A stretch of 64,000 nt of DNA, taken from NCBI GenBank assembly GCA_003385635.1, contig QQUY01000001.1, forward strand, positions 2,457,001 to 2,521,000, in the 5' to 3' direction. Below, piece by piece: positions 1 through 64,000 of this stretch (the first letter of the stretch is position 1; the number at the start of each line of letters is the position of its first letter). The position numbers and the translations under genes were made by a program. Under the pieces are notes generated by a model. The model was given only the letters and a program-made list of their open reading frames with translations, did no database searches and was not told the DNA's origin. The stretch comes from Acidobacteriota bacterium. GTDB taxonomy: Bacteria > Acidobacteriota > Blastocatellia > Pyrinomonadales > Pyrinomonadaceae.

Positions 1-123
1 ACTGCTCGGCTTGGGCAGCGCAAGCGCTGCTCTAAACAGGCGGGTGACCCCTTTGCGATCTGGAATTTGATATCTGGAATTCGGCCGCAGGCCGACCCGC
101 AAGCACTGCTCCAAACAATTACA

Positions 124-163
124 CTCAACTGCTCACTGCTGACCGCTCGCTGCTTACTACTCA
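124..163 (-). repeat. Stop-anchored degenerate heptamer array after the DUF5916 gene
   Basis: Read on the minus strand, the sequence starts at the TGA stop of the DUF5916 gene and continues as imperfect 7-nt units: TGAGTAG, TAAGCAG, CGAGCGG, TCAGCAG, TGAGCAG. The same words recur after dnaJ. Nothing else recognisable lies between here and the left edge of the window. Confidence 0.7.
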
Positions 164-2554
164 AAAGCTCTTTCTGAACAAATACGAAGCCCGTATGAAG
201 AAGCTTCTGCCGTCCCTTCGAATGCCGTTGTCGAACATTCCCGTGTAGGGATTGAAGCCTTTGTAGAGCAGATTGTCGTTGTATCCAATGTAGAACGCCG
301 TGCCCGGATTCGGGCTCCAGCCAAATAGCATCTCTCCGTTCAGTGTCCTGTCTACCGTCTCGTAATCCCACCGCACGCGGGCGAAAGTAAATCTCGTGAA
401 CTGATATACCGACCTCAGAGAGACGATGTTCGAATCGAACGCGACAAGGCCCGTGTCTTTCCTTGTAAGGCGCCTCCGGTCGTACGAAAGTGAAATGCTC
501 CACGGGTCGGTAGGCTGCAGGTTAACGTTTAGTTCGTATCTGATCAGAGTTCCCTTTCCAGGGTCGAGCGGCGGCTCCTCGAGCGAAGGGTCGGTCTTCA
601 ATTTCATCAAATACTGAAGATACGCGGGGCTTACCCTCGGATAGACCTCGGAGGCGCCAAAATCCAGATCGAGCGCATTAGTAGTAAAGCCAAACTCTCC
701 ATTGATCGAAAATCGCTTACTAAACGTTTTGCTGATGTCCAATTCGCCGGACCACTGGTGCGTTCCTCTTTCAGGGTCGCCGAAGAAAGCTCCCTGCTGC
801 AGCGGAGACCTTCGCGCACCGAACTCGTCCTCGTAGAGCTTTTCAACAAAGCTCCCAATGAAGGCGTTGATCGAGAACTGGTTCTGGAAGGTGAAGTTTG
901 CGTTGGTCGTGAATATTGTCGCTCCCTGAAGCCTTCCCTGTTCGTCGAAACTAAGGCCGTGGGAGCCGCGAGTCGTTATCCCGATCAGGGTCTTGTTCGG
1001 GTCCGGTTCCGTGCCCAGTCTCCATCTGTAGCTTCCGCCGTGCGTATTCGTTCGTCTCGTAAACCCGACTCTTGCCCTGTAATCCGACGATCTGCCGCTC
1101 ACCTCAGCCGACGATCCCCGGTTCCTGCCGGTGTAGTCCCACTGTGCGCGGTACGCGACGCCATTCCCTGTCCTGAAAACAGACTCATCGATGTCCGAGT
1201 TATAAAAAGATCCTCGCGTATGCGTTCCTACCACCTGAAAATCGAAGACCGTCCTGGGGTCGATCTGAAAATTCCCGTCAAATCCGAGAAGCGAGTTCTT
1301 GTACTCGGCGCCGAAGTTGTACTGTGTCCCGAACAGACCTATGTTCGAATTACTTCCGACGTCTCTCTTCAGCCTTAACACGCCTACATACGCTTTAGTC
1401 TCCGAATTCGGAAAGCGGTCCGCGGCGGCCATCAGCCCGAATGTCGTCTTCCCTCTTTTGCCGGTCACTTTCGCCGCGACGTCCGGGTCGGCAATATTTC
1501 TAGTGTTCACGACCTGAAGAGGAGAATTGAAGATATCTCGGCCCTCGAGGAAAAAAGGCCGCTTCTCGGGAAAGAATATCGGGAACCGCTGGTTCGCCCT
1601 TACGACCGGAGCATCCGCTTCCACCTCAGCAAAATCCGGGTTGATCGCAAGGTCGAACGTAAGGTTCGGAGTGGCCTGGAACTTGATGCTGACGCCAAAG
1701 TCAGCCTTTATGCCCCCGTTGTCGAACACCGAACCAAAAGGACTCGATTTGTCTGCGACCCTTGTACCCGCTTGAGAGATCGTGGCGCTCGGAACGATCT
1801 CGATGGTCCTTTCCGAATCGATCTGCGTGAGTCCGGTGATCTTGCCGAGTTGCTGGAGCTCAGAGACTCCACGCCGCATCGGCATCCAACCGTCGATCTC
1901 ACGGTTCAGCCTGTCGATCCTGCGCCAGAAATCTACGCCCCAGAACTTCCCTTCACCAGCTTCGTACCGGAGCGACTTGAAGGGGATTTTAACTTCTACC
2001 GACCAGCCATTCTCGAGTATTACCCCCTTCGATTCCATCACGATGTCAACGCTGAAGTCAGATCTGAAGTCTCCGACGGTCTTGATGCCGTCGGCTTGAA
2101 TTCCCAGAGGGTTGAACTGAAGGATGTAGGCCCTTCGCTGGTCATTAAAGGTATCGAGGAAGACTCCGACGTAATCCTCACCTCCGACGGCGTCTCGCTT
2201 GGCAACCGTGGCGCGTATTTTCTCGGGTTCGTCGAAGCAGAAATAACCGATGTAGAGGTGTTTGCTGTCGTAACCCATATAGGCGATAGTCTCGCGCGAA
2301 GGAGGGACAAGATCGCCGGGTTCTGTCTGAATGAAGTCCTTGAACGTAGCGGCGTTTTTCCAAACCTCTTCGTCGAGCCTTCCGTCGATGACCGGAGCCT
2401 GCTCAAAAAACGGGACCGTAACGGGCGCCGCCTTTTCAGGAGGTATCACGAACTGGCCCGGGCCGTCAGATTGGTTTTCTTCCGTTTGTCCGAATGAGGC
2501 GACAATCAGGATCAGGGCTGCGAGAGCCGGAAAGACATTTCTAAATTGCGACAT
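161..2554 (-). CDS. CBM9-like / DUF5916 outer-membrane protein
   Basis: 797 residues with an N-terminal signal peptide (hydrophobic LAALILIVAS core). A carbohydrate-binding family 9-like beta-sandwich spans about residues 45-230; its entry motif is VIDGRLDEEVW. A long DUF5916 region follows to the C-terminus, which ends in alternating aromatic residues and a terminal phenylalanine (YLFRKSF), the usual signature of an outer-membrane beta-barrel. The family is common in Acidobacteriota and Bacteroidota. Its substrate is not known, so binding or import of glycans at the outer membrane is inferred. The ATG lies 51 bp downstream of the AlkZ-related gene on the same strand, so co-transcription is possible. 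The 3' end runs into a degenerate heptamer array instead of an intrinsic terminator. Confidence 0.85.
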   Translation of the reverse strand: MSQFRNVFPALAALILIVASFGQTEENQSDGPGQFVIPPEKAAPVTVPFFEQAPVIDGRLDEEVWKNAATFKDFIQTEPGDLVPPSRETIAYMGYDSKHLYIGYFCFDEPEKIRATVAKRDAVGGEDYVGVFLDTFNDQRRAYILQFNPLGIQADGIKTVGDFRSDFSVDIVMESKGVILENGWSVEVKIPFKSLRYEAGEGKFWGVDFWRRIDRLNREIDGWMPMRRGVSELQQLGKITGLTQIDSERTIEIVPSATISQAGTRVADKSSPFGSVFDNGGIKADFGVSIKFQATPNLTFDLAINPDFAEVEADAPVVRANQRFPIFFPEKRPFFLEGRDIFNSPLQVVNTRNIADPDVAAKVTGKRGKTTFGLMAAADRFPNSETKAYVGVLRLKRDVGSNSNIGLFGTQYNFGAEYKNSLLGFDGNFQIDPRTVFDFQVVGTHTRGSFYNSDIDESVFRTGNGVAYRAQWDYTGRNRGSSAEVSGRSSDYRARVGFTRRTNTHGGSYRWRLGTEPDPNKTLIGITTRGSHGLSFDEQGRLQGATIFTTNANFTFQNQFSINAFIGSFVEKLYEDEFGARRSPLQQGAFFGDPERGTHQWSGELDISKTFSKRFSINGEFGFTTNALDLDFGASEVYPRVSPAYLQYLMKLKTDPSLEEPPLDPGKGTLIRYELNVNLQPTDPWSISLSYDRRRLTRKDTGLVAFDSNIVSLRSVYQFTRFTFARVRWDYETVDRTLNGEMLFGWSPNPGTAFYIGYNDNLLYKGFNPYTGMFDNGIRRDGRSFFIRASYLFRKSF

Positions 2555-2605
2555 TTGGGAATCCTGCCCTTCGACCGAATGAAGAGTCTATCAGAGGGCA
2601 AAGGA

Positions 2606-3418
2606 TTATTGAATCTGCAGCTCTTTCGTATTCAACCGGTAGACACCTGGCGAGACCCGAATCGCGACCTCTCTTTCAACCAACCGCTGATTCGCCGCCC
2701 CCGCTTCTGCTCTAGAAATCCCGGTCGCCTTTGATAGAGCCCCCTTCTCCGTGAAGCCCTGCATTCTAAGAAAAGCCTCTGCTATTGCTTCAACCGCCTC
2801 ATCACGTGTGACGTCCATCGCGATCTCTTCCGGGAATCTCTCCTCCGCCAACGTCCATAGATAGGTGAACTTGGGTTCGTACAATACCTCGTACGGCACC
2901 ACCTTCATACATCTTTGAAGCTCGTCCAAAGCTTTCGTCAGGTCCTTTCTGTTTTCGATCTCTGCTTCTTCTCTGAGATCTGAAGTCGAGGACTCCCATT
3001 CTTCCCTCAAGACTTCGAGTACTTTCATCGCCGTGGGTGTAAGTCGCTCGGCCTCGTGTTCTGAAGGTATTCCATATATCTTTTTGAAATGCGGTACCAG
3101 GCGCTTTGAAACAAAAGTGGCGCGGCCTTTGGTGAGCTTCGAGTAATAGACCTTTCCGCGACGCATTACATCGTCCTTGAGATTCCACGCCATGCTTACT
3201 TCGGGGTCCTTTTGGACGTTCTTTGGCATATGGGCATCCCTTCTTCCGCAAACCGCGAGGTAGAGGCTCGGGAGAGGCGTCCGAACATCCGTCAGGCCTA
3301 GACAGAATCCAAGGTCATCGATCATCGTTTCCGCCGACGCTGCGTCACTTATCTTAAGAACTTCTTCACGGCGCCAAAGCCGGTCTCTGTAGGATTCGAC
3401 CTCCGCAGGAATTTCCAT
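2606..3418 (-). CDS. AlkZ-related winged-helix protein
   Basis: 270 residues, no signal peptide, rich in charged helices. The central stretch (EVLREEWESSTSDLR, then PKFTYLWTLAEERFP) and the C-terminal helix-turn-helix-like segment (GALSKATGISRAEAGAANQRL) resemble the AlkZ-related group of winged-helix proteins, which are distant relatives of the AlkZ/YcaQ DNA glycosylases. The QxQ/QxD catalytic signature of true AlkZ is not evident, so glycosylase activity should not be assumed; DNA binding is the safer inference. It sits directly upstream of the DUF5916 gene on the same strand and downstream of an intrinsic terminator, so it probably starts its own transcript. Confidence 0.6.
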   Translation of the reverse strand: MEIPAEVESYRDRLWRREEVLKISDAASAETMIDDLGFCLGLTDVRTPLPSLYLAVCGRRDAHMPKNVQKDPEVSMAWNLKDDVMRRGKVYYSKLTKGRATFVSKRLVPHFKKIYGIPSEHEAERLTPTAMKVLEVLREEWESSTSDLREEAEIENRKDLTKALDELQRCMKVVPYEVLYEPKFTYLWTLAEERFPEEIAMDVTRDEAVEAIAEAFLRMQGFTEKGALSKATGISRAEAGAANQRLVEREVAIRVSPGVYRLNTKELQIQ

Positions 3419-3441
3419 ACCGTTCTTTTACATCAAGGGAG

Positions 3442-3478
3442 TCAAAACAAAAAGCCCGGCTGCATCAACAGCCGGGCT
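3442..3478 (-). terminator. Intrinsic terminator of the glycine-zipper protein gene
   Basis: A perfect 10-bp stem (AGCCCGGCTG / CAGCCGGGCT) with a 6-nt loop is followed on the minus strand by TTTTTGTTTT. It lies just after the stop of the 440-residue gene. Confidence 0.9.
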
Positions 3479-3499
3479 TAAGGTTTGAGTCGTGGGCCT

Positions 3500-4822
3500 C
3501 TAATTGCCGGGGCCCGTCGACCGAACCGAAAGAGTGTCGTCAGGACCGATCTCAAGATCCTTCCTGCCGCCGGGGATCATGGAACCGGCTCCGGCACCCG
3601 CTCCGATCGTCGCACCGATGACAGCGCCTTTTCCTCCTCCGAGAATGGCACCCAGGACCGCACCGATGCCTGCGCCTATTCCGCTACGCTTGACGGTCTC
3701 TTTAGTACGGCTTCCCGTGCGCGCCTCGCCCTCGTCATTCAATCCGATCTCGTCGCCTTCTTCATCCGTTATCCTCTCCAGGACTCCCGCAAAGTCGTAT
3801 CTGCGGCCGTCCGCGAGAACAATGCTTTCAAAATTGAAAGTGATCTTGGAACGGCCCGTAACCTTGCCTGTCCGCTCGATATCCGAAACATAGCCCTCGA
3901 TAACCGCGCCTCTGAATTCTACTGGTGACTCGACCCGCATCCTGAATGGGTCGCCGTCTTGCGAAGCTTTGGTAGTGACGAACGACTCAAGAGAACCGGT
4001 CAGTACTGTTCCGGGACTTACCGCAAACTTGCCCGTCCTTGGTGAGCGCCTGTAATCCGGACGAGGATTCCTGTTGTTCCTGTCATTGCCTGCCGGGGGA
4101 TCATACACGACGTTCCCGCCGCTGTCAGACCAGCCGTCGTCCTCATCCGAGGCCGGGTAGTCGTCCCTACGATCTCCGTAAGAATCGTCATCGCGATCGT
4201 CTCGGGGCGTCGGATCGTAAACAACGTTGCCGCCGCTGTCAGACCAACCGTCATCGTTGTCAGTGTTCGAGGCTGTCGAGTTCCATCGGTCGGTTTTTCT
4301 GTATACGCTGTCCACGAATATCGTCTGACTCAGGTATGAAGTGGTAATACGCCGGGTTACCCGCATCGATCTGCCATTGTCCAGCGGGGTGAAAGTAACC
4401 GTGTAGTCAGATTCTCCGCCGAGGCTTGAGACCCTAAGTACCTGTCCTCTGAGTTCAGCCAGGAGGCTTACTCTTTTTCCGCTGCTGTCAGTTGACGTGC
4501 GGGCCACTCCGTCTGCGGTGAAAACGGCGGGCTTGTCGCCTCTTGAAGTGGATAGCGTGATCCGATCGCCTTCAATTGTGATCGAAATGTTTTCGGGCGC
4601 TTCAATTTTTCCCGCCAGGTCGGACCTTTCCGAGGCGTTCGCTCGTTCTCTGTCAGACACTGTTTCAAGGATCTGGCTTGTGTTCTCACTTGCCGCTCGG
4701 TCGAGCTCGAATGATCCTTCGATCAGAAAGCCTCCCGTGGACTGAGCAAACAACGAGGTCGACGACAAGAACAATGCGGCGGCCAGAAGAACGAAGTGTG
4801 ACGTCAGCTTTTTGAGTTTCAT
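3500..4822 (-). CDS. Exported protein with duplicated 14-residue motif and C-terminal glycine zipper
   Basis: 440 residues. It has a signal peptide (FVLLAAALFLSSTSLFAQS, cleavage after AQ), a Ser/Thr-rich N-terminal half and a motif DDGWSDSGGNVVYDP present twice in an Asp/Arg-rich linker (about residues 190-250). A beta-rich region follows (about 275-370) whose pattern of a gated loop and 'VLADGRRYDF' recalls the C-terminal fold of TrbI/VirB10-type proteins. The tail is a glycine-zipper (GIGAGIGAVLGAILGGG and onward, residues about 385-420), a membrane-interacting motif. I do not recognise a named family. A periplasmic or outer-membrane location is inferred from the signal peptide and glycine zipper. 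It has its own terminator and is divergent from osmC. Confidence 0.75.
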   Translation of the reverse strand: MKLKKLTSHFVLLAAALFLSSTSLFAQSTGGFLIEGSFELDRAASENTSQILETVSDRERANASERSDLAGKIEAPENISITIEGDRITLSTSRGDKPAVFTADGVARTSTDSSGKRVSLLAELRGQVLRVSSLGGESDYTVTFTPLDNGRSMRVTRRITTSYLSQTIFVDSVYRKTDRWNSTASNTDNDDGWSDSGGNVVYDPTPRDDRDDDSYGDRRDDYPASDEDDGWSDSGGNVVYDPPAGNDRNNRNPRPDYRRSPRTGKFAVSPGTVLTGSLESFVTTKASQDGDPFRMRVESPVEFRGAVIEGYVSDIERTGKVTGRSKITFNFESIVLADGRRYDFAGVLERITDEEGDEIGLNDEGEARTGSRTKETVKRSGIGAGIGAVLGAILGGGKGAVIGATIGAGAGAGSMIPGGRKDLEIGPDDTLSVRSTGPGN

Positions 4823-5009
4823 TGATGTGGTACCTCAGAACTGTTGAATGATGATATGTTATCGGTGTTCGGAATGTGTCCTGATATCTAAGAGCATATA
4901 CCATGCCAGTGCCGACGATTTTGCGAGTACAGTCGGGACGACCTACCGTTCTGGTGAAAGCCAGGCGTTCAATACGAATCTGAATGAACCGGGGAACGGA
5001 TCTCACAAA

Positions 5010-5438
5010 ATGGCAGATGACAAAAAGACAGCGATTATCAAGCATGCCGGGGACGGGTACTTTATCGGAATCTCCCCAAGCGGACATGCGCTAACTATTG
5101 ACACTAAAGGGTCTAGAGGTGAAGCACCGTCACCGGTAGAATTGTTGATGATTTCCCTGGCTTCGTGCACGGCCGTTGACGTCGTATCTATCATGGCGAA
5201 GAAACGCCAGGTCGTTTCGGAATACCGGGCCGAGGTCAGCGGAACTCGAAGAGAGGAGCACCCCAGAGGCTTCACGTCCTTTCATATTCACCATATCGTG
5301 CACGGCCGTGGTGTATCGGAGAAGGCCTTTTCGGACGCGATCCGGATATCGGAAGAGAAATATTGCTCGGTAGCGGCGACCGTGAGGCCTGCTGCAAAGA
5401 TCACCACGAGCTATGAGATCGTAGAGGATGAAGAATGA
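5010..5438 (+). CDS. OsmC family peroxide-reducing protein
   Basis: 142 residues from the ATG at 5010. The longer ORF from 4848 has no sequence character before MADDKKT. OsmC/Ohr proteins are cytosolic dimeric hydroperoxide reductases using two cysteines. Both are here in the expected context: SLASCTAVDVVSIMAKKR on the first helix and KYCSVAATVRP near the C-terminus. The length fits the short OsmC (YhfA-like) branch. The stop codon overlaps the start of the YARHG gene by ATGA, which indicates translational coupling. A role in organic peroxide or electrophile defence follows from the family; the specific substrate is not visible. Confidence 0.92.
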   Translation: MADDKKTAIIKHAGDGYFIGISPSGHALTIDTKGSRGEAPSPVELLMISLASCTAVDVVSIMAKKRQVVSEYRAEVSGTRREEHPRGFTSFHIHHIVHGRGVSEKAFSDAIRISEEKYCSVAATVRPAAKITTSYEIVEDEE

Positions 5439-6658
5439 ACCTAATCAGAAAATCACCGATCCTCGTACTTTTAGCGCTGTTTATCCTTGCACCCGCTTCT
5501 TTCGCTCAGGGAGACGAACCTGAAGGCTATGTGCTTGAGCACTGGAAGAAGTTTGCAGCGAAGGGCTGGCATAAGATCGATTACTCGGCGGAAGTCCTTT
5601 CGAAAGACCGGATCGCAGCGCTCGATAAGGAGCCTGAAGAAGAATTCGAGGAACCAGTAAGCGAGCTCGCGCTTCTACGGGGCGTGATCTTTGGAAAACG
5701 AGGTCGGATCTTCAAGGATCAGCGAATTCAGGGGTTTCTAAAGCGGCAATCCTGGTACAGGCCAGACCCGGGCTTTTCCAACTCGGTTCTGACGAAGAAC
5801 GAAAGAAAGAATCTCGATCTGGTCAGATTCGCAGAAGCGGAAAAAAGACCCTATGTCGCTCCCGGGGACCTGCGTTATTGGACTGAAAAGAAGATCCCCG
5901 AAGACAGGCTCACGTACGCCACGGCAGGCGAATGGCGGATCATGATCGCCGAGGTCGAGGCGATTCACGGAAAGCGATTCGACAACGAACCTTGGCTCCA
6001 AAATTATTTTGAAGACCGTTACTGGTACGAGCCAAGGACGGACTATTCCCCGTCGGCACTCTCTGAGACCGAAAGAGCGAACCTTGAACAGATCATCGCC
6101 CGGAGAAATGAAGGGCGTGACATTGAGGTCTATGTCGGTGATATGGACAAGTTCCAGGACGCTCCGCTCACAGAGCAGTTGCTTCGGGGACTTACGCTAA
6201 GCGAACTCCGTCTTATCCGAAACGAGTTCTTTGCCCGAAACGGCTACAGGTTTAAGTTTCCAGGGATCGCCCAGCACTTCGAATGGCGCGAATGGTACGC
6301 CCCGCTTGAAGACCAGTCGAACGTGACCCTCAACGAAACGGAAAAGAAGAACGTCGAGCTCATAGAACTTGTCGAAAAAAGGACCAGGGAAAGACTTGCG
6401 ACCGAACCGATCAAGCCGGAGATGCTTGAAGGGATGTTCATCGAGGATCTTCGAGTGCTCAGGAATGAGATCTTTGCGCGACGCGGCCGGATCTTTAAGG
6501 ATGAAGATCTGCAAAACTACTTCGCTTCGCAGGATTGGTACAAGCCGAACCCGGACTTCAAGGACGAGATGCTGGGGCAGTCGGAATTGGAGAATCTGGC
6601 GGTCATCAAACAAGCTGAAGAATACGCGTTAAGCAGGTTCGATGCCTTCGAAGGCTGA
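5435..6658 (+). CDS. Exported protein with four tandem YARHG-type repeats
   Basis: 407 residues with a clear signal peptide (LVLLALFILAPASFAQG). The mature part is built of four similar units of roughly 60 residues. They are recognised by 'LRxxRxxIFARRGRIFKD', an aromatic pair such as WYKPNPDF, then 'Lxxx E xxNLxxI'. The units lie near residues 80-140, 165-225, 245-310 and 335-395. The second is the most divergent (IEAIHGKRF in place of the arginine-rich core). YARHG is a small extracellular domain of unknown function, usually single. It overlaps the osmC stop by 4 nt and is followed by an intrinsic terminator, so osmC-YARHG is a compact two-gene unit. Cell-envelope function is inferred. Confidence 0.8.
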   Translation: MNLIRKSPILVLLALFILAPASFAQGDEPEGYVLEHWKKFAAKGWHKIDYSAEVLSKDRIAALDKEPEEEFEEPVSELALLRGVIFGKRGRIFKDQRIQGFLKRQSWYRPDPGFSNSVLTKNERKNLDLVRFAEAEKRPYVAPGDLRYWTEKKIPEDRLTYATAGEWRIMIAEVEAIHGKRFDNEPWLQNYFEDRYWYEPRTDYSPSALSETERANLEQIIARRNEGRDIEVYVGDMDKFQDAPLTEQLLRGLTLSELRLIRNEFFARNGYRFKFPGIAQHFEWREWYAPLEDQSNVTLNETEKKNVELIELVEKRTRERLATEPIKPEMLEGMFIEDLRVLRNEIFARRGRIFKDEDLQNYFASQDWYKPNPDFKDEMLGQSELENLAVIKQAEEYALSRFDAFEG

Positions 6659-6707
6659 TAATGCCGGATTTGGAGCCCCGCGTGTCGGGGCCATGCGAGA
6701 AAGAAAC

Positions 6708-6738
6708 GGCGGCCGGAGTTTACTGGCCGCCTTTCTTG
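6708..6738 (+). terminator. Intrinsic terminator after the YARHG gene
   Basis: A perfect GGCGGCC / GGCCGCC stem with a 10-nt loop is followed by TTTCTTGTT. A second small hairpin (CCCCG-CGTGT-CGGGG) sits just upstream. Confidence 0.75.
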
Positions 6739-6793
6739 TTCGTCTCCCTGTATAGAAGGGCCATGAGCTTTGTGCTAACCTCGAACGTTGTTT

Positions 6794-7612
6794 ATGAAAG
6801 TAGCTACTCCGGAAGAACTTGAGCTGAAGAAGAAGAACGGCGCCCTCGACCGCCTTCGCAACAGACTGATTCTGCGTGAAGAGGAGATCATGGAGATCCG
6901 TGCTGAACTCGAACAGTTCGAGGCTCGATACACGATGGAAGTCGGACGGCTTTATGCCGAACTCGACGAGATCGAGGCCGAGATCGCCGGAGAGGAAGTA
7001 AAGCTCAATCCGGAAGACGAAGAGATAAAGAAGCGAGCCGAGGAAGCCCGTCAACGAGCTGAGGAATCGGCCGATGCCCTCGATGAAGAGAACTGGCAGG
7101 CCTGCACCCAGAAATGGAATCCTACGACCGAAGCGAAGAAGGCTTATCACAACCTCGCTAAAATGATCCATCCGGACCTTGCGGTCGATGATCTGGAACG
7201 GGAGCGCCGGCACGGGCTGATGGCCAAACTGAACGACGCATATTCGGATGGCGACCAGAGGCTTCTCAACAAGCTTGTCGAAGAATACAGAGATTCGCCG
7301 GATCTTGTGAAAGGTGATTCGATCGGCGACGAAATCGTCCGCGTCATCCGGCAGGTCCACCAGGTGAAACGCAGGCTTCGCGAGCTTAAGGAAGAAAAGC
7401 TTGAACTGGAGCTTTCGGAGCTATTCGTGCTGCGGGAAAAAGTCCGTGCCGAGCAGCTCGAGGGTCGTAATTTGCTTTCGCAAATGGCGGAACGAACATC
7501 GACCCAGATAAAGAAGGCCAAACGCCGTCTCGGAAATCTCAAGAACATCGTCGAGGCAGAAGAAGTCGCGCGGGAAGAGCGCTTCGGTCTGAACGTCTCG
7601 GCATTCCGCTGA
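6794..7612 (+). CDS. J-domain protein flanked by coiled coils
   Basis: 272 residues from the ATG at 6794; an in-frame TTG two codons earlier is the alternative. An N-terminal charged coiled coil (about residues 7-105) precedes a J-like core with the diagnostic HPD tripeptide (KMIHPDLAVDD) in helix context AYHNLAKMIHPD...MAKLNDAYSDGD. A second coiled coil runs from about 175 to the end. No Gly/Phe or zinc-finger region is present, so this is a type III J-protein that would recruit a DnaK-type Hsp70 to an unknown client. The next gene begins 7 nt after its stop, suggesting coupling with the flavoprotein. Confidence 0.8.
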   Translation: MKVATPEELELKKKNGALDRLRNRLILREEEIMEIRAELEQFEARYTMEVGRLYAELDEIEAEIAGEEVKLNPEDEEIKKRAEEARQRAEESADALDEENWQACTQKWNPTTEAKKAYHNLAKMIHPDLAVDDLERERRHGLMAKLNDAYSDGDQRLLNKLVEEYRDSPDLVKGDSIGDEIVRVIRQVHQVKRRLRELKEEKLELELSELFVLREKVRAEQLEGRNLLSQMAERTSTQIKKAKRRLGNLKNIVEAEEVAREERFGLNVSAFR

Positions 7613-7619
7613 TCCCGCC

Positions 7620-8549
7620 TTGTCCGATATCCCCAAAAAGCCTGACGTTGCGATCGTTGGAGCCGGTCCTGCCGGACTGTCAGCTGCGCTTTGGTGCGAC
7701 GAACTGGGTCTCGAACTTGTTCTGCTGGAAATGGAGAACGAGCCCGGAGGCCAGCTATTGTGGACCTACAACAAGATCGAGAACTATCTTGGATTCACTG
7801 CAAGCAACGGTGAAGAAATACGCGACAGGTTTATTGATCAAGTAAGTCGGCGTGATATCCGCCCAGTTTGCGGCGTTGGAGTATCCGCGGTTTCTTTCGA
7901 TCCCCTGGAATTGAACTTAACGGACGGCAGTTTGATCAAGCCGAACGCTCTGATAATTGCGACCGGCGTCCGGCGCAACATTCCTGAGTTACCCGGGATC
8001 GAGCGGTTCAAGGGCCGCGGTCTAATAGAATCGGGAAAACGCGACAAGGCTCTTGCGAAGGACAAGACCGCGATCGTTGTCGGGGGAGGCGACGCAGCAT
8101 TCGAGAACGCCCTGATCCTCTCGCAAACGGCGAAGAAGGTGTTCCTGATCCATCGTCGCGAGGGATTCCGGGCGAGGCAGGAATTCATTCAAGCTGTGAA
8201 CGATCATGATCAGATCGAGATCCTAACAAACACCGAGGTCTCATCACTCAACGGAAATGAAAGCCTCGAATCCGTCTCGATAGCAAGCACGAAAAGCAGA
8301 GACCGAAGTGACCTTGCCGCGGAGCTGGTCATTTTTCGACTAGGGGTAAAGCCAAACTCTGAGGTTTTCGGGCCAGGTTTGGAGTTAGACAGACGCGGCT
8401 ATATCAGGACGGACTCAACGTGCCGGACCAACCTCCCTGGAGTTTACGCCGCGGGCGACGTTGCAAACCCCCTGTCACCCACCATCAGTTCGGCTGCCGG
8501 AATGGGCTCCACGGCAGCAAAATCAATCTATTCTTGGCTAAAAGGCTGA
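7620..8549 (+). CDS. Thioredoxin-reductase-fold FAD/NAD(P) oxidoreductase without CxxC
   Basis: 309 residues. The only plausible start is TTG, 7 nt after the preceding stop and with no good Shine-Dalgarno, so initiation is probably coupled. The FAD-binding GAGPAGLSAA motif is at residues 13-22, the NADPH-binding GGGDAAFENA motif is near 155, followed by the HRREGFRA NADP phosphate-binding signature. The FAD closing motif is GVYAAGDV. The fold and order match TrxB, but the position of CATC(D) immediately before the NADPH Rossmann fold reads RGLIESGKRDKALAKDK, with no cysteine pair. It therefore cannot be a classical thioredoxin reductase. A ferredoxin/flavodoxin-NADP reductase-like or other flavin role is possible. 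Confidence 0.85.
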   Translation: MSDIPKKPDVAIVGAGPAGLSAALWCDELGLELVLLEMENEPGGQLLWTYNKIENYLGFTASNGEEIRDRFIDQVSRRDIRPVCGVGVSAVSFDPLELNLTDGSLIKPNALIIATGVRRNIPELPGIERFKGRGLIESGKRDKALAKDKTAIVVGGGDAAFENALILSQTAKKVFLIHRREGFRARQEFIQAVNDHDQIEILTNTEVSSLNGNESLESVSIASTKSRDRSDLAAELVIFRLGVKPNSEVFGPGLELDRRGYIRTDSTCRTNLPGVYAAGDVANPLSPTISSAAGMGSTAAKSIYSWLKG

Positions 8550-8795
8550 CCTGGGATACAATCCTTCGGATAATCTCCAATTGACCGAACTTCTTCGGTC
8601 AACTTGACCAAAATTTTGAATTTTCTTCATAAATCGCCAGATAGCAAATTCAGGTGCCGGGTCCTTGAAACCTAGTTCCTGCGATTATTTCAGCGCTCCA
8701 AGTTGTTTCATCCCAACTGGAACGCAAAATGCCTGATTCTTAATCAGTTACGTCGCAATCAAACGAGTTCTACAATCACAACGCAAGGAGGAGCT

Positions 8796-12545
<3,750 letters not shown>

Positions 12546-12565
12546 TCGCATCTGAATGATTCTTT

Positions 12566-12598
12566 GGCCGGGGAACAATCCCCGGCCTTTTTCTTTTT
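12566..12598 (+). terminator. Intrinsic terminator of the first tandem TonB receptor
   Basis: GGCCGGGG-AACAAT-CCCCGGCC gives an 8-bp perfect GC stem followed by TTTTTCTTTTT. Confidence 0.93.
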
Positions 12599-12934
12599 CG
12601 GACCTGACAACAGATTGGGTTTCTCGTACTAATTTCGCCAAATCTGAATCCTGCCTGCCTCTTGCTCACCGCAAATCGAGCGTTTTATCATCAAACTTTT
12701 ATAAAATCTGAGGGGTCAAAGCCCGCCATCCTCTTAAAAAACCCGCTCTTCCCGCCTTCATTGACTACAAATCACGGAGCGGCTCCTTAAATTTCTCATC
12801 AAACCGAATCTAAAACTTCTGTAACCCCCTGAGCCTCAACGGCTTGCGCGCCGCAAGACGGAACAAGAGATGCCTCATAACCTCCTGTGTGTTTTTCCAA
12901 GCATTCACTTATTCACGAAATTCAAGGAGGCGCT
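12599..12934 (+). promoter_or_regulatory. Long 5' region of the second tandem TonB receptor
   Basis: About 335 bp without a credible ORF. It should hold the promoter and leader of the downstream receptor. An AT-rich stretch (TTTTATAAAATC, near 12695) is the best -10-like candidate, but I cannot pair it with a convincing -35. The start-proximal CAAGGAGG-N4-ATG is shared with the upstream paralogue, while the remaining leader sequence is not visibly conserved. Confidence 0.35.
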
Positions 12935-15900
12935 ATGATTCATAGTCTTGCAAGATCAAGGCTGTCGAGGGCTTTTGCGGCCATTGCAGTTGTTGCCGCA
13001 TTCGCTTTCACGGCCTTTGCCCAGTCGGGAACCTCTCGTATTAACGGAGTGGTGACTGACCAGACAGGCGCCGCGGTTCCAGGAGCCACTGTGACGATCA
13101 CGAATCCCGCCACGGGATATAGCCGAAAGGCGACGACCGACAACAGCGGCAGCTACAATTTTCCCGGAATCCCGCCAGCCACCTACCGGCTAGAAGTCGA
13201 GGCCGGAAACTTCAAGAAGGCCGTTAACAACAACGTCCAGGCACTTGTCGATTCTTCGACCAGCATCGACATCGTGATGGAGACCGGTGACGTTTCCGCA
13301 GTCGTTGACGTCACGACCAACACGATAGAATCTGTCGTCAATACACAGGACGCCAGTATCGGGAACAACTTCGTGCCTGAACAGATCACCCAGTTGCCTA
13401 CAAACCTTAGACAGGTTAACGACCTGCTAAGCCTGCAGCCCGGTGTCACGCGCGACGGATATGTAGCCGGTGGTCGTAGCGACCAGGCAAATATCACTCT
13501 GGACGGGGTCGACATCAACGACCAGCAGACCGGAGGAAGAACGACGCAGTTCCAGACGACCCAGAACTCGGCACTCCGCGTAACAACGGAATCGGTCGAG
13601 GAGTTCAGGATCACAACCCTGAATGCCAACGCAAACCAGGGTCGTTCGTCCGGTGCACAGATCTCTCTGGTCACCAAGAGCGGTACCAACGAGTTCCACG
13701 GTTCGGCCTTTTACTTCTACAGGCCTACCGCGTTCTCTGCGAACGACTTCTTCAACAATCTTTCAGGTATCGAAAGGCCGAGCCTTGCCCGCGATGTCTT
13801 TGGCGGCTCGATCGGCGGACCGATCATCAAGGACAAGCTGTTCTTCTTCTATTCGTATGAAGGACAGAGACAGGAGAGCGGGGTATCAACGGTAAGGGTC
13901 GTTCCGCTTTCACATCTCGGAAACGGCGAGTTGCGGTTTGAAGGAACCGGTCCGAGTTGCAACAACGGTCAGTGCGTTTTGAATATGGCTGAGTTGAACA
14001 ACATCTACAGCCAGGTGGGTCTGAACCCCACCGCGATCTCCGTACTGGCGGATGCTGCGTCAAGATATCCCGCAAACGACAATTCGGTCGGAGACGGGAT
14101 AAACACAGGCGGATTCCGATTCAACTCCCCGCTGACGGTGGAGCAGAATACGAATATCGCCAGATTCGATTACAACGTAAGCGATGATCAGCTCTTGTTC
14201 GCGCGGTTAAACTATCAGTGGGACATAACCACGGGCAGTGCCAACACGTTGGTAAATCAGCAGTTCCCCGATACACCAGCGACCGGCGTCTGGTCTCATC
14301 CGACCGGCGGCGTCCTGGGTCACAACTGGACGATCAACAGCAACATGATCAACAACTTCCGCTTGGGCTTCACCCGGCAGGCTTTCAGCCAGCAGGGAGA
14401 CTCATCTGAGAATGCGATCTCGTTCAGATTCGTCTATTCACCGAGACTAACGCCATCGGTCCGCACACTCAGCAGGGTGACCCCTGTCTGGAATATCACT
14501 GATGACTTTACGTGGATCAAAGGCAATCATACGCTGCAGTTCGGCGGCAACGTGAGACTCATAAACAACAAGAGAGCGAGTTTCAACAGCGCCTACGATT
14601 CAGCCGTAACGAACCCTTCATTCTATGACCAGTCCGGTGCGGTAATCACCAACCAGATCACGAATGCGGGTTACTCGATCGACGGCGGAAGCGTCGCTTC
14701 GGTGCAGGCCGCAGCAACTGCGCTTATCGGGCGGTATTCTCAATACTCTGGAAACTTCACGTTTGACATCGACGGCAGCGTCCTCCCCGCCGGAACTCCA
14801 AGCGAAAGGAATTTCGCGACCGAGGAGTACGATGTATATTTCCAGGATATCTTCCGACCGCTCCGCAATCTGACGATCACGGGTGGTATCAGGTACGCCC
14901 TGAGCCGTCCGGTTTACGAGAAGAACGGATTCCAGGTCGTTCCCACCGAAAGGCTTGGCGATTTCTTTGACCGAAGGGTCAGCAGCGCCAGGATCGGCGT
15001 TCCGACCAACGATTCGATCCAATTCCAGCTTGGCGGACCGGCCAACAATGGCCCGGGCTTCTATAGTATGGACTGGAACAACTGGCAGCCGAGGATCGCG
15101 GCCACCTGGACTCCTGATATCGGAGGACCGTTGGGCCGATTCCTCTTCGGAGAAGAAGGAGATTCGACCATCCGCGGCGGATTCGCTATCACCAACGACT
15201 ACTTCGGAGGTCAGCTCGCAGTGTCGTTTGACCAGCTCTCGACGATCGGCTTCACAAGCACGACGACGATCGCTGCAAACACGTACAATGTGACAGACCG
15301 TCCGGCACCGTTGTTTACCGGATTCGGAGAAGATGTCAGGGCCCTTCCGGGCATACCGCCTCCAATGCAGCGTTTCGACACGCCCGCAGACGAGGCTCAG
15401 AGGATCGAAACTTCTCTCGACAGTACGATCATTTCTCCACAGCATTATCAGTGGAACCTATCCTACGGAAGAAGCCTTCCGAAGGGAGCGTACTTTGAGG
15501 CAAGTTATATCGGACGATCGGCGCGCAATTTGTTCGCATCACGCGACATAATGGCGCTGAACAATCTCGTCGATCCGGCTTCAGGCATGGACTGGTATAC
15601 GGCAGCGGGAATGCTTCACGATCTTCGTGCGGCTGACACGCCGAACGCCAACATTCCGGCGATCCCGTTCTTTGAGAACCTGTTCCCCGGCGCCGTCGGA
15701 CTCTTCGGAGCACCCGGCAACACGGCGACCCAGGGCGTCTACAACCTCATATCGAGAGTAGATGGTTTCGACATCCTCGACTGGACGTTCGTTCAACTGC
15801 TTATCGACGATGTGGGAATCTTCCCGAACATGTTCTTCCATCCGCAGTATGCTGCGTTCTCGGCTTTCGGAACCACCGCTTACTCGGACTATCACGGCGG

Positions 15901-16672
15901 ATCGTTTAGCCTGCGTCAGCGGCTTGGCAATACGCTTTCCTATGACATCAACTACACCTTCTCGAAATCGATGGACAATGCATCCGGCCTTCAGACCGGA
16001 ACGTCCTATGGATCGCAGTTCATTCTGAACGCCCTGCGGCCGGAGGATAACTACGCAGTTTCCGATTTCGATACAAAACACCTTGTAAACGCCAACTTCC
16101 TGTTCAACTTGCCGATCGGACGAGGCCAGACCTACTTCAGTGATATGAATGGTGTCGCGGACGTCTTCTTTGGCGGATGGCAGCTAGCCGGTGTTTACAG
16201 ATGGAATACAGGTCAACCGATCGCTACTCCGTTCGACCAGGCCCAGTGGGCGACCAACTGGAACGCACAGTCGAACACTACGAGGATCAGGGACGTCCAG
16301 TTTACGGCTATCCGGGACACTCAGAACGTATTTGCCGATCCCCAGGCTGCGTTCAACTCGTTCCGAAACGCCAGACCGGGCGAGACCGGTGAACGGAATG
16401 CCTTCAGGCTTCCCGGATACCAGACGCTTGACCTGGGACTGACGAAGAACTTCACCATGCCGTGGAACGAGGACCACAAGTTCCAGTTCCGCTGGGAGGT
16501 CTTCAATGTCACGAATACCCAATACTTCCAGGTAGGAACCCTAACAAGGGCGAACTACGGGCTTCCTCAGGATCCCGAAACCGGAACGGCAAGTTCCAGC
16601 TTCGGAGCGCTGTACACAGGCGTACAGGGTTCACCGAGAGCCATGCAGTTCGGCTTGAGGTATTCCTTCTGA
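12935..16672 (+). CDS. Oar-type TonB-dependent receptor, second tandem copy
   Basis: 1245 residues from the ATG at 12935 (CAAGGAGG 5 nt upstream; signal peptide AIAVVAAFAFTAFAQS). The domain order is the same as in the preceding gene: CarbopepD_reg domain (SRINGVVTDQTGAAVPGATV), plug, long barrel ending FGLRYSF. The two proteins align essentially end to end. This copy has an insertion SANTLVNQQ in one loop and lacks the 12-residue Cys-containing loop of the first, while the other Cys pair (PSCNNGQCVLN) is kept in both. Own leader and own terminator imply independent transcription, so the pair could be regulated differently. Substrate unknown. Confidence 0.9.
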   Translation: MIHSLARSRLSRAFAAIAVVAAFAFTAFAQSGTSRINGVVTDQTGAAVPGATVTITNPATGYSRKATTDNSGSYNFPGIPPATYRLEVEAGNFKKAVNNNVQALVDSSTSIDIVMETGDVSAVVDVTTNTIESVVNTQDASIGNNFVPEQITQLPTNLRQVNDLLSLQPGVTRDGYVAGGRSDQANITLDGVDINDQQTGGRTTQFQTTQNSALRVTTESVEEFRITTLNANANQGRSSGAQISLVTKSGTNEFHGSAFYFYRPTAFSANDFFNNLSGIERPSLARDVFGGSIGGPIIKDKLFFFYSYEGQRQESGVSTVRVVPLSHLGNGELRFEGTGPSCNNGQCVLNMAELNNIYSQVGLNPTAISVLADAASRYPANDNSVGDGINTGGFRFNSPLTVEQNTNIARFDYNVSDDQLLFARLNYQWDITTGSANTLVNQQFPDTPATGVWSHPTGGVLGHNWTINSNMINNFRLGFTRQAFSQQGDSSENAISFRFVYSPRLTPSVRTLSRVTPVWNITDDFTWIKGNHTLQFGGNVRLINNKRASFNSAYDSAVTNPSFYDQSGAVITNQITNAGYSIDGGSVASVQAAATALIGRYSQYSGNFTFDIDGSVLPAGTPSERNFATEEYDVYFQDIFRPLRNLTITGGIRYALSRPVYEKNGFQVVPTERLGDFFDRRVSSARIGVPTNDSIQFQLGGPANNGPGFYSMDWNNWQPRIAATWTPDIGGPLGRFLFGEEGDSTIRGGFAITNDYFGGQLAVSFDQLSTIGFTSTTTIAANTYNVTDRPAPLFTGFGEDVRALPGIPPPMQRFDTPADEAQRIETSLDSTIISPQHYQWNLSYGRSLPKGAYFEASYIGRSARNLFASRDIMALNNLVDPASGMDWYTAAGMLHDLRAADTPNANIPAIPFFENLFPGAVGLFGAPGNTATQGVYNLISRVDGFDILDWTFVQLLIDDVGIFPNMFFHPQYAAFSAFGTTAYSDYHGGSFSLRQRLGNTLSYDINYTFSKSMDNASGLQTGTSYGSQFILNALRPEDNYAVSDFDTKHLVNANFLFNLPIGRGQTYFSDMNGVADVFFGGWQLAGVYRWNTGQPIATPFDQAQWATNWNAQSNTTRIRDVQFTAIRDTQNVFADPQAAFNSFRNARPGETGERNAFRLPGYQTLDLGLTKNFTMPWNEDHKFQFRWEVFNVTNTQYFQVGTLTRANYGLPQDPETGTASSSFGALYTGVQGSPRAMQFGLRYSF

Positions 16673-16698
16673 TTGTGGGTTGATCTAAAACTGTTGAG

Positions 16699-16729
16699 GC
16701 CGGAGCGGAAACGCTCCGGCTTTTTTTTT
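16699..16729 (+). terminator. Intrinsic terminator of the second tandem TonB receptor
   Basis: GCCGGAGCG-GAAA-CGCTCCGGC forms a perfect 9-bp stem with a GNRA tetraloop, followed by nine T. The convergent phosphatase gene ends 3 nt beyond. Confidence 0.96.
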
Positions 16730-16732
16730 GGT

Positions 16733-17389
16733 TCATCCGCCGACGAATGAATCGTTTCCCGTGATCTCGATCAAATGCCGGGTATCGTTCATTGCAAGCA
16801 GCCTGACATTTCGACGGCCCCTTATCTCAAATCTGTTGATCCCGCAGTTCGAGGTCACTAGCCACGGCGTCTCAACCGTCCTTCGATCGATGCCTCCTAT
16901 CAGATTGAGTGTCAGGTAGCAGATCGCACCGGTATGCGAGAAGACCGCGATGCGTTTGCCCCGATGAGCCCTGAAAATCTCGTTCAATGCCCGTGTCCCA
17001 CGTCTCAGCAACTGGCGATAACTTTCGCCGTCCGTGATAACGTGATTGATATTCCGGTTGATGAGCGCGTAGTAGTCTTTCGGATACTTCTGCTTCGACT
17101 CCTGAAACGTCAATCCTTCCAGAACACCTACATTCCTCTCTCGAAATGCGGACGTCTTGTTCACCTCGACCCCAAGCCTTTTGGCAAGAGGCTGTGCGGT
17201 CTGCACGGCCCTAAGCAGATCGCTCGAGTAAACATGGTCGATCCCTTCCTTTTCTAATGCCTTTGCAGTCACATCAGCCTGCTGCTTTCCGAGGTCTGAG
17301 AGCGGGGTCGGCGAATGACCTCCGAAACGACCTTGGGCATTGCCGTCCGACTGGCCGTGCCTGATGAGATATAGCCTGGTTACCGGCAT
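16733..17389 (-). CDS. Histidine phosphatase (phosphoglycerate-mutase-like) family protein
   Basis: 218 residues. The catalytic RHG motif is at the N-terminus (LYLIRHGQSDGN), followed by the typical TPLSDLGKQQA and the second-arginine context SSDLLRAVQTAQPLA. The acid residue is in FRERNVGVLEGLT, and the second catalytic histidine is in AVFSHTGAIC. This is the complete active site of the branch-1 histidine phosphatase superfamily (GpmB/CobC/YhfR-like). Candidate substrates range from sugar phosphates to alpha-ribazole-5-phosphate; no cobalamin genes lie nearby to favour the latter. It is convergent with the TonB receptor and downstream of prfA. Confidence 0.9.
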   Translation of the reverse strand: MPVTRLYLIRHGQSDGNAQGRFGGHSPTPLSDLGKQQADVTAKALEKEGIDHVYSSDLLRAVQTAQPLAKRLGVEVNKTSAFRERNVGVLEGLTFQESKQKYPKDYYALINRNINHVITDGESYRQLLRRGTRALNEIFRAHRGKRIAVFSHTGAICYLTLNLIGGIDRRTVETPWLVTSNCGINRFEIRGRRNVRLLAMNDTRHLIEITGNDSFVGG

Positions 17390-17406
17390 AGAACGAAGAA
17401 TGAGAA

Positions 17407-17454
17407 GGCGGGGACAAGCCCCGCCGCTACTGACTCCTGACTTCTGACTTCTTA
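17407..17454 (-). repeat. prfA 3' heptamer array and hairpin
   Basis: On the minus strand the TAA of prfA opens a run of 7-nt units (AGAAGTC, AGAAGTC, AGGAGTC, AGTAGCG). It is followed by a perfect 7-bp hairpin GGCGGGG-CTTGT-CCCCGCC. The tract after the hairpin (TTCTCATTCTT) is only weakly T-rich, so it is a possible but imperfect terminator. Confidence 0.6.
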
Positions 17455-18528
17455 AACTCCGACGCTTTCCGCCTGCAATTTTTCAGTCTGATAGTGGGTT
17501 ATGAGAGATTCGATGATCTCGCTGATCTGGCCTTCCATCACGAGATCGAGCTGATGAAGCGTGAGACCAATCCTGTGATCCGTTACGCGGTTTTCTTTAA
17601 AGTTGTACGTCCTGATCTTCTCGCTGCGGTCTCCGCTGCCGACCATCGATTTGCGTTCCGAGGCTTGCTCCTCGTGCCGCTTCTGCTCTTCAAGCTCTTG
17701 CAGTCTGGCACGAAGAACCTTCATCGCCTTTTCACGATTCTTGATCTGAGACTTTTCGTCCTGCATCGATACCACGAGACCGGTCGGCTGGTGTGTGATC
17801 CGTACCGCTGAATAGGTCGTGTTCACGGATTGTCCTCCTGGTCCTGAAGAGCAAAAGGTGTCGATTCGAAGATCGTTCTGGTCGATCTGCACGTCGACCT
17901 CTTCCGCTTCGGGAAGGACCGCTACCGTTACCGCGGAGGTATGGATCCTACCGCTCGATTCTGTCTGGGGCACCCTCTGGACACGATGAACACCTGATTC
18001 ATAACGCATTCGCGAGTAGACATCGTCTCCCTCGATCATCATCGTCGCTTCCTTGATCCCGCCTACGCCGGTGTCCGAAACGTCCATCATATCGACCTTC
18101 CAGCCCTGTGTTTCTGCATAGCGGACGTACATCCGCATCACTTCGGCGGCGAACAAGGTGGCCTCGTCGCCTCCGGTACCGGCCCGGATCTCGACGATCA
18201 CGTTCTTCTCATCGTTCGGATCCTTGGGGATAAGAAGGATCTTGAGTTCCTCCGTGCCCCTGTCGACTGATTCCTCAAGCTCCGAGATCTCCATCTCGGC
18301 AAGCTCGCGCATATCGTCATCCTCGGTGGCTTTAACTATCTCACGGGCCCCGTCGAGCTCTTCCTGCAGCTTTCGCACCTCACGGTACTTTTCGACTATC
18401 TCACCAAGCGAACGATGCTGTTTCATCAGCTTCGTGTACGCCTGGATATCCGAGGTGATGTCCGGAGAAGCGAGCTGTTCGTTCAGCTCTTCGTAATTCT
18501 TTTCGATTTGTTCGAGTTTCTCGAGCAT
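17452..18528 (-). CDS. prfA: Peptide chain release factor 1
   Basis: 358 residues, normal RF1 length. The catalytic GGQ motif that triggers peptidyl-tRNA hydrolysis is in [20 protein letters not shown]. The stop-codon-recognition tripeptide region reads [18 protein letters not shown], a P-x-T form typical of RF1 (UAA/UAG) and not the SPF of RF2. The anticodon-like N-terminal coiled domain occupies residues 1-100. It is 15 bp downstream of the DUF1385 gene, in the common order rpmE-DUF1385-prfA. The TAA stop is followed directly by a heptamer array. Confidence 0.97.
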
Positions 18529-18543
18529 TGAATGTTACCAGGT

Positions 18544-19671
18544 TCAGGCGGCCTCGGGTTCAAGTTTGAGGGACTCGTTCAGAGCATCGATCGCCACTTC
18601 AAGCTGGTCGTCATCCGGGTCCTGCGTAGTTATGTTCTGTAGCCAGATGCCGGGCATAGTCATCGTCTTGAATATCACGCTCGATTCCTTCTTCGCTGCG
18701 TACCGGATTATCTCGTACGATATGCCCGCAACGAGCGGCATCAGGATGATCCTGACGACGAGGTTCAGCCACATCTGTTCGAAGTTGATGACCGAGAACA
18801 GGACAATGGCGACAAGCATTACGACCATCAGGAACGAGGTCCCGCATCGAGGATGCTGGCGCTTCTGTGTTCTCGCGTTGGCGACATTCAGACCGAGCCC
18901 TTTCTCCCACGCAAACACTGTCTTGTGTTCGGCACCGTGATACTGAAAAACCCTGTGAATATCTCGGAGAAACGACATCGAGAAGATCATGAGGACAAAG
19001 AAGAACATCCTGATGACCCCGTCGATGAGGTTGAATGCGATCCAGCTATCCGGTTTAACTTCCCAGATATAGGCCTTTGCCGTTGCCCACCAGCCAGCCG
19101 CTTCGGCAACCAGAGGCGCTTCCGCCCAGCCCATAGCGATGAAAAGGACATTTGTCAGCAACAATGGAGCAACGATGAAAAGCGCGATATTGAACGCAAG
19201 TGCGAATATGATCGAACCTGCCGCGCTCAACGACTGCTTTGCCTTTTCACCCTTCGACTCGGCCTTTGGCTCGTCGGGGAGTGTCATCTTCACAGGTGCC
19301 TTCGTGAACTCCTCATCGGTCGTGCCTTCGGCGAGAACTGCTTCCGTCTCGACCTCTTTAACCTTGACCAGCTCTTCCTGCTCCTTGAGGTCATCCTCAT
19401 AGACCCGAGCCGAAAAATTGAGCGCCTTGATACCAAGAGCCAGGGACTGGATCAACGTAGCACCGCCGCGGAGGATCGGAATGTTGAGAAACTTGTACTT
19501 GTCGCTCCACTTTGGAAGTTTCTCGGCAGTCCGGACTATCGAACCGTCTGACTTTCTACAGGCGATCGCGTACGCATTCGGCGTGCGCATCATCACGCCT
19601 TCCATCACGGCCTGGCCGCCAACTATAAGGTCGCGTTCGACCGACAGGAAAAGCTGTATAAATCTTTTCAT
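18544..19671 (-). CDS. DUF1385 (YqhQ-like) membrane protein
   Basis: 375 residues. The N-terminal signature [21 protein letters not shown] and the later '[19 protein letters not shown]' and '[13 protein letters not shown]' are hallmark DUF1385 motifs. Hydrophobic segments near residues 150-180, 215-240 and 270-320 indicate a polytopic inner-membrane protein. An acidic/charged linker (about 105-150) separates the conserved N-terminus from the membrane part and looks like a lineage insertion. The molecular function is unknown. Position between rpmE and prfA is conserved across many bacteria, including Firmicutes, and it is likely co-transcribed with prfA. Confidence 0.92.
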
Positions 19672-19885
19672 AATCCCGTCTCAGATTTGATCCTTCGAAG
19701 AATAGATGCCCAATCGCCCCGATATGCAAAAAACAACGCCGGCGAATCGTTTCTTCAGGGACCTGGACCTCGTAAAATTATACACGAAGCCCTTTGGCGC
19801 CCCCGAATCCCGCGCCGGCGTTACGTTTTTGCTTATCTACAGTTGTGAATGGACGGAAACCGTCATTCGTTCGAAATCTCCCGGT

Positions 19886-20098
19886 CTATTTTGAACCCCG
19901 TTTTGCGAACCGCTTGTTGAACCTGTCAACGCGTCCAGCCGTATCGACCAGCTTTTGTTTGCCGGTGAAGAACGGGTGGCACTCGGAGCAAATTTCGATG
20001 CTGAGTCCTTCGTCGAGCGTCGAACGGGTCTCGAAAGAGTGGCCGCACGCGCACGTGACCGTGATCGTTTCGTATTTCGGATGAATTTCTACTTTCAT
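19886..20098 (-). CDS. rpmE: 50S ribosomal protein L31
   Basis: 70 residues, full length. It carries the zinc-binding (C+) form: CACGHSF near residue 16 and [13 protein letters not shown] near residue 37, so four Cys/His ligand positions are available. The basic C-terminus [11 protein letters not shown] contacts rRNA. It is the first gene before DUF1385-prfA; the 214-bp gap (19672-19885) to DUF1385 has no ORF I can support. Confidence 0.97.
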
Positions 20099-20218
20099 TT
20101 TCGTTTATACCCGCCTTGTTCTGAATTTCGCCAATAAGTGCAAACGTAAATAATACGCAGGCTGGCCCACAAAATCAAGCTTTGGGACCGCGGTCAGTTA
20201 AGCCAAACCGTTTTGTGT

Positions 20219-20845
20219 TTAGCCGACCCGTTTACGGGTCGGACCGATATCAAACACAAACCTCCGCTCTGACATCGGGATCAGGTCCCGTTCGAACGAA
20301 ACCTTGCTTTCGGCCAAGGCCTCTTCAAGCGAAGGACCTCCGAAGAGTATGCATCTTCGCCCGGCTGCCCATTTCAGAAGCCTCGGAAGCACATTCGTGA
20401 ATTTATCGAGCGCACGCGAGACGATTATCGCGTCCTGGCGGGCGTACGATTCGGCGAACTGCTTGTTGACGACCTTTACCCTCTCCCCGATCCCCAGCTT
20501 CGTTACCGCTGCTTCGAGAAAGGTGGATTTCTTCTCTTTTGATTCGATCAGTATGGTCGTCAGGTCTTTCCTCACGATCGCGATCGGCAGACCGGGCAGT
20601 CCGCCTCCAGATCCCACGTCTACGACCATTCGGCGTGGAGAGATGCGGTCGGTGACGAAAAGCGACTCGAGCACGTGCCTCACTGCAAACTCTTCGGGGG
20701 AGCACGGCGCTACTAGATGAAGGCGTTCGTTCTTAGAAACTAGAAACTCGTAATAATCCGCCAACTGACGCGAATGGTCCGGAGACAGTTCGATGCCGAA
20801 TTCCTCGCGATTCGCCTCGACGGCGCTAAGGAATTCATCGGTCAT
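20219..20845 (-). CDS. rsmG: 16S rRNA (guanine527-N7)-methyltransferase
   Basis: 208 residues from the ATG at 20845. The track start at 20923 is wrong because it would run through the tRNA-Leu gene. The SAM-binding glycine loop is VVDVGSGGGLPGLPIAI near residue 70, and 'IESKEKKSTFLEAA' matches the GidB/RsmG helix that follows. RsmG methylates G527 of 16S rRNA, and its loss gives low-level streptomycin resistance. The gene lies 34 bp after tRNA-Leu on the same strand, so the tRNA and rsmG are probably one transcript processed at the tRNA 3' end. Confidence 0.95.
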   Translation of the reverse strand: MTDEFLSAVEANREEFGIELSPDHSRQLADYYEFLVSKNERLHLVAPCSPEEFAVRHVLESLFVTDRISPRRMVVDVGSGGGLPGLPIAIVRKDLTTILIESKEKKSTFLEAAVTKLGIGERVKVVNKQFAESYARQDAIIVSRALDKFTNVLPRLLKWAAGRRCILFGGPSLEEALAESKVSFERDLIPMSERRFVFDIGPTRKRVG

Positions 20846-20879
20846 CGCTAAAGAAGTTGATCTAGGAAAGAATAAGAAT

Positions 20880-20966
20880 TGGTGCGGATGAGAAGATTTG
20901 AACTTCCACGAGATTGCTCTCACGGGCTTCTGAGACCCGCGCGTCTACCGATTCCGCCACATCCGC
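20880..20966 (-). tRNA. tRNA-Leu, anticodon CAG
   Basis: 87 nt including an encoded CCA. The acceptor stem is GCGGATG / CATCCGC. The anticodon arm is CGGGT-CTCAGAA-GCCCG, which puts CAG at 34-36 (reads CUG). A long class-II variable arm (TGAGAG-CAA-TCTCGT) is typical of Leu. The T-arm GGAAG-TTCAAAT-CTTCT includes one G-U pair. Confidence 0.97.
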
Positions 20967-20985
20967 ATAATGTGAAGCGCCCTCT

Positions 20986-21014
20986 AATATACAAATCCCG
21001 TGTACTAGACTCAA
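20986..21014 (-). promoter_or_regulatory. Sigma70-like promoter of tRNA-Leu / rsmG
   Basis: Minus-strand TTGAGT, exactly 17 nt, TATATT, ending about 19 nt upstream of the mature tRNA 5' end. Confidence 0.7.
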
Positions 21015-21074
21015 GCGGGGCGCAGGCCATTGGCGTTTTGGAGTTTTCCGCCCTTGTTCTTTAAGATTCAATCA

Positions 21075-21773
21075 ATGGTCGAAGGCTTTTCACAGAGAAT
21101 TGCACATGTACAAGAACGCATCGAGGCCGCTTGTGATCGGTCCGGCAGAGATCCTGCCGAAGTAAAGCTGGTGGCGGTCAGCAAGACGCATTCCGTCGAT
21201 ACGGTGCGCGAGGCTATTTCAAGCGGGATCCTTGTGTTTGGCGAGAACAAAGTTCAGGAAGGCATCGACAAGATCGAGAATATCTCCAACGAAAATTGCG
21301 AATGGCACCTGATAGGCCATCTGCAGTCGAACAAGGCACGGAAAGCGATAACCTCGTTCGACGTGATTCAGACAGTTGACTCCGCAAAACTCGCAAACCG
21401 TCTCAACCGGATTGCGGGAGACGAGGGCAGGTACGGTTTTCCAGTGCTTCTGCAGGTCGATCTTGGAAAGGAGAAGACCAAATCGGGGGTCTATGAGGAA
21501 GATCTACGTAAACTCGTCGATGAGGTGCTTGAATGTTCAAACCTGAGTCTCGGCGGTTTGATGACCATCCCGCCGTATCTTCCTGATCCCGACGAGGTCA
21601 GGCCTTTCTTCAGGAGGCTTCGTGAACTGCGCGATCAGTTGGCCAATGAAGGCGTCTTCGGTGAAGGGCGCGGGGAGCTTTCGATGGGAATGAGCCACGA
21701 CTTTGAGGCCGCGATCGAAGAAGGCGCAACGATCGTGAGAGTCGGGACGGCGATCTTCGGACCGAGACAATGA
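21075..21773 (+). CDS. YggS/PLPBP-family PLP-binding protein
   Basis: 232 residues from the ATG at 21075; the ORF upstream of it has no family character. The PLP lysine is in VKLVAVSKTHSVDTV. Further motifs are FGENKVQEG, WHLIGHLQSNKARK and the C-terminal SMGMSHDFEAAIEEGATIVRVGTAIFG phosphate-binding part. The family is a monomeric alanine-racemase-like barrel that buffers pyridoxal phosphate and has no known catalytic activity. Its ATGA overlap with the next gene and the yggT and DUF167 genes downstream reproduce the classic yggS-yggT-yggU cluster. Confidence 0.95.
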   Translation: MVEGFSQRIAHVQERIEAACDRSGRDPAEVKLVAVSKTHSVDTVREAISSGILVFGENKVQEGIDKIENISNENCEWHLIGHLQSNKARKAITSFDVIQTVDSAKLANRLNRIAGDEGRYGFPVLLQVDLGKEKTKSGVYEEDLRKLVDEVLECSNLSLGGLMTIPPYLPDPDEVRPFFRRLRELRDQLANEGVFGEGRGELSMGMSHDFEAAIEEGATIVRVGTAIFGPRQ

Positions 21774-22198
21774 ACGTCGATGCTGTATATTTTGAGATCG
21801 CTGTCGGTGCCGGACTCGGCATAATCGCAATCTTTCCTTTTGCTCGGAAAGGCGGCGAATTTCTTCAAAAGTACTTCGCTCTAACTCTTATTGCCGCTGC
21901 ACTGATATACGCTGCCTTCGCCGTTGTCGGTACGGTGGCTGGTACGGCGTCTTTGAGGTGGCTTTTGACCGAGGTTTCAGGGGTCCTTATTTTTTCGATT
22001 CCCGCTTTACTCGGATACAAAGGCCGGCCCTGGCTGCTGTCACTCGCCTGGCTTTTGCATCTCTTCTGGGACACCGGCCTTCACGGCGGCCCCTCGACAT
22101 CGTTCGTTCCGGGCTTTTACCCCGGGCTCTGCGTCGGCTTCGACCTCGTTTTTGCTGCATTTATTGCTTATTATTTCTATTTCAGGGATCGCGGTTAG
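21770..22198 (+). CDS. DUF6010-like four-helix membrane protein
   Basis: 142 residues, almost wholly hydrophobic. There are about four transmembrane helices (residues 8-25, 35-55, 62-80, 110-138). A conserved-looking polar motif LHLFWDTGLHGGPSTSFVPG lies between helices. I assign it to DUF6010 by this pattern with moderate confidence. It overlaps the yggS stop (ATGA) and ends 3 nt before yggT, so it is an inserted member of the yggS-yggT unit. Function unknown. Confidence 0.7.
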   Translation: MNVDAVYFEIAVGAGLGIIAIFPFARKGGEFLQKYFALTLIAAALIYAAFAVVGTVAGTASLRWLLTEVSGVLIFSIPALLGYKGRPWLLSLAWLLHLFWDTGLHGGPSTSFVPGFYPGLCVGFDLVFAAFIAYYFYFRDRG

Positions 22199-22201
22199 TT
22201 T

Positions 22202-22798
22202 ATGCAAACACTCGTTTATCCGATCATTCAAGGTTTCATTGTCTTCGTCGTGATGATCATCCTTATGCTGATGGTCCTCCGGCTGATAGCCAATTACACT
22301 GATCCGAACCCTTTCTCGTTCTTTGGCCGCATGTCATTCAAGCTAAAGAAGATGACGGACCGATTCGTGTATCCCATAGGAAAGTTTCTGGTCCTCAGAA
22401 ATGTGGATCCGAGGATCTCGCCGTTGATCGTCATCCTGATCGCGATCGTAATCGGGTTCTTCGTACTCCAACTTTTCTACAATCTGTTCTTTATGATCGA
22501 CGGCGTCGTGATGAGCGTCCGTACAGCGCAGATCACAAAGGTCGTGGGATATCTGCTTTACGGATTTATAGGCATCTATACGCTTGCGATCTTTATTCGG
22601 ATAATCCTTTCTTGGCTTACATCGGCTACAAACAAAGTTCTAAGGTGGTTGAGCCGGATAACCGACCCGGTCCTCGAACCATTTCGCAGACTGATCCCGC
22701 CGCTTGGAATGTTCGATATCTCGCCGATAATCGTCCTTCTTATCCTGCATTTCCTGCAGGCCGCGGTACTTGTGGTTTTTGGACTCGGACGAGTGTGA
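22202..22798 (+). CDS. YggT family membrane protein
   Basis: 198 residues. Two YggT-type hydrophobic units are separated by a basic loop. The C-terminal half holds the signature FIRIILSWLTSATNKVLRWLSRITDPVLEPFRRLIPP followed by a final helix (DISPIIVLLILHFLQAAVLVV). The family is implicated in membrane organisation or osmotic tolerance and is partnered with yggS; the mechanism is unknown. It starts 4 nt after the DUF6010 stop. Confidence 0.93.
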   Translation: MQTLVYPIIQGFIVFVVMIILMLMVLRLIANYTDPNPFSFFGRMSFKLKKMTDRFVYPIGKFLVLRNVDPRISPLIVILIAIVIGFFVLQLFYNLFFMIDGVVMSVRTAQITKVVGYLLYGFIGIYTLAIFIRIILSWLTSATNKVLRWLSRITDPVLEPFRRLIPPLGMFDISPIIVLLILHFLQAAVLVVFGLGRV

Positions 22799-22825
22799 TC
22801 GAAGTAACCGAATCTCTGTCCGTGA

Positions 22826-23119
22826 ATGATCAGATACGACAAGAATAAGGAAACCCTTGAACTGCAGGTGTTTGCGGTTCCAAAGGCCTCGCGCACCGAA
22901 CTTAAAGGGGCGCACGACGGGTCTCTGCGAGTGAAGATCGCGTCGCCTCCCGTGGATGGCGCCGCCAACGAAGAACTGGAGAAGTATTTTGCCAAGTTGC
23001 TGGGAATTGCACGGTCGCGGGTAACCGTAAGTTCCGGAGCCTCTTCACGCAGAAAGACCTTGACGTTCGACGAGATCTCCCCACTCAAGGCAGCTGAGAT
23101 CAGTAAGAGGCTGGCCTAG
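22826..23119 (+). CDS. DUF167 (YggU) family protein
   Basis: 97 residues. The typical motif set is VPKASRTELKGAHDGSLRVKIASPPVDGAANEEL, then GIARSRVTVSSGASSRRKTL. It is a small cytosolic alpha/beta protein of unknown function that closes the yggS-yggT cluster in many genomes. Its stop overlaps the stop of the convergent small membrane protein by 4 nt. Confidence 0.93.
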   Translation: MIRYDKNKETLELQVFAVPKASRTELKGAHDGSLRVKIASPPVDGAANEELEKYFAKLLGIARSRVTVSSGASSRRKTLTFDEISPLKAAEISKRLA

Positions 23120-23331
23120 AGCATTCGCAAGCGAATTCTCTTCACAAGCAAATATGTGAAGAAGATCAGTACAGCGGAAGAAACTGCCATCGGAACGGCG
23201 AGCAGCAGCGCCTCGCGACGCGTCCATTCAGTCAGCCCTTCGAAAAGGCCGGGCAGGAAATGCCAGGCCCCGACAGCTTCAAGGAACAATCCGGAAAGCA
23301 TCAACGCCAGCACGGTAAGATCATTGTTCAT
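23116..23331 (-). CDS. Small two-helix membrane protein
   Basis: 71 residues with two predicted transmembrane helices (about 5-28 and 44-63) and a basic C-terminus KRIRLRML. No family recognised. The strong Shine-Dalgarno GGAGGT 5 nt before the ATG argues that it is a genuine gene, and it faces DUF167 tail-to-tail with overlapping stops. Confidence 0.6.
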   Translation of the reverse strand: MNNDLTVLALMLSGLFLEAVGAWHFLPGLFEGLTEWTRREALLLAVPMAVSSAVLIFFTYLLVKRIRLRML

Positions 23332-23505
23332 CTACACCTCCAATTTCATCGCATCAATTGCACAAGATCGATCTGAATCCGGTGTGACGAACAGGTAAAT
23401 TCTTTGTGAACCATCTTGTTTGCGTGTCGAAAAATCTGCGTGATATATTTCCTGTTTTGCGGAAGCCCGCTTCCTGAACCTAAATCAGATAAAGGAATCT
23501 CAAAA

Positions 23506-24246
23506 ATGTCCGGACACTCTAAATGGCATAGCATCAAGCACAAGAAGGGAGCCGCAGACGCGAAACGCGGCAAGATCTTCACGCGTCTAATCCGCGAAAT
23601 AACTGTTTCTGCACGGGAGGCGGGGGGCGATCCGGATATGAATCCGCGCCTTCGAAAGGCCGTCGCGGATGCTAAAGCCGCGAACATGCCGGCGGACAAT
23701 ATCGACCGCGCAATCAAACGCGGAACCGGCGAGATCGAAGGTGTTTCGTACGAAGAGATCACGTACGAGGCTTACGGACCCGGAGGCGTGGCGATACTTA
23801 TCGAGACAATGACGGACAATCGCAATCGCACCGTAGCAGAGCTAAGACATTTGCTTTCAAAGAATAACGGGAATCTCGGGGAATCAGGCTCGGTGGCCTG
23901 GATGTTCGATCGCAAAGGATATCTGGTCGTTCCAAAGGAACAGAAGTCCGAAGATGAGCTGTTCGAGATAGCGATCGAAGCCGGGGCCGAAGATATGAAG
24001 GACGACGACTCGAACTTCGAGATCTTCACGGCTCAGGATGTTTTTGAAGATGTGAAGAAGGCGGTTGCCGATGCAGGGATCGAACCTGATGTCGCTGAAG
24101 TGTCGATGATCCCGCAGAACTACGTCAAGCTCGAAGGCCCGGACGCCCAGGCGATGATGAAGCTTTACGAAGCGATCGACGACCACGACGACGTCCAGAA
24201 TGTCTATTCAAACTTTGATATCGATGAAGAAGATCTCACGGCGTGA
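23506..24246 (+). CDS. YebC/PmpR family transcriptional or translational regulator
   Basis: 246 residues from the ATG at 23506, where [23 protein letters not shown] is the invariant YebC N-terminus; the ORF extension to 23416 is spurious. The motifs [31 protein letters not shown] and [12 protein letters not shown] are present. Proteins of this family are described as DNA-binding regulators and, more recently, as factors easing ribosome stalling at proline stretches. In many bacteria yebC sits next to ruvC, as here (205 bp upstream of ruvC). AAAGGAATC upstream gives a plausible ribosome-binding site. Confidence 0.96.
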
Positions 24247-24450
24247 GATCAGTTCCAAGTTTCAATTTCCGAAGTCCGGAACTGCGTTCCGGAATCTCAA
24301 ACTCCACATATCAGATCTCATATCTCTCTTGACTCGAAACTTGGAGCTTGGAATTTGGAACTTGAAACTTTCTCATTTTCGCCAATGTAACAATCCAATC
24401 TTTGAAATCTGGAGTTTGGAATTTGAAATTCAAGAACGAATTTCTTGACT
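24246..24450 (+). repeat. Degenerate heptamer arms between yebC and ruvC
   Basis: Directly after the YebC stop come imperfect 7-nt units (AGTTCCA AGTTTCA ATTTCCG). About 60 nt later the reverse complement orientation appears (CTTGGAG CTTGGAA TTTGGAA CTTGAAA). A third run (CTGGAGTTTGGAATTTGAAATT) sits just before ruvC. The two arms could pair as a long imperfect hairpin. Confidence 0.65.
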
Positions 24451-24451
24451 T

Positions 24452-24925
24452 ATGCGAGTCCTAGGAATAGATCCCGGTAGCGAGGTGCTCGGATGGGGCA
24501 TCCTCGATGGCGGCCCCCTTAAATACAGGGGCGTCGCTTACGGTGTCATCAAGCCCGGTCGTAGGGCCGCATTCCCTAAGAGGCTTTCGACGATCCACAA
24601 CGACCTGCTCGAGGTCATCGAGAAATACCAGCCGGATATACTCGCGATCGAGGAAGCGTTCTTTGCCAAGAACGCGAAAGTAGCTATCAAGCTAGGCCAG
24701 GTCCGCGGCGTCGTGCTCTTGGTCGGCGAATCATCCGGGCTTGAGATCGTCGAATACAGCCCGAGACTTATCAAACAGACGATCGTCGGTTACGGAAACG
24801 CGGAAAAGCTTCAGGTACAGGAGATGGTCCGCGTGCTCTTAAAACTCGAGAAGATCCCCGAACCCCACGACGCCGCCGACGCCCTCGCCACCGGTATCTG
24901 CCACTTTCATCACTGCACGCCGTAG
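24452..24925 (+). CDS. ruvC: Holliday junction resolvase RuvC
   Basis: 157 residues, standard size. The catalytic acids are in VLGIDPGSEVLGWG (Asp7), LAIEEAFFAKN (Glu at about 68) and PHDAADALATGICH (Asp pair near 141). RuvC is the dimeric endonuclease that cuts Holliday junctions with RuvAB during recombination; ruvA/ruvB are not in this window. The TAG stop is the first part of a 9-nt repeat array, so the gene end merges with the repeat. Confidence 0.96.
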   Translation: MRVLGIDPGSEVLGWGILDGGPLKYRGVAYGVIKPGRRAAFPKRLSTIHNDLLEVIEKYQPDILAIEEAFFAKNAKVAIKLGQVRGVVLLVGESSGLEIVEYSPRLIKQTIVGYGNAEKLQVQEMVRVLLKLEKIPEPHDAADALATGICHFHHCTP

Positions 24926-25283
24926 TCTGTTGAGACCGTTCAGTCTGTTGAGTCTGTTGAGTCTGTTGAGTCTGTCGGGTCTATTGAGTCTGTCGGGTCT
25001 TTCGTAGCGACAGCGTATCGGTCATAAGCGTTTAGCCGTGGGGCAGCCCGAAGGGCGCAGCCCACGGAATCAGTCGCCCCACCATCTTCAGCCGCGTAGC
25101 GGCGAAATCAAACGAAGGTCGCCCCTCCGGGGCTTGGAAATCTATCTCTGCCCGTACCCGGGACTGCGCCTGCGGCTTGTCCCGGGCTAACCTCCGTAGC
25201 CCCTTCGGGGCAAAAACCCTTACACTCAATAGACTCACTCGACTCAACAGACTCAATAGACTCAATAGACCCAATAGACTCCC
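24924..25283. repeat. Inverted nonamer arms flanking a palindrome cluster (ruvC-kgd gap)
   Basis: The 423-bp gap has no gene. The left arm (24924-25010) repeats GTCTGTTGA-type 9-nt units starting in the ruvC stop. The right arm (25223-25283) repeats GACTCAATA-type units, the reverse complement orientation. Between them are at least four compact palindromes: CCGTGGG...CCCACGG (25036-25067), CGCCCCTCCGGGGC, CCCGGGA...TCCCGGG (25157-25186) and GCCCCTTCGGGGC (25199-25211). Confidence 0.8.
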
Positions 25284-25348
25284 TGAAACGGGTGCTGTAA
25301 TATTGTAGTTTCGGTTAACAGCAATATTTTTCAGCTTCGGAGACCATC

Positions 25349-28300
25349 GTGAGCGAAAAGACAACGGACATTTCGGCGATCATAAAGGATAGTTTTGGCG
25401 CAAATGCCAGTTACGTTGAGAGCCTGTACAAACGTTACTCAAGCGACCCGGACCTAGTCGACGACTCGTGGAAACGGTACTTTAGCGGGCTAGTCGAAGC
25501 GGGAAACGGCGCTGCAACAGAACAGGCGCCAAAACAGACCGCGGAGACCTCTTCAGGCGCTTCCCAGACTGCTGCCCAGCCGGCGCCTGCAAAGGAACCT
25601 GACCGGGCCGAAAGTGAGGTACGCGAAGGTGTCGAGGCGAAGGCCATTTTCGGCCCTTCCAAGATAATCGTCGAGAACATGGAGGAAAGCCTTTCGGTCC
25701 CGACGGCCACCTCAGTCCGTAGAGTCCCGGTCAAGATCCTCGAAGAGAACAGAAGAGTTATAAATGACAACCTTATTGCCCGCGGTATGGGCAAGGTGTC
25801 GTTTACACATCTCATAGGTTGGGCGATCATCAAGGCGATCCGTGAATACCCGGCGATGAACGTGGGATTTGGAGTCGTCGACGGCAAGCCCTCGCGATTG
25901 ATCAGCGACAGCGTGAATTTCGGCGTCGCGATCGATATCGAGAAGAAAGACGGATCGAGAAACCTGCTTGTTCCGAACATAAAGGGAGTCGACAAGATGG
26001 ACTTCCTCGAGTTCTTTAACGCCTTTAACAACACGATAAAGCGCGCACGGTCCGGCGAACTTAAACTCGACGATTTTCAGGGAACTACGATCACGCTTAC
26101 AAATCCCGGCACGATCGGCACCGTCGCGTCAAATCCAAGGCTGATGGCCGGCCAGGCAGCGATCATCGCGACCGGTGCGATCGAGTTCCCTGCCGAGTAT
26201 CAGGGGATGACCTCGGCGGCACTTTCCCAGCTTGGGATCAGCAAGATCATGACGGTGACAAGCACTTATGATCACCGCGTCATCCAGGGTGCCGAAAGCG
26301 GATTGTTCCTTGCGAAGATCCACCAGTACCTGACCGGCAACCACCTCTTCTACGACGAGATATTCAGTGACCTTGAGATCCATTATCCGCCGCTTCGATG
26401 GGCTGAAGACTTCAACCCTTCCCTTCTGGGAAGCGACTACCAGCGGGAACAGGTCGTAAAACAGGCTAAGGTCCTTCAACTGATCGACGCCTATCGAGTA
26501 AGGGGTCACCTTCTTGCGGACATCGACCCGCTGAACATGACCGAGCATACGAATCGCGAACTCGATCTTGAGAACTTCGGCCTGACGATCTGGGACCTTG
26601 ACCGCGAATTTATCACCGACGGGCTTCACGGAAAGGAGACATCGACGCTTCGGGAGATCCTTTGGGTACTTCGCCGCGCTTACTGCGGAAAGGTCGGTAT
26701 CGAGTACAGGCACATTCAGGATGTCAACGAGAAGAAATGGCTGCGCGAGAAGATTCGACAGCAGTTCGTCGACACCGAGCCGCTCGACCCGAACATCCAG
26801 AAGGAACTTCTTCGCAAGCTGATCCAGGCCGAGCAGTTTGAACAGTTTCTGCACCGTAAGTATTTGGGACAGAAGAGGTTCTCGCTCGAAGGATGCGAAA
26901 CGCTGATCCCGTTACTTGACCAGTTGGTCGAGATCTCATCGGTTGGGGGCGTCGAGGAGATAATGATGGGAATGGCCCATCGCGGCCGCCTGAATGTGCT
27001 CGCGAACACCGTCGGAAACTCCGAGACCGGGGATATGGCGGAAAGGATCTTTACCGCGTTCGAAGGGACTGCACATCCGAGCTTCCCTGCAGACGAAGGC
27101 GATGTGAAATATCACCAGGGAGCGAGCGGGAAACGAACAACCAAGACGGGCAATGAGATATCGATAAGGCTCTCTTGCAATCCGTCGCATCTGGAGTTCG
27201 TCGACCCGGTCGTCGAGGGCATGGCGCGGGCGCGTCAGGACCAGATGCTTTTAGGCGACGACGAGAAGAAGGAAGAGGTGATAGACCGTGTTCTTCCGAT
27301 CCTCCTTCACGGCGACGCCGCGTTCGCGGGCCAGGGTATCGTGATGGAGACTCTTCAGCTTGCGAACCTTCGGGGCTATAGAACCGGCGGCACCATTCAC
27401 ATTGTAGTAAACAATCAGATAGGGTTTACGACTGCACCCGAAGCGAGCCGCAGTTCGATCTACTCGACCGATGCGGCGCATATGACGCAGCTTCCGATCT
27501 TCCACATAAATGGAGATTCTCCAGAGTCTGCGTGGCGAGTCGCGAAGATCGCGCTCGAGTACAGGCAGGAATTCAATAAAGACGTCGCGCTCGACCTGGT
27601 AGGTTTCCGCCGTCTTGGCCACAATGAAGGCGACGAGCCGAGCTACACCCAGCCACTGATGTACCAGAGGGTGAAAGAGCATCCCGGCGTACGGGATATT
27701 TATGCTCGTGAGCTTATCCAGAGCGGCGTCCTGACCGAAGAAGAAGTCAAGGCGATGACCGACGAGGTCGTATCGAAGTACGAATCGATCCTCGAGAACG
27801 CCAAGAAGATCGCGGAAGAGCGCAAGAAAACGCCCGAGCTCGCTCCGCCGATCGAGGAAGAGGACGGCTCGGCGGTTCTCGATACCGGCGTGCCGCTGGA
27901 CACGCTAAAAGAGGTTACAAACAAGATCTCGATCGTCCCGGAGGACTTCAACGTCAATCCGAAAATGGTCGGCCAACTCGGCAGACGAGCGAAAATGGGT
28001 TCCGGTGAAAGCCCTATGGACTGGGGATTCGCGGAGGCAATGGCATTCGGAACGCTCGTCCTGGATGGTAAGGTGGTTCGGCTCAGCGGACAGGATTCGG
28101 GCCGCGGAACTTTCTCGCACAGGCATTCACTGCTGTACGACACGCAGACGGGCGCGGTGTGGTGCCCGCTCGCGGAGCTGCGCAACAGTGACACGCCCGA
28201 GGCGAGGTTCCACGTCTTTGACAGCTCCCTGTCCGAAGCCGGAGTCCTAGGGTTCGAATACGGATATTCGACCATCGAACAGGACGCTCTTGTTATATGG

Positions 28301-29059
28301 GAGGCGCAGTTCGGTGACTTCTCGAACGGAGCCCAGGTCATAATCGACCAGTACATAGCGGCTTCCGAAGACAAGTGGAACGAGAAATGCCGCCTTGTGA
28401 TGCTTCTGCCTCACGGATACGAAGGCCAGGGCCCGGAACACTCTTCGGCTAGGCTCGAACGGTACCTGACACTTTGTGCAGAAAATAACCTGCAAGTCTG
28501 CAATCCGACCACGCCTGCACAGTATTTTCATATGCTTCGCCGCCAGGTAATGCAGGAAAGTGTTCGGCCGTTGGTCGTGATGACGCCGAAGAGCCTTCTA
28601 AGACTCCCGGCAGCGACATCGGACATCTCAGAACTCAGCTCAGGAGGTTTCAAGCCTGTGATCGAGGATACGAAGATCGAGGCTGCGGACAAGGTGGAGA
28701 GGCTTCTGATCTGTTCGGGCAAGGTGTTTTACGATCTTGATTCGGCACGTGATGAAGCAACCGCTGGAACCGTTGCGATAGCGCGGCTCGAACAGTTCTA
28801 TCCGTTCCCTAAGACGGGTATTGAAGAACTTGTTTCGAGATTTAAGAATCTGAAGGAAGTTGTGTGGGTTCAGGAAGAGCCGAAGAACATGGGTGGCTGG
28901 ATGTTCGTCGCGCCGAGGTTGAGCGATCTGTTCGCCGGCGCGATGCCGGTTTCTTACGTGGGCCGCGAACCCTCCGCATCGCCGGCTACAGGAAACTATA
29001 TCGTGCACGAGCTTGAACAGAACAAACTTCTGAATGAAGCGCTCGGCATTGACCATTGA
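25349..29059 (+). CDS. kgd: Multifunctional 2-oxoglutarate decarboxylase/dehydrogenase E1 with fused E2 catalytic domain
   Basis: 1236 residues with a GTG start. Residues about 1-45 are the OdhA/E1 N-terminal segment, followed by an Ala/Pro/Gln-rich linker. About 120-340 is a dihydrolipoyl-acyltransferase catalytic domain with the active-site TYDHRVIQGAESG. The rest is a full thiamine-diphosphate E1 (MGMAHRGRLNVLAN and GDAAFAGQG...VVNNQIGFTT for ThDP/Mg binding). There is no lipoyl domain, as in mycobacterial Kgd/SucA fusions, so lipoylated E2 must come from elsewhere. It acts in the TCA cycle on 2-oxoglutarate. It is monocistronic as far as can be seen, and its last codons (ATT GAC CAT TGA) are part of a heptamer array. 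Confidence 0.95.
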   Translation: MSEKTTDISAIIKDSFGANASYVESLYKRYSSDPDLVDDSWKRYFSGLVEAGNGAATEQAPKQTAETSSGASQTAAQPAPAKEPDRAESEVREGVEAKAIFGPSKIIVENMEESLSVPTATSVRRVPVKILEENRRVINDNLIARGMGKVSFTHLIGWAIIKAIREYPAMNVGFGVVDGKPSRLISDSVNFGVAIDIEKKDGSRNLLVPNIKGVDKMDFLEFFNAFNNTIKRARSGELKLDDFQGTTITLTNPGTIGTVASNPRLMAGQAAIIATGAIEFPAEYQGMTSAALSQLGISKIMTVTSTYDHRVIQGAESGLFLAKIHQYLTGNHLFYDEIFSDLEIHYPPLRWAEDFNPSLLGSDYQREQVVKQAKVLQLIDAYRVRGHLLADIDPLNMTEHTNRELDLENFGLTIWDLDREFITDGLHGKETSTLREILWVLRRAYCGKVGIEYRHIQDVNEKKWLREKIRQQFVDTEPLDPNIQKELLRKLIQAEQFEQFLHRKYLGQKRFSLEGCETLIPLLDQLVEISSVGGVEEIMMGMAHRGRLNVLANTVGNSETGDMAERIFTAFEGTAHPSFPADEGDVKYHQGASGKRTTKTGNEISIRLSCNPSHLEFVDPVVEGMARARQDQMLLGDDEKKEEVIDRVLPILLHGDAAFAGQGIVMETLQLANLRGYRTGGTIHIVVNNQIGFTTAPEASRSSIYSTDAAHMTQLPIFHINGDSPESAWRVAKIALEYRQEFNKDVALDLVGFRRLGHNEGDEPSYTQPLMYQRVKEHPGVRDIYARELIQSGVLTEEEVKAMTDEVVSKYESILENAKKIAEERKKTPELAPPIEEEDGSAVLDTGVPLDTLKEVTNKISIVPEDFNVNPKMVGQLGRRAKMGSGESPMDWGFAEAMAFGTLVLDGKVVRLSGQDSGRGTFSHRHSLLYDTQTGAVWCPLAELRNSDTPEARFHVFDSSLSEAGVLGFEYGYSTIEQDALVIWEAQFGDFSNGAQVIIDQYIAASEDKWNEKCRLVMLLPHGYEGQGPEHSSARLERYLTLCAENNLQVCNPTTPAQYFHMLRRQVMQESVRPLVVMTPKSLLRLPAATSDISELSSGGFKPVIEDTKIEAADKVERLLICSGKVFYDLDSARDEATAGTVAIARLEQFYPFPKTGIEELVSRFKNLKEVVWVQEEPKNMGGWMFVAPRLSDLFAGAMPVSYVGREPSASPATGNYIVHELEQNKLLNEALGIDH

Positions 29060-29189
29060 CCATTGACCATTGACCATTTATTCATGGCCGGAATACGATC
29101 GGAGATTATCGGTTGTCTGACTCCTGACTGCTGACTTCTGACTTCTGACTTCTGACCCCCTGACTTCTGTCTCCTGTCTCTGACTGATT
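29048..29189 (+). repeat. Two heptamer arrays between kgd and capA-like gene
   Basis: The last kgd codons start a run of ATTGACC units, three full copies plus ATT, so every unit contains TGA. After about 40 bp a second array of CTGACTT-type units occupies 29116-29186 and reaches the ATG of the next gene. Confidence 0.85.
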
Positions 29190-30344
29190 ATGATCTTCAG
29201 CAATACCTTCAGATCACTCGCCGCCGCTGTAACGCCCCTTCTGTTCCTTGCCTGTTTCGGCTCCCAAACAGTTGATGTCGACGCTAACAAGACCTCGCTG
29301 CTCAGTGAACCGCCGCCTGCCGAGAAGGCCGAATCGATCTCGATCGCCGCAGTCGGCGACATAATGTTAGGTTCGACATTTCCCAACGAATCGCGAATGC
29401 CCCCAAATGACGGAGCAGACTTGCTTGACCCCGTGTCCGGAATCCTTAGATCAGCCGATATCGCCTTCGGAAATCTCGAAGGACCGCTTGCGGACTCAGG
29501 CGCATCGACCAAATGCAGGCGAGGCAGCACCAGATGCTTTGCCTTCAGAATGCCGACACGGTATGCGGCTCATCTCAAGGAAGCGGGATTTGACGTGATG
29601 AGCGTCGCTAACAACCACGCAGGTGATTTTGGCGCTTCAGGCAGGCGTACTACCCGCGAGACGCTTGACGGGCTCGGCATTCTTCACGCGGGGAGTGACA
29701 GCGGAAGGTACTCGACTGCCTTTTTGACCGCGGGAGGCAAGAAGATCGCTTTCATAGCGTTCGCAACGAACTCGATCTCACTCAACGTCAACAACCTTTC
29801 GGCGGCGCGAGCGGCTGTCGAAAGAGCCGACAGAAGCGCCGATATCGTCGTCGTCTCGTTTCACGGCGGTGCGGAAGGCTCGGCGGCGAAACGGGTTCCG
29901 AACAAGACCGAGATCTTCTATCGGGAAAAGCGAGGCAATCTGCCTCTGTTCTCGAAAACCGTGATCGACGCCGGCGCAGACCTGGTGCTCGGACACGGTC
30001 CACACGTTCTCCGCGGAATGGAGATCTACAAGGACCGTTTGATCGCGTACTCGCTTGGAAATTTTGCGACCTACGGATGGTTCAGGCTAGAGGGCGACAC
30101 CGCGGAAACGCTTGTATTGACTGTAGATATCGATCCGGAAGGCAAGTTCCTGAAAGGTAAGATCCATCCATTCGTTCTAGAAGGCCGCGGCATCCTGACC
30201 GAGGATACGTCGGGCTCGGCGATCAGAACTATCCGCACGCTTTCTACCCTTGACTTTCCAGAGTCCGCACCCTCGATCGACGAAGACGGCTCGATCTTGT
30301 ATGACGCCTCCTCCAGGGCAAGAAGGGTCTCTGAAGATAATTAA
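29190..30344 (+). CDS. CapA/PGA-cap family metallophosphatase-like lipoprotein
   Basis: 384 residues. The signal sequence ends in a lipobox (LLFLAC), so a lipid-anchored location is predicted. The CapA signature blocks are SIAAVGDIMLGSTF, IAFGNLEGPLADSG, MSVANNHAGDFG, VVVSFHGGAEGS and VLGHGPHVLRGMEIYKDRLIAYSLGNF. Together they form the calcineurin-like metal-binding fold used by poly-gamma-glutamate capsule proteins. No pgsB/pgsC partners are present, so a role in capsule making is not supported and the substrate is unknown. The start is set close behind a heptamer array, with no obvious Shine-Dalgarno. The TAA stop leads straight into another array. Confidence 0.85.
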   Translation: MIFSNTFRSLAAAVTPLLFLACFGSQTVDVDANKTSLLSEPPPAEKAESISIAAVGDIMLGSTFPNESRMPPNDGADLLDPVSGILRSADIAFGNLEGPLADSGASTKCRRGSTRCFAFRMPTRYAAHLKEAGFDVMSVANNHAGDFGASGRRTTRETLDGLGILHAGSDSGRYSTAFLTAGGKKIAFIAFATNSISLNVNNLSAARAAVERADRSADIVVVSFHGGAEGSAAKRVPNKTEIFYREKRGNLPLFSKTVIDAGADLVLGHGPHVLRGMEIYKDRLIAYSLGNFATYGWFRLEGDTAETLVLTVDIDPEGKFLKGKIHPFVLEGRGILTEDTSGSAIRTIRTLSTLDFPESAPSIDEDGSILYDASSRARRVSEDN

Positions 30345-30440
30345 CAGGGATCAGGGATCAGGGATCAGGGATCAGGAGAAAGATACCACTTTGAACTTTG
30401 AATTTTGAACTTTGAACTTCGAACTTTCGAAATTGAACAT
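30342..30440. repeat. Heptamer arrays between convergent capA-like and exported-protein genes
   Basis: CAGGGAT units (about five copies) begin immediately after the TAA of the CapA-like gene. A second array of TGAACTT-type units (TTTGAACTTTGAATTTTGAAC...) fills 30388-30440, towards the end of the convergent gene. Confidence 0.85.
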
Positions 30441-30473
30441 TTAGTTCGAGCCGATCCCGTATCTTCCCGCGCG

Positions 30474-31199
30474 TCAATCCTTTCTTGATTTCTCGATCCT
30501 TTCGACAAGTCGTCCGGCGTGGTTGCGGGCAATAAGCGGAATGCGTTCGTCGTCCTGTAGCTTCCTGAGATACGGAAGGAGTTGTTCCGGATCTGATATC
30601 GAGTCGCGGCGAATATACGAGTCGATCGATTTCATAATCCGGGGAGCCTCGAGAGGCTGGTTCTTGCGGGCGACCTCCATATCGAAGACCCATATGAATT
30701 GATTGCTGATCTTCTTGTATTCGTCGGTAAGATCCTTCGCCTTTGAGTTCTCAGTCCAGTTAAACGAATCAGTTCTTTTCACTCCGTCTCTGTTGACGGT
30801 CAGGGTCATCGTGCCCAAATGTCCGTAATCTCGCTCCTCGGACTGATGCCTTACGCCGTCGGATAGGTATGCCAGCTCTCCCCACAACGCTTCCAGGCGC
30901 TCCATTATGTGCGCGGAGATCTGGATCGACTCAGTTTCGTCCACCTCGAAGTCTTGTTTTTTGAACCATATACGGCCGTTCCCTTTTTCATCGTGTTCGA
31001 TCTTGACGTGCGAAACGATGAACTTCGGGTTCTCGAATTCGTAGGCAAACACCGGCTCGAACGGGAAGTTTGGCTTTACTTCACCAACATCCGTATCGGC
31101 AGGTCTTGAGTTTTTCTTTTTGGAGGGAGTTGACTGGGAAAAGGCGATCGTGGCTGATAGAAAGAGAAGCAGGACCGCAATGCTAATCGAACCTGACAG
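30474..31199 (-). CDS. Exported protein overlapping the 3' end of smc, start codon unclear
   Basis: About 240 residues. A hydrophobic segment followed by AFSQS (SISIAVLLLFLSATIAFSQ) is a convincing signal peptide. The mature part has no family I recognise; it contains 'KKNQPLEAPRIMKSIDSYIRRD'-like charged helices. The frame is open far into smc, but no ATG, GTG or TTG lies near the signal peptide. The closest options are CTG at 31199 (used here) or ATT at 31187 overlapping the smc TAG. Arg-Arg-Ser just before the CTG would make a better n-region, so the real start may be upstream and non-canonical. Translational coupling to smc is likely in either case. Confidence 0.55.
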   Translation of the reverse strand: MSGSISIAVLLLFLSATIAFSQSTPSKKKNSRPADTDVGEVKPNFPFEPVFAYEFENPKFIVSHVKIEHDEKGNGRIWFKKQDFEVDETESIQISAHIMERLEALWGELAYLSDGVRHQSEERDYGHLGTMTLTVNRDGVKRTDSFNWTENSKAKDLTDEYKKISNQFIWVFDMEVARKNQPLEAPRIMKSIDSYIRRDSISDPEQLLPYLRKLQDDERIPLIARNHAGRLVERIEKSRKD

Positions 31200-34100
31200 A
31201 AACGATCTTCGAGACTCCTGCTTCCTGCATCGTGACGCCGTAAAGGGCCTTTGCGGCCTCCATCGTACGCTTGTTGTGCGTAATGACGATGAACTGTGTG
31301 TTCTCCGACATTGATTCGATCCTGTTAACAAATCTTCCAACATTAGCATCGTCAAGAGGCGCATCGACCTCGTCCAGCAGGCAGAACGGCGAAGGCCTGT
31401 ATTTGAATATCGCCAGTACAAGGGCGATCGCGGTCATCGCTTTCTCTCCGCCTGAGAGAAGAAGCATGTTCTGCAATCGTTTTCCGGGCGGCTGAGCTAT
31501 GATCTCGACGCCTGCTTCAAGCACGTCGTCGGCTTCCAGCAGCACCATTTCACCGGTGCCGCCGCCGAACAGCTCACTGAAAAAATCAGTGAAGTTCTTG
31601 TTTATGGCTTCGAACGCATCCTTGAACCGTTGCCTGGATCTTCGCTTGATCTCCCGCAGCGCTTCTTCCGCCGCCTTGATGCTTTCCTCAACATCGCTCT
31701 TCTGCGCTGTAAGGAACTCAAGCCTCTCTTCGGTCTCGCTCAGCTCGTCCAAAGCAAGCATATTGATGGCGCCGAAATTATCAAGCCTCGAACGCAATCG
31801 TCGAACCTCTTCCCGCGCCTTCGCAAGCTCGAAGCCTTCTTCGATCTCGACACTTTCAACCAACTGTTCAAGCGACGTACCAAGGTCTTCTGCAATCTTC
31901 TCGTCAAGATTTTTCAGGCTTGAGACCGTTTCAGTCTTTCGGATCTCCAATGAGGCCCTGTCATCCCTTGCGGCCGCAGCGACTTTGTTGATCTCTGCCA
32001 GTTCCGTCGACTTATTGTCAGAACTTTCACGTGCGGCGCTGAGATGCGTGATCGCTTCGTTCAGTTCGTCCCGCTCACCTTCTTCATCCCCGGCTGCGGC
32101 TTCGATCTGCTTCGCGAGGTCGACGCTCGACTTCTTCAGTGCTTCCGACATCAGGCGAGTCTCTTCGATCTCTTCCTTCTGCCTGATCGCTCTCGATTCC
32201 AGCTCAGATCGCTCAAGATTGACCCTTTCCAACGCTGTCTTCGCAGATCTGAGACGCTCCGCGGCAACCTCAGCATCGGTTCTGCGCCTGTTCAACACAA
32301 CGTTCTCATCATCGACATCCGATCGGGCACCGCCGATCGATTCGCCGATGCGGCCCATCTTCTCTTCCGTCAGAACAAGTGCTTTCGACGCAATACCGGC
32401 ATTCTCCGCCGCCTCGCGTTTGCGTGATTCCAGAGATTCGATCTCGGAAACGTTTTGAGAGATCTCGTCAGAAACCACCGTTCTGTGACGCTCTGCTCTT
32501 TCGATCTCCTGTGCAAGCGATCTTGCGTGAACCTCTTTTGAGAGCGACTCGCGTTCGATCTTCACTATCAATGCCTGAAGATCGACCAGGCGGTCTTCCA
32601 GCGAAGCCACAGTAGCTGAAGCCGTTTCCACGTCCTCTTCGGCCCTCTTGATGCCCGCTGCAAGCTCGCTCGCACCGAGCTTTAGTTCAGACAGTTCCCG
32701 CTTGAAGCCAAGGATCGAAACATTCTTTTCGCCCTCCGGAGTTCGGCCGGAAACATATAATTGTCCGCCGGCCACAATGTCACCATCCCACGTTGCCGCG
32801 ATCTCGTGATCTGCCTCATCAGCATCCCGCAGGCTGTCGATCAGCCGGGCGTGCATCTCGCGAGGAAAAGCTCTCAGAAGGGCGGTTAGCAGATCGTCCT
32901 CGGCACCAAGCACACCACCGACCGTGCCGTTCAGATTTCCGTTCAGTTCTCCAGGAGAAGCCTCCTTGTCGACGACCAGAACCGCGATCCTCCCCAGTTC
33001 GTTACGGTTCAGATACTCGATGGTCTTTCGGGCATCTTTCTTTGACGAAACTAGTATCGACTGAAGCCCTTGCCCAAACAGATTTTCGACGGCCCTCTCC
33101 GCGTTCTTGTCGACCCTGAGCTTATCGGCGAGAGTACCGATAAACCGGACACCTATGTTCTTTTGTTCTCCGAAGACCTTCTGGACGCTTGGGGAATAGA
33201 TGGCCTTTTTTTCTTCCAGCTCTTCAAGCGTCTCAAGTCGGTGATGCACGCGCGAGTAACGCTCGGTGAGCCTTGTCTGGACATCGGTTTTTGCGCTTAG
33301 CTCCTCTTTGGCTTTATCGAGCTTTTGTAAAATCCCTGACCTTTCTTCATTAAGCTCGGAGAGTTTCGCTTTTTCTGCTTCGAGGTCTGAACCAAGCTTT
33401 TCAAACTCATTGCGCCTTTCTTCGTGGGTCTTTCGGGCCCTTTCGTGTTCGCGTTCCAGCCCATCTGTCCGCTGCCGGAGCCGTTCTATGCTGCCCTCAA
33501 ACTGCCGTCCGATCTCTTCGAGCCTTTCTACCGCCGCGTTGTGCTGAAGATGTTCTGAACGCACTTCTTCAAGCTCCTTCTCGAACTCGTTCAGTTTCTT
33601 GAGCTTTCCGGCATAGACGTTCTCCGCTTCGCGCAGACGGTCCCTTTGTTTGTCCGCCGCTTCCTGTTCGGCCGCGACCTCTTTATCAAGCTTTCCAAGC
33701 TCCGTCAAAAGATCACCGACCCTCGATTCGGTCGCACGAAGGTCGGCTGCGAGATTCGTCGCACGTTCGGCCAACTCCTCCATCCTCGTGACCTGATACT
33801 CGTGCTCGCGCTTCGTGCGGTCCCTACGAAGTGCATTCTCGGCATGCTTGGCTCGAACTTCAGTGACCCGGTCTTCAGCATCTCGGGCCTCAAGCGTTGC
33901 CTTGCGGAACTCCTCGTCTTTCGCGGTGACGGCCTCAAAGCACTCGCGTTCCCTTTCGATCGCATTTGCGACGAGCCCCTCAAGTTCCGCCAGCCGGCTC
34001 TGGAATGAGGCTCCTTCCGACGCATAGGTCTTCTTGAGCAGGCCTCGGAACTCTTCCTTCAGGACCTTATAGCGCCGAGTCTTGGAGGCTTGTCTTCGCA

Positions 34101-34977
34101 GGCTTCGCGTCTGCTTCTCTATTTCAGCGACGATGTCCGTAATGCGCCCCAGATTCTGCTTTGCCGCTGCCAACCTCGATTCTGCGGCTCTTTGACGCAT
34201 TCTAAACTTTGAGATTCCTGCGGCTTCCTCGATCAGGGTACGGCGGTTTGAGGGTTTTGAAGAAAGTATCTGACCGATGCGGCCTTGTTCGATGATCGCG
34301 TAGTGTGCGCCGGAAAGGCCTGTGCCGGCAAACAGGTCCTGGATGTCCCGCAGACGGCAGTTCTTGTTGTTGAGGAGATACTCGCTTTCGCCGGAAAGAT
34401 AAAGGCGGCGTGTTACGGATACGGCCTCTCCCGGAGCGAATTCGAGTGCAAAGTTCCGCGGCCGCCAGCGCCTTTTTGTTCGGACGCGCTTCTGAATGGT
34501 TTGAGCTGAACCGACCTGTGCCGCCTTTACAACCTCTTCGGATTCTTCTTCGTCCTCGCCCTCTACAGCTTCCGCAACGACCTCAACAAGGTCTTCTGGA
34601 TCGTCCTCTTCAGGCTCGACCTCACTCATATCGACGGAATGTTCATCGATCTCGCCTAGTTTCTCGTCGATGTCCTCAAGCTCCGTCTCGTCAGAGACAT
34701 ACTCGGTCTCGTCGCGTTCGAGGTGAAGAACGACCTCGGCCATGCCGCCGGGGTCGCGTTTGCTGGTTCCCTGAAAGACAACGTCCTTCATTTCCTGGCC
34801 TCGAAGTGAAGTGGGCCGTTGTTCGCCAAGAACCCAGGAGATCGCGTCGCTCACATTGGACTTCCCGCAGCCGTTCGGCCCAACGACCGCAGTAATCCCT
34901 TTGCCGGTGAACACGATCTCTGTGTAATCGGCGAAGGACTTAAATCCCGTGATCTCTAAACGCTGAAGTTTGAACAT
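31183..34977 (-). CDS. smc: Chromosome segregation protein SMC with acidic head insertion
   Basis: 1264 residues from the ATG at 34977; MFKLQRLEITGFKSFADYTEI is the canonical SMC start, so the track extension is dropped. Walker A is GPNGCGKSN at 33-41. The long coiled coils flank a hinge at roughly 520-680 (GVRFIGTLADKLRV...). The C-terminal head has LLSGGEKAMTAIALVLAIF and the Walker B FCLLDEVDAPLDD. The protein is about 80 residues longer than average because of an Asp/Glu-rich insert (about residues 90-165) within the N-terminal ATPase head, before FALEFAPGEAVSVTRRLY. SMC organises and segregates chromosomes with ScpAB. The 3' end overlaps the exported-protein gene by 17 nt if the latter starts at CTG. 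Confidence 0.96.
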   Translation of the reverse strand: MFKLQRLEITGFKSFADYTEIVFTGKGITAVVGPNGCGKSNVSDAISWVLGEQRPTSLRGQEMKDVVFQGTSKRDPGGMAEVVLHLERDETEYVSDETELEDIDEKLGEIDEHSVDMSEVEPEEDDPEDLVEVVAEAVEGEDEEESEEVVKAAQVGSAQTIQKRVRTKRRWRPRNFALEFAPGEAVSVTRRLYLSGESEYLLNNKNCRLRDIQDLFAGTGLSGAHYAIIEQGRIGQILSSKPSNRRTLIEEAAGISKFRMRQRAAESRLAAAKQNLGRITDIVAEIEKQTRSLRRQASKTRRYKVLKEEFRGLLKKTYASEGASFQSRLAELEGLVANAIERERECFEAVTAKDEEFRKATLEARDAEDRVTEVRAKHAENALRRDRTKREHEYQVTRMEELAERATNLAADLRATESRVGDLLTELGKLDKEVAAEQEAADKQRDRLREAENVYAGKLKKLNEFEKELEEVRSEHLQHNAAVERLEEIGRQFEGSIERLRQRTDGLEREHERARKTHEERRNEFEKLGSDLEAEKAKLSELNEERSGILQKLDKAKEELSAKTDVQTRLTERYSRVHHRLETLEELEEKKAIYSPSVQKVFGEQKNIGVRFIGTLADKLRVDKNAERAVENLFGQGLQSILVSSKKDARKTIEYLNRNELGRIAVLVVDKEASPGELNGNLNGTVGGVLGAEDDLLTALLRAFPREMHARLIDSLRDADEADHEIAATWDGDIVAGGQLYVSGRTPEGEKNVSILGFKRELSELKLGASELAAGIKRAEEDVETASATVASLEDRLVDLQALIVKIERESLSKEVHARSLAQEIERAERHRTVVSDEISQNVSEIESLESRKREAAENAGIASKALVLTEEKMGRIGESIGGARSDVDDENVVLNRRRTDAEVAAERLRSAKTALERVNLERSELESRAIRQKEEIEETRLMSEALKKSSVDLAKQIEAAAGDEEGERDELNEAITHLSAARESSDNKSTELAEINKVAAAARDDRASLEIRKTETVSSLKNLDEKIAEDLGTSLEQLVESVEIEEGFELAKAREEVRRLRSRLDNFGAINMLALDELSETEERLEFLTAQKSDVEESIKAAEEALREIKRRSRQRFKDAFEAINKNFTDFFSELFGGGTGEMVLLEADDVLEAGVEIIAQPPGKRLQNMLLLSGGEKAMTAIALVLAIFKYRPSPFCLLDEVDAPLDDANVGRFVNRIESMSENTQFIVITHNKRTMEAAKALYGVTMQEAGVSKIVSVRFD

Positions 34978-35070
34978 CCTATAGTGCCGGGGTGGGTCGA
35001 ATGGCACTATATTTTGTGGTTTTTACCGTAATAAATCAAGCCTCGCGAATAATAATCCGGCCCTTGAACG

Positions 35071-35105
35071 AAAAAGCGCGGCAGGTGTTGATTCCCTGCC
35101 GCGCT
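35071..35105 (-). terminator. Intrinsic terminator of the DUF4388 gene
   Basis: AGCGCGGCAGG / CCTGCCGCGCT forms a perfect 11-bp stem with a 9-nt loop. On the minus strand it is followed by TTTTTCG. It lies 20 nt after the stop. Confidence 0.93.
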
Positions 35106-35125
35106 GTAATTCGAACTCTCTCGCT

Positions 35126-35893
35126 TCAGACGTCGAGCTCGATGGTGCTCAGGCTACGCATTCCTGACTTCTCTGCCTTTTCCGTTTCCAGTGAGGTCAA
35201 AGTGTCGAGTATAAAGTTCGTATTACTCGAAACATCTATGACAACAGGAAACTCGTTCGGCGAAAGGCTGAATTCAAAAGTCCCGCTGTGAATCTCTATG
35301 ATCACGCGAAACGCCTTTACACCGTTCATTCCGTCCGCTTCCGCGTCGACGATCTTGCCCTCGTTAAAGGAGACACTTGCCAGGTGTTTGTCAGACTTGA
35401 TGACCAGCAGCCCTGTCATACGGGAGTTTTCTATCACCTGCACCGCGTCAAAAAGTCCGACCATCGCAAGATCCCCAGCAAAAGTCACGTCAGTACGGAC
35501 TTTAAGGTTGGACCTTTCCCTGTTCAAAGCAAAATCAGGTCGGCGAGCCCTACGGATCGCCTCAAGCCCGGGCGCTACCGAGATCCTCGGATCCAGAAGC
35601 TTTGCTTCCTGGAGCCTGTCGTAGGCGATGTCGAAATCTTCCTTTGCTATATAAAGGCTAACAAGTGCGAGGCACTGCTTCGACGCTTCGGCGGAATTCT
35701 TGTGAGATATACAGATCTCCCTAAGCTTCTCGCGAAGTGCGATCGACCTCGGGCTCCGCCTTATCGAATCGCGGAGCAGCTGAAGGGCCTTCTCCGGCGA
35801 TTTGTACTTAACAAACAGATCGGCGTCCAGAAGAACGGACTCTAACGAGACCTCGGTAACCATCTCGCGGTCTTTTTCTATAACACTTGTCAT
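35126..35893 (-). CDS. TPR-like / DUF4388 (PATAN) domain protein
   Basis: 255 residues, cytosolic. The N-terminal half (about 25-115) is a helical TPR-like array (KSPEKALQLLRDSIRRSPRS...). The C-terminal half (about 135-235) is a DUF4388 domain (GDLAMVGLFDAVQVIENSRMTGLLVI...FNEGKIVDAEADGMNGVKAF). DUF4388/PATAN domains occur in bacterial two-component and gliding/motility-type regulators, often joined to receiver domains; none is present here. It has its own terminator. The 230-bp region upstream (35894-36125) contains a GAACA-AGAA-TGTTC palindrome but no further gene. Confidence 0.82.
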   Translation of the reverse strand: MTSVIEKDREMVTEVSLESVLLDADLFVKYKSPEKALQLLRDSIRRSPRSIALREKLREICISHKNSAEASKQCLALVSLYIAKEDFDIAYDRLQEAKLLDPRISVAPGLEAIRRARRPDFALNRERSNLKVRTDVTFAGDLAMVGLFDAVQVIENSRMTGLLVIKSDKHLASVSFNEGKIVDAEADGMNGVKAFRVIIEIHSGTFEFSLSPNEFPVVIDVSSNTNFILDTLTSLETEKAEKSGMRSLSTIELDV

Positions 35894-36125
35894 AATGTTG
35901 GATCTGCTGAACTTGCGATTGGGGTCCAGTACGGGAAACAGGCGGGAGAGCGGGTGGTTCCGGACAGGCCGCTATTGTATATAAATTTCGAATGAACAAG
36001 AATGTTCAACATTCCTAAATTAGCACAACAAAGGGTGATTAGTCATTATTTTTGAGTACAGGAGAGGGAGTTGCCGAGAGGCCGGACGGCAGCGCCCGAC
36101 CCTTCAGCTGCCACACCCTGCCAGA

Positions 36126-39100
36126 TCAAAACCGGACCTTGATCCCGAGCTGAACCTTGCGCTGGCTTAAAGTCCGTCCGGGCACAAGGAACCCGCGCTG
36201 AAACTCCGAACTTCCGCTCTCTGCAAGGTTGACATAGTCCGATCCGAAGCTGAAAACCTTGGCATTGAGAATGTTTGTCACGGAGATGTAAGGGTCCACT
36301 GAAATGGTCTCCGCCAACTGAAGGCGCCGGCCGAATCTCGCATTGAAAACAAAAAGCATCGGTCCGCGTCCCGCATTCCGTGGGAGATCTCCCGGTGACC
36401 CGATCGGTGGAAGCGTTAAGTGGTCGACAAGTTCTGACGGGAACGGATCCTCGGGTCCTCGCGAAACGAGCCTACTGAGGTCACCGGAAAAATTCGGGCG
36501 GTCATTGCTTACATCGTCTAGATTCCTATCGCTGCCGCCGATACCGAGATTGAAAGGCCTTGGCGACTCGATTCGAATCACCGGTGCGAACGTGATACCT
36601 CCGAGAAAAGAAGGAAACTCCATCCGGCCGAGTAACCTGAATCTGTGTCTTCTGTCGATGCTGCTCGCAGAGAACTCCGATCCGAAGTCACCGGTGACCT
36701 GAGCCGAGCTTGTGTCGACGAAGCCATCGTCCCTGTTCCTCGAGAACGTATAGACCGCGCGAAACGATGCCGACAGACCACAGAGCAAGCGGCGGTTCGC
36801 GTTTCGAATCGAGACCGACAGCCCTTCGTAAACACTCTTGCCCCTGGAGCTGACCATCTCGACCTGCCCAAGCTGCGGATCGAACGGTCTTTCAAGTGTA
36901 GCCTCTAGGGCCGAAAACGCTATGCCGATCGGCGATGAACGGGATTCTGACGGATTCAGGCTCATGAGGTTCACAAGCCTGACTCCGTTCTCTTCTGTAA
37001 CGCCGTCCGGATCTGCGGGATCGCCCAACACGAACCTGGTGACCTGACCATTCAATTCGATCTTTCCGAGAGCCAGGAGGTATTCCGTCAAGCTCCCGTA
37101 GCCCGTCGGAGCACGAAAGGCGTTGACGTTCGTTTCCCGCCATAGCCCGGAAGCCTTGTTGAAGTTGAAGCTCACGGCGACAAAGAGACTGGGCCCCACC
37201 TCCGACTCGAATCCGGCGTTGAACTGATAACTCTCCGGAACCCTGATGCCCTCGGAGACAAATCGTGTGAAGTTTGTGTCGGTGATGAATCCGCCTTTCG
37301 CTATGCCCAAAGCCGACAGGATCTCGTGTATATCGCCTTCGTCCGGAGGATCGGGAAATCTCGATGCGATCGCATTAAGGAACCTACACTTATCGGTATG
37401 TGCATTCGGGCCGGGTTCGATCTGATTCAGGCACCGAGCTTCCGAAGAGGGACCCGACAGCGCTTCCGAATCGAACCTCCTTTCGCTTTTCCCGAGCGAG
37501 TAGTCGTCTAGAGTCCTAAGGAGCACCCTGTTGTAGAAGACCCCCGCACCTGCCCGAATCACGAATCTGCCGCTGCCGCCGGGAGCCCAGGCCACTCCGA
37601 TCCTGGGTCCGACATTGTTGTTGTCAGGGAGGATCGATTCACGCTCGTACCTGAGGCCTGTGGACAAAGTCAGTCCGTCAAAGATCTGGAAGTCATCCTG
37701 TGCGAACAGCCCCACATAAGTGTTCTTCTGCGTTGAAGTGGAGCCAAAACTGCGACGATAGCGGCTCGGCTGACTGGCGATCAGATCGTAAACTCTCGCG
37801 AAGTTGAAAGTCCCGGTCGTGTCTCTCAATTCCCGGATGGTCGAATTTATTGACTGAACATCCACTCCGAATCTCATCGTGTGGGATCCGGCAACCGCAC
37901 TAAGGGTATCCTGTACCTGAAAGCGGTTCTCAGACCTGAGGTTTGCGAAGTTGGCGGTGGAGTTACCAGCCACTATCGTCCCGCGCACTTGGTCGGGTGA
38001 ACCCGCGCGGCTGTCATCAGATATAAAAAGCAGAACGACGGGGTCGTCGGCACCTTTCGCGGCAAATGCGGGCCGATGTGACGAGTACTGAAACCTGAAC
38101 TGGTTGAAAAGGGCTTTCGACAGCACTAGGCTATCGGTGAACTGCAAAGCGTCGCTCATTCGTTCCCGCGCCTGCAAGGTCTCTTCAAGATAGCGGGTCG
38201 TTTCCCTGTACTGCCTCAGGTCCCGGCTTCTTCCCACCTGCAGGCCTGCGGTAACAGAGTGATTTTCGGAAAAGCCATGATCGATCCGGCCCGTAATCCG
38301 GTGCCGGACGGAAGGCGTTCGGATCCTCTTGATATACGGAGCGATCTGGACTTCCGGAAATGAGTCGCTCGAAGGATTCGGAATGTCATCGACCCGCGCC
38401 TGGTGCGGATGAGTCGGAGCGGGCATCGGAAACGACGGTATCGTATCTACAGGGACCATGGTGTCGATCCGGGAATCTGCCCAGCGGGTCTGAAGTGCAT
38501 AAGAGAAAAGGAACTTTGTCTGCTGCTGAATCGGTGCGGGACCGCTGACAGTCACAGCAGGATCGATCTTCGTGAACGGCAAACGGGCGAGTCCGCGGCG
38601 GTTATTGTTGTATGTATTGGCGTTGAGGCTTTCGTCCTGAAATGAGGCGTGGACGTTCCAGCGCAAGTTCGCGTCACCCGCACGGGTCCTGATGTTTATC
38701 CTTCCGCCGGAAGCGCGGCCGTACTCCGCGGAAAACTGGTTTGAGACCACCTGAAGTTCGGCAACGGAATCCGGGGGAGGCTGAAACCTCTCTTCCGCTG
38801 AACGGTCGTCGTTGTTGTCGAGTCCATCGATAGTGATGTTCGTCGAATATGCGGCTCCACCGGAGAGAGACACGCTTCCGGCGCCAATCACCTCGGAAGG
38901 CCGGTCGAACTCGCTCCCGTTGCCGATTCGGTCATCGTCAGCGAGTCCATCGATCGAGAACGACTCCTCGTCGGTCCCGGACAGCATGAATACAAGGTCG
39001 AGGACATCGCCAGACGGATTTGGCAGGGCATCGATCTCATCTTCACGCAGCGTAGATCCGATCGTCGTACGGGAGATATCCAGGGAAGGTCCGTCCGACG

Positions 39101-39467
39101 CCACCGTTACCTCTTCTTTAATAGACGAAGGTTCTAGTGTGACCTGGATATGTACCACCTGGCCCGAAACAGCTGAGAGGCTCTCAGCCCTGAAAGCCTC
39201 AAAGCCCTCAGCAGATACAGAGATCGACAAGCGGCCCGGCGGAAGTTCTATCAACGAGAAACGGCCATTCGCATCAGAAACTGCTTTGCGAATGCCCCGT
39301 TGGGACCCGACAGATATCTCTATTACGGCACCCGGGATCACGCCGCCCAATACGTCGTGGACGGTGCCGCGCAAAGACACCTCATCTAGATCCTGGCCAA
39401 AAGTGACTAAAGTTATTGTGATCGTGAGAACGATGGAAAGCGAAAGCTTCCCTAAAGGAATAGACAT
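36126..39467 (-). CDS. Oar-like TonB-dependent receptor
   Basis: 1113 residues. The signal peptide (LSIVLTITITLVTFGQ) is followed by a CarbopepD_reg domain (VSLRGTVHDVLGGVIPGAVIEI, about residues 30-115). The plug is at about 120-260 (ITIDGLDNNDDRSAEERFQPPPDSVAELQVV). A long barrel ends in VQLGIKVRF. It belongs to the same broad class as the 8.8-16.7 kb pair but is not a close copy. AGGAGGAGCC-N2-ATG gives a strong ribosome-binding site. It begins 96 bp after the hspR stop, so it is probably separately transcribed, although read-through from the dnaK operon cannot be excluded. Substrate unknown. Confidence 0.9.
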   Translation of the reverse strand: MSIPLGKLSLSIVLTITITLVTFGQDLDEVSLRGTVHDVLGGVIPGAVIEISVGSQRGIRKAVSDANGRFSLIELPPGRLSISVSAEGFEAFRAESLSAVSGQVVHIQVTLEPSSIKEEVTVASDGPSLDISRTTIGSTLREDEIDALPNPSGDVLDLVFMLSGTDEESFSIDGLADDDRIGNGSEFDRPSEVIGAGSVSLSGGAAYSTNITIDGLDNNDDRSAEERFQPPPDSVAELQVVSNQFSAEYGRASGGRINIRTRAGDANLRWNVHASFQDESLNANTYNNNRRGLARLPFTKIDPAVTVSGPAPIQQQTKFLFSYALQTRWADSRIDTMVPVDTIPSFPMPAPTHPHQARVDDIPNPSSDSFPEVQIAPYIKRIRTPSVRHRITGRIDHGFSENHSVTAGLQVGRSRDLRQYRETTRYLEETLQARERMSDALQFTDSLVLSKALFNQFRFQYSSHRPAFAAKGADDPVVLLFISDDSRAGSPDQVRGTIVAGNSTANFANLRSENRFQVQDTLSAVAGSHTMRFGVDVQSINSTIRELRDTTGTFNFARVYDLIASQPSRYRRSFGSTSTQKNTYVGLFAQDDFQIFDGLTLSTGLRYERESILPDNNNVGPRIGVAWAPGGSGRFVIRAGAGVFYNRVLLRTLDDYSLGKSERRFDSEALSGPSSEARCLNQIEPGPNAHTDKCRFLNAIASRFPDPPDEGDIHEILSALGIAKGGFITDTNFTRFVSEGIRVPESYQFNAGFESEVGPSLFVAVSFNFNKASGLWRETNVNAFRAPTGYGSLTEYLLALGKIELNGQVTRFVLGDPADPDGVTEENGVRLVNLMSLNPSESRSSPIGIAFSALEATLERPFDPQLGQVEMVSSRGKSVYEGLSVSIRNANRRLLCGLSASFRAVYTFSRNRDDGFVDTSSAQVTGDFGSEFSASSIDRRHRFRLLGRMEFPSFLGGITFAPVIRIESPRPFNLGIGGSDRNLDDVSNDRPNFSGDLSRLVSRGPEDPFPSELVDHLTLPPIGSPGDLPRNAGRGPMLFVFNARFGRRLQLAETISVDPYISVTNILNAKVFSFGSDYVNLAESGSSEFQRGFLVPGRTLSQRKVQLGIKVRF

Positions 39468-39563
39468 AAGGCTCCTCCTGAGGAATGTGGGTTGGGTTTA
39501 GAGTGCCTTTTAGTTTTTCCGGATTGTGGGGTATTTGGCGGAAAAAGTAAAGATTTCCAAGGA

Positions 39564-39968
39564 CTAGTCTTGCTCTTCCGGCGTTTGCTCTATTACCTGA
39601 GCTCGCGCCACTTTGGTAACCGGAATAAGTGCCTCCGAATCCGAGATGCCTTCGACGTGGCTGGATATCTCATCGGCGTGCGTCCGAAGGTATTCGAAGA
39701 AGCGCTCGAATTCCTTTTGCATCGCGTCCATTTTCTCGCGCATGTTAAGAATGATCTCGACGCCTGCAAGATTGACGCCGAGGTCTCGCGTAAGCGAAAG
39801 GATTACCTCAAGACGTTCCAGGTCCTCGTCCGTGAAAAGACGGGTGTTGCCCTCTGAGCGGGAAGGCTTGATTAGTCCTTCCCTCTCATACATACGCAGC
39901 GTCTGAGGATGCACCTCATATAGCTTTGCAACCACGCTGATCGTGTATGTTTTGAGCCGTTTAGTCAT
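39564..39968 (-). CDS. hspR: HspR-type MerR family heat-shock repressor
   Basis: 134 residues from the ATG at 39968 (MTKRLKTYTISVVAKLYEVH). The MerR winged helix includes the HPQTLRMYEREGLIKPSRSEGNTRLFTDEDLERL core, typical of HspR. A helical dimerisation region follows, with an acidic C-terminus. HspR represses dnaK operons by binding HAIR inverted repeats with DnaK as co-repressor. Position at the end of dnaK-dnaJ-hspR and the HAIR-like site upstream of dnaK fit that loop exactly. grpE, usually in these operons, is absent here. Confidence 0.92.
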   Translation of the reverse strand: MTKRLKTYTISVVAKLYEVHPQTLRMYEREGLIKPSRSEGNTRLFTDEDLERLEVILSLTRDLGVNLAGVEIILNMREKMDAMQKEFERFFEYLRTHADEISSHVEGISDSEALIPVTKVARAQVIEQTPEEQD

Positions 39969-39975
39969 CGCAATC

Positions 39976-40145
39976 TCAGGTGAGCGGTGAGCGGCGAGCA
40001 GTGAGCGGTAGTTAAGAAAGGGTTGCACCCGATTCCAGAGAGATCATGTGAGGAAAAAATGCTTCCGATTTCAAATATAAAGATCAATGTAGTTTCCGTC
40101 GTCATACCGCTTACTGCTCACCGCTTACTGCTTACTGCTCACTCC
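39976..40145. repeat. Inverted heptamer arms between dnaJ and hspR
   Basis: On the minus strand dnaJ ends TGAGCAG TAAGCAG TAAGCGG TGAGCAG TAAGCGG, where the first TGA is the stop codon and each unit begins with a stop triplet. The opposite orientation (TGAGCGG TGAGCGG CGAGCAG TGAGCGG on the plus strand) lies next to the hspR start. The two arms, about 95 bp apart, can pair. Confidence 0.85.
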
Positions 40146-41308
40146 AAGCCCATCGACTTCCTCACGTTCTCCGAATTTACCTTCTCGAACTGCCGTAGGA
40201 GTGCTTTGGTCTCCTCGCTTATAACTGTCGGAAGCGTGATCTTCACCTCGACGAACTGATCGCCCCGGATCTCTTTGTTCCTGACGCTTGGAATTCCCTT
40301 TCCGCGCAGGCGTATCTTCTGACCGGACTGGGTCCCCGGAGGGATCTTGAGCTTGGTCTTTCCCTCGACGGTCGGGACCTCGATCTTGGCACCCAGTGCG
40401 GCCTCGGGCACGCTGATCGGCACTGTCACGTATATGTTGTTCCCGCGCCGCGTGAAGTGCGGATGCGAACCCACATTCGTGATGATGTACAGGTCCCCAG
40501 GAGGAGCGCCGAGCCTGCCTCCGTGCCCTTTCTTGGGGATACGGACACGCGAGCCCGTGTCCACTCCCGGCGGGATCCTAACCTTGACCTGTTCTTTCTT
40601 CGGGGTAACTCCCTTGCCTTTACATAGCGAACATGGCTGCCGCCGCCGTCCGGTGCCTTCGCAGTCCACACAAGGCTGTGTGAACTGGAGCCTTCCGCCC
40701 TGCTTCTGGACCTGTCCTGTGCCGCTGCAGGTGGTGCAGGTCACGACAGGACCGCCCATATCTCCCGCGCCCTGGCAGCGAGAACACTGTTCGGACCTGT
40801 TGACGGTCAGATTCGTGGTAAGCCCTGTGACCGCTTCCTCAAACTTGAGCGCAAGAGGGATCTCAATGTCCTGCCCCTTCTTCGGCAATGGTCTCGGCGC
40901 TTCCGCCTGTGCCTGTCCGCTTCCTCCGAAGAGATCTGAAAATATGTCCCTGAAACTCGAAGACCCCCCGGGCTCGGTTGTCTTACCCGAAGAAGTACCC
41001 GGATCCCAGCTAAAGCCTGAAAAATCAAAGCCGCCCGCTCCAGCACCGGCTCCGGCTCCAAACGGCGAATCCGGATCGAGATTGTCGGCATAGTATCCAA
41101 AGCGGTCAAAGACCTTCCGCTTCTTCTCGTCCGATAGGACGTCATAGGCTTCCTGGATCTCTTTGAACTTCTCCTCGGCCGCCTTGTCACCCGGATTGAC
41201 GTCTGGATGATATTTACGGGCGAGCCTTCGGTAAGCCTTCTTGATCTCTGGCCCTTTGGCGTCCTTGTTCACGCCCAGGAGTTTGTAATAGTCCTTTTTC
41301 TTCGCCAT
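40139..41308 (-). CDS. dnaJ: Chaperone protein DnaJ
   Basis: 389 residues from the ATG at 41308; the extra track codon is TTG. The J-domain has HPDVNPGDK, then a Gly/Phe-rich linker ([17 protein letters not shown]) and four CxxCxGxG-type zinc modules ([32 protein letters not shown]). The C-terminal substrate-binding beta domains follow. This is a full type I DnaJ, co-chaperone stimulating DnaK ATPase. It follows dnaK by 73 bp containing a strong hairpin, and its stop codon starts a heptamer array before hspR. Confidence 0.97.
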
Positions 41309-41332
41309 CAAGTTGGGCAGGGACGGATGAAT

Positions 41333-41355
41333 GGCCGGCGGTTCACCCGCCGGCC
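41333..41355 (-). other. Intercistronic hairpin between dnaK and dnaJ
   Basis: A perfect 9-bp stem GGCCGGCGG / CCGCCGGCC with a 5-nt loop. No T-run follows on the minus strand, so it is more likely an mRNA-stability or partial-attenuation hairpin than a terminator, which would set a dnaK excess over dnaJ. Confidence 0.7.
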
Positions 41356-41381
41356 GTCAACCGGAGACCCTGAGCTGTCGC

Positions 41382-43343
41382 CTATTCGTCCTTGGCTTCT
41401 TCTTCTTCGTCCGAAGATTCAGCTTCTTCAGCATCTACGTACTCGGCTTCGATCACATCGTCATCCGAGGAGGATGTCGAGCTGTCGTCACCGCCGGCCG
41501 AAGCTGAGGACGCCTGCTCGGCGCTTTCCTCGCCACCTGAAGCGGACTGCTGAGCGTAAAGGACTTCCGCCAGCTTGTGAGACGCGGTCTGCAGAGTTTC
41601 GAATGCGTTGTTCATCGCATCGGCGTCGGTGCCCTTGAGGGCTTCCTTCGAATCCGAAATCGCCGACTCGATCTCCGACCTCGAAGCATCGTCCAGCTTG
41701 TCCTTGTTCTCGTCAAACGACTTCTCGACGTTGTAAACAAGGCCGTCCAGGCGATTTCGCGCCTCGATCTCGGATTTCTTGGCTTCGTCCTCAGCCGAAT
41801 GCGATTCCGCATCCTGCATCATCTTGTCGATCTCATCCTTGGAAAGTCCGGAAGATGCAGTGATCGTGATCTTTTGTTCACGTCCGGTGCCCACGTCCTT
41901 AGCGGACACATTGACGATTCCGTTCGCGTCGATATCGAACGTGACCTCGACCTGCGGGACGCCGCGGGGAGCGGGCGGAATGCCGACGAGATGGAATTTT
42001 CCGAGCGTCTTGTTGTCGGTCGCCATCGGTCGTTCACCCTGCAGAACGTGGACCTCAACTGACGTCTGGTTGTCAGATGCGGTCGAAAATATCTCGCTCT
42101 TGCGCGTAGGAATTGTCGTGTTCCTCGGGATCATCTCCGTAAACACTCCGCCGAGCGTCTCGATACCAAGCGTGAGCGGAGTTACGTCGAGAAGAAGGAT
42201 GTCCTTCTTGTCGCCCGAAAGCACACCAGCCTGAACCGCGGCGCCTACACCTACTACTTCATCAGGATTTACCGATTTGTTGGGTTCTTTGCCGAAGAAT
42301 TCCTTTACCATCTCCTGGACCTTGGGAATCCTGGTTGACCCGCCGACGAGAACCAGTTCGTCGATGTCCTTTGGTTCGAGACCGGCGTCTTCAAGCGCCT
42401 TCTTGACCGGCGGCATAAGACGGCTCAGGACCGGCTCGACAAGGTTCTCAAACTTGGATCGGGTCAGCTTCAGCACAAGGTGCTTAGGACCGCTCTGATC
42501 GGCGGTAATGAACGGAAGGTTGATCTCCGTCTCCATCGCGCTAGACAGCTCGATCTTGGCCTTCTCAGCCGCTTCCTTGAGCCTTTGAAGCGCCATCTTG
42601 TCAGATGTCAGGTCGATACCCTGGTCTTTCTTGAACTCTTCAATAATCCAGTTGATAAGAATGTCGTCGACATCGTCGCCGCCGAGGTGCGTATCGCCGT
42701 TTGTCGATTTAACCTCGACCACGCCTTCGCCCACTTCGAGAACAGAAATGTCGAAGGTTCCGCCGCCGAAGTCGAAAACAGCGATCGTCTCATCAGCTTT
42801 CTTGTCGAGACCGTATGCCAGAGCGGCCGCGGTCGGCTCGTTTACGATCCTGGAAACTTCCAGCCCCGCTATCTTCCCGGCATCCTTGGTAGCCTGACGC
42901 TGTGCATCGTTAAAGTAGGCAGGAACGGTGATAACAGCTTTCTCTACCTTTTGGCCGAGGTAATCCTCCGCCGATTGCTTCAATTTCTGAAGCACCATCG
43001 CGGCAATCTCGGGAGGCGAGTACTGCTTGTCGCCGACTGCTATACGGACATCGCCGTTCGACGCCTTTTCTACTTTGTAAGGCACCTGCGAGATCTCTTC
43101 AGAAACCTCGTCGAAGCGCCGCCCCATAAATCTCTTGATCGAATATAGTGTGTTCTCGGGATTGGTCACCGCCTGCCGCTTAGCGACCTGACCGATGAGC
43201 CTGTTGCCGTCTTTAGTAAAAGCGACCACAGAAGGGGTCGTTCTTCCACCCTCCGAATTCGTGATCACGACGGGTTCTCCGCCTTCCATGACCGCGACGA
43301 CCGAATTGGTCGTGCCCAGGTCGATACCTATGATTTTGCTCAT
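41382..43343 (-). CDS. dnaK: Chaperone protein DnaK (Hsp70)
   Basis: 653 residues. The N-terminal ATPase starts [18 protein letters not shown]. Other ATPase blocks are [31 protein letters not shown] and [15 protein letters not shown]. The substrate domain has [17 protein letters not shown]. The C-terminal tail is a long Ser/Asp/Glu-rich low-complexity stretch ending EEEEAKDE, close to the EEVD-like acidic end of bacterial DnaK. GGAGA precedes the ATG. It is the first gene of dnaK-dnaJ-hspR; promoter and operator are described separately. Confidence 0.98.
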
Positions 43344-43431
43344 TTTAAGTCTCCAATTGTCTTCGAAATCTCGGGCTCAAGGAACCTGCATCCATTGAGA
43401 TTAAGCCTTTATAAATTTTGAGCCTTGAAAA

Positions 43432-43460
43432 ACTATAAGACTTGAGTGTGATACTGTCAA
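43432..43460 (-). promoter_or_regulatory. Sigma70 promoter of the dnaK operon
   Basis: Minus-strand TTGACA, 17-nt spacer, TATAGT, about 90 nt upstream of the dnaK ATG. This is an almost consensus house-keeping promoter, so regulation would rely on repression. Confidence 0.85.
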
Positions 43461-43461
43461 G
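43441..43461. promoter_or_regulatory. HAIR-like HspR operator overlapping the dnaK -35
   Basis: CTTGAGT-N7-TGTCAAG compares with the published HAIR consensus CTTGAGT-N7-ACTCAAG: one half-site is perfect and the other has five of seven matches. It covers the -35 and spacer of the dnaK promoter. Extra CTCAAGG/CCTTGAG half-sites occur at about 43375 and 43465. Confidence 0.8.
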
Positions 43462-43536
43462 TATCCTTGAGCAGACCAATATAAAGTGCCTTCGCGCGCG
43501 AATCGCGGAAACATAGTAAACACTTGGAATTCGGAT

Positions 43537-44121
43537 CTATTCGGGAATCTGCACGTCTTCTTCCGACATCAGGCGCGAAACGTGAAAGATGTAGTGAACT
43601 CCGGAAGCCGCCGCAAGAATGACCACAAGTGCGTAAACGGTAGGAAGATAGACGCTGTAATCGGAGACCGCTGCAATCAGTATCAGCCCGACCGCAACTA
43701 CCTGTACGAAGGTACTCAATTTGCCGAGCCACGAAGGCCGGAAATTCCGGAATCCTGTCATTATATTGATCGCTCCAGCCACCGTGACGATGAGGATGTC
43801 GCGTCCAATGACTGCCGCAGTCACCCAGAAAGGCACGGGAAGATGCTCTGTGTTAAGTGGAATATTTGGGAGTGTCAGTATGATGAATGCGACGGTCATC
43901 AATAGCTTGTCCGCTATAGGGTCCAGAATGGTACCCAAGGCAGATTCCTGGCGGAACCTGCGCGCGATAAAGCCGTCCACGCCGTCCGAAACCCCGGCGG
44001 TGATAAATACCAAAAGTGCCCAGCCGCTGTGACCATAAAACAGAAGAATTGCAAAGACAGGTATGAGGGCCATCCGCATAAAAGTGAGGAGATTCGGGAT
44101 GGTCAGAATGCTGGTGCTCAT
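43537..44121 (-). CDS. pgsA: CDP-diacylglycerol-glycerol-3-phosphate 3-phosphatidyltransferase
   Basis: 194 residues with about five membrane helices. The CDP-alcohol phosphotransferase signature DG(x)2AR(x)8G(x)3D(x)3D is complete: SDGVDGFIARRFRQESALGTILDPIADK. TIPNLLTFMRM at the N-terminus is typical of PgsA. It makes phosphatidylglycerophosphate, the first committed step to phosphatidylglycerol and cardiolipin, in the inner membrane. It starts 30 bp after the phosphoesterase stop, so the two may be co-transcribed. Confidence 0.92.
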   Translation of the reverse strand: MSTSILTIPNLLTFMRMALIPVFAILLFYGHSGWALLVFITAGVSDGVDGFIARRFRQESALGTILDPIADKLLMTVAFIILTLPNIPLNTEHLPVPFWVTAAVIGRDILIVTVAGAINIMTGFRNFRPSWLGKLSTFVQVVAVGLILIAAVSDYSVYLPTVYALVVILAAASGVHYIFHVSRLMSEEDVQIPE

Positions 44122-44151
44122 TGAACAAGTAACGGAGGCGTACGATAGGCC

Positions 44152-45033
44152 TTACACTGATCGAAGTGTGACAAACGAGATCTCGGGCGGACATTGGTAC
44201 CGAACGGGCAGAACTACCGTTCCAATCCCACGGGTGATGTAGATCTGAGTATCTTTACGGCGATGGAGCCCGCTTGAAAGCCTCCGCCTGCCTAACGGTT
44301 TTCGCTCTTTATCATTCTCCCTTATCTTGATCTGCCCGCCGTGCGTATGGCCGCTGAACATCACATCGACCCCCAATCGTGCGGCTTGACGGATTATCAC
44401 AGGATTGTGGGCTAGCAGCATCTTCATCTCGTCGGGATACGAACCGTGAAGTGCAGCTTTCAGATCGGTCCGCTTGACCATGTGATCATCTACACCGCAC
44501 AGCCAGAACGAGACTCCGTTCGAGTTGAACCTGAACCCGGAATTCACGAGCACAGAAATACCCTGAGCCTCAAGTTTCTCCGTTATCAGATCAGGATCGG
44601 TCCAATGATCGTGATTTCCAAGACAGGCATAGGTACCGTGTTCCGATTCAAGCTCGCCCAGGACCTCCGCCACCGGATCGACATATTCAGTCTCGTGCGA
44701 AACATAATCTCCCGTTAGCAAAAAGAGATCCGGTTCAAGATCGTTGGCGATCTCGACAGCTTTCTCGATATGGGTCAGATCCGTCTGGGGGGAGTGATGA
44801 ATGTCTGACAGATGGACAAGCCGAAAACCGTCGAGCTTTTTCGGCAGTTTCTCGAGCTCGATCGTTACTTCTTCGACCTCAAGCGACGTCGCCTCGTTGT
44901 ACTTGTCGAAGGCCGACCTCTTCAAAGCTGTTTTCGAAAGGTTATTTGCCAGCTCTTTAAGGGAGGTCTCGGATCCTGTCGCCAATTTCCTGATATTCGG
45001 AGTTTTTGTTCTCTGGGTTCCCAGTATCTTCAT
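44152..45033 (-). CDS. Calcineurin-like metallophosphoesterase (YkuE/YaeI-like)
   Basis: 293 residues. The dinuclear metal site is readable: RLVHLSDIHHS (D-x-H), LLTGDYVSHE (GD), CLGNHDHWTD (GNHD), and GHTHGGQIKI. The similarity is to YkuE/YaeI enzymes, which are described on UDP-diacylglucosamine or related lipid intermediates, but the usual N-terminal membrane helix is replaced by a charged segment. It is likely cytosolic or peripheral. A lipid-linked role is suggested by the adjacent pgsA but is inference. Confidence 0.88.
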   Translation of the reverse strand: MKILGTQRTKTPNIRKLATGSETSLKELANNLSKTALKRSAFDKYNEATSLEVEEVTIELEKLPKKLDGFRLVHLSDIHHSPQTDLTHIEKAVEIANDLEPDLFLLTGDYVSHETEYVDPVAEVLGELESEHGTYACLGNHDHWTDPDLITEKLEAQGISVLVNSGFRFNSNGVSFWLCGVDDHMVKRTDLKAALHGSYPDEMKMLLAHNPVIIRQAARLGVDVMFSGHTHGGQIKIRENDKERKPLGRRRLSSGLHRRKDTQIYITRGIGTVVLPVRYQCPPEISFVTLRSV

Positions 45034-45198
45034 AGGCTTTTTGTCTGTGGATGGGAAAAACTCAGGGGGAACAAGTTCAACTATAAGTCGAGATCACAGA
45101 CCATGTCCAATATTCGCTTAGGCCGTGTTTACGTATCCGTAGCGTTTCCGGTTCATTTGCCAACGCTTGTGACCTGCGCCTCGGACACGCTGAAACCC

Positions 45199-45290
45199 AC
45201 TGGTCAATGGTCAATGAACGGCACGCTCCCTGACGGTCGCGTTTCCGCCTTTAGACTCGGAACTCGAAATTCGGAACCCGCCTCACTATT
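45199..45290. repeat. Heptamer fragments after the SLC13 permease gene
   Basis: On the minus strand the permease TAG is followed by GGTTCCG AATTTCG AGTTCCG AGTC-type units. A short GGTCAAT GGTCAAT run is at 45203-45216, and the 29-bp dispersed repeat lies between. Together they fill most of the 252-bp gap to the phosphoesterase gene. Confidence 0.65.
45220..45248 (-). repeat. 29-bp dispersed intergenic repeat, copy 1
   Basis: The minus strand, beginning GCGGAAACGCGACCGTCAGG and ending GAGCGTGCC, matches 27 of 29 positions at 59096-59124. Confidence 0.75.
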
Positions 45291-47085
45291 CTCCGAAGAT
45301 CGGCCAGAAGATCGGAACAAGCAGGATCGCAACGACAAAAACGACGATCGTCAGCGCGACACCTATCTTGACGAAGTCGGTGAATCGATAGCCTCCGGGC
45401 GTGTAGACGAGCACGCAGGCAGGTTCCAGCGGCGTCATGAACGAGAAAGACGCGGCATAAGTGATCCCGATCGCAAAAGTCCTCGGGTTCAAGCCGAGAG
45501 CGAGGGCTGTCTTTACGGCCACGGGCAGTACTACAAGCGCCGCCGCCTGATTCGACATCGGCTGAGTAAGAAAAACTGTGAGTAGAAAGAATCCCGCAAG
45601 CACCGCCGTGGCTCCGAACTGGCCAAAATTCGATTGAACAAGGCCCGCAAGGTACTGGTCGGTTCCCGTGTTCTCCATCGCCACGCCAAAACTCATCATG
45701 CAGGCGATCATCACAAGCAGACGAAAGTCGATCAACCCGTAAAGTTCTGAGTATTTCACGGTCCGCGATCCAAGAAGCACGAGGACGCCGATCAGGACCG
45801 CAATCGCCAGAGGCACCTCGATACCGGTGACAAGTTTTGAAAGCGAAAGGCCTAGAAACACTGCGAACGCGGTGATCGCCCATTTTCGTTTCTGAGTTCT
45901 GATCGTACTTGCCGAAATATCCTCCAGGAGCAATATCTCGTTCTTCTCGAGAAACGGATCGATCCTTTTTAGCTTTCCCTGGACCAGAAGCACGTCGCCA
46001 AACTTTAAACGGACGTCGCTCAGTTTGTTAAAGAAAGTCTCACCGGCCCTGTTCAGCGCCAGCACGGTCAGGTCGTAGGTCTGCTTGAACTGCATAGTCG
46101 CAAGCGTGTGGCCAACGAGGCTTGAGCCTTTGGTTACCAGAACCTCGAAGAGTTCTACCTCGCCGCTCTCGAGCATGTCATCGTTGAGCTCGAAATCCGC
46201 CTTTATCTTCAGCGAAGCATCCTCTTTTACCCTGAGTAGCTGGTCGATGCTTCCTTCCACGATCAAAAGGTCGTTGGCCTGAATTATCTCCTCAGCTTCC
46301 GGAATTATCTCGTCTTCCTCGCCTTCTCTGATGATCCCGATGACGTTCAGCCCGAACTGGGCACCGACGTCTGACTCTCTCAACGATTTGCCGACCAGCT
46401 TTGACGAGGGAAGCACAAGAACTTCTGAAATGTACTCGCGAATGTTGTATTTCTTCGTGAACTCTTCCTCGCCCCCGCGGCTCGGCAGGAACCTGCGGCC
46501 GATGAACAGCATATATGCGAGTCCAAAAACGGCCGTGATGATGCCGACCGGTGTAAGTTCGAAGAGCGAAAACGGTTCATATCCGTAGCGCTGAAAGGCT
46601 CCGCTGACCGCAAGATTAGTCGATGTCCCTATAAGTGTCGTGCTTCCTCCAAGGATGGCGCCGAAAGCGAGCGGCATCAGCAGTTTCGAAGGCGGTATCT
46701 TTGCCTTCGCAGCAAGACCTATCACGACTGGGACGAACATAGCGGTCGTTGTGGTGTTCTTCAGAACGGCAGCCGAGAAAGCTGCCACGACCATTATCAA
46801 CGCGGTAAGGAAGAGCTCGTTGTCGCCGGCAATTCGGTAGAGCCTCCTGCCCACCAGATCGACGATCCCCGTCTTCACGAGCCCGCCCGTAAGAACGAAC
46901 AGTCCTGCAATGGTGACGATAATGTCGTCGCCGAATCCCTGCACTCCCTGTCTCGCTGTCAATACACCGGTCAACACGAGGCAGATCACGAGGATGATGC
47001 CTACGACATCGACCGGGATCTTCTCGGTCGCGAACAAGACAAGTGCGACGAAGAGCAGTATTAGTACAATGGCGACCGGAGACAT
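45286..47085 (-). CDS. SLC13 family permease with two RCK_C (TrkA-C) domains
   Basis: 599 residues from the ATG at 47085 (MSPVAIVLILLFVALVLFATEKIP); the track extension lacks sense. Membrane helices occupy about 1-190 and 385-599. Between them are two cytosolic TrkA-C modules (YISEVLVLPSSKLVGKSLRES and SGEVELFEVLVTKGSSLVGHTLATM). The transport motif region AFSAAVLKNTTTTAMFVPVVIGLA and the C-terminal QPMSNQAAALVVLPVAVKTAL are the paired SLC13/DASS signature loops. Members carry Na+-coupled dicarboxylate, sulfate or other anions; the substrate cannot be read from sequence. No clear operon partner. Confidence 0.92.
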   Translation of the reverse strand: MSPVAIVLILLFVALVLFATEKIPVDVVGIILVICLVLTGVLTARQGVQGFGDDIIVTIAGLFVLTGGLVKTGIVDLVGRRLYRIAGDNELFLTALIMVVAAFSAAVLKNTTTTAMFVPVVIGLAAKAKIPPSKLLMPLAFGAILGGSTTLIGTSTNLAVSGAFQRYGYEPFSLFELTPVGIITAVFGLAYMLFIGRRFLPSRGGEEEFTKKYNIREYISEVLVLPSSKLVGKSLRESDVGAQFGLNVIGIIREGEEDEIIPEAEEIIQANDLLIVEGSIDQLLRVKEDASLKIKADFELNDDMLESGEVELFEVLVTKGSSLVGHTLATMQFKQTYDLTVLALNRAGETFFNKLSDVRLKFGDVLLVQGKLKRIDPFLEKNEILLLEDISASTIRTQKRKWAITAFAVFLGLSLSKLVTGIEVPLAIAVLIGVLVLLGSRTVKYSELYGLIDFRLLVMIACMMSFGVAMENTGTDQYLAGLVQSNFGQFGATAVLAGFFLLTVFLTQPMSNQAAALVVLPVAVKTALALGLNPRTFAIGITYAASFSFMTPLEPACVLVYTPGGYRFTDFVKIGVALTIVVFVVAILLVPIFWPIFGE

Positions 47086-47204
47086 TCCGAGAATGATACA
47101 GAAGGAGGGAGATTCTAGGAAGGTGAAAAGCACATGCTTTCGTGGACAAGCAAACCCCAGTTAGATGTCAGATCAATCAACTGTCGCAGTGTGCTGGAGA
47201 TTTG

Positions 47205-47356
47205 ACCGACATCAGTTGCCCCCTGCTTTAGCTGGGGGACGTTCTGTTGGCAAAGATCTTGACGGGGCTTTAGCCCCAAAATCAACCGGCTAAAGCCGGC
47301 CCAGGTTTTAAGCTCGACCGTTATCCCCCCGCTGAAGCGAGGGGCAACTGATGTTT
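47205..47356. repeat. REP-like palindrome cluster (GCTTTAGC family)
   Basis: Four palindromes lie in 150 bp: CCCCCTGCTTTAGCTGGGGG (about 47219-47238), GGGGCTTTAGCCCC (47264-47277), CCGGCTAAAGCCGG (47286-47299) and CCCCGCTGAAGCGAGGGG (47327-47344). The outer two, extended by CATCAGTTG / CAACTGATG, are inverted copies of each other. This matches the layout of REP doublets mobilised by RAYT transposases. No rayt gene is in the window. It occupies the 351-bp gene-free gap between the ZnuD-like and permease genes. Confidence 0.85.
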
Positions 47357-47384
47357 TTCGTTACACCAACGTTAAAGCCTCACA

Positions 47385-47414
47385 ACAAAAAAGAGGCCGC
47401 CCTTTCGGACGGCC
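47385..47414 (-). terminator. Intrinsic terminator of the ZnuD-like receptor gene
   Basis: GGCCGTCC-GAAA-GGGCGGCC stem (one G-U) with a GAAA loop is followed on the minus strand by CTCTTTTTTG. Confidence 0.9.
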
Positions 47415-47436
47415 CCCACTTCACATGTTCTCCCTG

Positions 47437-49785
47437 CTAAAAGAGCCTTACCGTGTAGGAAACCTTAACCCCTCTTCCCCTCTCTGGAACGATGTCCTTC
47501 AGGAAGTTGACGTGATTACGGTAGAGCTTGTCGGTCAGGTTCTGCGCGCCGAACGTGATAATGTGCGCAGTCCTGTCGACTACAAACGTGTATGACCCGT
47601 TTACATTGAACAGCGCATAGCCGTCAGTCGAGGTCTCAAGCGGAAAGATCTCGGATTCCCTGCCGCCGACAAATACACCTTCAGGCCTCACACTCAGTCC
47701 ACCGTACCGAAAATCGACGCCGGCCCTGAATCTTGCAGGCGTGATCCTGGGAGGCGAGAAACCAAAATCCTTGAGCTCGGCGTTCACGATGTCGGCCGCT
47801 ACGAAGACCCCGAAATTGTCATTGGCGTCGACCTCAAGAGATGCGTCTGCACCGTAGTAACGCGCATCGCCCTGCGTGAAGAACGCGACCGGAAGTCCGT
47901 CGTCGACGTCGATGTTGCCGTCGCCGTCGTCATCGAGAGGTGCCTGGAAAATGAAGTCGCTTATGTCGTTATAGAAAAAGCTGCCGTTGAACCGCACGCG
48001 TCTCGAATTCTGTCTGAAGCTGAACTCGAAACCGTTCGAACGTTCATTGTCCAAAGTAGTGTCACCGATCTCGAACGTTACCGTACCAATGTGCGGCCCG
48101 AAATTGTAGAGCTCTTCAAGTGCAGGTGAACGGAACGATGTTGAGAAGCTCGCGATAAGAGACCCGCCTTCCCAGGGTTCAAAGCGTGCTCCGATCGACC
48201 CGGAGAACCCTGTGAAATCCAGCTCCGGAAGCTCGGTGTTTACCGGCTTGTAGCTGTTAGATTCGATCCTTCCTCCGAACTGAAGGGCTACCTTATCGAA
48301 ACTGAGCTCCTGAAGCACAAACCCGGCAAAGTTGTTCTGCCTTACCCTACCTTCGACCAACGACTCGGCACCGACGGTCTCGAACGAACGGCGGTAGCCT
48401 TCGAAACCAAACTGCCCCGAGAGATTCTTGTAATTCCTTTGTCGAAGAACGGCTCTGTAGGAAAAAACGTCATTCTCGAACGTCGTGGCAACCTCGTCCT
48501 CCCCGTCCTCGGATTCTATTTCTTCGTGTTGGTAATCAGTGAAATCGACTGTGAACGTACCGGCAGTGATCGGCGAGTCGATATCCCTGAAGCCGCCGCT
48601 GAAACGGTAGTTGTTCCGCTGCATTTTGATATCGATCTCTTCCTCGGGGATCGGAGGCAGCTGGTCTGCGAAGATCGATTTCAACTCCTCGATGTCGAAA
48701 ACGCAGTCGGGCTCGCCCTTGCCCTCATCCTTATGGTGGCCGCCGCCACAGTCCTTGCCGTCATTGATGATGCTCAACAACTCACCTGACTCGAACAAAG
48801 GAGCATACGGAATACCGTATCGTCTGCGATCGACCGAAACTGATGCGCGGAAAAATCCATTCTCCCCAAAATATCCGTATTTGGGAGTTACTCCCCACGA
48901 TCGGCCGCCCGAGTTAGGTATCTTTCCAAGCGGAGTCTCAAAATCGCCTTCGCGAGTGAAGTTCGTGTCGAAATTGAACAGATTGTTGCCCGAACCAACT
49001 TCGATGCCGCCTGCGAGTCCGCCCTGCTTGTCAACCGATCCCGCAAAACCCGTAAAATATCCTCGGAATCCCTCGTGTGCCTCGTCTTCATCATCTGAAA
49101 CCGCATTAACAACGCCGCCGATCGCATTACTTCCGTAGAGAAGCGTTGCCGGCCCCTTGATCACTTCGATACGTTCGAGGCCGAAAGGAGATACAGGCTC
49201 ACCGTGGTCTCCGGAAGTAGATCCGATAGACCCGTTTCGGATGCCGTCTTGAAGGATCAGGACTCGGTCGCCCTCAAATCCACGGATCGAAGGCCTCGAC
49301 GTGCCCGAGCTACCAAAGGAACGGTTGCTCACGCCCGCTTCACTCTCGAGCACGTCTCCGAGGCCTATGCTCGCGTTCTTCGCGATGTTTGTAATTCCTA
49401 CTGAATTGACGGAAGAGAAGGACTCGTAAACTGATTCCTCTTCGCCTGTTGCCGTAACGGTCACCTCGGCGTTGATCGATCTCAAGCTGATGACGAAATC
49501 AAGGGTTGATCCGCCGCCCAGAACCCGAACGGGTTGCGCCTTGTCCGCAAATCCCTCGATGTGCGTTACAACCGTATAGCTTCCGGCCGGCACATTTTCG
49601 AACGTGTACCTTCCGTCTTCGTCGGTCTCTGTGCTTCTGTTGATCCGGGTGATCTCGACCCGAACCCCGGGGACCGGATCGCCGGTCACATCGGCAGTCA
49701 CAGTACCACTCAAAGTTGTCGATTGGGCAGATACGGTAATCGCTGAGGCGAGGACAAAAGTGAATATAGCCAAGTATTTAAGCAT
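47437..49785 (-). CDS. TonB-dependent receptor, ZnuD-like with Cys/His/Asp loop
   Basis: 782 residues. Signal peptide (YLAIFTFVLASAITVSAQS), a CarbopepD_reg-like domain (about 25-105), then a classical plug (SIGLGDVLESEAGVSNRSFGSSGTSRPSIRGF...IEVIKGPATLLYGSNAIGGVVNAV). A 22-strand barrel ends VKVSYTVRLF. An extracellular-type loop at about 340-365 carries DGKDCGGGHHKDEGKGEPDC, a Cys/His/acid cluster reminiscent of metal-capturing loops in ZnuD. Zinc uptake is inferred, not proven. It has its own terminator, and a perfect palindrome lies in its 230-bp upstream region. Confidence 0.85.
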   Translation of the reverse strand: MLKYLAIFTFVLASAITVSAQSTTLSGTVTADVTGDPVPGVRVEITRINRSTETDEDGRYTFENVPAGSYTVVTHIEGFADKAQPVRVLGGGSTLDFVISLRSINAEVTVTATGEEESVYESFSSVNSVGITNIAKNASIGLGDVLESEAGVSNRSFGSSGTSRPSIRGFEGDRVLILQDGIRNGSIGSTSGDHGEPVSPFGLERIEVIKGPATLLYGSNAIGGVVNAVSDDEDEAHEGFRGYFTGFAGSVDKQGGLAGGIEVGSGNNLFNFDTNFTREGDFETPLGKIPNSGGRSWGVTPKYGYFGENGFFRASVSVDRRRYGIPYAPLFESGELLSIINDGKDCGGGHHKDEGKGEPDCVFDIEELKSIFADQLPPIPEEEIDIKMQRNNYRFSGGFRDIDSPITAGTFTVDFTDYQHEEIESEDGEDEVATTFENDVFSYRAVLRQRNYKNLSGQFGFEGYRRSFETVGAESLVEGRVRQNNFAGFVLQELSFDKVALQFGGRIESNSYKPVNTELPELDFTGFSGSIGARFEPWEGGSLIASFSTSFRSPALEELYNFGPHIGTVTFEIGDTTLDNERSNGFEFSFRQNSRRVRFNGSFFYNDISDFIFQAPLDDDGDGNIDVDDGLPVAFFTQGDARYYGADASLEVDANDNFGVFVAADIVNAELKDFGFSPPRITPARFRAGVDFRYGGLSVRPEGVFVGGRESEIFPLETSTDGYALFNVNGSYTFVVDRTAHIITFGAQNLTDKLYRNHVNFLKDIVPERGRGVKVSYTVRLF

Positions 49786-49876
49786 TTAACCTTCCTTTAG
49801 ACCTTGAACATACAGGCTTCGTGTGAGTCGTCGTGTCTTTGTTCGATCTGACAGAGCTCTAAAGCCCTAATGGTCC

Positions 49877-49890
49877 CTTCAAATTTGAAG
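49877..49890. promoter_or_regulatory. Perfect 14-bp palindrome upstream of the ZnuD-like gene
   Basis: CTTCAAATTTGAAG is a perfect AT-centred palindrome, about 90 nt upstream of the ATG. It is a candidate operator. It does not match a known Zur or Fur consensus closely enough to name the regulator. Confidence 0.4.
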
Positions 49891-50015
49891 TTCTCAAAAA
49901 AGGTTTAATTCTATACGACTCAAGCGCCGTGACCACCAAAATTTAATGAACTGTTCCTAAACGGGAACGGACGGGGGAAAGGCGGGAATGAATGGTACGG
50001 ATCGAGGCAATGGCC

Positions 50016-50771
50016 TTATAGACGCAAAAGACGGTCGCGAAGTATCTTGGATTGTGAGCGGCTTGCCTGGATCTTCTGCCCGTTCTCAAGCTCGACGAGA
50101 TAGGCGCCGCCCGGCATGGTCGAGGCAGCGGTCAGCATCGACACATTCGCAAGAGCGCCCCTTGAAAGACGTATGAACCTGTCCTCGCCGAGTCGGGTCT
50201 CAAGATCTTTCAGTCTGAAATTGATGAGGTACTTTTTGTTCTCTTTTGTCGTGATATGAAGCAGCTCGCCATCGGCGACGACCGAGGCTATCTCATCGAC
50301 CTTTACAAGAGAGATCTCCTCTCCGGTCTTTACCGGAAGGAACTCCAGCTCACCTGATCCGGCACCTGCGGATTGCCGTATACCTTCGACGGCCTGCCTG
50401 TGCTCCGAAGAATCTCCGAGCCTTTCCGCAGCTCGCTTGAGGGTCTGGCCGAGCCGCTCCGGTTCGACAGGCTTAAGGAGATAGTCGACTGCGTTTACCT
50501 CAAATGCCTTGATCGCATATTCGTCGAACGCAGTGACGAACGCGATCAGAGGTGTCTCGTCCGCATCGAGTCGCCTGATCACCTCGAAACCTGTCAATTC
50601 AGGCATCTCGAGGTCCAAAAACACGAGGTCAGGCGTCTGTTCCCGGATAAGTTTCAATGCCTCTGCTCCGTTTGATGCCTCGGTAATGGTCTCAACCGTT
50701 CCGAACTCTTCCAGGAGACTTTTCAAAAACTCCCTCGCGTTTCGCTCGTCTTCCGCGATCAGTACTCTCAT
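50016..50771 (-). CDS. LytTR-type response regulator
   Basis: 251 residues from the ATG at 50771 (MRVLIAEDERNAREFLKSLL); the long track N-terminus overlaps the kinase gene and is spurious. The receiver domain has the phospho-acceptor in LVFLDLEMPELTG, the conserved Thr in AFVTAFDEYAIKAF and Lys in DYLLKPVEP. The C-terminal LytTR DNA-binding domain (about 150-250) has the expected RFIRLSRGALANVSML...LENGQKIQASRSQSKIL pattern. Its partner is the adjacent LytS-like kinase 40 bp upstream. Target genes are not identifiable here. Confidence 0.93.
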   Translation of the reverse strand: MRVLIAEDERNAREFLKSLLEEFGTVETITEASNGAEALKLIREQTPDLVFLDLEMPELTGFEVIRRLDADETPLIAFVTAFDEYAIKAFEVNAVDYLLKPVEPERLGQTLKRAAERLGDSSEHRQAVEGIRQSAGAGSGELEFLPVKTGEEISLVKVDEIASVVADGELLHITTKENKKYLINFRLKDLETRLGEDRFIRLSRGALANVSMLTAASTMPGGAYLVELENGQKIQASRSQSKILRDRLLRL

Positions 50772-50811
50772 ATTCTTCCTGCGTATGGCAGATCTTCTAC
50801 GTTTAGGCCGT

Positions 50812-52704
50812 CTATAGGCCAATCTCCGCGCCCTTCTTTCGTTCGCGCGATCCGGTTTCAGTACCCGGACTTTCGATCGGCATTTCGATACGTACCACCG
50901 AGCCTCCGGTTCTGAACGTGACCTGCAAAGACGCCTCATCACCAAAGTGGTTTACCAGGCGCTCGCGGACATTGCTCAGTCCGATTCCCTCGACCAATTC
51001 GTCTTCCGCCCCGCGCCCACCAGATCCCGTATCTGACACCTCGACCAAGAGACGGCCGTCTGCATCTTCCGCGTGCACCTTAACTGTGCCTCCGGCGCCG
51101 TTCTTTGCGATCGCATGTTTTACCGAATTTTCAACAAGAGGCTGAATTATCAGCGAGGGAATGCGAACCGTTTCAAGCGTTTCGGGAACATCGAACTCGA
51201 CCTGAAGCCGATTCTCGAATCTCGCTTTTTCAATGTCAAGGTAGTTTCGGACCAGCGCAAGCTCATCTCCCAAAGGAGTGAACTCGTCTTTGTTTCTGAG
51301 CACGCTCCGCAGGAGAGTGGTTAATTTCATAAGTGTCGCAAAGGCTCGGTCCGGCGCAACGCGAATTAAATGGCCGATGGTGGTCAGCGCGTTAAAGAGG
51401 AAGTGCGGGTTGATCTGCGATCTGAGTGCCGAAAGCCTCGCTTCAGCGGTCAGCCTGGCAAGTTCCCTCTCCCTCGCCTCACGCTCCTGGCGTTCCTTTT
51501 CCACCCTGATCGAATCAATTCGTCTTCCTACGCCAAGCGACAGCTTCTCGAGCATCGCCGCTTCGTCCGAAAGAAGCCTGCGCCCGCCTGGAAAGGATCG
51601 GATCTCGATCGAGTAATCCGGTCCGAGATCTGTTTCTATCCTAATCAAAGCCTGTTCGGGCGAATATTCTACAAGGCCGTTCACTTCTGCGGCGCGTGCG
51701 CTCGGAAGGGCAACCAGCTCGCATTTAGTAGAAAAGAGTGAATTGAGCCCCGCGACTGTTTTTTTCAGAACCGCCGCCTCATCGTGGTGTGTCTCCATTT
51801 CCGAGAGCGCAGAATGAAGAAATGCCTCGTAATCCTGTCGCTTGAGGATTATCCTGTCCACTAACCAGTTGGAGAAGCGCTGAACGAAGGGATAGAAGCA
51901 CGCCGTCGCTATCCACGTGAGCAGGGTAACGCCGATCGCTATCGGATCGTTCGCGTCCTGGTAGGAACGTAGAGAAACGAACGGTCCGAGAATGAGCACA
52001 TATGTCGCAAACACCGTCAGGGCGATAAGAAGCAGTGAGAGCGCTCTCTTCAGGTACAGGTCGGCAAAAGCAAACCGGTAATCCTGAATAAGAATGGCGA
52101 TCACCAGGGGCAGGGAGGATTGGTGGGCGACAAGTTCGATGGGCCACCATCTGTATTCCGAATCCGTGCTCAAATGAAGAGCGGAAAAGGCGAAAACAAG
52201 AAGTGCAGTCACAAGGATTGCCCGGTTCTCAATACCTTCCCACGCTCTAAGTAGGAACAGCCCGGCCGCCAGTATCAGGGAACCTGCGCTAAGAACCTGG
52301 AATGCGAGTATGGAGGGCGAGACGGCATAAACGGCAGCCGAGTTAAAATGCAGAATTGCGGCGAAGACGCTGAGGCTGTATGCAGAAACGACAAAGGCAG
52401 TGGGCAGGCCGTCATTACGTTTGACGGTATGGATCACCGCTGCGGGAAGAAACCCAAGGGCGGAGAGCGATGCCGCCTGCAGATAAGGTGAGATGCTTAC
52501 GCCATAGAAGTCCCTCCAGGCAAAAGCGACCAGCTCGCTGACATTCCAGACCAGCCCCAGGCAAGCCGTTAGAAGCAGAAGCGTACTCACGCTTCCTGTT
52601 CCTGAACGGTGCCGAAACACCATCACGAACAGCATCGCGTAGAGTGAAACCCCGAGGCCGAAGCCCAGTAGGTTTATCAGCAAAGCCGGGTCAAGCTGGT
52701 TCAT
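50812..52704 (-). CDS. LytS-family sensor histidine kinase
   Basis: 630 residues. The N-terminal half has about eight hydrophobic helices (to residue 275), a 7TMR-like membrane sensor. A GAF-like or linker region follows. The kinase core (about 425-620) has the His_kinase motif LRSQINPHFLFNALTTIGHLI with the phospho-accepting His, then HATPase N-box QPLVENSVKHAIAKNG and G-box VSDTGSGGRGAEDE...GIGLSNVRERL. It is paired with the LytTR regulator. It begins 23 bp after the NHLRC2-like gene stop, so it is likely expressed with the upstream redox genes. Confidence 0.93.
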   Translation of the reverse strand: MNQLDPALLINLLGFGLGVSLYAMLFVMVFRHRSGTGSVSTLLLLTACLGLVWNVSELVAFAWRDFYGVSISPYLQAASLSALGFLPAAVIHTVKRNDGLPTAFVVSAYSLSVFAAILHFNSAAVYAVSPSILAFQVLSAGSLILAAGLFLLRAWEGIENRAILVTALLVFAFSALHLSTDSEYRWWPIELVAHQSSLPLVIAILIQDYRFAFADLYLKRALSLLLIALTVFATYVLILGPFVSLRSYQDANDPIAIGVTLLTWIATACFYPFVQRFSNWLVDRIILKRQDYEAFLHSALSEMETHHDEAAVLKKTVAGLNSLFSTKCELVALPSARAAEVNGLVEYSPEQALIRIETDLGPDYSIEIRSFPGGRRLLSDEAAMLEKLSLGVGRRIDSIRVEKERQEREARERELARLTAEARLSALRSQINPHFLFNALTTIGHLIRVAPDRAFATLMKLTTLLRSVLRNKDEFTPLGDELALVRNYLDIEKARFENRLQVEFDVPETLETVRIPSLIIQPLVENSVKHAIAKNGAGGTVKVHAEDADGRLLVEVSDTGSGGRGAEDELVEGIGLSNVRERLVNHFGDEASLQVTFRTGGSVVRIEMPIESPGTETGSRERKKGAEIGL

Positions 52705-52727
52705 CGTCTACGTTCCGAGTGGCATAT

Positions 52728-54743
52728 CTAACGCGCAATTTCGGTAGATGCCTTTAATTCAAGCTCCTCCGGTCCTGAGCTTTCTCCGACCTCAAGCGGC
52801 ACTTTCCATTCGAAGCTCTTGATGTAACATACGCCCGTGTTGTCTTTCCGACAATAAAATGCCGTAAACCGGATCCTCAGTTGCTTTTCCCAGCCCTCGA
52901 GCGGCGGCAGTTCGAATTTGTACGGCAAGTCCTTCGGGCTGAACCGTTTGCCGCTACCTTCGTCGTCAGTCTCGATATTTACCTCGATCCGGTTCGGCGC
53001 CGACGGATTCAAGTGAAAACCTTGAGGAAGGTCCAGATCTATTGATACCTTGATCCCTCTTCCTTTCGTAACTCGGAACTGTTCCCGCTCGATGACAATG
53101 GCATTCGAGTGCGGTGCAAAGTCTGTGGTCTCACCTGGTTTCGGAGGCTGAAGCCCCTTGATCATAAGGGTAGAGACTTCAAGAGTCCTAAGATCGGCAA
53201 CGCGGATCGCGTGGTTGTTGGTGTCGGCGATATAAAGCTTTTGGCCCGCAACGCTGAGGCCTCCAGGCTCGTAAAAGGTCGGAGAGCCACCCTCGGCCTG
53301 GCCTTCTTCTCCTGTTCCCAGCAGTGTTTCGACCGAACGCTTCTCCGGATCGAGGATCTTTATCTTGTCATTGTAGGTGTCGGCAATGAGAACCGACTTT
53401 CCATAAGATTCGACTGCCAGCGGATGCTGTAGCCTGACGTAATCGCCTTCACCGTCACGGTCTCCGAATGAGAAAAGATCTCCTCCGACCGAGGTGTGAA
53501 CCGCCTCCTTATCAAGATCGATCTCGCGGATGATGTTCGATTCGCTGTCGGCAACGAACAACCTCTCGTCGATGACAGCAAGCCCGGACGGTTGTGCGAA
53601 GTGGGCTTCTTTTACGGGCCCGTCCTTGCGAGACTCCCAGCGGGTTCCGGCAAAAGGCTCGATGTACGGCCGGTCGAGGCTTAGCCTCCAGATCTGATGC
53701 GAACCGGCCATTGCGATGTAGAGGTATCTGCCGGCGATCTTGACATCCCAGGGCGACCTCAGGCTGGTCTTTAGAGCATCTCCGCCAAACCCGTTGAAGC
53801 CTTCCAAGGTGCCGGTCCCCGCAACGGTCTCGACTTTCTTCCTTTTGAGATCGATCTTGCGGATCAGGTGATTGCCTGTATCTGCGACAAAGAGATGATC
53901 GCCGTTTAGCACAAGCCCCTGAGGCTGTCTGAACGAAGCTTGCTGATAATTGCCGTCCGAAGCCGATGCAGACCCGGACCCGATGGTCTCGATGAAATTT
54001 CCTACAAGATCCGTGATGACGATCCGGTTGTGGTTCGAGTCAGAGATAAATAGGCGTTTCGATCGTTCATCTGCGAGCACCTTTCCGGGAAACGCAAGCG
54101 GCAGAGTTCCGACCTTGGCCTTCTCAAGGGCGAGTTCGATCGGAGATTCGTTGAGTTTACCCAACTTTTTGAACCTGGCGGCGAGTTCCCCGATCGCGGT
54201 ATTGAAATAGTCGAACTTTCCTTCGCCCGAGACCTGTGCGACGACATAACCATCGGGATCGATCAATACCTGCGTAGGCCAGGCTCTCACGGCGTACGAG
54301 TCCCAGATCCTGAAATCTGCGTCATTGACGACAGGATGCTCTATTCCATAGCGAAGTATGATCCGCCTTATGTTCTCCGTCTCTTTCTCATTATCGAACT
54401 TCGCGGAGTGAACGCCGATAACGACCAGTTCCTTCGAATACTTTGCTTCCAGCCGTTTCAGGTCCGGAATGATGTGAATGCAGTTGACGCACCCGTACGT
54501 CCAGAAATCGAGCAGCACGATCTTGCCGCGCAAACCTTTCAGCGTGAGAGGCTCGTCCGTGTTGAGCCATCCGGAATGCCCGTCGAGCTCGGGTGCTCGC
54601 ACTTTCTGCGAATGAAGATCAAGATCAGTGCTCAGATCTCGCTCCGCAAATAAAAACGGCGGATGAGATCCGCCGGCGAGTGCTAGAATCAATGCCGTCA
54701 AGGTCGTCGGGAACGCTCCCCGAATAGTTCTCCATAGTCTCAT
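52728..54743 (-). CDS. NHLRC2-like thioredoxin-fold / NHL-propeller protein
   Basis: 671 residues. A signal peptide or anchor (ALILALAGGSHPPFLFA) suggests an exported protein. Residues about 50-195 are a thioredoxin/TlpA-like domain with the active motif FWTYGCVNCIHIIPDL and the cis-Pro WPTQVLIDPDG. About 210-540 is an NHL beta-propeller (repeated FRQPQGLVLNGDHLFVADTGNHLIRKID, FAQPSGLAVIDERLFVADSESNIIREID). The C-terminal beta-sandwich domain (about 560-660) completes the three-part architecture of eukaryotic NHLRC2. The active-site pair is CVNC here. A redox function is inferred. It is in the same run as the Sec-peroxiredoxin and YggX-like genes. Confidence 0.9.
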   Translation of the reverse strand: MRLWRTIRGAFPTTLTALILALAGGSHPPFLFAERDLSTDLDLHSQKVRAPELDGHSGWLNTDEPLTLKGLRGKIVLLDFWTYGCVNCIHIIPDLKRLEAKYSKELVVIGVHSAKFDNEKETENIRRIILRYGIEHPVVNDADFRIWDSYAVRAWPTQVLIDPDGYVVAQVSGEGKFDYFNTAIGELAARFKKLGKLNESPIELALEKAKVGTLPLAFPGKVLADERSKRLFISDSNHNRIVITDLVGNFIETIGSGSASASDGNYQQASFRQPQGLVLNGDHLFVADTGNHLIRKIDLKRKKVETVAGTGTLEGFNGFGGDALKTSLRSPWDVKIAGRYLYIAMAGSHQIWRLSLDRPYIEPFAGTRWESRKDGPVKEAHFAQPSGLAVIDERLFVADSESNIIREIDLDKEAVHTSVGGDLFSFGDRDGEGDYVRLQHPLAVESYGKSVLIADTYNDKIKILDPEKRSVETLLGTGEEGQAEGGSPTFYEPGGLSVAGQKLYIADTNNHAIRVADLRTLEVSTLMIKGLQPPKPGETTDFAPHSNAIVIEREQFRVTKGRGIKVSIDLDLPQGFHLNPSAPNRIEVNIETDDEGSGKRFSPKDLPYKFELPPLEGWEKQLRIRFTAFYCRKDNTGVCYIKSFEWKVPLEVGESSGPEELELKASTEIAR

Positions 54744-54772
54744 ATCCTAACGAAACCCGGGCCCGAGGTTCT

Positions 54773-55069
54773 TTACCAGGTGATTGATCCTTCTTTAGAC
54801 GTGTCTATCTCAGCCAGGTCTTCTCCCTCGTTGAAGAAGAACAGCTTCATCTGGTCAAAAAGGTAGTCGTGCGCGTCCGGGTTCGAAAGATCGAGACCGA
54901 AATGATTGATGATCTGCTTTTGCTTCTCCAGCCATTCCGTCCAACATTCCGCGCATATCTCAGAACCGATCCTCTGGCCCAGATCGGTCGGAATCGGCGC
55001 ATTTCCAAGCGGCTCGGTCTTCCTGCCGCAGCGCGCGCATTCGAATTTTTCGTTTGAAAACAGTCCCAT
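54773..55069 (-). CDS. YggX-like Fe(II)-trafficking protein with N-terminal Cys4 ribbon
   Basis: 98 residues. The C-terminal two thirds match YggX (GQRIGSEICAECWTEWLEKQKQIINHFGLDLSNPDA...FFFNEG), a small cytosolic protein tied to iron handling and oxidative resistance of Fe-S enzymes. The N-terminus adds FECARCGRKTEPLG. With the CAEC in the first helix this gives a four-cysteine set (CxxC...CxxC) able to bind zinc or iron, whereas ordinary YggX has a single N-terminal Cys. It lies between the Sec-peroxiredoxin (50 bp) and NHLRC2-like (29 bp) genes. Confidence 0.82.
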   Translation of the reverse strand: MGLFSNEKFECARCGRKTEPLGNAPIPTDLGQRIGSEICAECWTEWLEKQKQIINHFGLDLSNPDAHDYLFDQMKLFFFNEGEDLAEIDTSKEGSITW

Positions 55070-55119
55070 CGGGTTTCTCCTTAAACTATCGTTTCCTGAC
55101 AGTCAATTATTCCTCGCTT

Positions 55120-55575
55120 TCATTGTTCCGCTGCCGTTGACGCAGCTCTCAGGACCTCTTCGTCAGTCGGCCTGAACACGCTCAGAGACTGAACATTGTG
55201 GCTCTTCACCTTTCCGTCCTTTCCGACGACAACTACCGCCCGAGCCGAACGCCCGGGGATCCAGGACTTCACGCCGTATCTAGCCACGACGTCCGCGTCA
55301 GGATCTGAAAGAAGTCTAAAGGGAAAATCGTACTTGTCGCTGAAATTCTTGTGAGATTCGACAGAATCGGTCGAGATACCGACCACTGTCGCTCCGGTTG
55401 CTTTGTAATCGTCCCAGTTATCACGAACCGAGCATAGCTGCTTCGTTCAGACCGGTGTGTCGTCGCCTGGATAGAAAAGCAGCACCACGACTTTTCCCCG
55501 ATGGTCCGACAGCTTCCATTCGGTTCCTTCCGAATCTTTCAAAGTAAAATCCGGAGCGATTTCATTTAATTCCAT
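55120..55575 (-). CDS. Selenocysteine-containing BCP/PrxQ-type peroxiredoxin (in-frame TGA = Sec43)
   Basis: 151 codons when the TGA at 55447-55449 is read as selenocysteine. The track shows only the 88-residue part after it. Translation from the ATG at 55575 (GGAAGGTGG just upstream) gives MELNEIAPDFTLKDSEG, VVVLLFYPGDDTPV-U-TKQLCSVRD and continues in frame to PTDEEVLRAASTAAEQ. In BCP/PrxQ enzymes this position is the peroxidatic cysteine (TPVCTKQxC), with the resolving cysteine five residues on, here Cys48. No other stop or frameshift interrupts the gene. The enzyme reduces peroxides with thioredoxin; Sec would speed the reaction. The genes selA, selB, selD and selC are not in the window and would be needed. 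It is in a close run with YggX-like and NHLRC2-like genes. Confidence 0.85.
55415..55440 (-). promoter_or_regulatory. Candidate bacterial SECIS stem-loop
   Basis: Beginning 7 nt after the TGA, CAGCTAT pairs with ATAACTG (one mismatch). An inner CG-GTT-CG hairpin places a G-containing apical loop about 19-21 nt after the TGA, inside the spacing known for bacterial SECIS. A competing ACGAA/TTCGT stem (55423-55446) is also possible. Confidence 0.45.
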
Positions 55576-55647
55576 TTCCACCTTCCTTCGAATCCTTGAT
55601 TCTATCGGTTAGAAATCTGCAGGGCAATTGCGGGCGAAATGCCCCGA

Positions 55648-56106
55648 TCAGAACTTGCGGATTAGGACGACGCCCAGAATGATGGCCGCGACTCCGCCCA
55701 TTCTCGCAAGGGTAACGGGCCGTTCGGGGACCCCGAACATCGCATAATGGTCGATGATCAATGTGAGTACCATCTGCCCGGCAATTATCAGGCTGAATGT
55801 AAGAGCGACACCCAGTCTTGGCACAAGTATCACAGTACACGCAACGAAATAGGCTCCGAGGACTCCGCCTGTCCACGCATACCAGGGAACGTTCTTAGCG
55901 GTCCAGATGCTTGAAAGCGAATCTGCAGATACGACGATGTAGATCAGAAGCGCCAAACCGCCGACGATGAAGGAAACAAGCGCGACTACCATCGGACTGA
56001 CGATGAACTCATTCAGCTTGTTGTTTATCGCGGCTTGGGCAGTCCCAGCCATTCCAACGGTAACTGCAAGAAGTATGAAGAAATAATTGGATATCAGGGA
56101 TCGCAT
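55648..56106 (-). CDS. DMT-superfamily transporter (DUF606/YdcZ-like)
   Basis: 152 residues, five hydrophobic helices. AAINNKLNEFIVSPMVVALVSFIVGGLAL and PWYAWTGGVLGAYFVACTVILVPRLGVALTFSLIIAGQM are the conserved DUF606 blocks. Members form small inner-membrane transporters, often as paired halves; substrate unknown. It starts 57 bp after the FkbM stop and ends 72 bp before the Sec-peroxiredoxin start. Confidence 0.88.
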   Translation of the reverse strand: MRSLISNYFFILLAVTVGMAGTAQAAINNKLNEFIVSPMVVALVSFIVGGLALLIYIVVSADSLSSIWTAKNVPWYAWTGGVLGAYFVACTVILVPRLGVALTFSLIIAGQMVLTLIIDHYAMFGVPERPVTLARMGGVAAIILGVVLIRKF

Positions 56107-56163
56107 AACTTTAACTCCAGGGAAGTCGGAGACGGTTTTTGTGAACGATGGTGGAAGGTGGAT

Positions 56164-57003
56164 CTAGTTCGGAGTGGCCAAGACCTCAATGTGTTTTCTT
56201 ATGTTCATGGTCTCACGTGTCAGCTTGACCCTTTCGGACGAGTCAACGAAGCCTTCATCCAGGTAGTCACAATCATTCATATACACCGTGTAATCATGCC
56301 TGGCGATCGAATCGAACAGTTCGTATCTCTCGTTTAGCCTGAGCTTCTTATAACACTCCGCCATTATGTTCGGCCTGAACTCGGCAATGATGTCAGATAT
56401 ATTTTCCAAAATGTCCTTGTCATACCCCTCAGTGTCGACTTTTATAAGGGCCAGCTTTGGCAGCCATTCCGCGTGATGTTCTCTCAGATATCTATCTAGA
56501 TTCCTGCCCTGCACCTTAAGCTCGTAGCGGTGATGATGGTTTTGGTCCTTTATCTGTGAAAGATATCCGCCATTGCAAAAGGACGCGTCCGAGTAATTGA
56601 AAACGAATTCACCATCTTCTGTAGTAGCGGCAAATGGCAGCGGCACGATATTGGTCTTATCTGGGTTGAGGCTGGCGTTCTTTTTTAAGATCTCAAAGAC
56701 ATACTGGTTTGGCTCCAGGCCCAGTACAAGCCCCTCCTTGCCTACTGAAAGGCCCATCGGAACGGTAGTGTCCCCGGTATGGGCGCCAATATCGATGATC
56801 ATACTGCCTCTCGAGGCCAGAGACTGATAGAACCTGATATGGCTGTCGGTCACTTCTTTGGGGCCTTCGAAAGGATGCAGCCACTGAGCGTATTCGACTT
56901 GCCCAAGTTCCTTTAACTTGAACTGCTTTACTTCGTACCCGTATTCCTTAAACTTTCGCTTCAGTCGGCGCTCTTCGAGTTTTCTTTTCAGGTAACTCAG
57001 CAT
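56164..57003 (-). CDS. FkbM family methyltransferase
   Basis: 279 residues with a basic coiled N-terminus (KRKLEERRLKRKF). The SAM-binding motif I is SMIIDIGAHTGDTTVPMG (about 88-105), followed by the acidic LGLEPNQYVFEILKKN. KLALIKVDTEGYDKDILE is the characteristic FkbM motif. FkbM enzymes O-methylate sugars, glycolipids or polyketides. No glycan cluster surrounds it, so the substrate is open. It is the first gene of a seven-gene same-strand run down to the LytTR regulator and has a -10-like element 27 nt upstream. Confidence 0.9.
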   Translation of the reverse strand: MLSYLKRKLEERRLKRKFKEYGYEVKQFKLKELGQVEYAQWLHPFEGPKEVTDSHIRFYQSLASRGSMIIDIGAHTGDTTVPMGLSVGKEGLVLGLEPNQYVFEILKKNASLNPDKTNIVPLPFAATTEDGEFVFNYSDASFCNGGYLSQIKDQNHHHRYELKVQGRNLDRYLREHHAEWLPKLALIKVDTEGYDKDILENISDIIAEFRPNIMAECYKKLRLNERYELFDSIARHDYTVYMNDCDYLDEGFVDSSERVKLTRETMNIRKHIEVLATPN

Positions 57004-57029
57004 GAGACGCTCTTCGTATTAGGTAGGGC

Positions 57030-57058
57030 ATTATATGCACATCTTTCCAGAACGGAAA
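57030..57058 (-). promoter_or_regulatory. Possible promoter of the FkbM-led run
   Basis: Minus-strand TATAAT (consensus -10) has a 17-nt spacer from a poor -35 (TTTCCG). The rest of the 292-bp region between FkbM and DUF2721 shows nothing else I can name. Confidence 0.4.
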
Positions 57059-57295
57059 AAATTATTATGCCGGGTATAACGCTTCGTACCGATAAAGGCT
57101 GAAAGCTGAAAAATCAACTCGGAAGACCAGAGCGTACTCAAAGGGGCAATCCGGGTGTAGGCTGATGCAGGACCCTCTGCTCTTAAATTCGCGGTTCGCG
57201 CGGAATGATTCTCAGTTGAACCGACTCACGAACAACTCTCACAGGGCGGGACCCCCGGCCTTAAAATAATGAACCACGAAGCGACTGAAACAGGT

Positions 57296-57910
57296 TCAGT
57301 CCTCCCCTTCATCGGCTTCTTTGGTTCTAAACCTGTGTTTCCCGTGTTTGTTGTATGTGTATCTTTCCGAGATATCCTTTGGCGCAATTATGTTCGCGAG
57401 TTCCCATGTTATGTCCATCTCGACATTCACGGTCGCGGTCGCCATCCTCGACTCCGCCATCATAAGGATGCTTCCATAGAAGACGCACAGGATCCCCACG
57501 AGGCCTACGGGCACAGGCATCCACGCGTAATCATTGAGCAGCCCGGCCGCCCCAATCGTGAGACTGGTTAGCACGAACATCAGCAGGCCCGCGTAGAATG
57601 AGAACTGCGCTTTTTGGAGTATTCGCGAGCGGGTGGTCACCTTGTCGAGAAGATCGAACACCGCAGCCACTCGCTTTTCATAGAGGACGATCTCCTCTCG
57701 TTCGTCGGAAGTGATCAGCTCGGCAAGCCGCTTATCGAGGTCGCGCACTCGATCGATCACCCTCCCAAGCCTGGTAGAGGTAGAAAGCACGAGTGAACCC
57801 GTTGCGGAGATAAGAAGGGCCGGCGTGATCATCGCCGTCAGGAATGCGATGGTCGAAGACAGAGACTGTTCGCCATCAGCCGAAAAAGACTGAATAATAA
57901 GTACAAGCAT
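57296..57910 (-). CDS. DUF2721 family membrane protein
   Basis: 204 residues from the ATG at 57910; the track start is an upstream TTG. Hydrophobic helices lie near 20-45, 100-125 and 130-155. Conserved DUF2721 features include ITPALLISATGSLVLSTSTRLGRVIDRVR and the helical ARLITSDEREEI-type linker between the membrane parts. The C-terminus is charged (KHRFRTKEADEGED). Function unknown. It is divergent from the esterase gene (54 bp apart). Confidence 0.85.
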   Translation of the reverse strand: MLVLIIQSFSADGEQSLSSTIAFLTAMITPALLISATGSLVLSTSTRLGRVIDRVRDLDKRLAELITSDEREEIVLYEKRVAAVFDLLDKVTTRSRILQKAQFSFYAGLLMFVLTSLTIGAAGLLNDYAWMPVPVGLVGILCVFYGSILMMAESRMATATVNVEMDITWELANIIAPKDISERYTYNKHGKHRFRTKEADEGED

Positions 57911-57964
57911 AGCCTTTTCCAACACCTCAGGAGCGGGCAAGAAGCCCGAAATTCAAAGGACTTT

Positions 57965-58969
57965 ATGACCGAAAGCAGAGGAACTATAAGAGTTTTGAGC
58001 CACGAAAGCAAAGCCCTCGAAGGCAATCCGCTTGGAGATCCTCACAAGCGGAACCTGCCCGTTTATCTCCCGCCCGGATACGACGGAAAGGCTGGAAATA
58101 GCTATCCGGTAGTGTTTCTATTGAGCGGATTCACGGGCCGCGGGTCGATGATGCTCAACGAGAGTGCGTTTGCGCCCAACATCGCCGAAAGGCTGGATAT
58201 TCTCATCGAAAAAAGACAGATAATACCGATGATCGCGGTGCTTCCCGACTGCTTTACGCGTTTCGGCGGCTCGCAGTACATCAACTCCACAGCGACAGGC
58301 AGATACGAGGATTATATTACCCTTGAGCTGGTACCTTTCGTCGACGAGAACTTTCGCACGATTCCGGACAGGAGATCCAGGGCCGTGGCGGGCAAGTCTT
58401 CCGGGGGCTATGGTGCTTTGATACTGGCGATGCGCCACGCAGAGATGTTCGGATACGCAGCGTCTATCGCGGGAGACTGCTATTTCGAAGTCGGCTACAA
58501 ACCCGACATCAAGAAAGCGTTCAGGGCGATCGCCGGAGATCCTCTTCGACTTGTCAGGAAATTCTGGGACGAGGAAGAAAGCAAGGGCGGAAACGATTTT
58601 GACGGTCTCAATGTGATCGGAATGGCGAGCTGTTATTCTCCCAATCCCGATTCCGACATCGGATTTGACCTTCCCTTTGATCTTGCTACGGGTGAGATAC
58701 GGGAAGATGTCTGGGCACGCTGGCTGGAGCAAGACCCAGTCCATCTCGCGGAGGATCACGCGGACGCCCTTCGTTCAATTGAGCTTTTGTATATCGAGGC
58801 GGGCAAGTCAGACGAGTTCGGGCTGGACATTGGAGCAAGGGTGCTCAGTAAAAGACTTTCCGAGCTTGGGATCAAGCACATACACAAGGAATTTGAAGGC
58901 GGCCACTTTAACATCAACCATCGTTACAACTACGCGCTCGAGGCGATCTCGAAGGCGATGGGACGCTAG
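57965..58969 (+). CDS. Esterase-D-type alpha/beta hydrolase
   Basis: 334 residues, no signal peptide. The nucleophile elbow is GKSSGGYGAL (G-x-S-x-G, Ser about 143), an oxyanion region is FLLSGFTGRG, the catalytic Asp is probably in IEAGKSDEFGLD and the His in FEGGHFNINHR. The esterase/mycolyltransferase-like (PF00756) fold acts on acyl esters; the substrate is not evident. Its TAG stop is the first part of a TAGTTCC/AGTTCCA heptamer array. No co-directional neighbour. Confidence 0.88.
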   Translation: MTESRGTIRVLSHESKALEGNPLGDPHKRNLPVYLPPGYDGKAGNSYPVVFLLSGFTGRGSMMLNESAFAPNIAERLDILIEKRQIIPMIAVLPDCFTRFGGSQYINSTATGRYEDYITLELVPFVDENFRTIPDRRSRAVAGKSSGGYGALILAMRHAEMFGYAASIAGDCYFEVGYKPDIKKAFRAIAGDPLRLVRKFWDEEESKGGNDFDGLNVIGMASCYSPNPDSDIGFDLPFDLATGEIREDVWARWLEQDPVHLAEDHADALRSIELLYIEAGKSDEFGLDIGARVLSKRLSELGIKHIHKEFEGGHFNINHRYNYALEAISKAMGR

Positions 58970-59481
58970 TTCCAGGTTACGAGTTCCAAGTTCCAAGATT
59001 GAGAAATCTAGTTTTGAGCGGCGCTTGCGCTGGAAGACTAGGCCCGGCTTCCGGGTTCCGATTTCGAGTCTTTACAGTTGAACGACCGAGGTGCGGCGGA
59101 AACGCGACCGTTAAGGAGCGTGCCTGAGGCTTTAGCCGAACCGGCCATAGAGTTAAGAAGGCGTGAGCCCGGGCGAGTACGGCTTGGCGACATCTTGCGG
59201 TTCGTTTCTTAGCTGTTCTTGGCGACTTAGCGGCTTTGCGGGAGCTTTTCTCAACTTTGTGTCGTTGAACGCTGCAAATATCTTAGGCTTCGGGGCTCTG
59301 GCAGAGATGAAAAAGAGCAAAGTTCCCCGAAGAAGACTGGATAAGGCCGAAACGCGACCGAGGCAATTTCCAGGTCCTGAGTTCCAAGTTCCGAGTTCCG
59401 AGAGATAGAAGCGAACGATGAGCGGCTCTTGGAACCTGGAACTAGGAACTCGGAACGCGGGCAAGCCCGCCGCTAAACAGC
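58967..59481. repeat. Gene-free 512-bp region with heptamer arms and dispersed repeat
   Basis: It starts at the esterase stop with AGTTCCA units (58967-58999). Then comes the 29-bp dispersed repeat followed by GGCTTTAGCC. Further on are two heptamer arms in inverted orientation: GAGTTCC AAGTTCC GAGTTCC (59368-59402) and GGAACCTGGAACTAGGAACTCGGAAC (59430-59457). The ORFs drawn across it have no protein character. Confidence 0.8.
59096..59124 (+). repeat. 29-bp dispersed intergenic repeat, copy 2
   Basis: Starts GCGGAAACGCGACCGTTAAG; 27 of 29 bases are identical to the minus strand at 45220-45248. A shorter relative (CCGAAACGCGACCGAGGC) occurs at about 59347. Confidence 0.75.
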
Positions 59482-59817
59482 TCACCGCTCGCTGATTACT
59501 CTCTCCACCTCGGCCTCCATCCTTCCTGTCATCATCAGCCAGGCCATCTTGTAGTCGGAAACAAAAGACCACCCGGGGTACTTAAACGTCGCTGGCTTGT
59601 TCTTCTCAATGAAGAAATGCGAGAACCAAGCAAACGCATATCCAACTACGAAACAAAGTGGAATGTACAGGAAGTTGCCGTTTCCGACGAACCACACGAG
59701 CATCACCATCCCAAGCAGTGTCCCGACGAAGTGGAAGTATCTGGTCATCGGCTTGCTGTGTTCCAGCACATAGAAATCCCAGAATTCGGAATAATTATCG
59801 ATTCGCGGCTCACTCAT
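59482..59817 (-). CDS. DUF962 / Mpo1-like membrane protein
   Basis: 111 residues. The motif FWDFYVLEHSKPMTRYFHFVGTLLG and the later FAWFSHFFIEKNKPATFKYPGWSFVSDYKMAWLMMTGRM are the DUF962 signature, with conserved histidines. Yeast Mpo1 of this family is an Fe-dependent dioxygenase acting on 2-hydroxy fatty acids; a similar lipid role here is inference. About two to three membrane helices. The start lies 17 bp from a perfect GAGGACT array, so that array occupies its promoter or leader. Its own last codons (AGC GAG CGG TGA) match the heptamer words seen after other genes. Confidence 0.88.
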   Translation of the reverse strand: MSEPRIDNYSEFWDFYVLEHSKPMTRYFHFVGTLLGMVMLVWFVGNGNFLYIPLCFVVGYAFAWFSHFFIEKNKPATFKYPGWSFVSDYKMAWLMMTGRMEAEVERVISER

Positions 59818-59834
59818 AAACGGAAAGATAGCAT

Positions 59835-60101
59835 AGGACTGAGGACTGAGGACTGAGGACTGAGGACTGAGGACTGAGGACTGAGGACTGAGGACTGAGG
59901 ACTGAGGACTGAGGACTGAGGACTGAGGACTGAGGAAGGGAAACGGATCGTTCGATCAGAGTCAACCTCTTCTCTCAGTCTTCAGTACTTTCCTCTCAGT
60001 ACTTCCTATGTCCTCAGTACTTTTCTCTCAGTACTTCTTTTGTCCTCAGTACTTTCCCCTCAGTACTTCTTTTGTTCTCAGTCCTTTCGCCTCAGTACTA
60101 T
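59835..60101. repeat. Perfect GAGGACT heptamer array with inverted CTCAGTACTT arm
   Basis: 59835-59936 is about 14.5 uninterrupted copies of GAGGACT. After a 36-nt spacer, 59972-60101 carries the inverted sense as a higher-order repeat: CCTCAGTACTTTTCTCTCAGTACTTCTTTTGT-like units of about 32 bp, roughly three copies, reaching the stop of the aldo/keto reductase gene. The minus strand of the heptamer array contains no stop triplet. Confidence 0.95.
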
Positions 60102-60102
60102 T

Positions 60103-61203
60103 TCAGGCGTCTTTCGTAAACAGCTCGGCGAACCTCTGTTCCGGAGTCGGCGGAACAGATACGAGGCTCATATTCTCTTCAACGTGTGCAAGCGAGCTCA
60201 TTCCTACCAGCGCCGTCGTAATCCCCGGAGTTGATCTTACGAACTGGATGCTCGTCATCGCATCCGTCGTCGGGTTTCCGAGTACGCCGCGGACGTGCAT
60301 AGGTACACCCTTTGACAGCTGGCCCTGAAGGATCGAGGCGCTTGCCATGACGGTTATTCCAAGATCCTCAGCCGCTTGGAGCAGCGAGACCGCCCGGCCC
60401 TTTGCCGACTGATTCGGAACAAGATATGCCTCCGGCATGGCAAGGTTGTGAGGGAGCTGGACGTACCTGAAGCCGTGTTCGTCACCTCCAACCTGGCTAG
60501 CCGTCCTTACGAAACCCTCGAGGGAATGGTAACCCTGGTCGTCCGGAGAGACTCTGAAGCCGTTCCACGTCGCCGCACCATACGAACCGATCTTTTTCTC
60601 GTCTCTCAACTCCTCAAGCTTCTCGAAGGCGCTCGCCATCCGCGCTTCGAAAGTGTACCGGTCGACAGCCCCGAGCTGAGCTTCTGGATTGTGGATGTAG
60701 AACAGATCGACCGAATCGATCCCTAAGTTCCGGAGTGACTGTTCGACCTGCGATTCAAGGTAGTCTGGAGCAATGCAGTGGCTGCCTCCGACCAGGTCGT
60801 CCCTGGCCGCGATCCCCTTCGAGACAAACTCCTCTTCGAAGTACTTACCGACATCGGATTCCGGCTCGCTATCGAAAGGAAGATATCCTCCTTTGGTCGA
60901 AACAAAGATCTCATCGCGACCGAACTCCCCCGAAAGTTCTTTCAGGGCATTCCCGATGCTTCTCTCGCTCCGCTGAAAACGGTAGTTGGCAGCGGTATCG
61001 ATCACATTCCCGCCTTTTCGTACGTATGCGGACACCGTATCCTTGTAACGCACGTCCGTCTCATCGTCCCAGTTGCCAAGATACGTTCCGATTCCGACCG
61101 AAGCGAGCTTAATGCCGTTCACATCCCGGTAGAAACCCTCGGCATTCGCATATCTCGCCGCAAACTTTCCCGTACCTGCTCCTGTCGCAACCCCGGACTT
61201 CAT
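60103..61203 (-). CDS. Aldo/keto reductase
   Basis: 366 residues. The AKR active-site features are readable: GGNVIDTAANYRFQRSERSIGNAL (Asp, Tyr), FVSTKGGYLPF (Lys), VDLFYIHNPEAQLG (His) and the C-terminal ALVGMSSLAHVEENM NADPH-binding part. It is longer than the usual 320 because of an N-terminal extension (about 25) and an insertion near 110-130. The start overlaps the stop of the Met-sulfoxide reductase gene (ATGA), so the two are translationally coupled. The physiological carbonyl substrate is unknown. The stop runs into a repeat arm. Confidence 0.92.
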   Translation of the reverse strand: MKSGVATGAGTGKFAARYANAEGFYRDVNGIKLASVGIGTYLGNWDDETDVRYKDTVSAYVRKGGNVIDTAANYRFQRSERSIGNALKELSGEFGRDEIFVSTKGGYLPFDSEPESDVGKYFEEEFVSKGIAARDDLVGGSHCIAPDYLESQVEQSLRNLGIDSVDLFYIHNPEAQLGAVDRYTFEARMASAFEKLEELRDEKKIGSYGAATWNGFRVSPDDQGYHSLEGFVRTASQVGGDEHGFRYVQLPHNLAMPEAYLVPNQSAKGRAVSLLQAAEDLGITVMASASILQGQLSKGVPMHVRGVLGNPTTDAMTSIQFVRSTPGITTALVGMSSLAHVEENMSLVSVPPTPEQRFAELFTKDA

Positions 61204-61700
61204 ACGTTCTCTCCCGTCAGGACTTCACGTACGACTTCACACACCTCGACCAGCCCTCTTGAATCTACTTCGGTGAAATCGTGAAGAAGATTGCTATCAA
61301 TATCCAGCACGCCTTTTGGCTTTTTCGGCTTTCCATAGACCGGGACAACGATCTCTGATCGAGAATCTGCACTACAGGCGATATGACCGGGAAACTCGTC
61401 GACGTTCGGAATTATCAGTGTTTCGGCTTTCTCAAAAGCCGTGCCGACGACACCTTTGCCGACCTCTATACGAGTGCACGCGACCGGCCCCTGAAAGGGT
61501 CCAAGCACTAGTTCACCTTTTTTCAGCAGGTAGAATCCGATCCACAGGAATCCGAATGCTTCCTTCAATGCGGCGGCGATGTTCGCCAGATTCGCCGTTA
61601 CATCCGGCTCTCCCTTTACAAGATCGCGCAATTGAGGGACGAGTTCTGAGTAGATCTGGTCTCGCGGCGCTCCGCGTGTGAATGAGATTGTTTCAGCCAT
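61200..61700 (-). CDS. Free methionine-(R)-sulfoxide reductase (GAF domain)
   Basis: 166 residues from the ATG at 61700; the longer track ORF is spurious. A single GAF domain fills the protein. The fRMsr motifs FLWIGFYLLKKGELVLGPFQGPVACTRI, then HIACSADSRSEIVVPV are present and give the resolving and catalytic cysteines (equivalents of E. coli Cys84 and Cys118). The third cysteine, in the usual GKGVCG, is valine here (GKGVVG), so the redox relay uses two cysteines. It reduces free Met-(R)-sulfoxide with thioredoxin. It is coupled to the downstream aldo/keto reductase. Confidence 0.9.
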   Translation of the reverse strand: MAETISFTRGAPRDQIYSELVPQLRDLVKGEPDVTANLANIAAALKEAFGFLWIGFYLLKKGELVLGPFQGPVACTRIEVGKGVVGTAFEKAETLIIPNVDEFPGHIACSADSRSEIVVPVYGKPKKPKGVLDIDSNLLHDFTEVDSRGLVEVCEVVREVLTGENV

Positions 61701-61783
61701 AGCGGAGAGTCTAGCAGAATCGTTCCTGTTGCCGCATCCCGCTGTCTTTGCGAAGCCGGACTTTAATCTGTAGTTTTGAACTG

Positions 61784-62635
61784 ATGTTGGAAAACGAACT
61801 GAACGCCGCGGTCTCGCTCGCGAAGGAAGCGGGCGCGGCAATAATGAAGATCTATGACGAGGGATTCGAGATCGAAGAGAAGCAGATCACGGACTCCTAC
61901 TCCGAACCCGTAACCGTAGCCGACAAGACCGCAAGCCGGATAATAGTAGACGGGCTGGCAGCACAGTTTAAGGACGACGCCATTCTCTCCGAGGAGGAGC
62001 CTGACAACGTAGAAAGAAGATTGTCTTCCTCAAGGGTCTGGATAATAGACCCGCTCGACGGCACCCAGGGATTCACGGAAAAAATGGGTGATTTCGCCGT
62101 CCAGATCGGCCTCGTGATCGACGGCGTTCCGAGCGTAGGCGTCGTTTTTCAGCCTATCGGATCGCGCATGTTCTACGCTTCGAAAGGCAGCGGCGCTTTC
62201 CTTTCAGAGAATGGAGACGAGGCTCGGGCTCTTACGGTGTCGGGGAAAGAGGACTTCAAGGAAATGACGATCGCGGTCAGCCGCTCACACAGGAGTCCGA
62301 AGATGAACAGGATCTTCGAACATTATGGATTCGCGGATGAGTTCAGGCACGGCTCGGTCGGCCTGAAGATAGGCTTTCTTGCCCGCCAGATGGCCGACAT
62401 CTATATACATCTTTCGCCGTACACTAAATTCTGGGACACTGCTGCACCGCAGGTCATCCTGGAGGAGGCCGGCGGACTGTTGACGGATATCTTTGGAGAA
62501 AAGATCGACTACACGCTTGAAGATGTAAGGAACCACAACGGGATCCTGTCTACAAACGGCGTATCGAAGGACGCGGCAGTCGCGCACCTAAAACCGCTTC
62601 TTGCCGAGTTCGGCCGCTCCCGCTACAGGAGTTAA
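61784..62635 (+). CDS. Inositol-monophosphatase family / 3'(2'),5'-bisphosphate nucleotidase-like
   Basis: 283 residues from the ATG at 61784. The metal-binding motifs are ILSEEEPDN (Glu pair), WIIDPLDGTQGF (D-x-x-D-G-T) and the C-terminal YTKFWDTAAPQVILEEAGGLLTD. The TVADKTASR context at the N-terminus and the 'DGTQGF' variant favour the CysQ/3'-nucleotidase branch over true inositol monophosphatase. CysQ recycles PAP from sulfate assimilation, but no cys genes are adjacent. Its gene is divergent from the sulfoxide reductase. The TAA stop is followed immediately by a 29-bp inverted repeat. Confidence 0.88.
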   Translation: MLENELNAAVSLAKEAGAAIMKIYDEGFEIEEKQITDSYSEPVTVADKTASRIIVDGLAAQFKDDAILSEEEPDNVERRLSSSRVWIIDPLDGTQGFTEKMGDFAVQIGLVIDGVPSVGVVFQPIGSRMFYASKGSGAFLSENGDEARALTVSGKEDFKEMTIAVSRSHRSPKMNRIFEHYGFADEFRHGSVGLKIGFLARQMADIYIHLSPYTKFWDTAAPQVILEEAGGLLTDIFGEKIDYTLEDVRNHNGILSTNGVSKDAAVAHLKPLLAEFGRSRYRS

Positions 62636-62712
62636 ACCACAGAAAGCACTGAGAGCGCAGGGAGTTAGAAAACATACTTCTTTCTCTCTGCGCTCTCAGT
62701 GCTCTCTGTGGT
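62636..62712. repeat. 29-bp inverted repeat between convergent genes
   Basis: The left arm (62636-62664, beginning ACCACAGAAAGCACTGAGAG) pairs with the right arm (62684-62712) at 27 of 29 positions around a 19-nt loop. It lies between the IMPase-like gene stop and the stop of the TonB receptor and could end transcripts from both sides. Confidence 0.9.
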
Positions 62713-62727
62713 AAAAACCGCTTCGCG

Positions 62728-64000
62728 TTAGAACTTCAATCTAGCTCCGATCTGAGCCTGCCTCGGTTCACCGAAGCCGGCGCTGACAGTGCCGTCGAAG
62801 TTGAAGGTCAGGGGTCTCGGAAGACTCCTCTGGTTCCGGTTGTTGAACAAGTTGAAAGCCTCAAAGATCCCTTCCAACTCAACTCTCTCGCCAAACTTGA
62901 AGGTCTTCGACGCACGGAAATCGAACGTGAAGAATGCGTTGTCCAATCTCAGGGTGTTCCTTTTGATTATGTTCGGGAACGTGCCTCGGTCGACCGCCGA
63001 GATCGGCGATTCCGAACGATACTGGACGATAGGCGAAAGAGTGATGTCATAGGGCAATGCGAACGTGGCAAATGCATTGAACCTGTGCCGCTGGTCACGA
63101 TCTGACCAGTTGTACTCCGCATCCAGATCGCGAGGATCCGCGTAGCGGAATGTAAACGGATCGCGCTCGTTATCGTCATCCGACTTGTCCCACGAAAGCA
63201 GGTAATTTGCCTGGAACTGGAAGTTGCTCGAGAAACGCTTGTTCAAGGTGAAAGTCAGCCCCTGGAAGAACGACCTTGCCGTACTCTCCGTTGACCTTAT
63301 CTCGCCCACTCCCGACCCATCGGGACGTTCGAAGATCGCAACACCGTCATAAAGCCTCGGATCGTTGCGGTTGATAAAGCGAGTCAGACGGTCCGACTTG
63401 GCGAGGTTGTATGCGACCAAAAGCGTCGTGTCTTCAAACACTTCCCGTTCGACCGAGACGCTGAACTGTACCGTACGCGGATTCTTAAAGTCCCTCTCGA
63501 AGACCGCGACACCCGGATTAAACGGAACGAATCCCGCCGTCGGAACGATCCCCGGATACGCGGGGCACCCGTTCGGCCCTCCGCCTCCAAGGTCATCGTC
63601 CGGCTGACAAAGGAAATTTGCAAAGAAAATGTTTCCGGCGATCACACCGTCTGTGTTCCTTGGACCTGCGACCACGAGACCCGGGATCCTCGCATAATAA
63701 AGTCCGAATCCAGCGCGGATAGCCGTCTTTCCGTCATCTCCCGGCGACCAGGACATTGCGACTCGCGGTGCGAATCCGTCCGTGAAATCCGGGATGCTTC
63801 CGTCAGACGGGAAGTTCGGGTCAGACAAGAACTGGCCGTATCTCGTTTCGGACGGCGGGGTTATGGTATCCGGCTGATACTGACCTTCCCATCGGAAACC
63901 GAAGTTGAACGTCAGATTCGGATTCGGGTTCCAGGTGTCCTGAACATAGAGTCCCGGCTCGATGGTGCTGTAAGCCTGGGTTCCCGCCTCTTCGACCGTA
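62728..64000 (-). CDS. Oar-like TonB-dependent receptor, 3' part (runs off window)
   Basis: The frame stays open from the TAA at 62728 to the window end. The track start at 63828 is an internal TTG, and the preceding codons (YSTIEPGLYVQDTWNPNPN, FNFGFRWEGQYQPD) are ordinary receptor sequence. About 424 residues of the C-terminal barrel are visible. They include FAPRVAMSWSPGDDGKTAIRAGFGLYY and QANYLLSWDKSDDDNERDP, and end AQIGARLKF. This is the fourth large receptor of the window. Its 5' end, signal peptide and CarbopepD_reg domain are outside. The substrate is unknown. Confidence 0.88.
   Translation of the reverse strand, partial: TVEEAGTQAYSTIEPGLYVQDTWNPNPNLTFNFGFRWEGQYQPDTITPPSETRYGQFLSDPNFPSDGSIPDFTDGFAPRVAMSWSPGDDGKTAIRAGFGLYYARIPGLVVAGPRNTDGVIAGNIFFANFLCQPDDDLGGGGPNGCPAYPGIVPTAGFVPFNPGVAVFERDFKNPRTVQFSVSVEREVFEDTTLLVAYNLAKSDRLTRFINRNDPRLYDGVAIFERPDGSGVGEIRSTESTARSFFQGLTFTLNKRFSSNFQFQANYLLSWDKSDDDNERDPFTFRYADPRDLDAEYNWSDRDQRHRFNAFATFALPYDITLSPIVQYRSESPISAVDRGTFPNIIKRNTLRLDNAFFTFDFRASKTFKFGERVELEGIFEAFNLFNNRNQRSLPRPLTFNFDGTVSAGFGEPRQAQIGARLKF

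Follow-up and report, generated by a model that had tools for sequence, protein, structure and literature searches.

Organization of the locus

The locus lies in a window of 64,000 nucleotides, by which we mean the whole stretch of DNA that was analysed. It comprises a peroxiredoxin gene of the PrxQ/BCP type with an in-frame TGA at its catalytic position, and three neighbouring genes in the same orientation. The features considered in this study are the following.

52728..54743, minus strand: protein with a thioredoxin-like domain and NHL repeats, next gene downstream in the same orientation
54773..55069, minus strand: Fe(2+)-trafficking (YggX-like) protein, PF04362, downstream neighbour of the peroxiredoxin gene
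55120..55575, minus strand: prxQ-like gene, predicted selenoprotein of 151 residues, ATG at 55575, terminal TGA at 55122-55120
55408..55446, minus strand: block of frozen synonymous codons 44-56, unusually conserved among the selenocysteine (Sec) genes
55413..55432, minus strand: SECIS-like hairpin CUCGGUU-CGUGAU-AACUGGG, identical in the three Sec genes
55432..55434, minus strand: TGC codon 48, likely resolving Cys (i+5), a near-invariant alignment column whose role is assigned from the PrxQ/BCP family
55447..55449, minus strand: TGA codon 43, putatively read as Sec at the peroxidatic position, Cys in the other fetched orthologues
55578..55586, minus strand: ribosome-binding site GGAAGGTGG, read directly from the sequence just 5' of the ATG
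55648..56106, minus strand: YdcZ-type membrane protein, PF04657, upstream neighbour of the peroxiredoxin gene

The peroxiredoxin frame contains a single internal stop, TGA43, which is located between GDDTPV and TKQLCSVRD and falls exactly on the peroxidatic cysteine (PGDDTPV-U-TKQLC). In a Pfam search, PF00578 spans residues 5-125 straight through the TGA with 133.6 bits (cut-off 26). This is in line with the first-pass annotation, which had described one BCP/PrxQ frame broken only by TGA43 and preceded by a ribosome-binding site: the frame runs from ATG 55575 to TGA 55122-55120, the binding site is found just upstream, and family, active site and resolving Cys are all as given there. The minus strand of the gene is a point it did not mention. 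It had further stated that standard gene callers hide the gene, and the list of open reading frames under translation table 11 (at least 60 aa) indeed holds at this gene only an 88-aa downstream piece with a GTG start (55120..55386), so that the active site is lost to a standard gene caller.

When the whole window was scanned for TGA codons that might be read through in a redox-like context, six candidates emerged, among which, as judged by eye, only the PrxQ-like gene reads as a recognisable redox protein. Its terminal stop is a TGA too, and several neighbouring genes likewise end in TGA, so that this codon is not globally reassigned. The best named matches of the protein are the NCBIfam models for PrxQ/BCP equivalogs, NF053650 (103.9 bits, cut-off 260) and PRK09437 (NF006960; 88.1 bits, cut-off 140). 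As both scores lie below the cut-off, the gene is filed as PrxQ-like only.

Conservation of the TGA in sister species

Orthologues were found in 101 of the 119 genomes of the host's family that were searched. Three of them, all from the window's genus, carry a TGA at codon 43: the gene of the window's genome itself, that of a metagenome-assembled genome named Aridibacter famidurans (G004, locus L053) and that of isolate Ww303 (G006, locus L054). The proteins of the two sister species show 78% and 72% identity to the window gene. Aligned with all fetched relatives, as the first-pass annotation had proposed for Cys homologues, TGA43 coincides with the catalytic Cys of 131 loci; 8 loci have a stop at this residue, of which two belong to a different Sec peroxiredoxin and the others are copies of the three Sec genes. 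The gene of genome G086 has an internal TGA, and its residue 43 is Cys.

A lone in-frame stop is the commonest sign of a pseudogene or of a sequencing or assembly error, and TGA43 might be just such a nonsense mutation, with the gene undamaged in all other respects. The first-pass annotation had itself named a sequencing error, or several independent disabling mutations in sister strains, as possible refutations. However, the identical TGA recurs in the separate assemblies of two sister species at 72-78% identity, and is thus explained neither by chance nor by an error in a single assembly; no other disabling lesion was found in the sister-species frames. Moreover, a comparison of the three Sec genes gives a dN/dS of 0.11-0.17 over codons 44-147, and purifying selection, as judged from these sequences, is acting on both sides of TGA43. 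Together with the frozen synonymous codons directly past the TGA and the complete Sec machinery in the genome (see below), this renders a pseudogene or an error exceedingly improbable.

The gene order YdcZ - peroxiredoxin - YggX-like - thioredoxin/NHL is identical in the two sister species, again in independent assemblies. Among the loci examined, the YdcZ-type gene adjoins the peroxiredoxin gene only in the three Sec loci. The YggX-like gene is located near PrxQ in most of the family loci examined, be they of Sec or Cys type, which suggests a shared oxidative-stress unit. The thioredoxin/NHL protein is a possible redox partner of the peroxiredoxin.

Selenocysteine machinery

All four components that the first-pass annotation had listed for a check, selA, selB, selD and a tRNA-Sec, are encoded in the window's genome (three contigs, 4.13 Mb in total, completeness 92.9%), each scoring over its curated cut-off. 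The tRNA-Sec is located at C3:181256-181350 (73.2 bits) and is called by ARAGORN as tRNA-SeC with anticodon tca; SelA scores 541.6, SelB 384.9 and SelD 348.9 bits. Over the cut-off were likewise the tRNA-Sec in 40 out of 40 genomes searched, SelA in 20 out of 20 and SelB in 19 out of 20. In the control, 5 of 14 named genomes also exceeded the cut-off of the tRNA-Sec model, and ordinary long tRNAs were caught at lower scores, so that the ARAGORN call together with SelA and SelB constitutes the firmer evidence for the window's genome.

The selD gene (L051, G000:C2:657137-658060) carries one in-frame internal TGA of its own, and many SelD proteins are encoded with an in-frame TGA. The genome contains one more peroxiredoxin-like frame (L158, G000:C1:2205826-2206134), which has a TGA within a DW-U-PYC (UxxC) motif and is probably another selenoprotein.

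A near-cognate tRNA, e.g., for Trp or Cys, could also decode the TGA with no involvement of selenium, or the locus could yield a short peptide and an internal 88-aa product; the downstream open reading frame with its GTG start would fit the latter. Yet the other fetched orthologues have their catalytic Cys at position 43, and a product of the downstream piece alone would be devoid of the active site. Read-through without selenium is further at odds with the genome, which possesses a tRNA specific for Sec and, besides the PrxQ-like gene, two redox or selenium genes that contain a TGA. We therefore hold non-Sec read-through or a split product to be highly improbable.

Putative RNA signal downstream of the TGA

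In codons 44-56, the three Sec genes agree in codon choice at 9 out of 11 positions, versus 25 out of 82 elsewhere (Fisher p = 0.0016), counting only codons with unchanged amino acid in these three sequences, which are all the Sec sequences at hand. The range of codons 44-56 was picked after the alignment had been seen, while the location of a SECIS element was expected beforehand from theory. In sets of three Cys orthologues that diverge to a similar extent, the same freeze was found in 0 out of 30.

The block contains a SECIS-like hairpin with a stem of 7 bp, a loop that begins 21 nt past the TGA and a G at the second loop position. Published rules for bacterial SECIS elements call for a loop of 3-9 nt, a stem of 4-16 bp, a G within the first two loop bases, a spacing of 16-37 nt and a minimum free energy of at most -7.5 kcal/mol (PMC13188914). 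Loop, stem, G and spacing fit these rules; the energy of the hairpin alone, -6.1 kcal/mol, falls short of the limit, and Cys genes can match as well. For comparison, the upper stem of E. coli fdhF, in its minimal form, yields -4.2 in the same program. A hairpin at -6 or better is formed by 13 out of 120 Cys genes, and when the full region is folded, its structure of minimum energy differs from the SECIS-like hairpin. Being weak and formed by some Cys genes as well, the hairpin alone proves little; since it is not Sec-specific, the evidential weight lies on the frozen codons and not on the fold.

The minimum-energy hairpin of the first 60 nt was also considered as a SECIS element. Its loop lies just 8 nt past the TGA and its z-score versus shuffled sequences, -0.73, is not significant; in view of the published spacing of 16-37 nt it was set aside as the less likely candidate, although it is conserved as well. 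An Rfam scan of the locus retrieved no known RNA element.

We also asked how readily the peptide itself accommodates a hairpin. When the native peptide is encoded with randomly chosen synonymous codons, an equally stable or better hairpin at 20-22 nt arises in 7.3% of cases, compared to 1.4% for shuffled peptides and 2.6% and 0.2% for two near variants. Given this modest effect and the low values of the near variants, a pre-adaptation of the peptide to the hairpin is only hinted at.

Origin of the Sec residue

A tree of 77 sequences unites the three Sec genes in a single clade (99/81). This clade is nested in a larger one of five members (98/93) that also comprises the Cys genes of G001 and G019, within a family that is otherwise wholly of Cys type. 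With a smaller sequence set, the support of the Sec clade drops to 87/79. In a tree of SelA, SelB and RpoB, a branch with 100/100 support sets the three Sec genomes, and nothing else, apart from the rest. The nesting of one Sec clade among Cys orthologues suggests that Sec was probably gained once from Cys, in the common ancestor of the three and inside the genus, and against the close Cys relatives the switch looks recent. Events of this kind are already known: an earlier study counted 33 Cys-to-Sec changes in 17 families, five of them in peroxiredoxins (PMC1794560).

With regard to history only, Sec might instead be ancestral in the PrxQ subfamily and have been replaced by Cys many times elsewhere. 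Similar hairpins are possible after the Cys codon in some Cys orthologues, and other families are known to contain relics of Sec-to-Cys changes that retain traces of a SECIS element (PMC1794560). On the other hand, the sampled outgroups from the family, the class and other phyla are all of Cys type while the Sec genes occupy one terminal clade, the tested Sec-BCP genes of other Acidobacteriota (see below) form a separate clade, and the synonymous freeze is absent from the Cys genes. An ancestral Sec is thus very unlikely, and we retain the single gain from Cys.

Relation to known Sec peroxiredoxins

A family of Sec peroxiredoxins with a PxxxTxxU motif is well established (PMC13188914, PMC1794560), which confirms the statement of the first-pass annotation that Sec is known at this site in other bacterial peroxiredoxins. 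With members such as WP_011365628.1 (PMC13188914), the window gene shares this motif, the PF00578 fold and the UGA at the peroxidatic residue; what sets it apart is that its DTPVUTKQLC subfamily has Cys in all other sampled genomes. The UGA at the peroxidatic Cys of the homologues, the Sec machinery of the host and the TGA-bearing homologues in other organisms place the gene, as a predicted selenoprotein gene, in this family, to which it is a genus-restricted addition. PrxU (NF040737), a thioredoxin-dependent peroxiredoxin, is a related case, but with 77.3 bits versus a cut-off of 270 the window gene is outside that group. The name PrxU derives from the selenocysteine peroxiredoxin of Eubacterium acidaminophilum.

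A phylum-wide pattern search retrieved 15 further Sec-BCP genes with the motif ADTPGUTxE[GA]C in other Acidobacteriota families (L204-L215, L219-L221). They represent the same peroxiredoxin type and agree with the window gene in the Sec position and the Sec-x4-Cys arrangement, whereas those tested fall into a clade separate from it. Their hairpins are mostly strong and near-identical, with a loop starting with GU at a spacing of 17 nt; the hairpin of the window gene is weaker and spaced at 21 nt.

A different Sec peroxiredoxin, here termed P0002 (WTPVUTxQMPSYEADG; L222-L225, L242-L253), is present with a TGA in 34 of the 119 family genomes. Like the window gene, it is of PF00578 type with the TGA at the peroxidatic site (YPLDWTPVUTVQMPSYEADG), but the two share about 37% identity and P0002 has no Cys at i+5. 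Within the genus, P0002 with its TGA is found in G001, G002, G003 and G005 and is missing from the three Sec-PrxQ genomes. PrxQ is intact and of Cys type in G001, G002 and G003; the contig of G005 begins after the respective codon. Across the family, Sec-PrxQ (3 out of 119) and P0002 (34 out of 119) never occur in the same genome, a mutual exclusion which, with only one gain event, is not statistically meaningful. As a tentative and rather doubtful scenario, the window's lineage may have lost the older P0002 and turned the Cys of PrxQ into Sec, making use of the SECIS-prone CSVRDNW stretch; the swap is seen in one lineage, and draft genomes can miss genes. If true, a functional exchange of selenoproteins would have been caught at the scale of a genus.

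Predicted structure and proposed mechanism

The peroxiredoxin fold of the window protein, predicted with confidence (pLDDT 94.5, pTM 0.90), is closest to the solved structures of Sulfolobus Bcp4/Bcp1, with 3hjp and 3drn as top matches. In the model, the active-site helix comprises residues 41-52; position 43 lies close to its beginning, and Cys48 is found in the same helix five residues further on, where PrxQ/BCP proteins have their resolving Cys. In the alignment (A1), Arg112 is invariant and Cys48 nearly so.

For Sec insertion, the role of the hairpin, the peroxide activity and the electron donor, we infer the following course. UGA43 would be decoded as Sec by SelB and Sec-tRNA-Sec, directed by an RNA element in the first ~40 nt past the codon, while the terminal UGA, which is not in that RNA context, would still stop translation. 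By analogy to the family, the enzyme probably reduces peroxides: the selenolate of Sec43 would attack the peroxide, Cys48 would resolve the selenenic acid to a selenenylsulfide, and a thioredoxin-like donor would regenerate the enzyme.

Taking all facts together, the gene very probably encodes a PrxQ/BCP-like selenoprotein with a peroxidatic Sec, its UGA43 being read by SelB and its Sec having been gained once from Cys within the genus, as far as comparative sequence evidence can tell. The probable selenoprotein of the first-pass annotation is thereby supported by the machinery, the sister-species TGA codons and the frozen codons. A literature search of incomplete coverage found no report linking Pyrinomonadaceae with selenocysteine. 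This Acidobacteriota family receives a well-supported selenoprotein that standard annotation cuts short. Closely related orthologues with Cys and with Sec, found within one genus, form a natural pair for asking what benefit Sec confers in PrxQ, and the same pair is useful for studying how a SECIS element emerges within a coding sequence.
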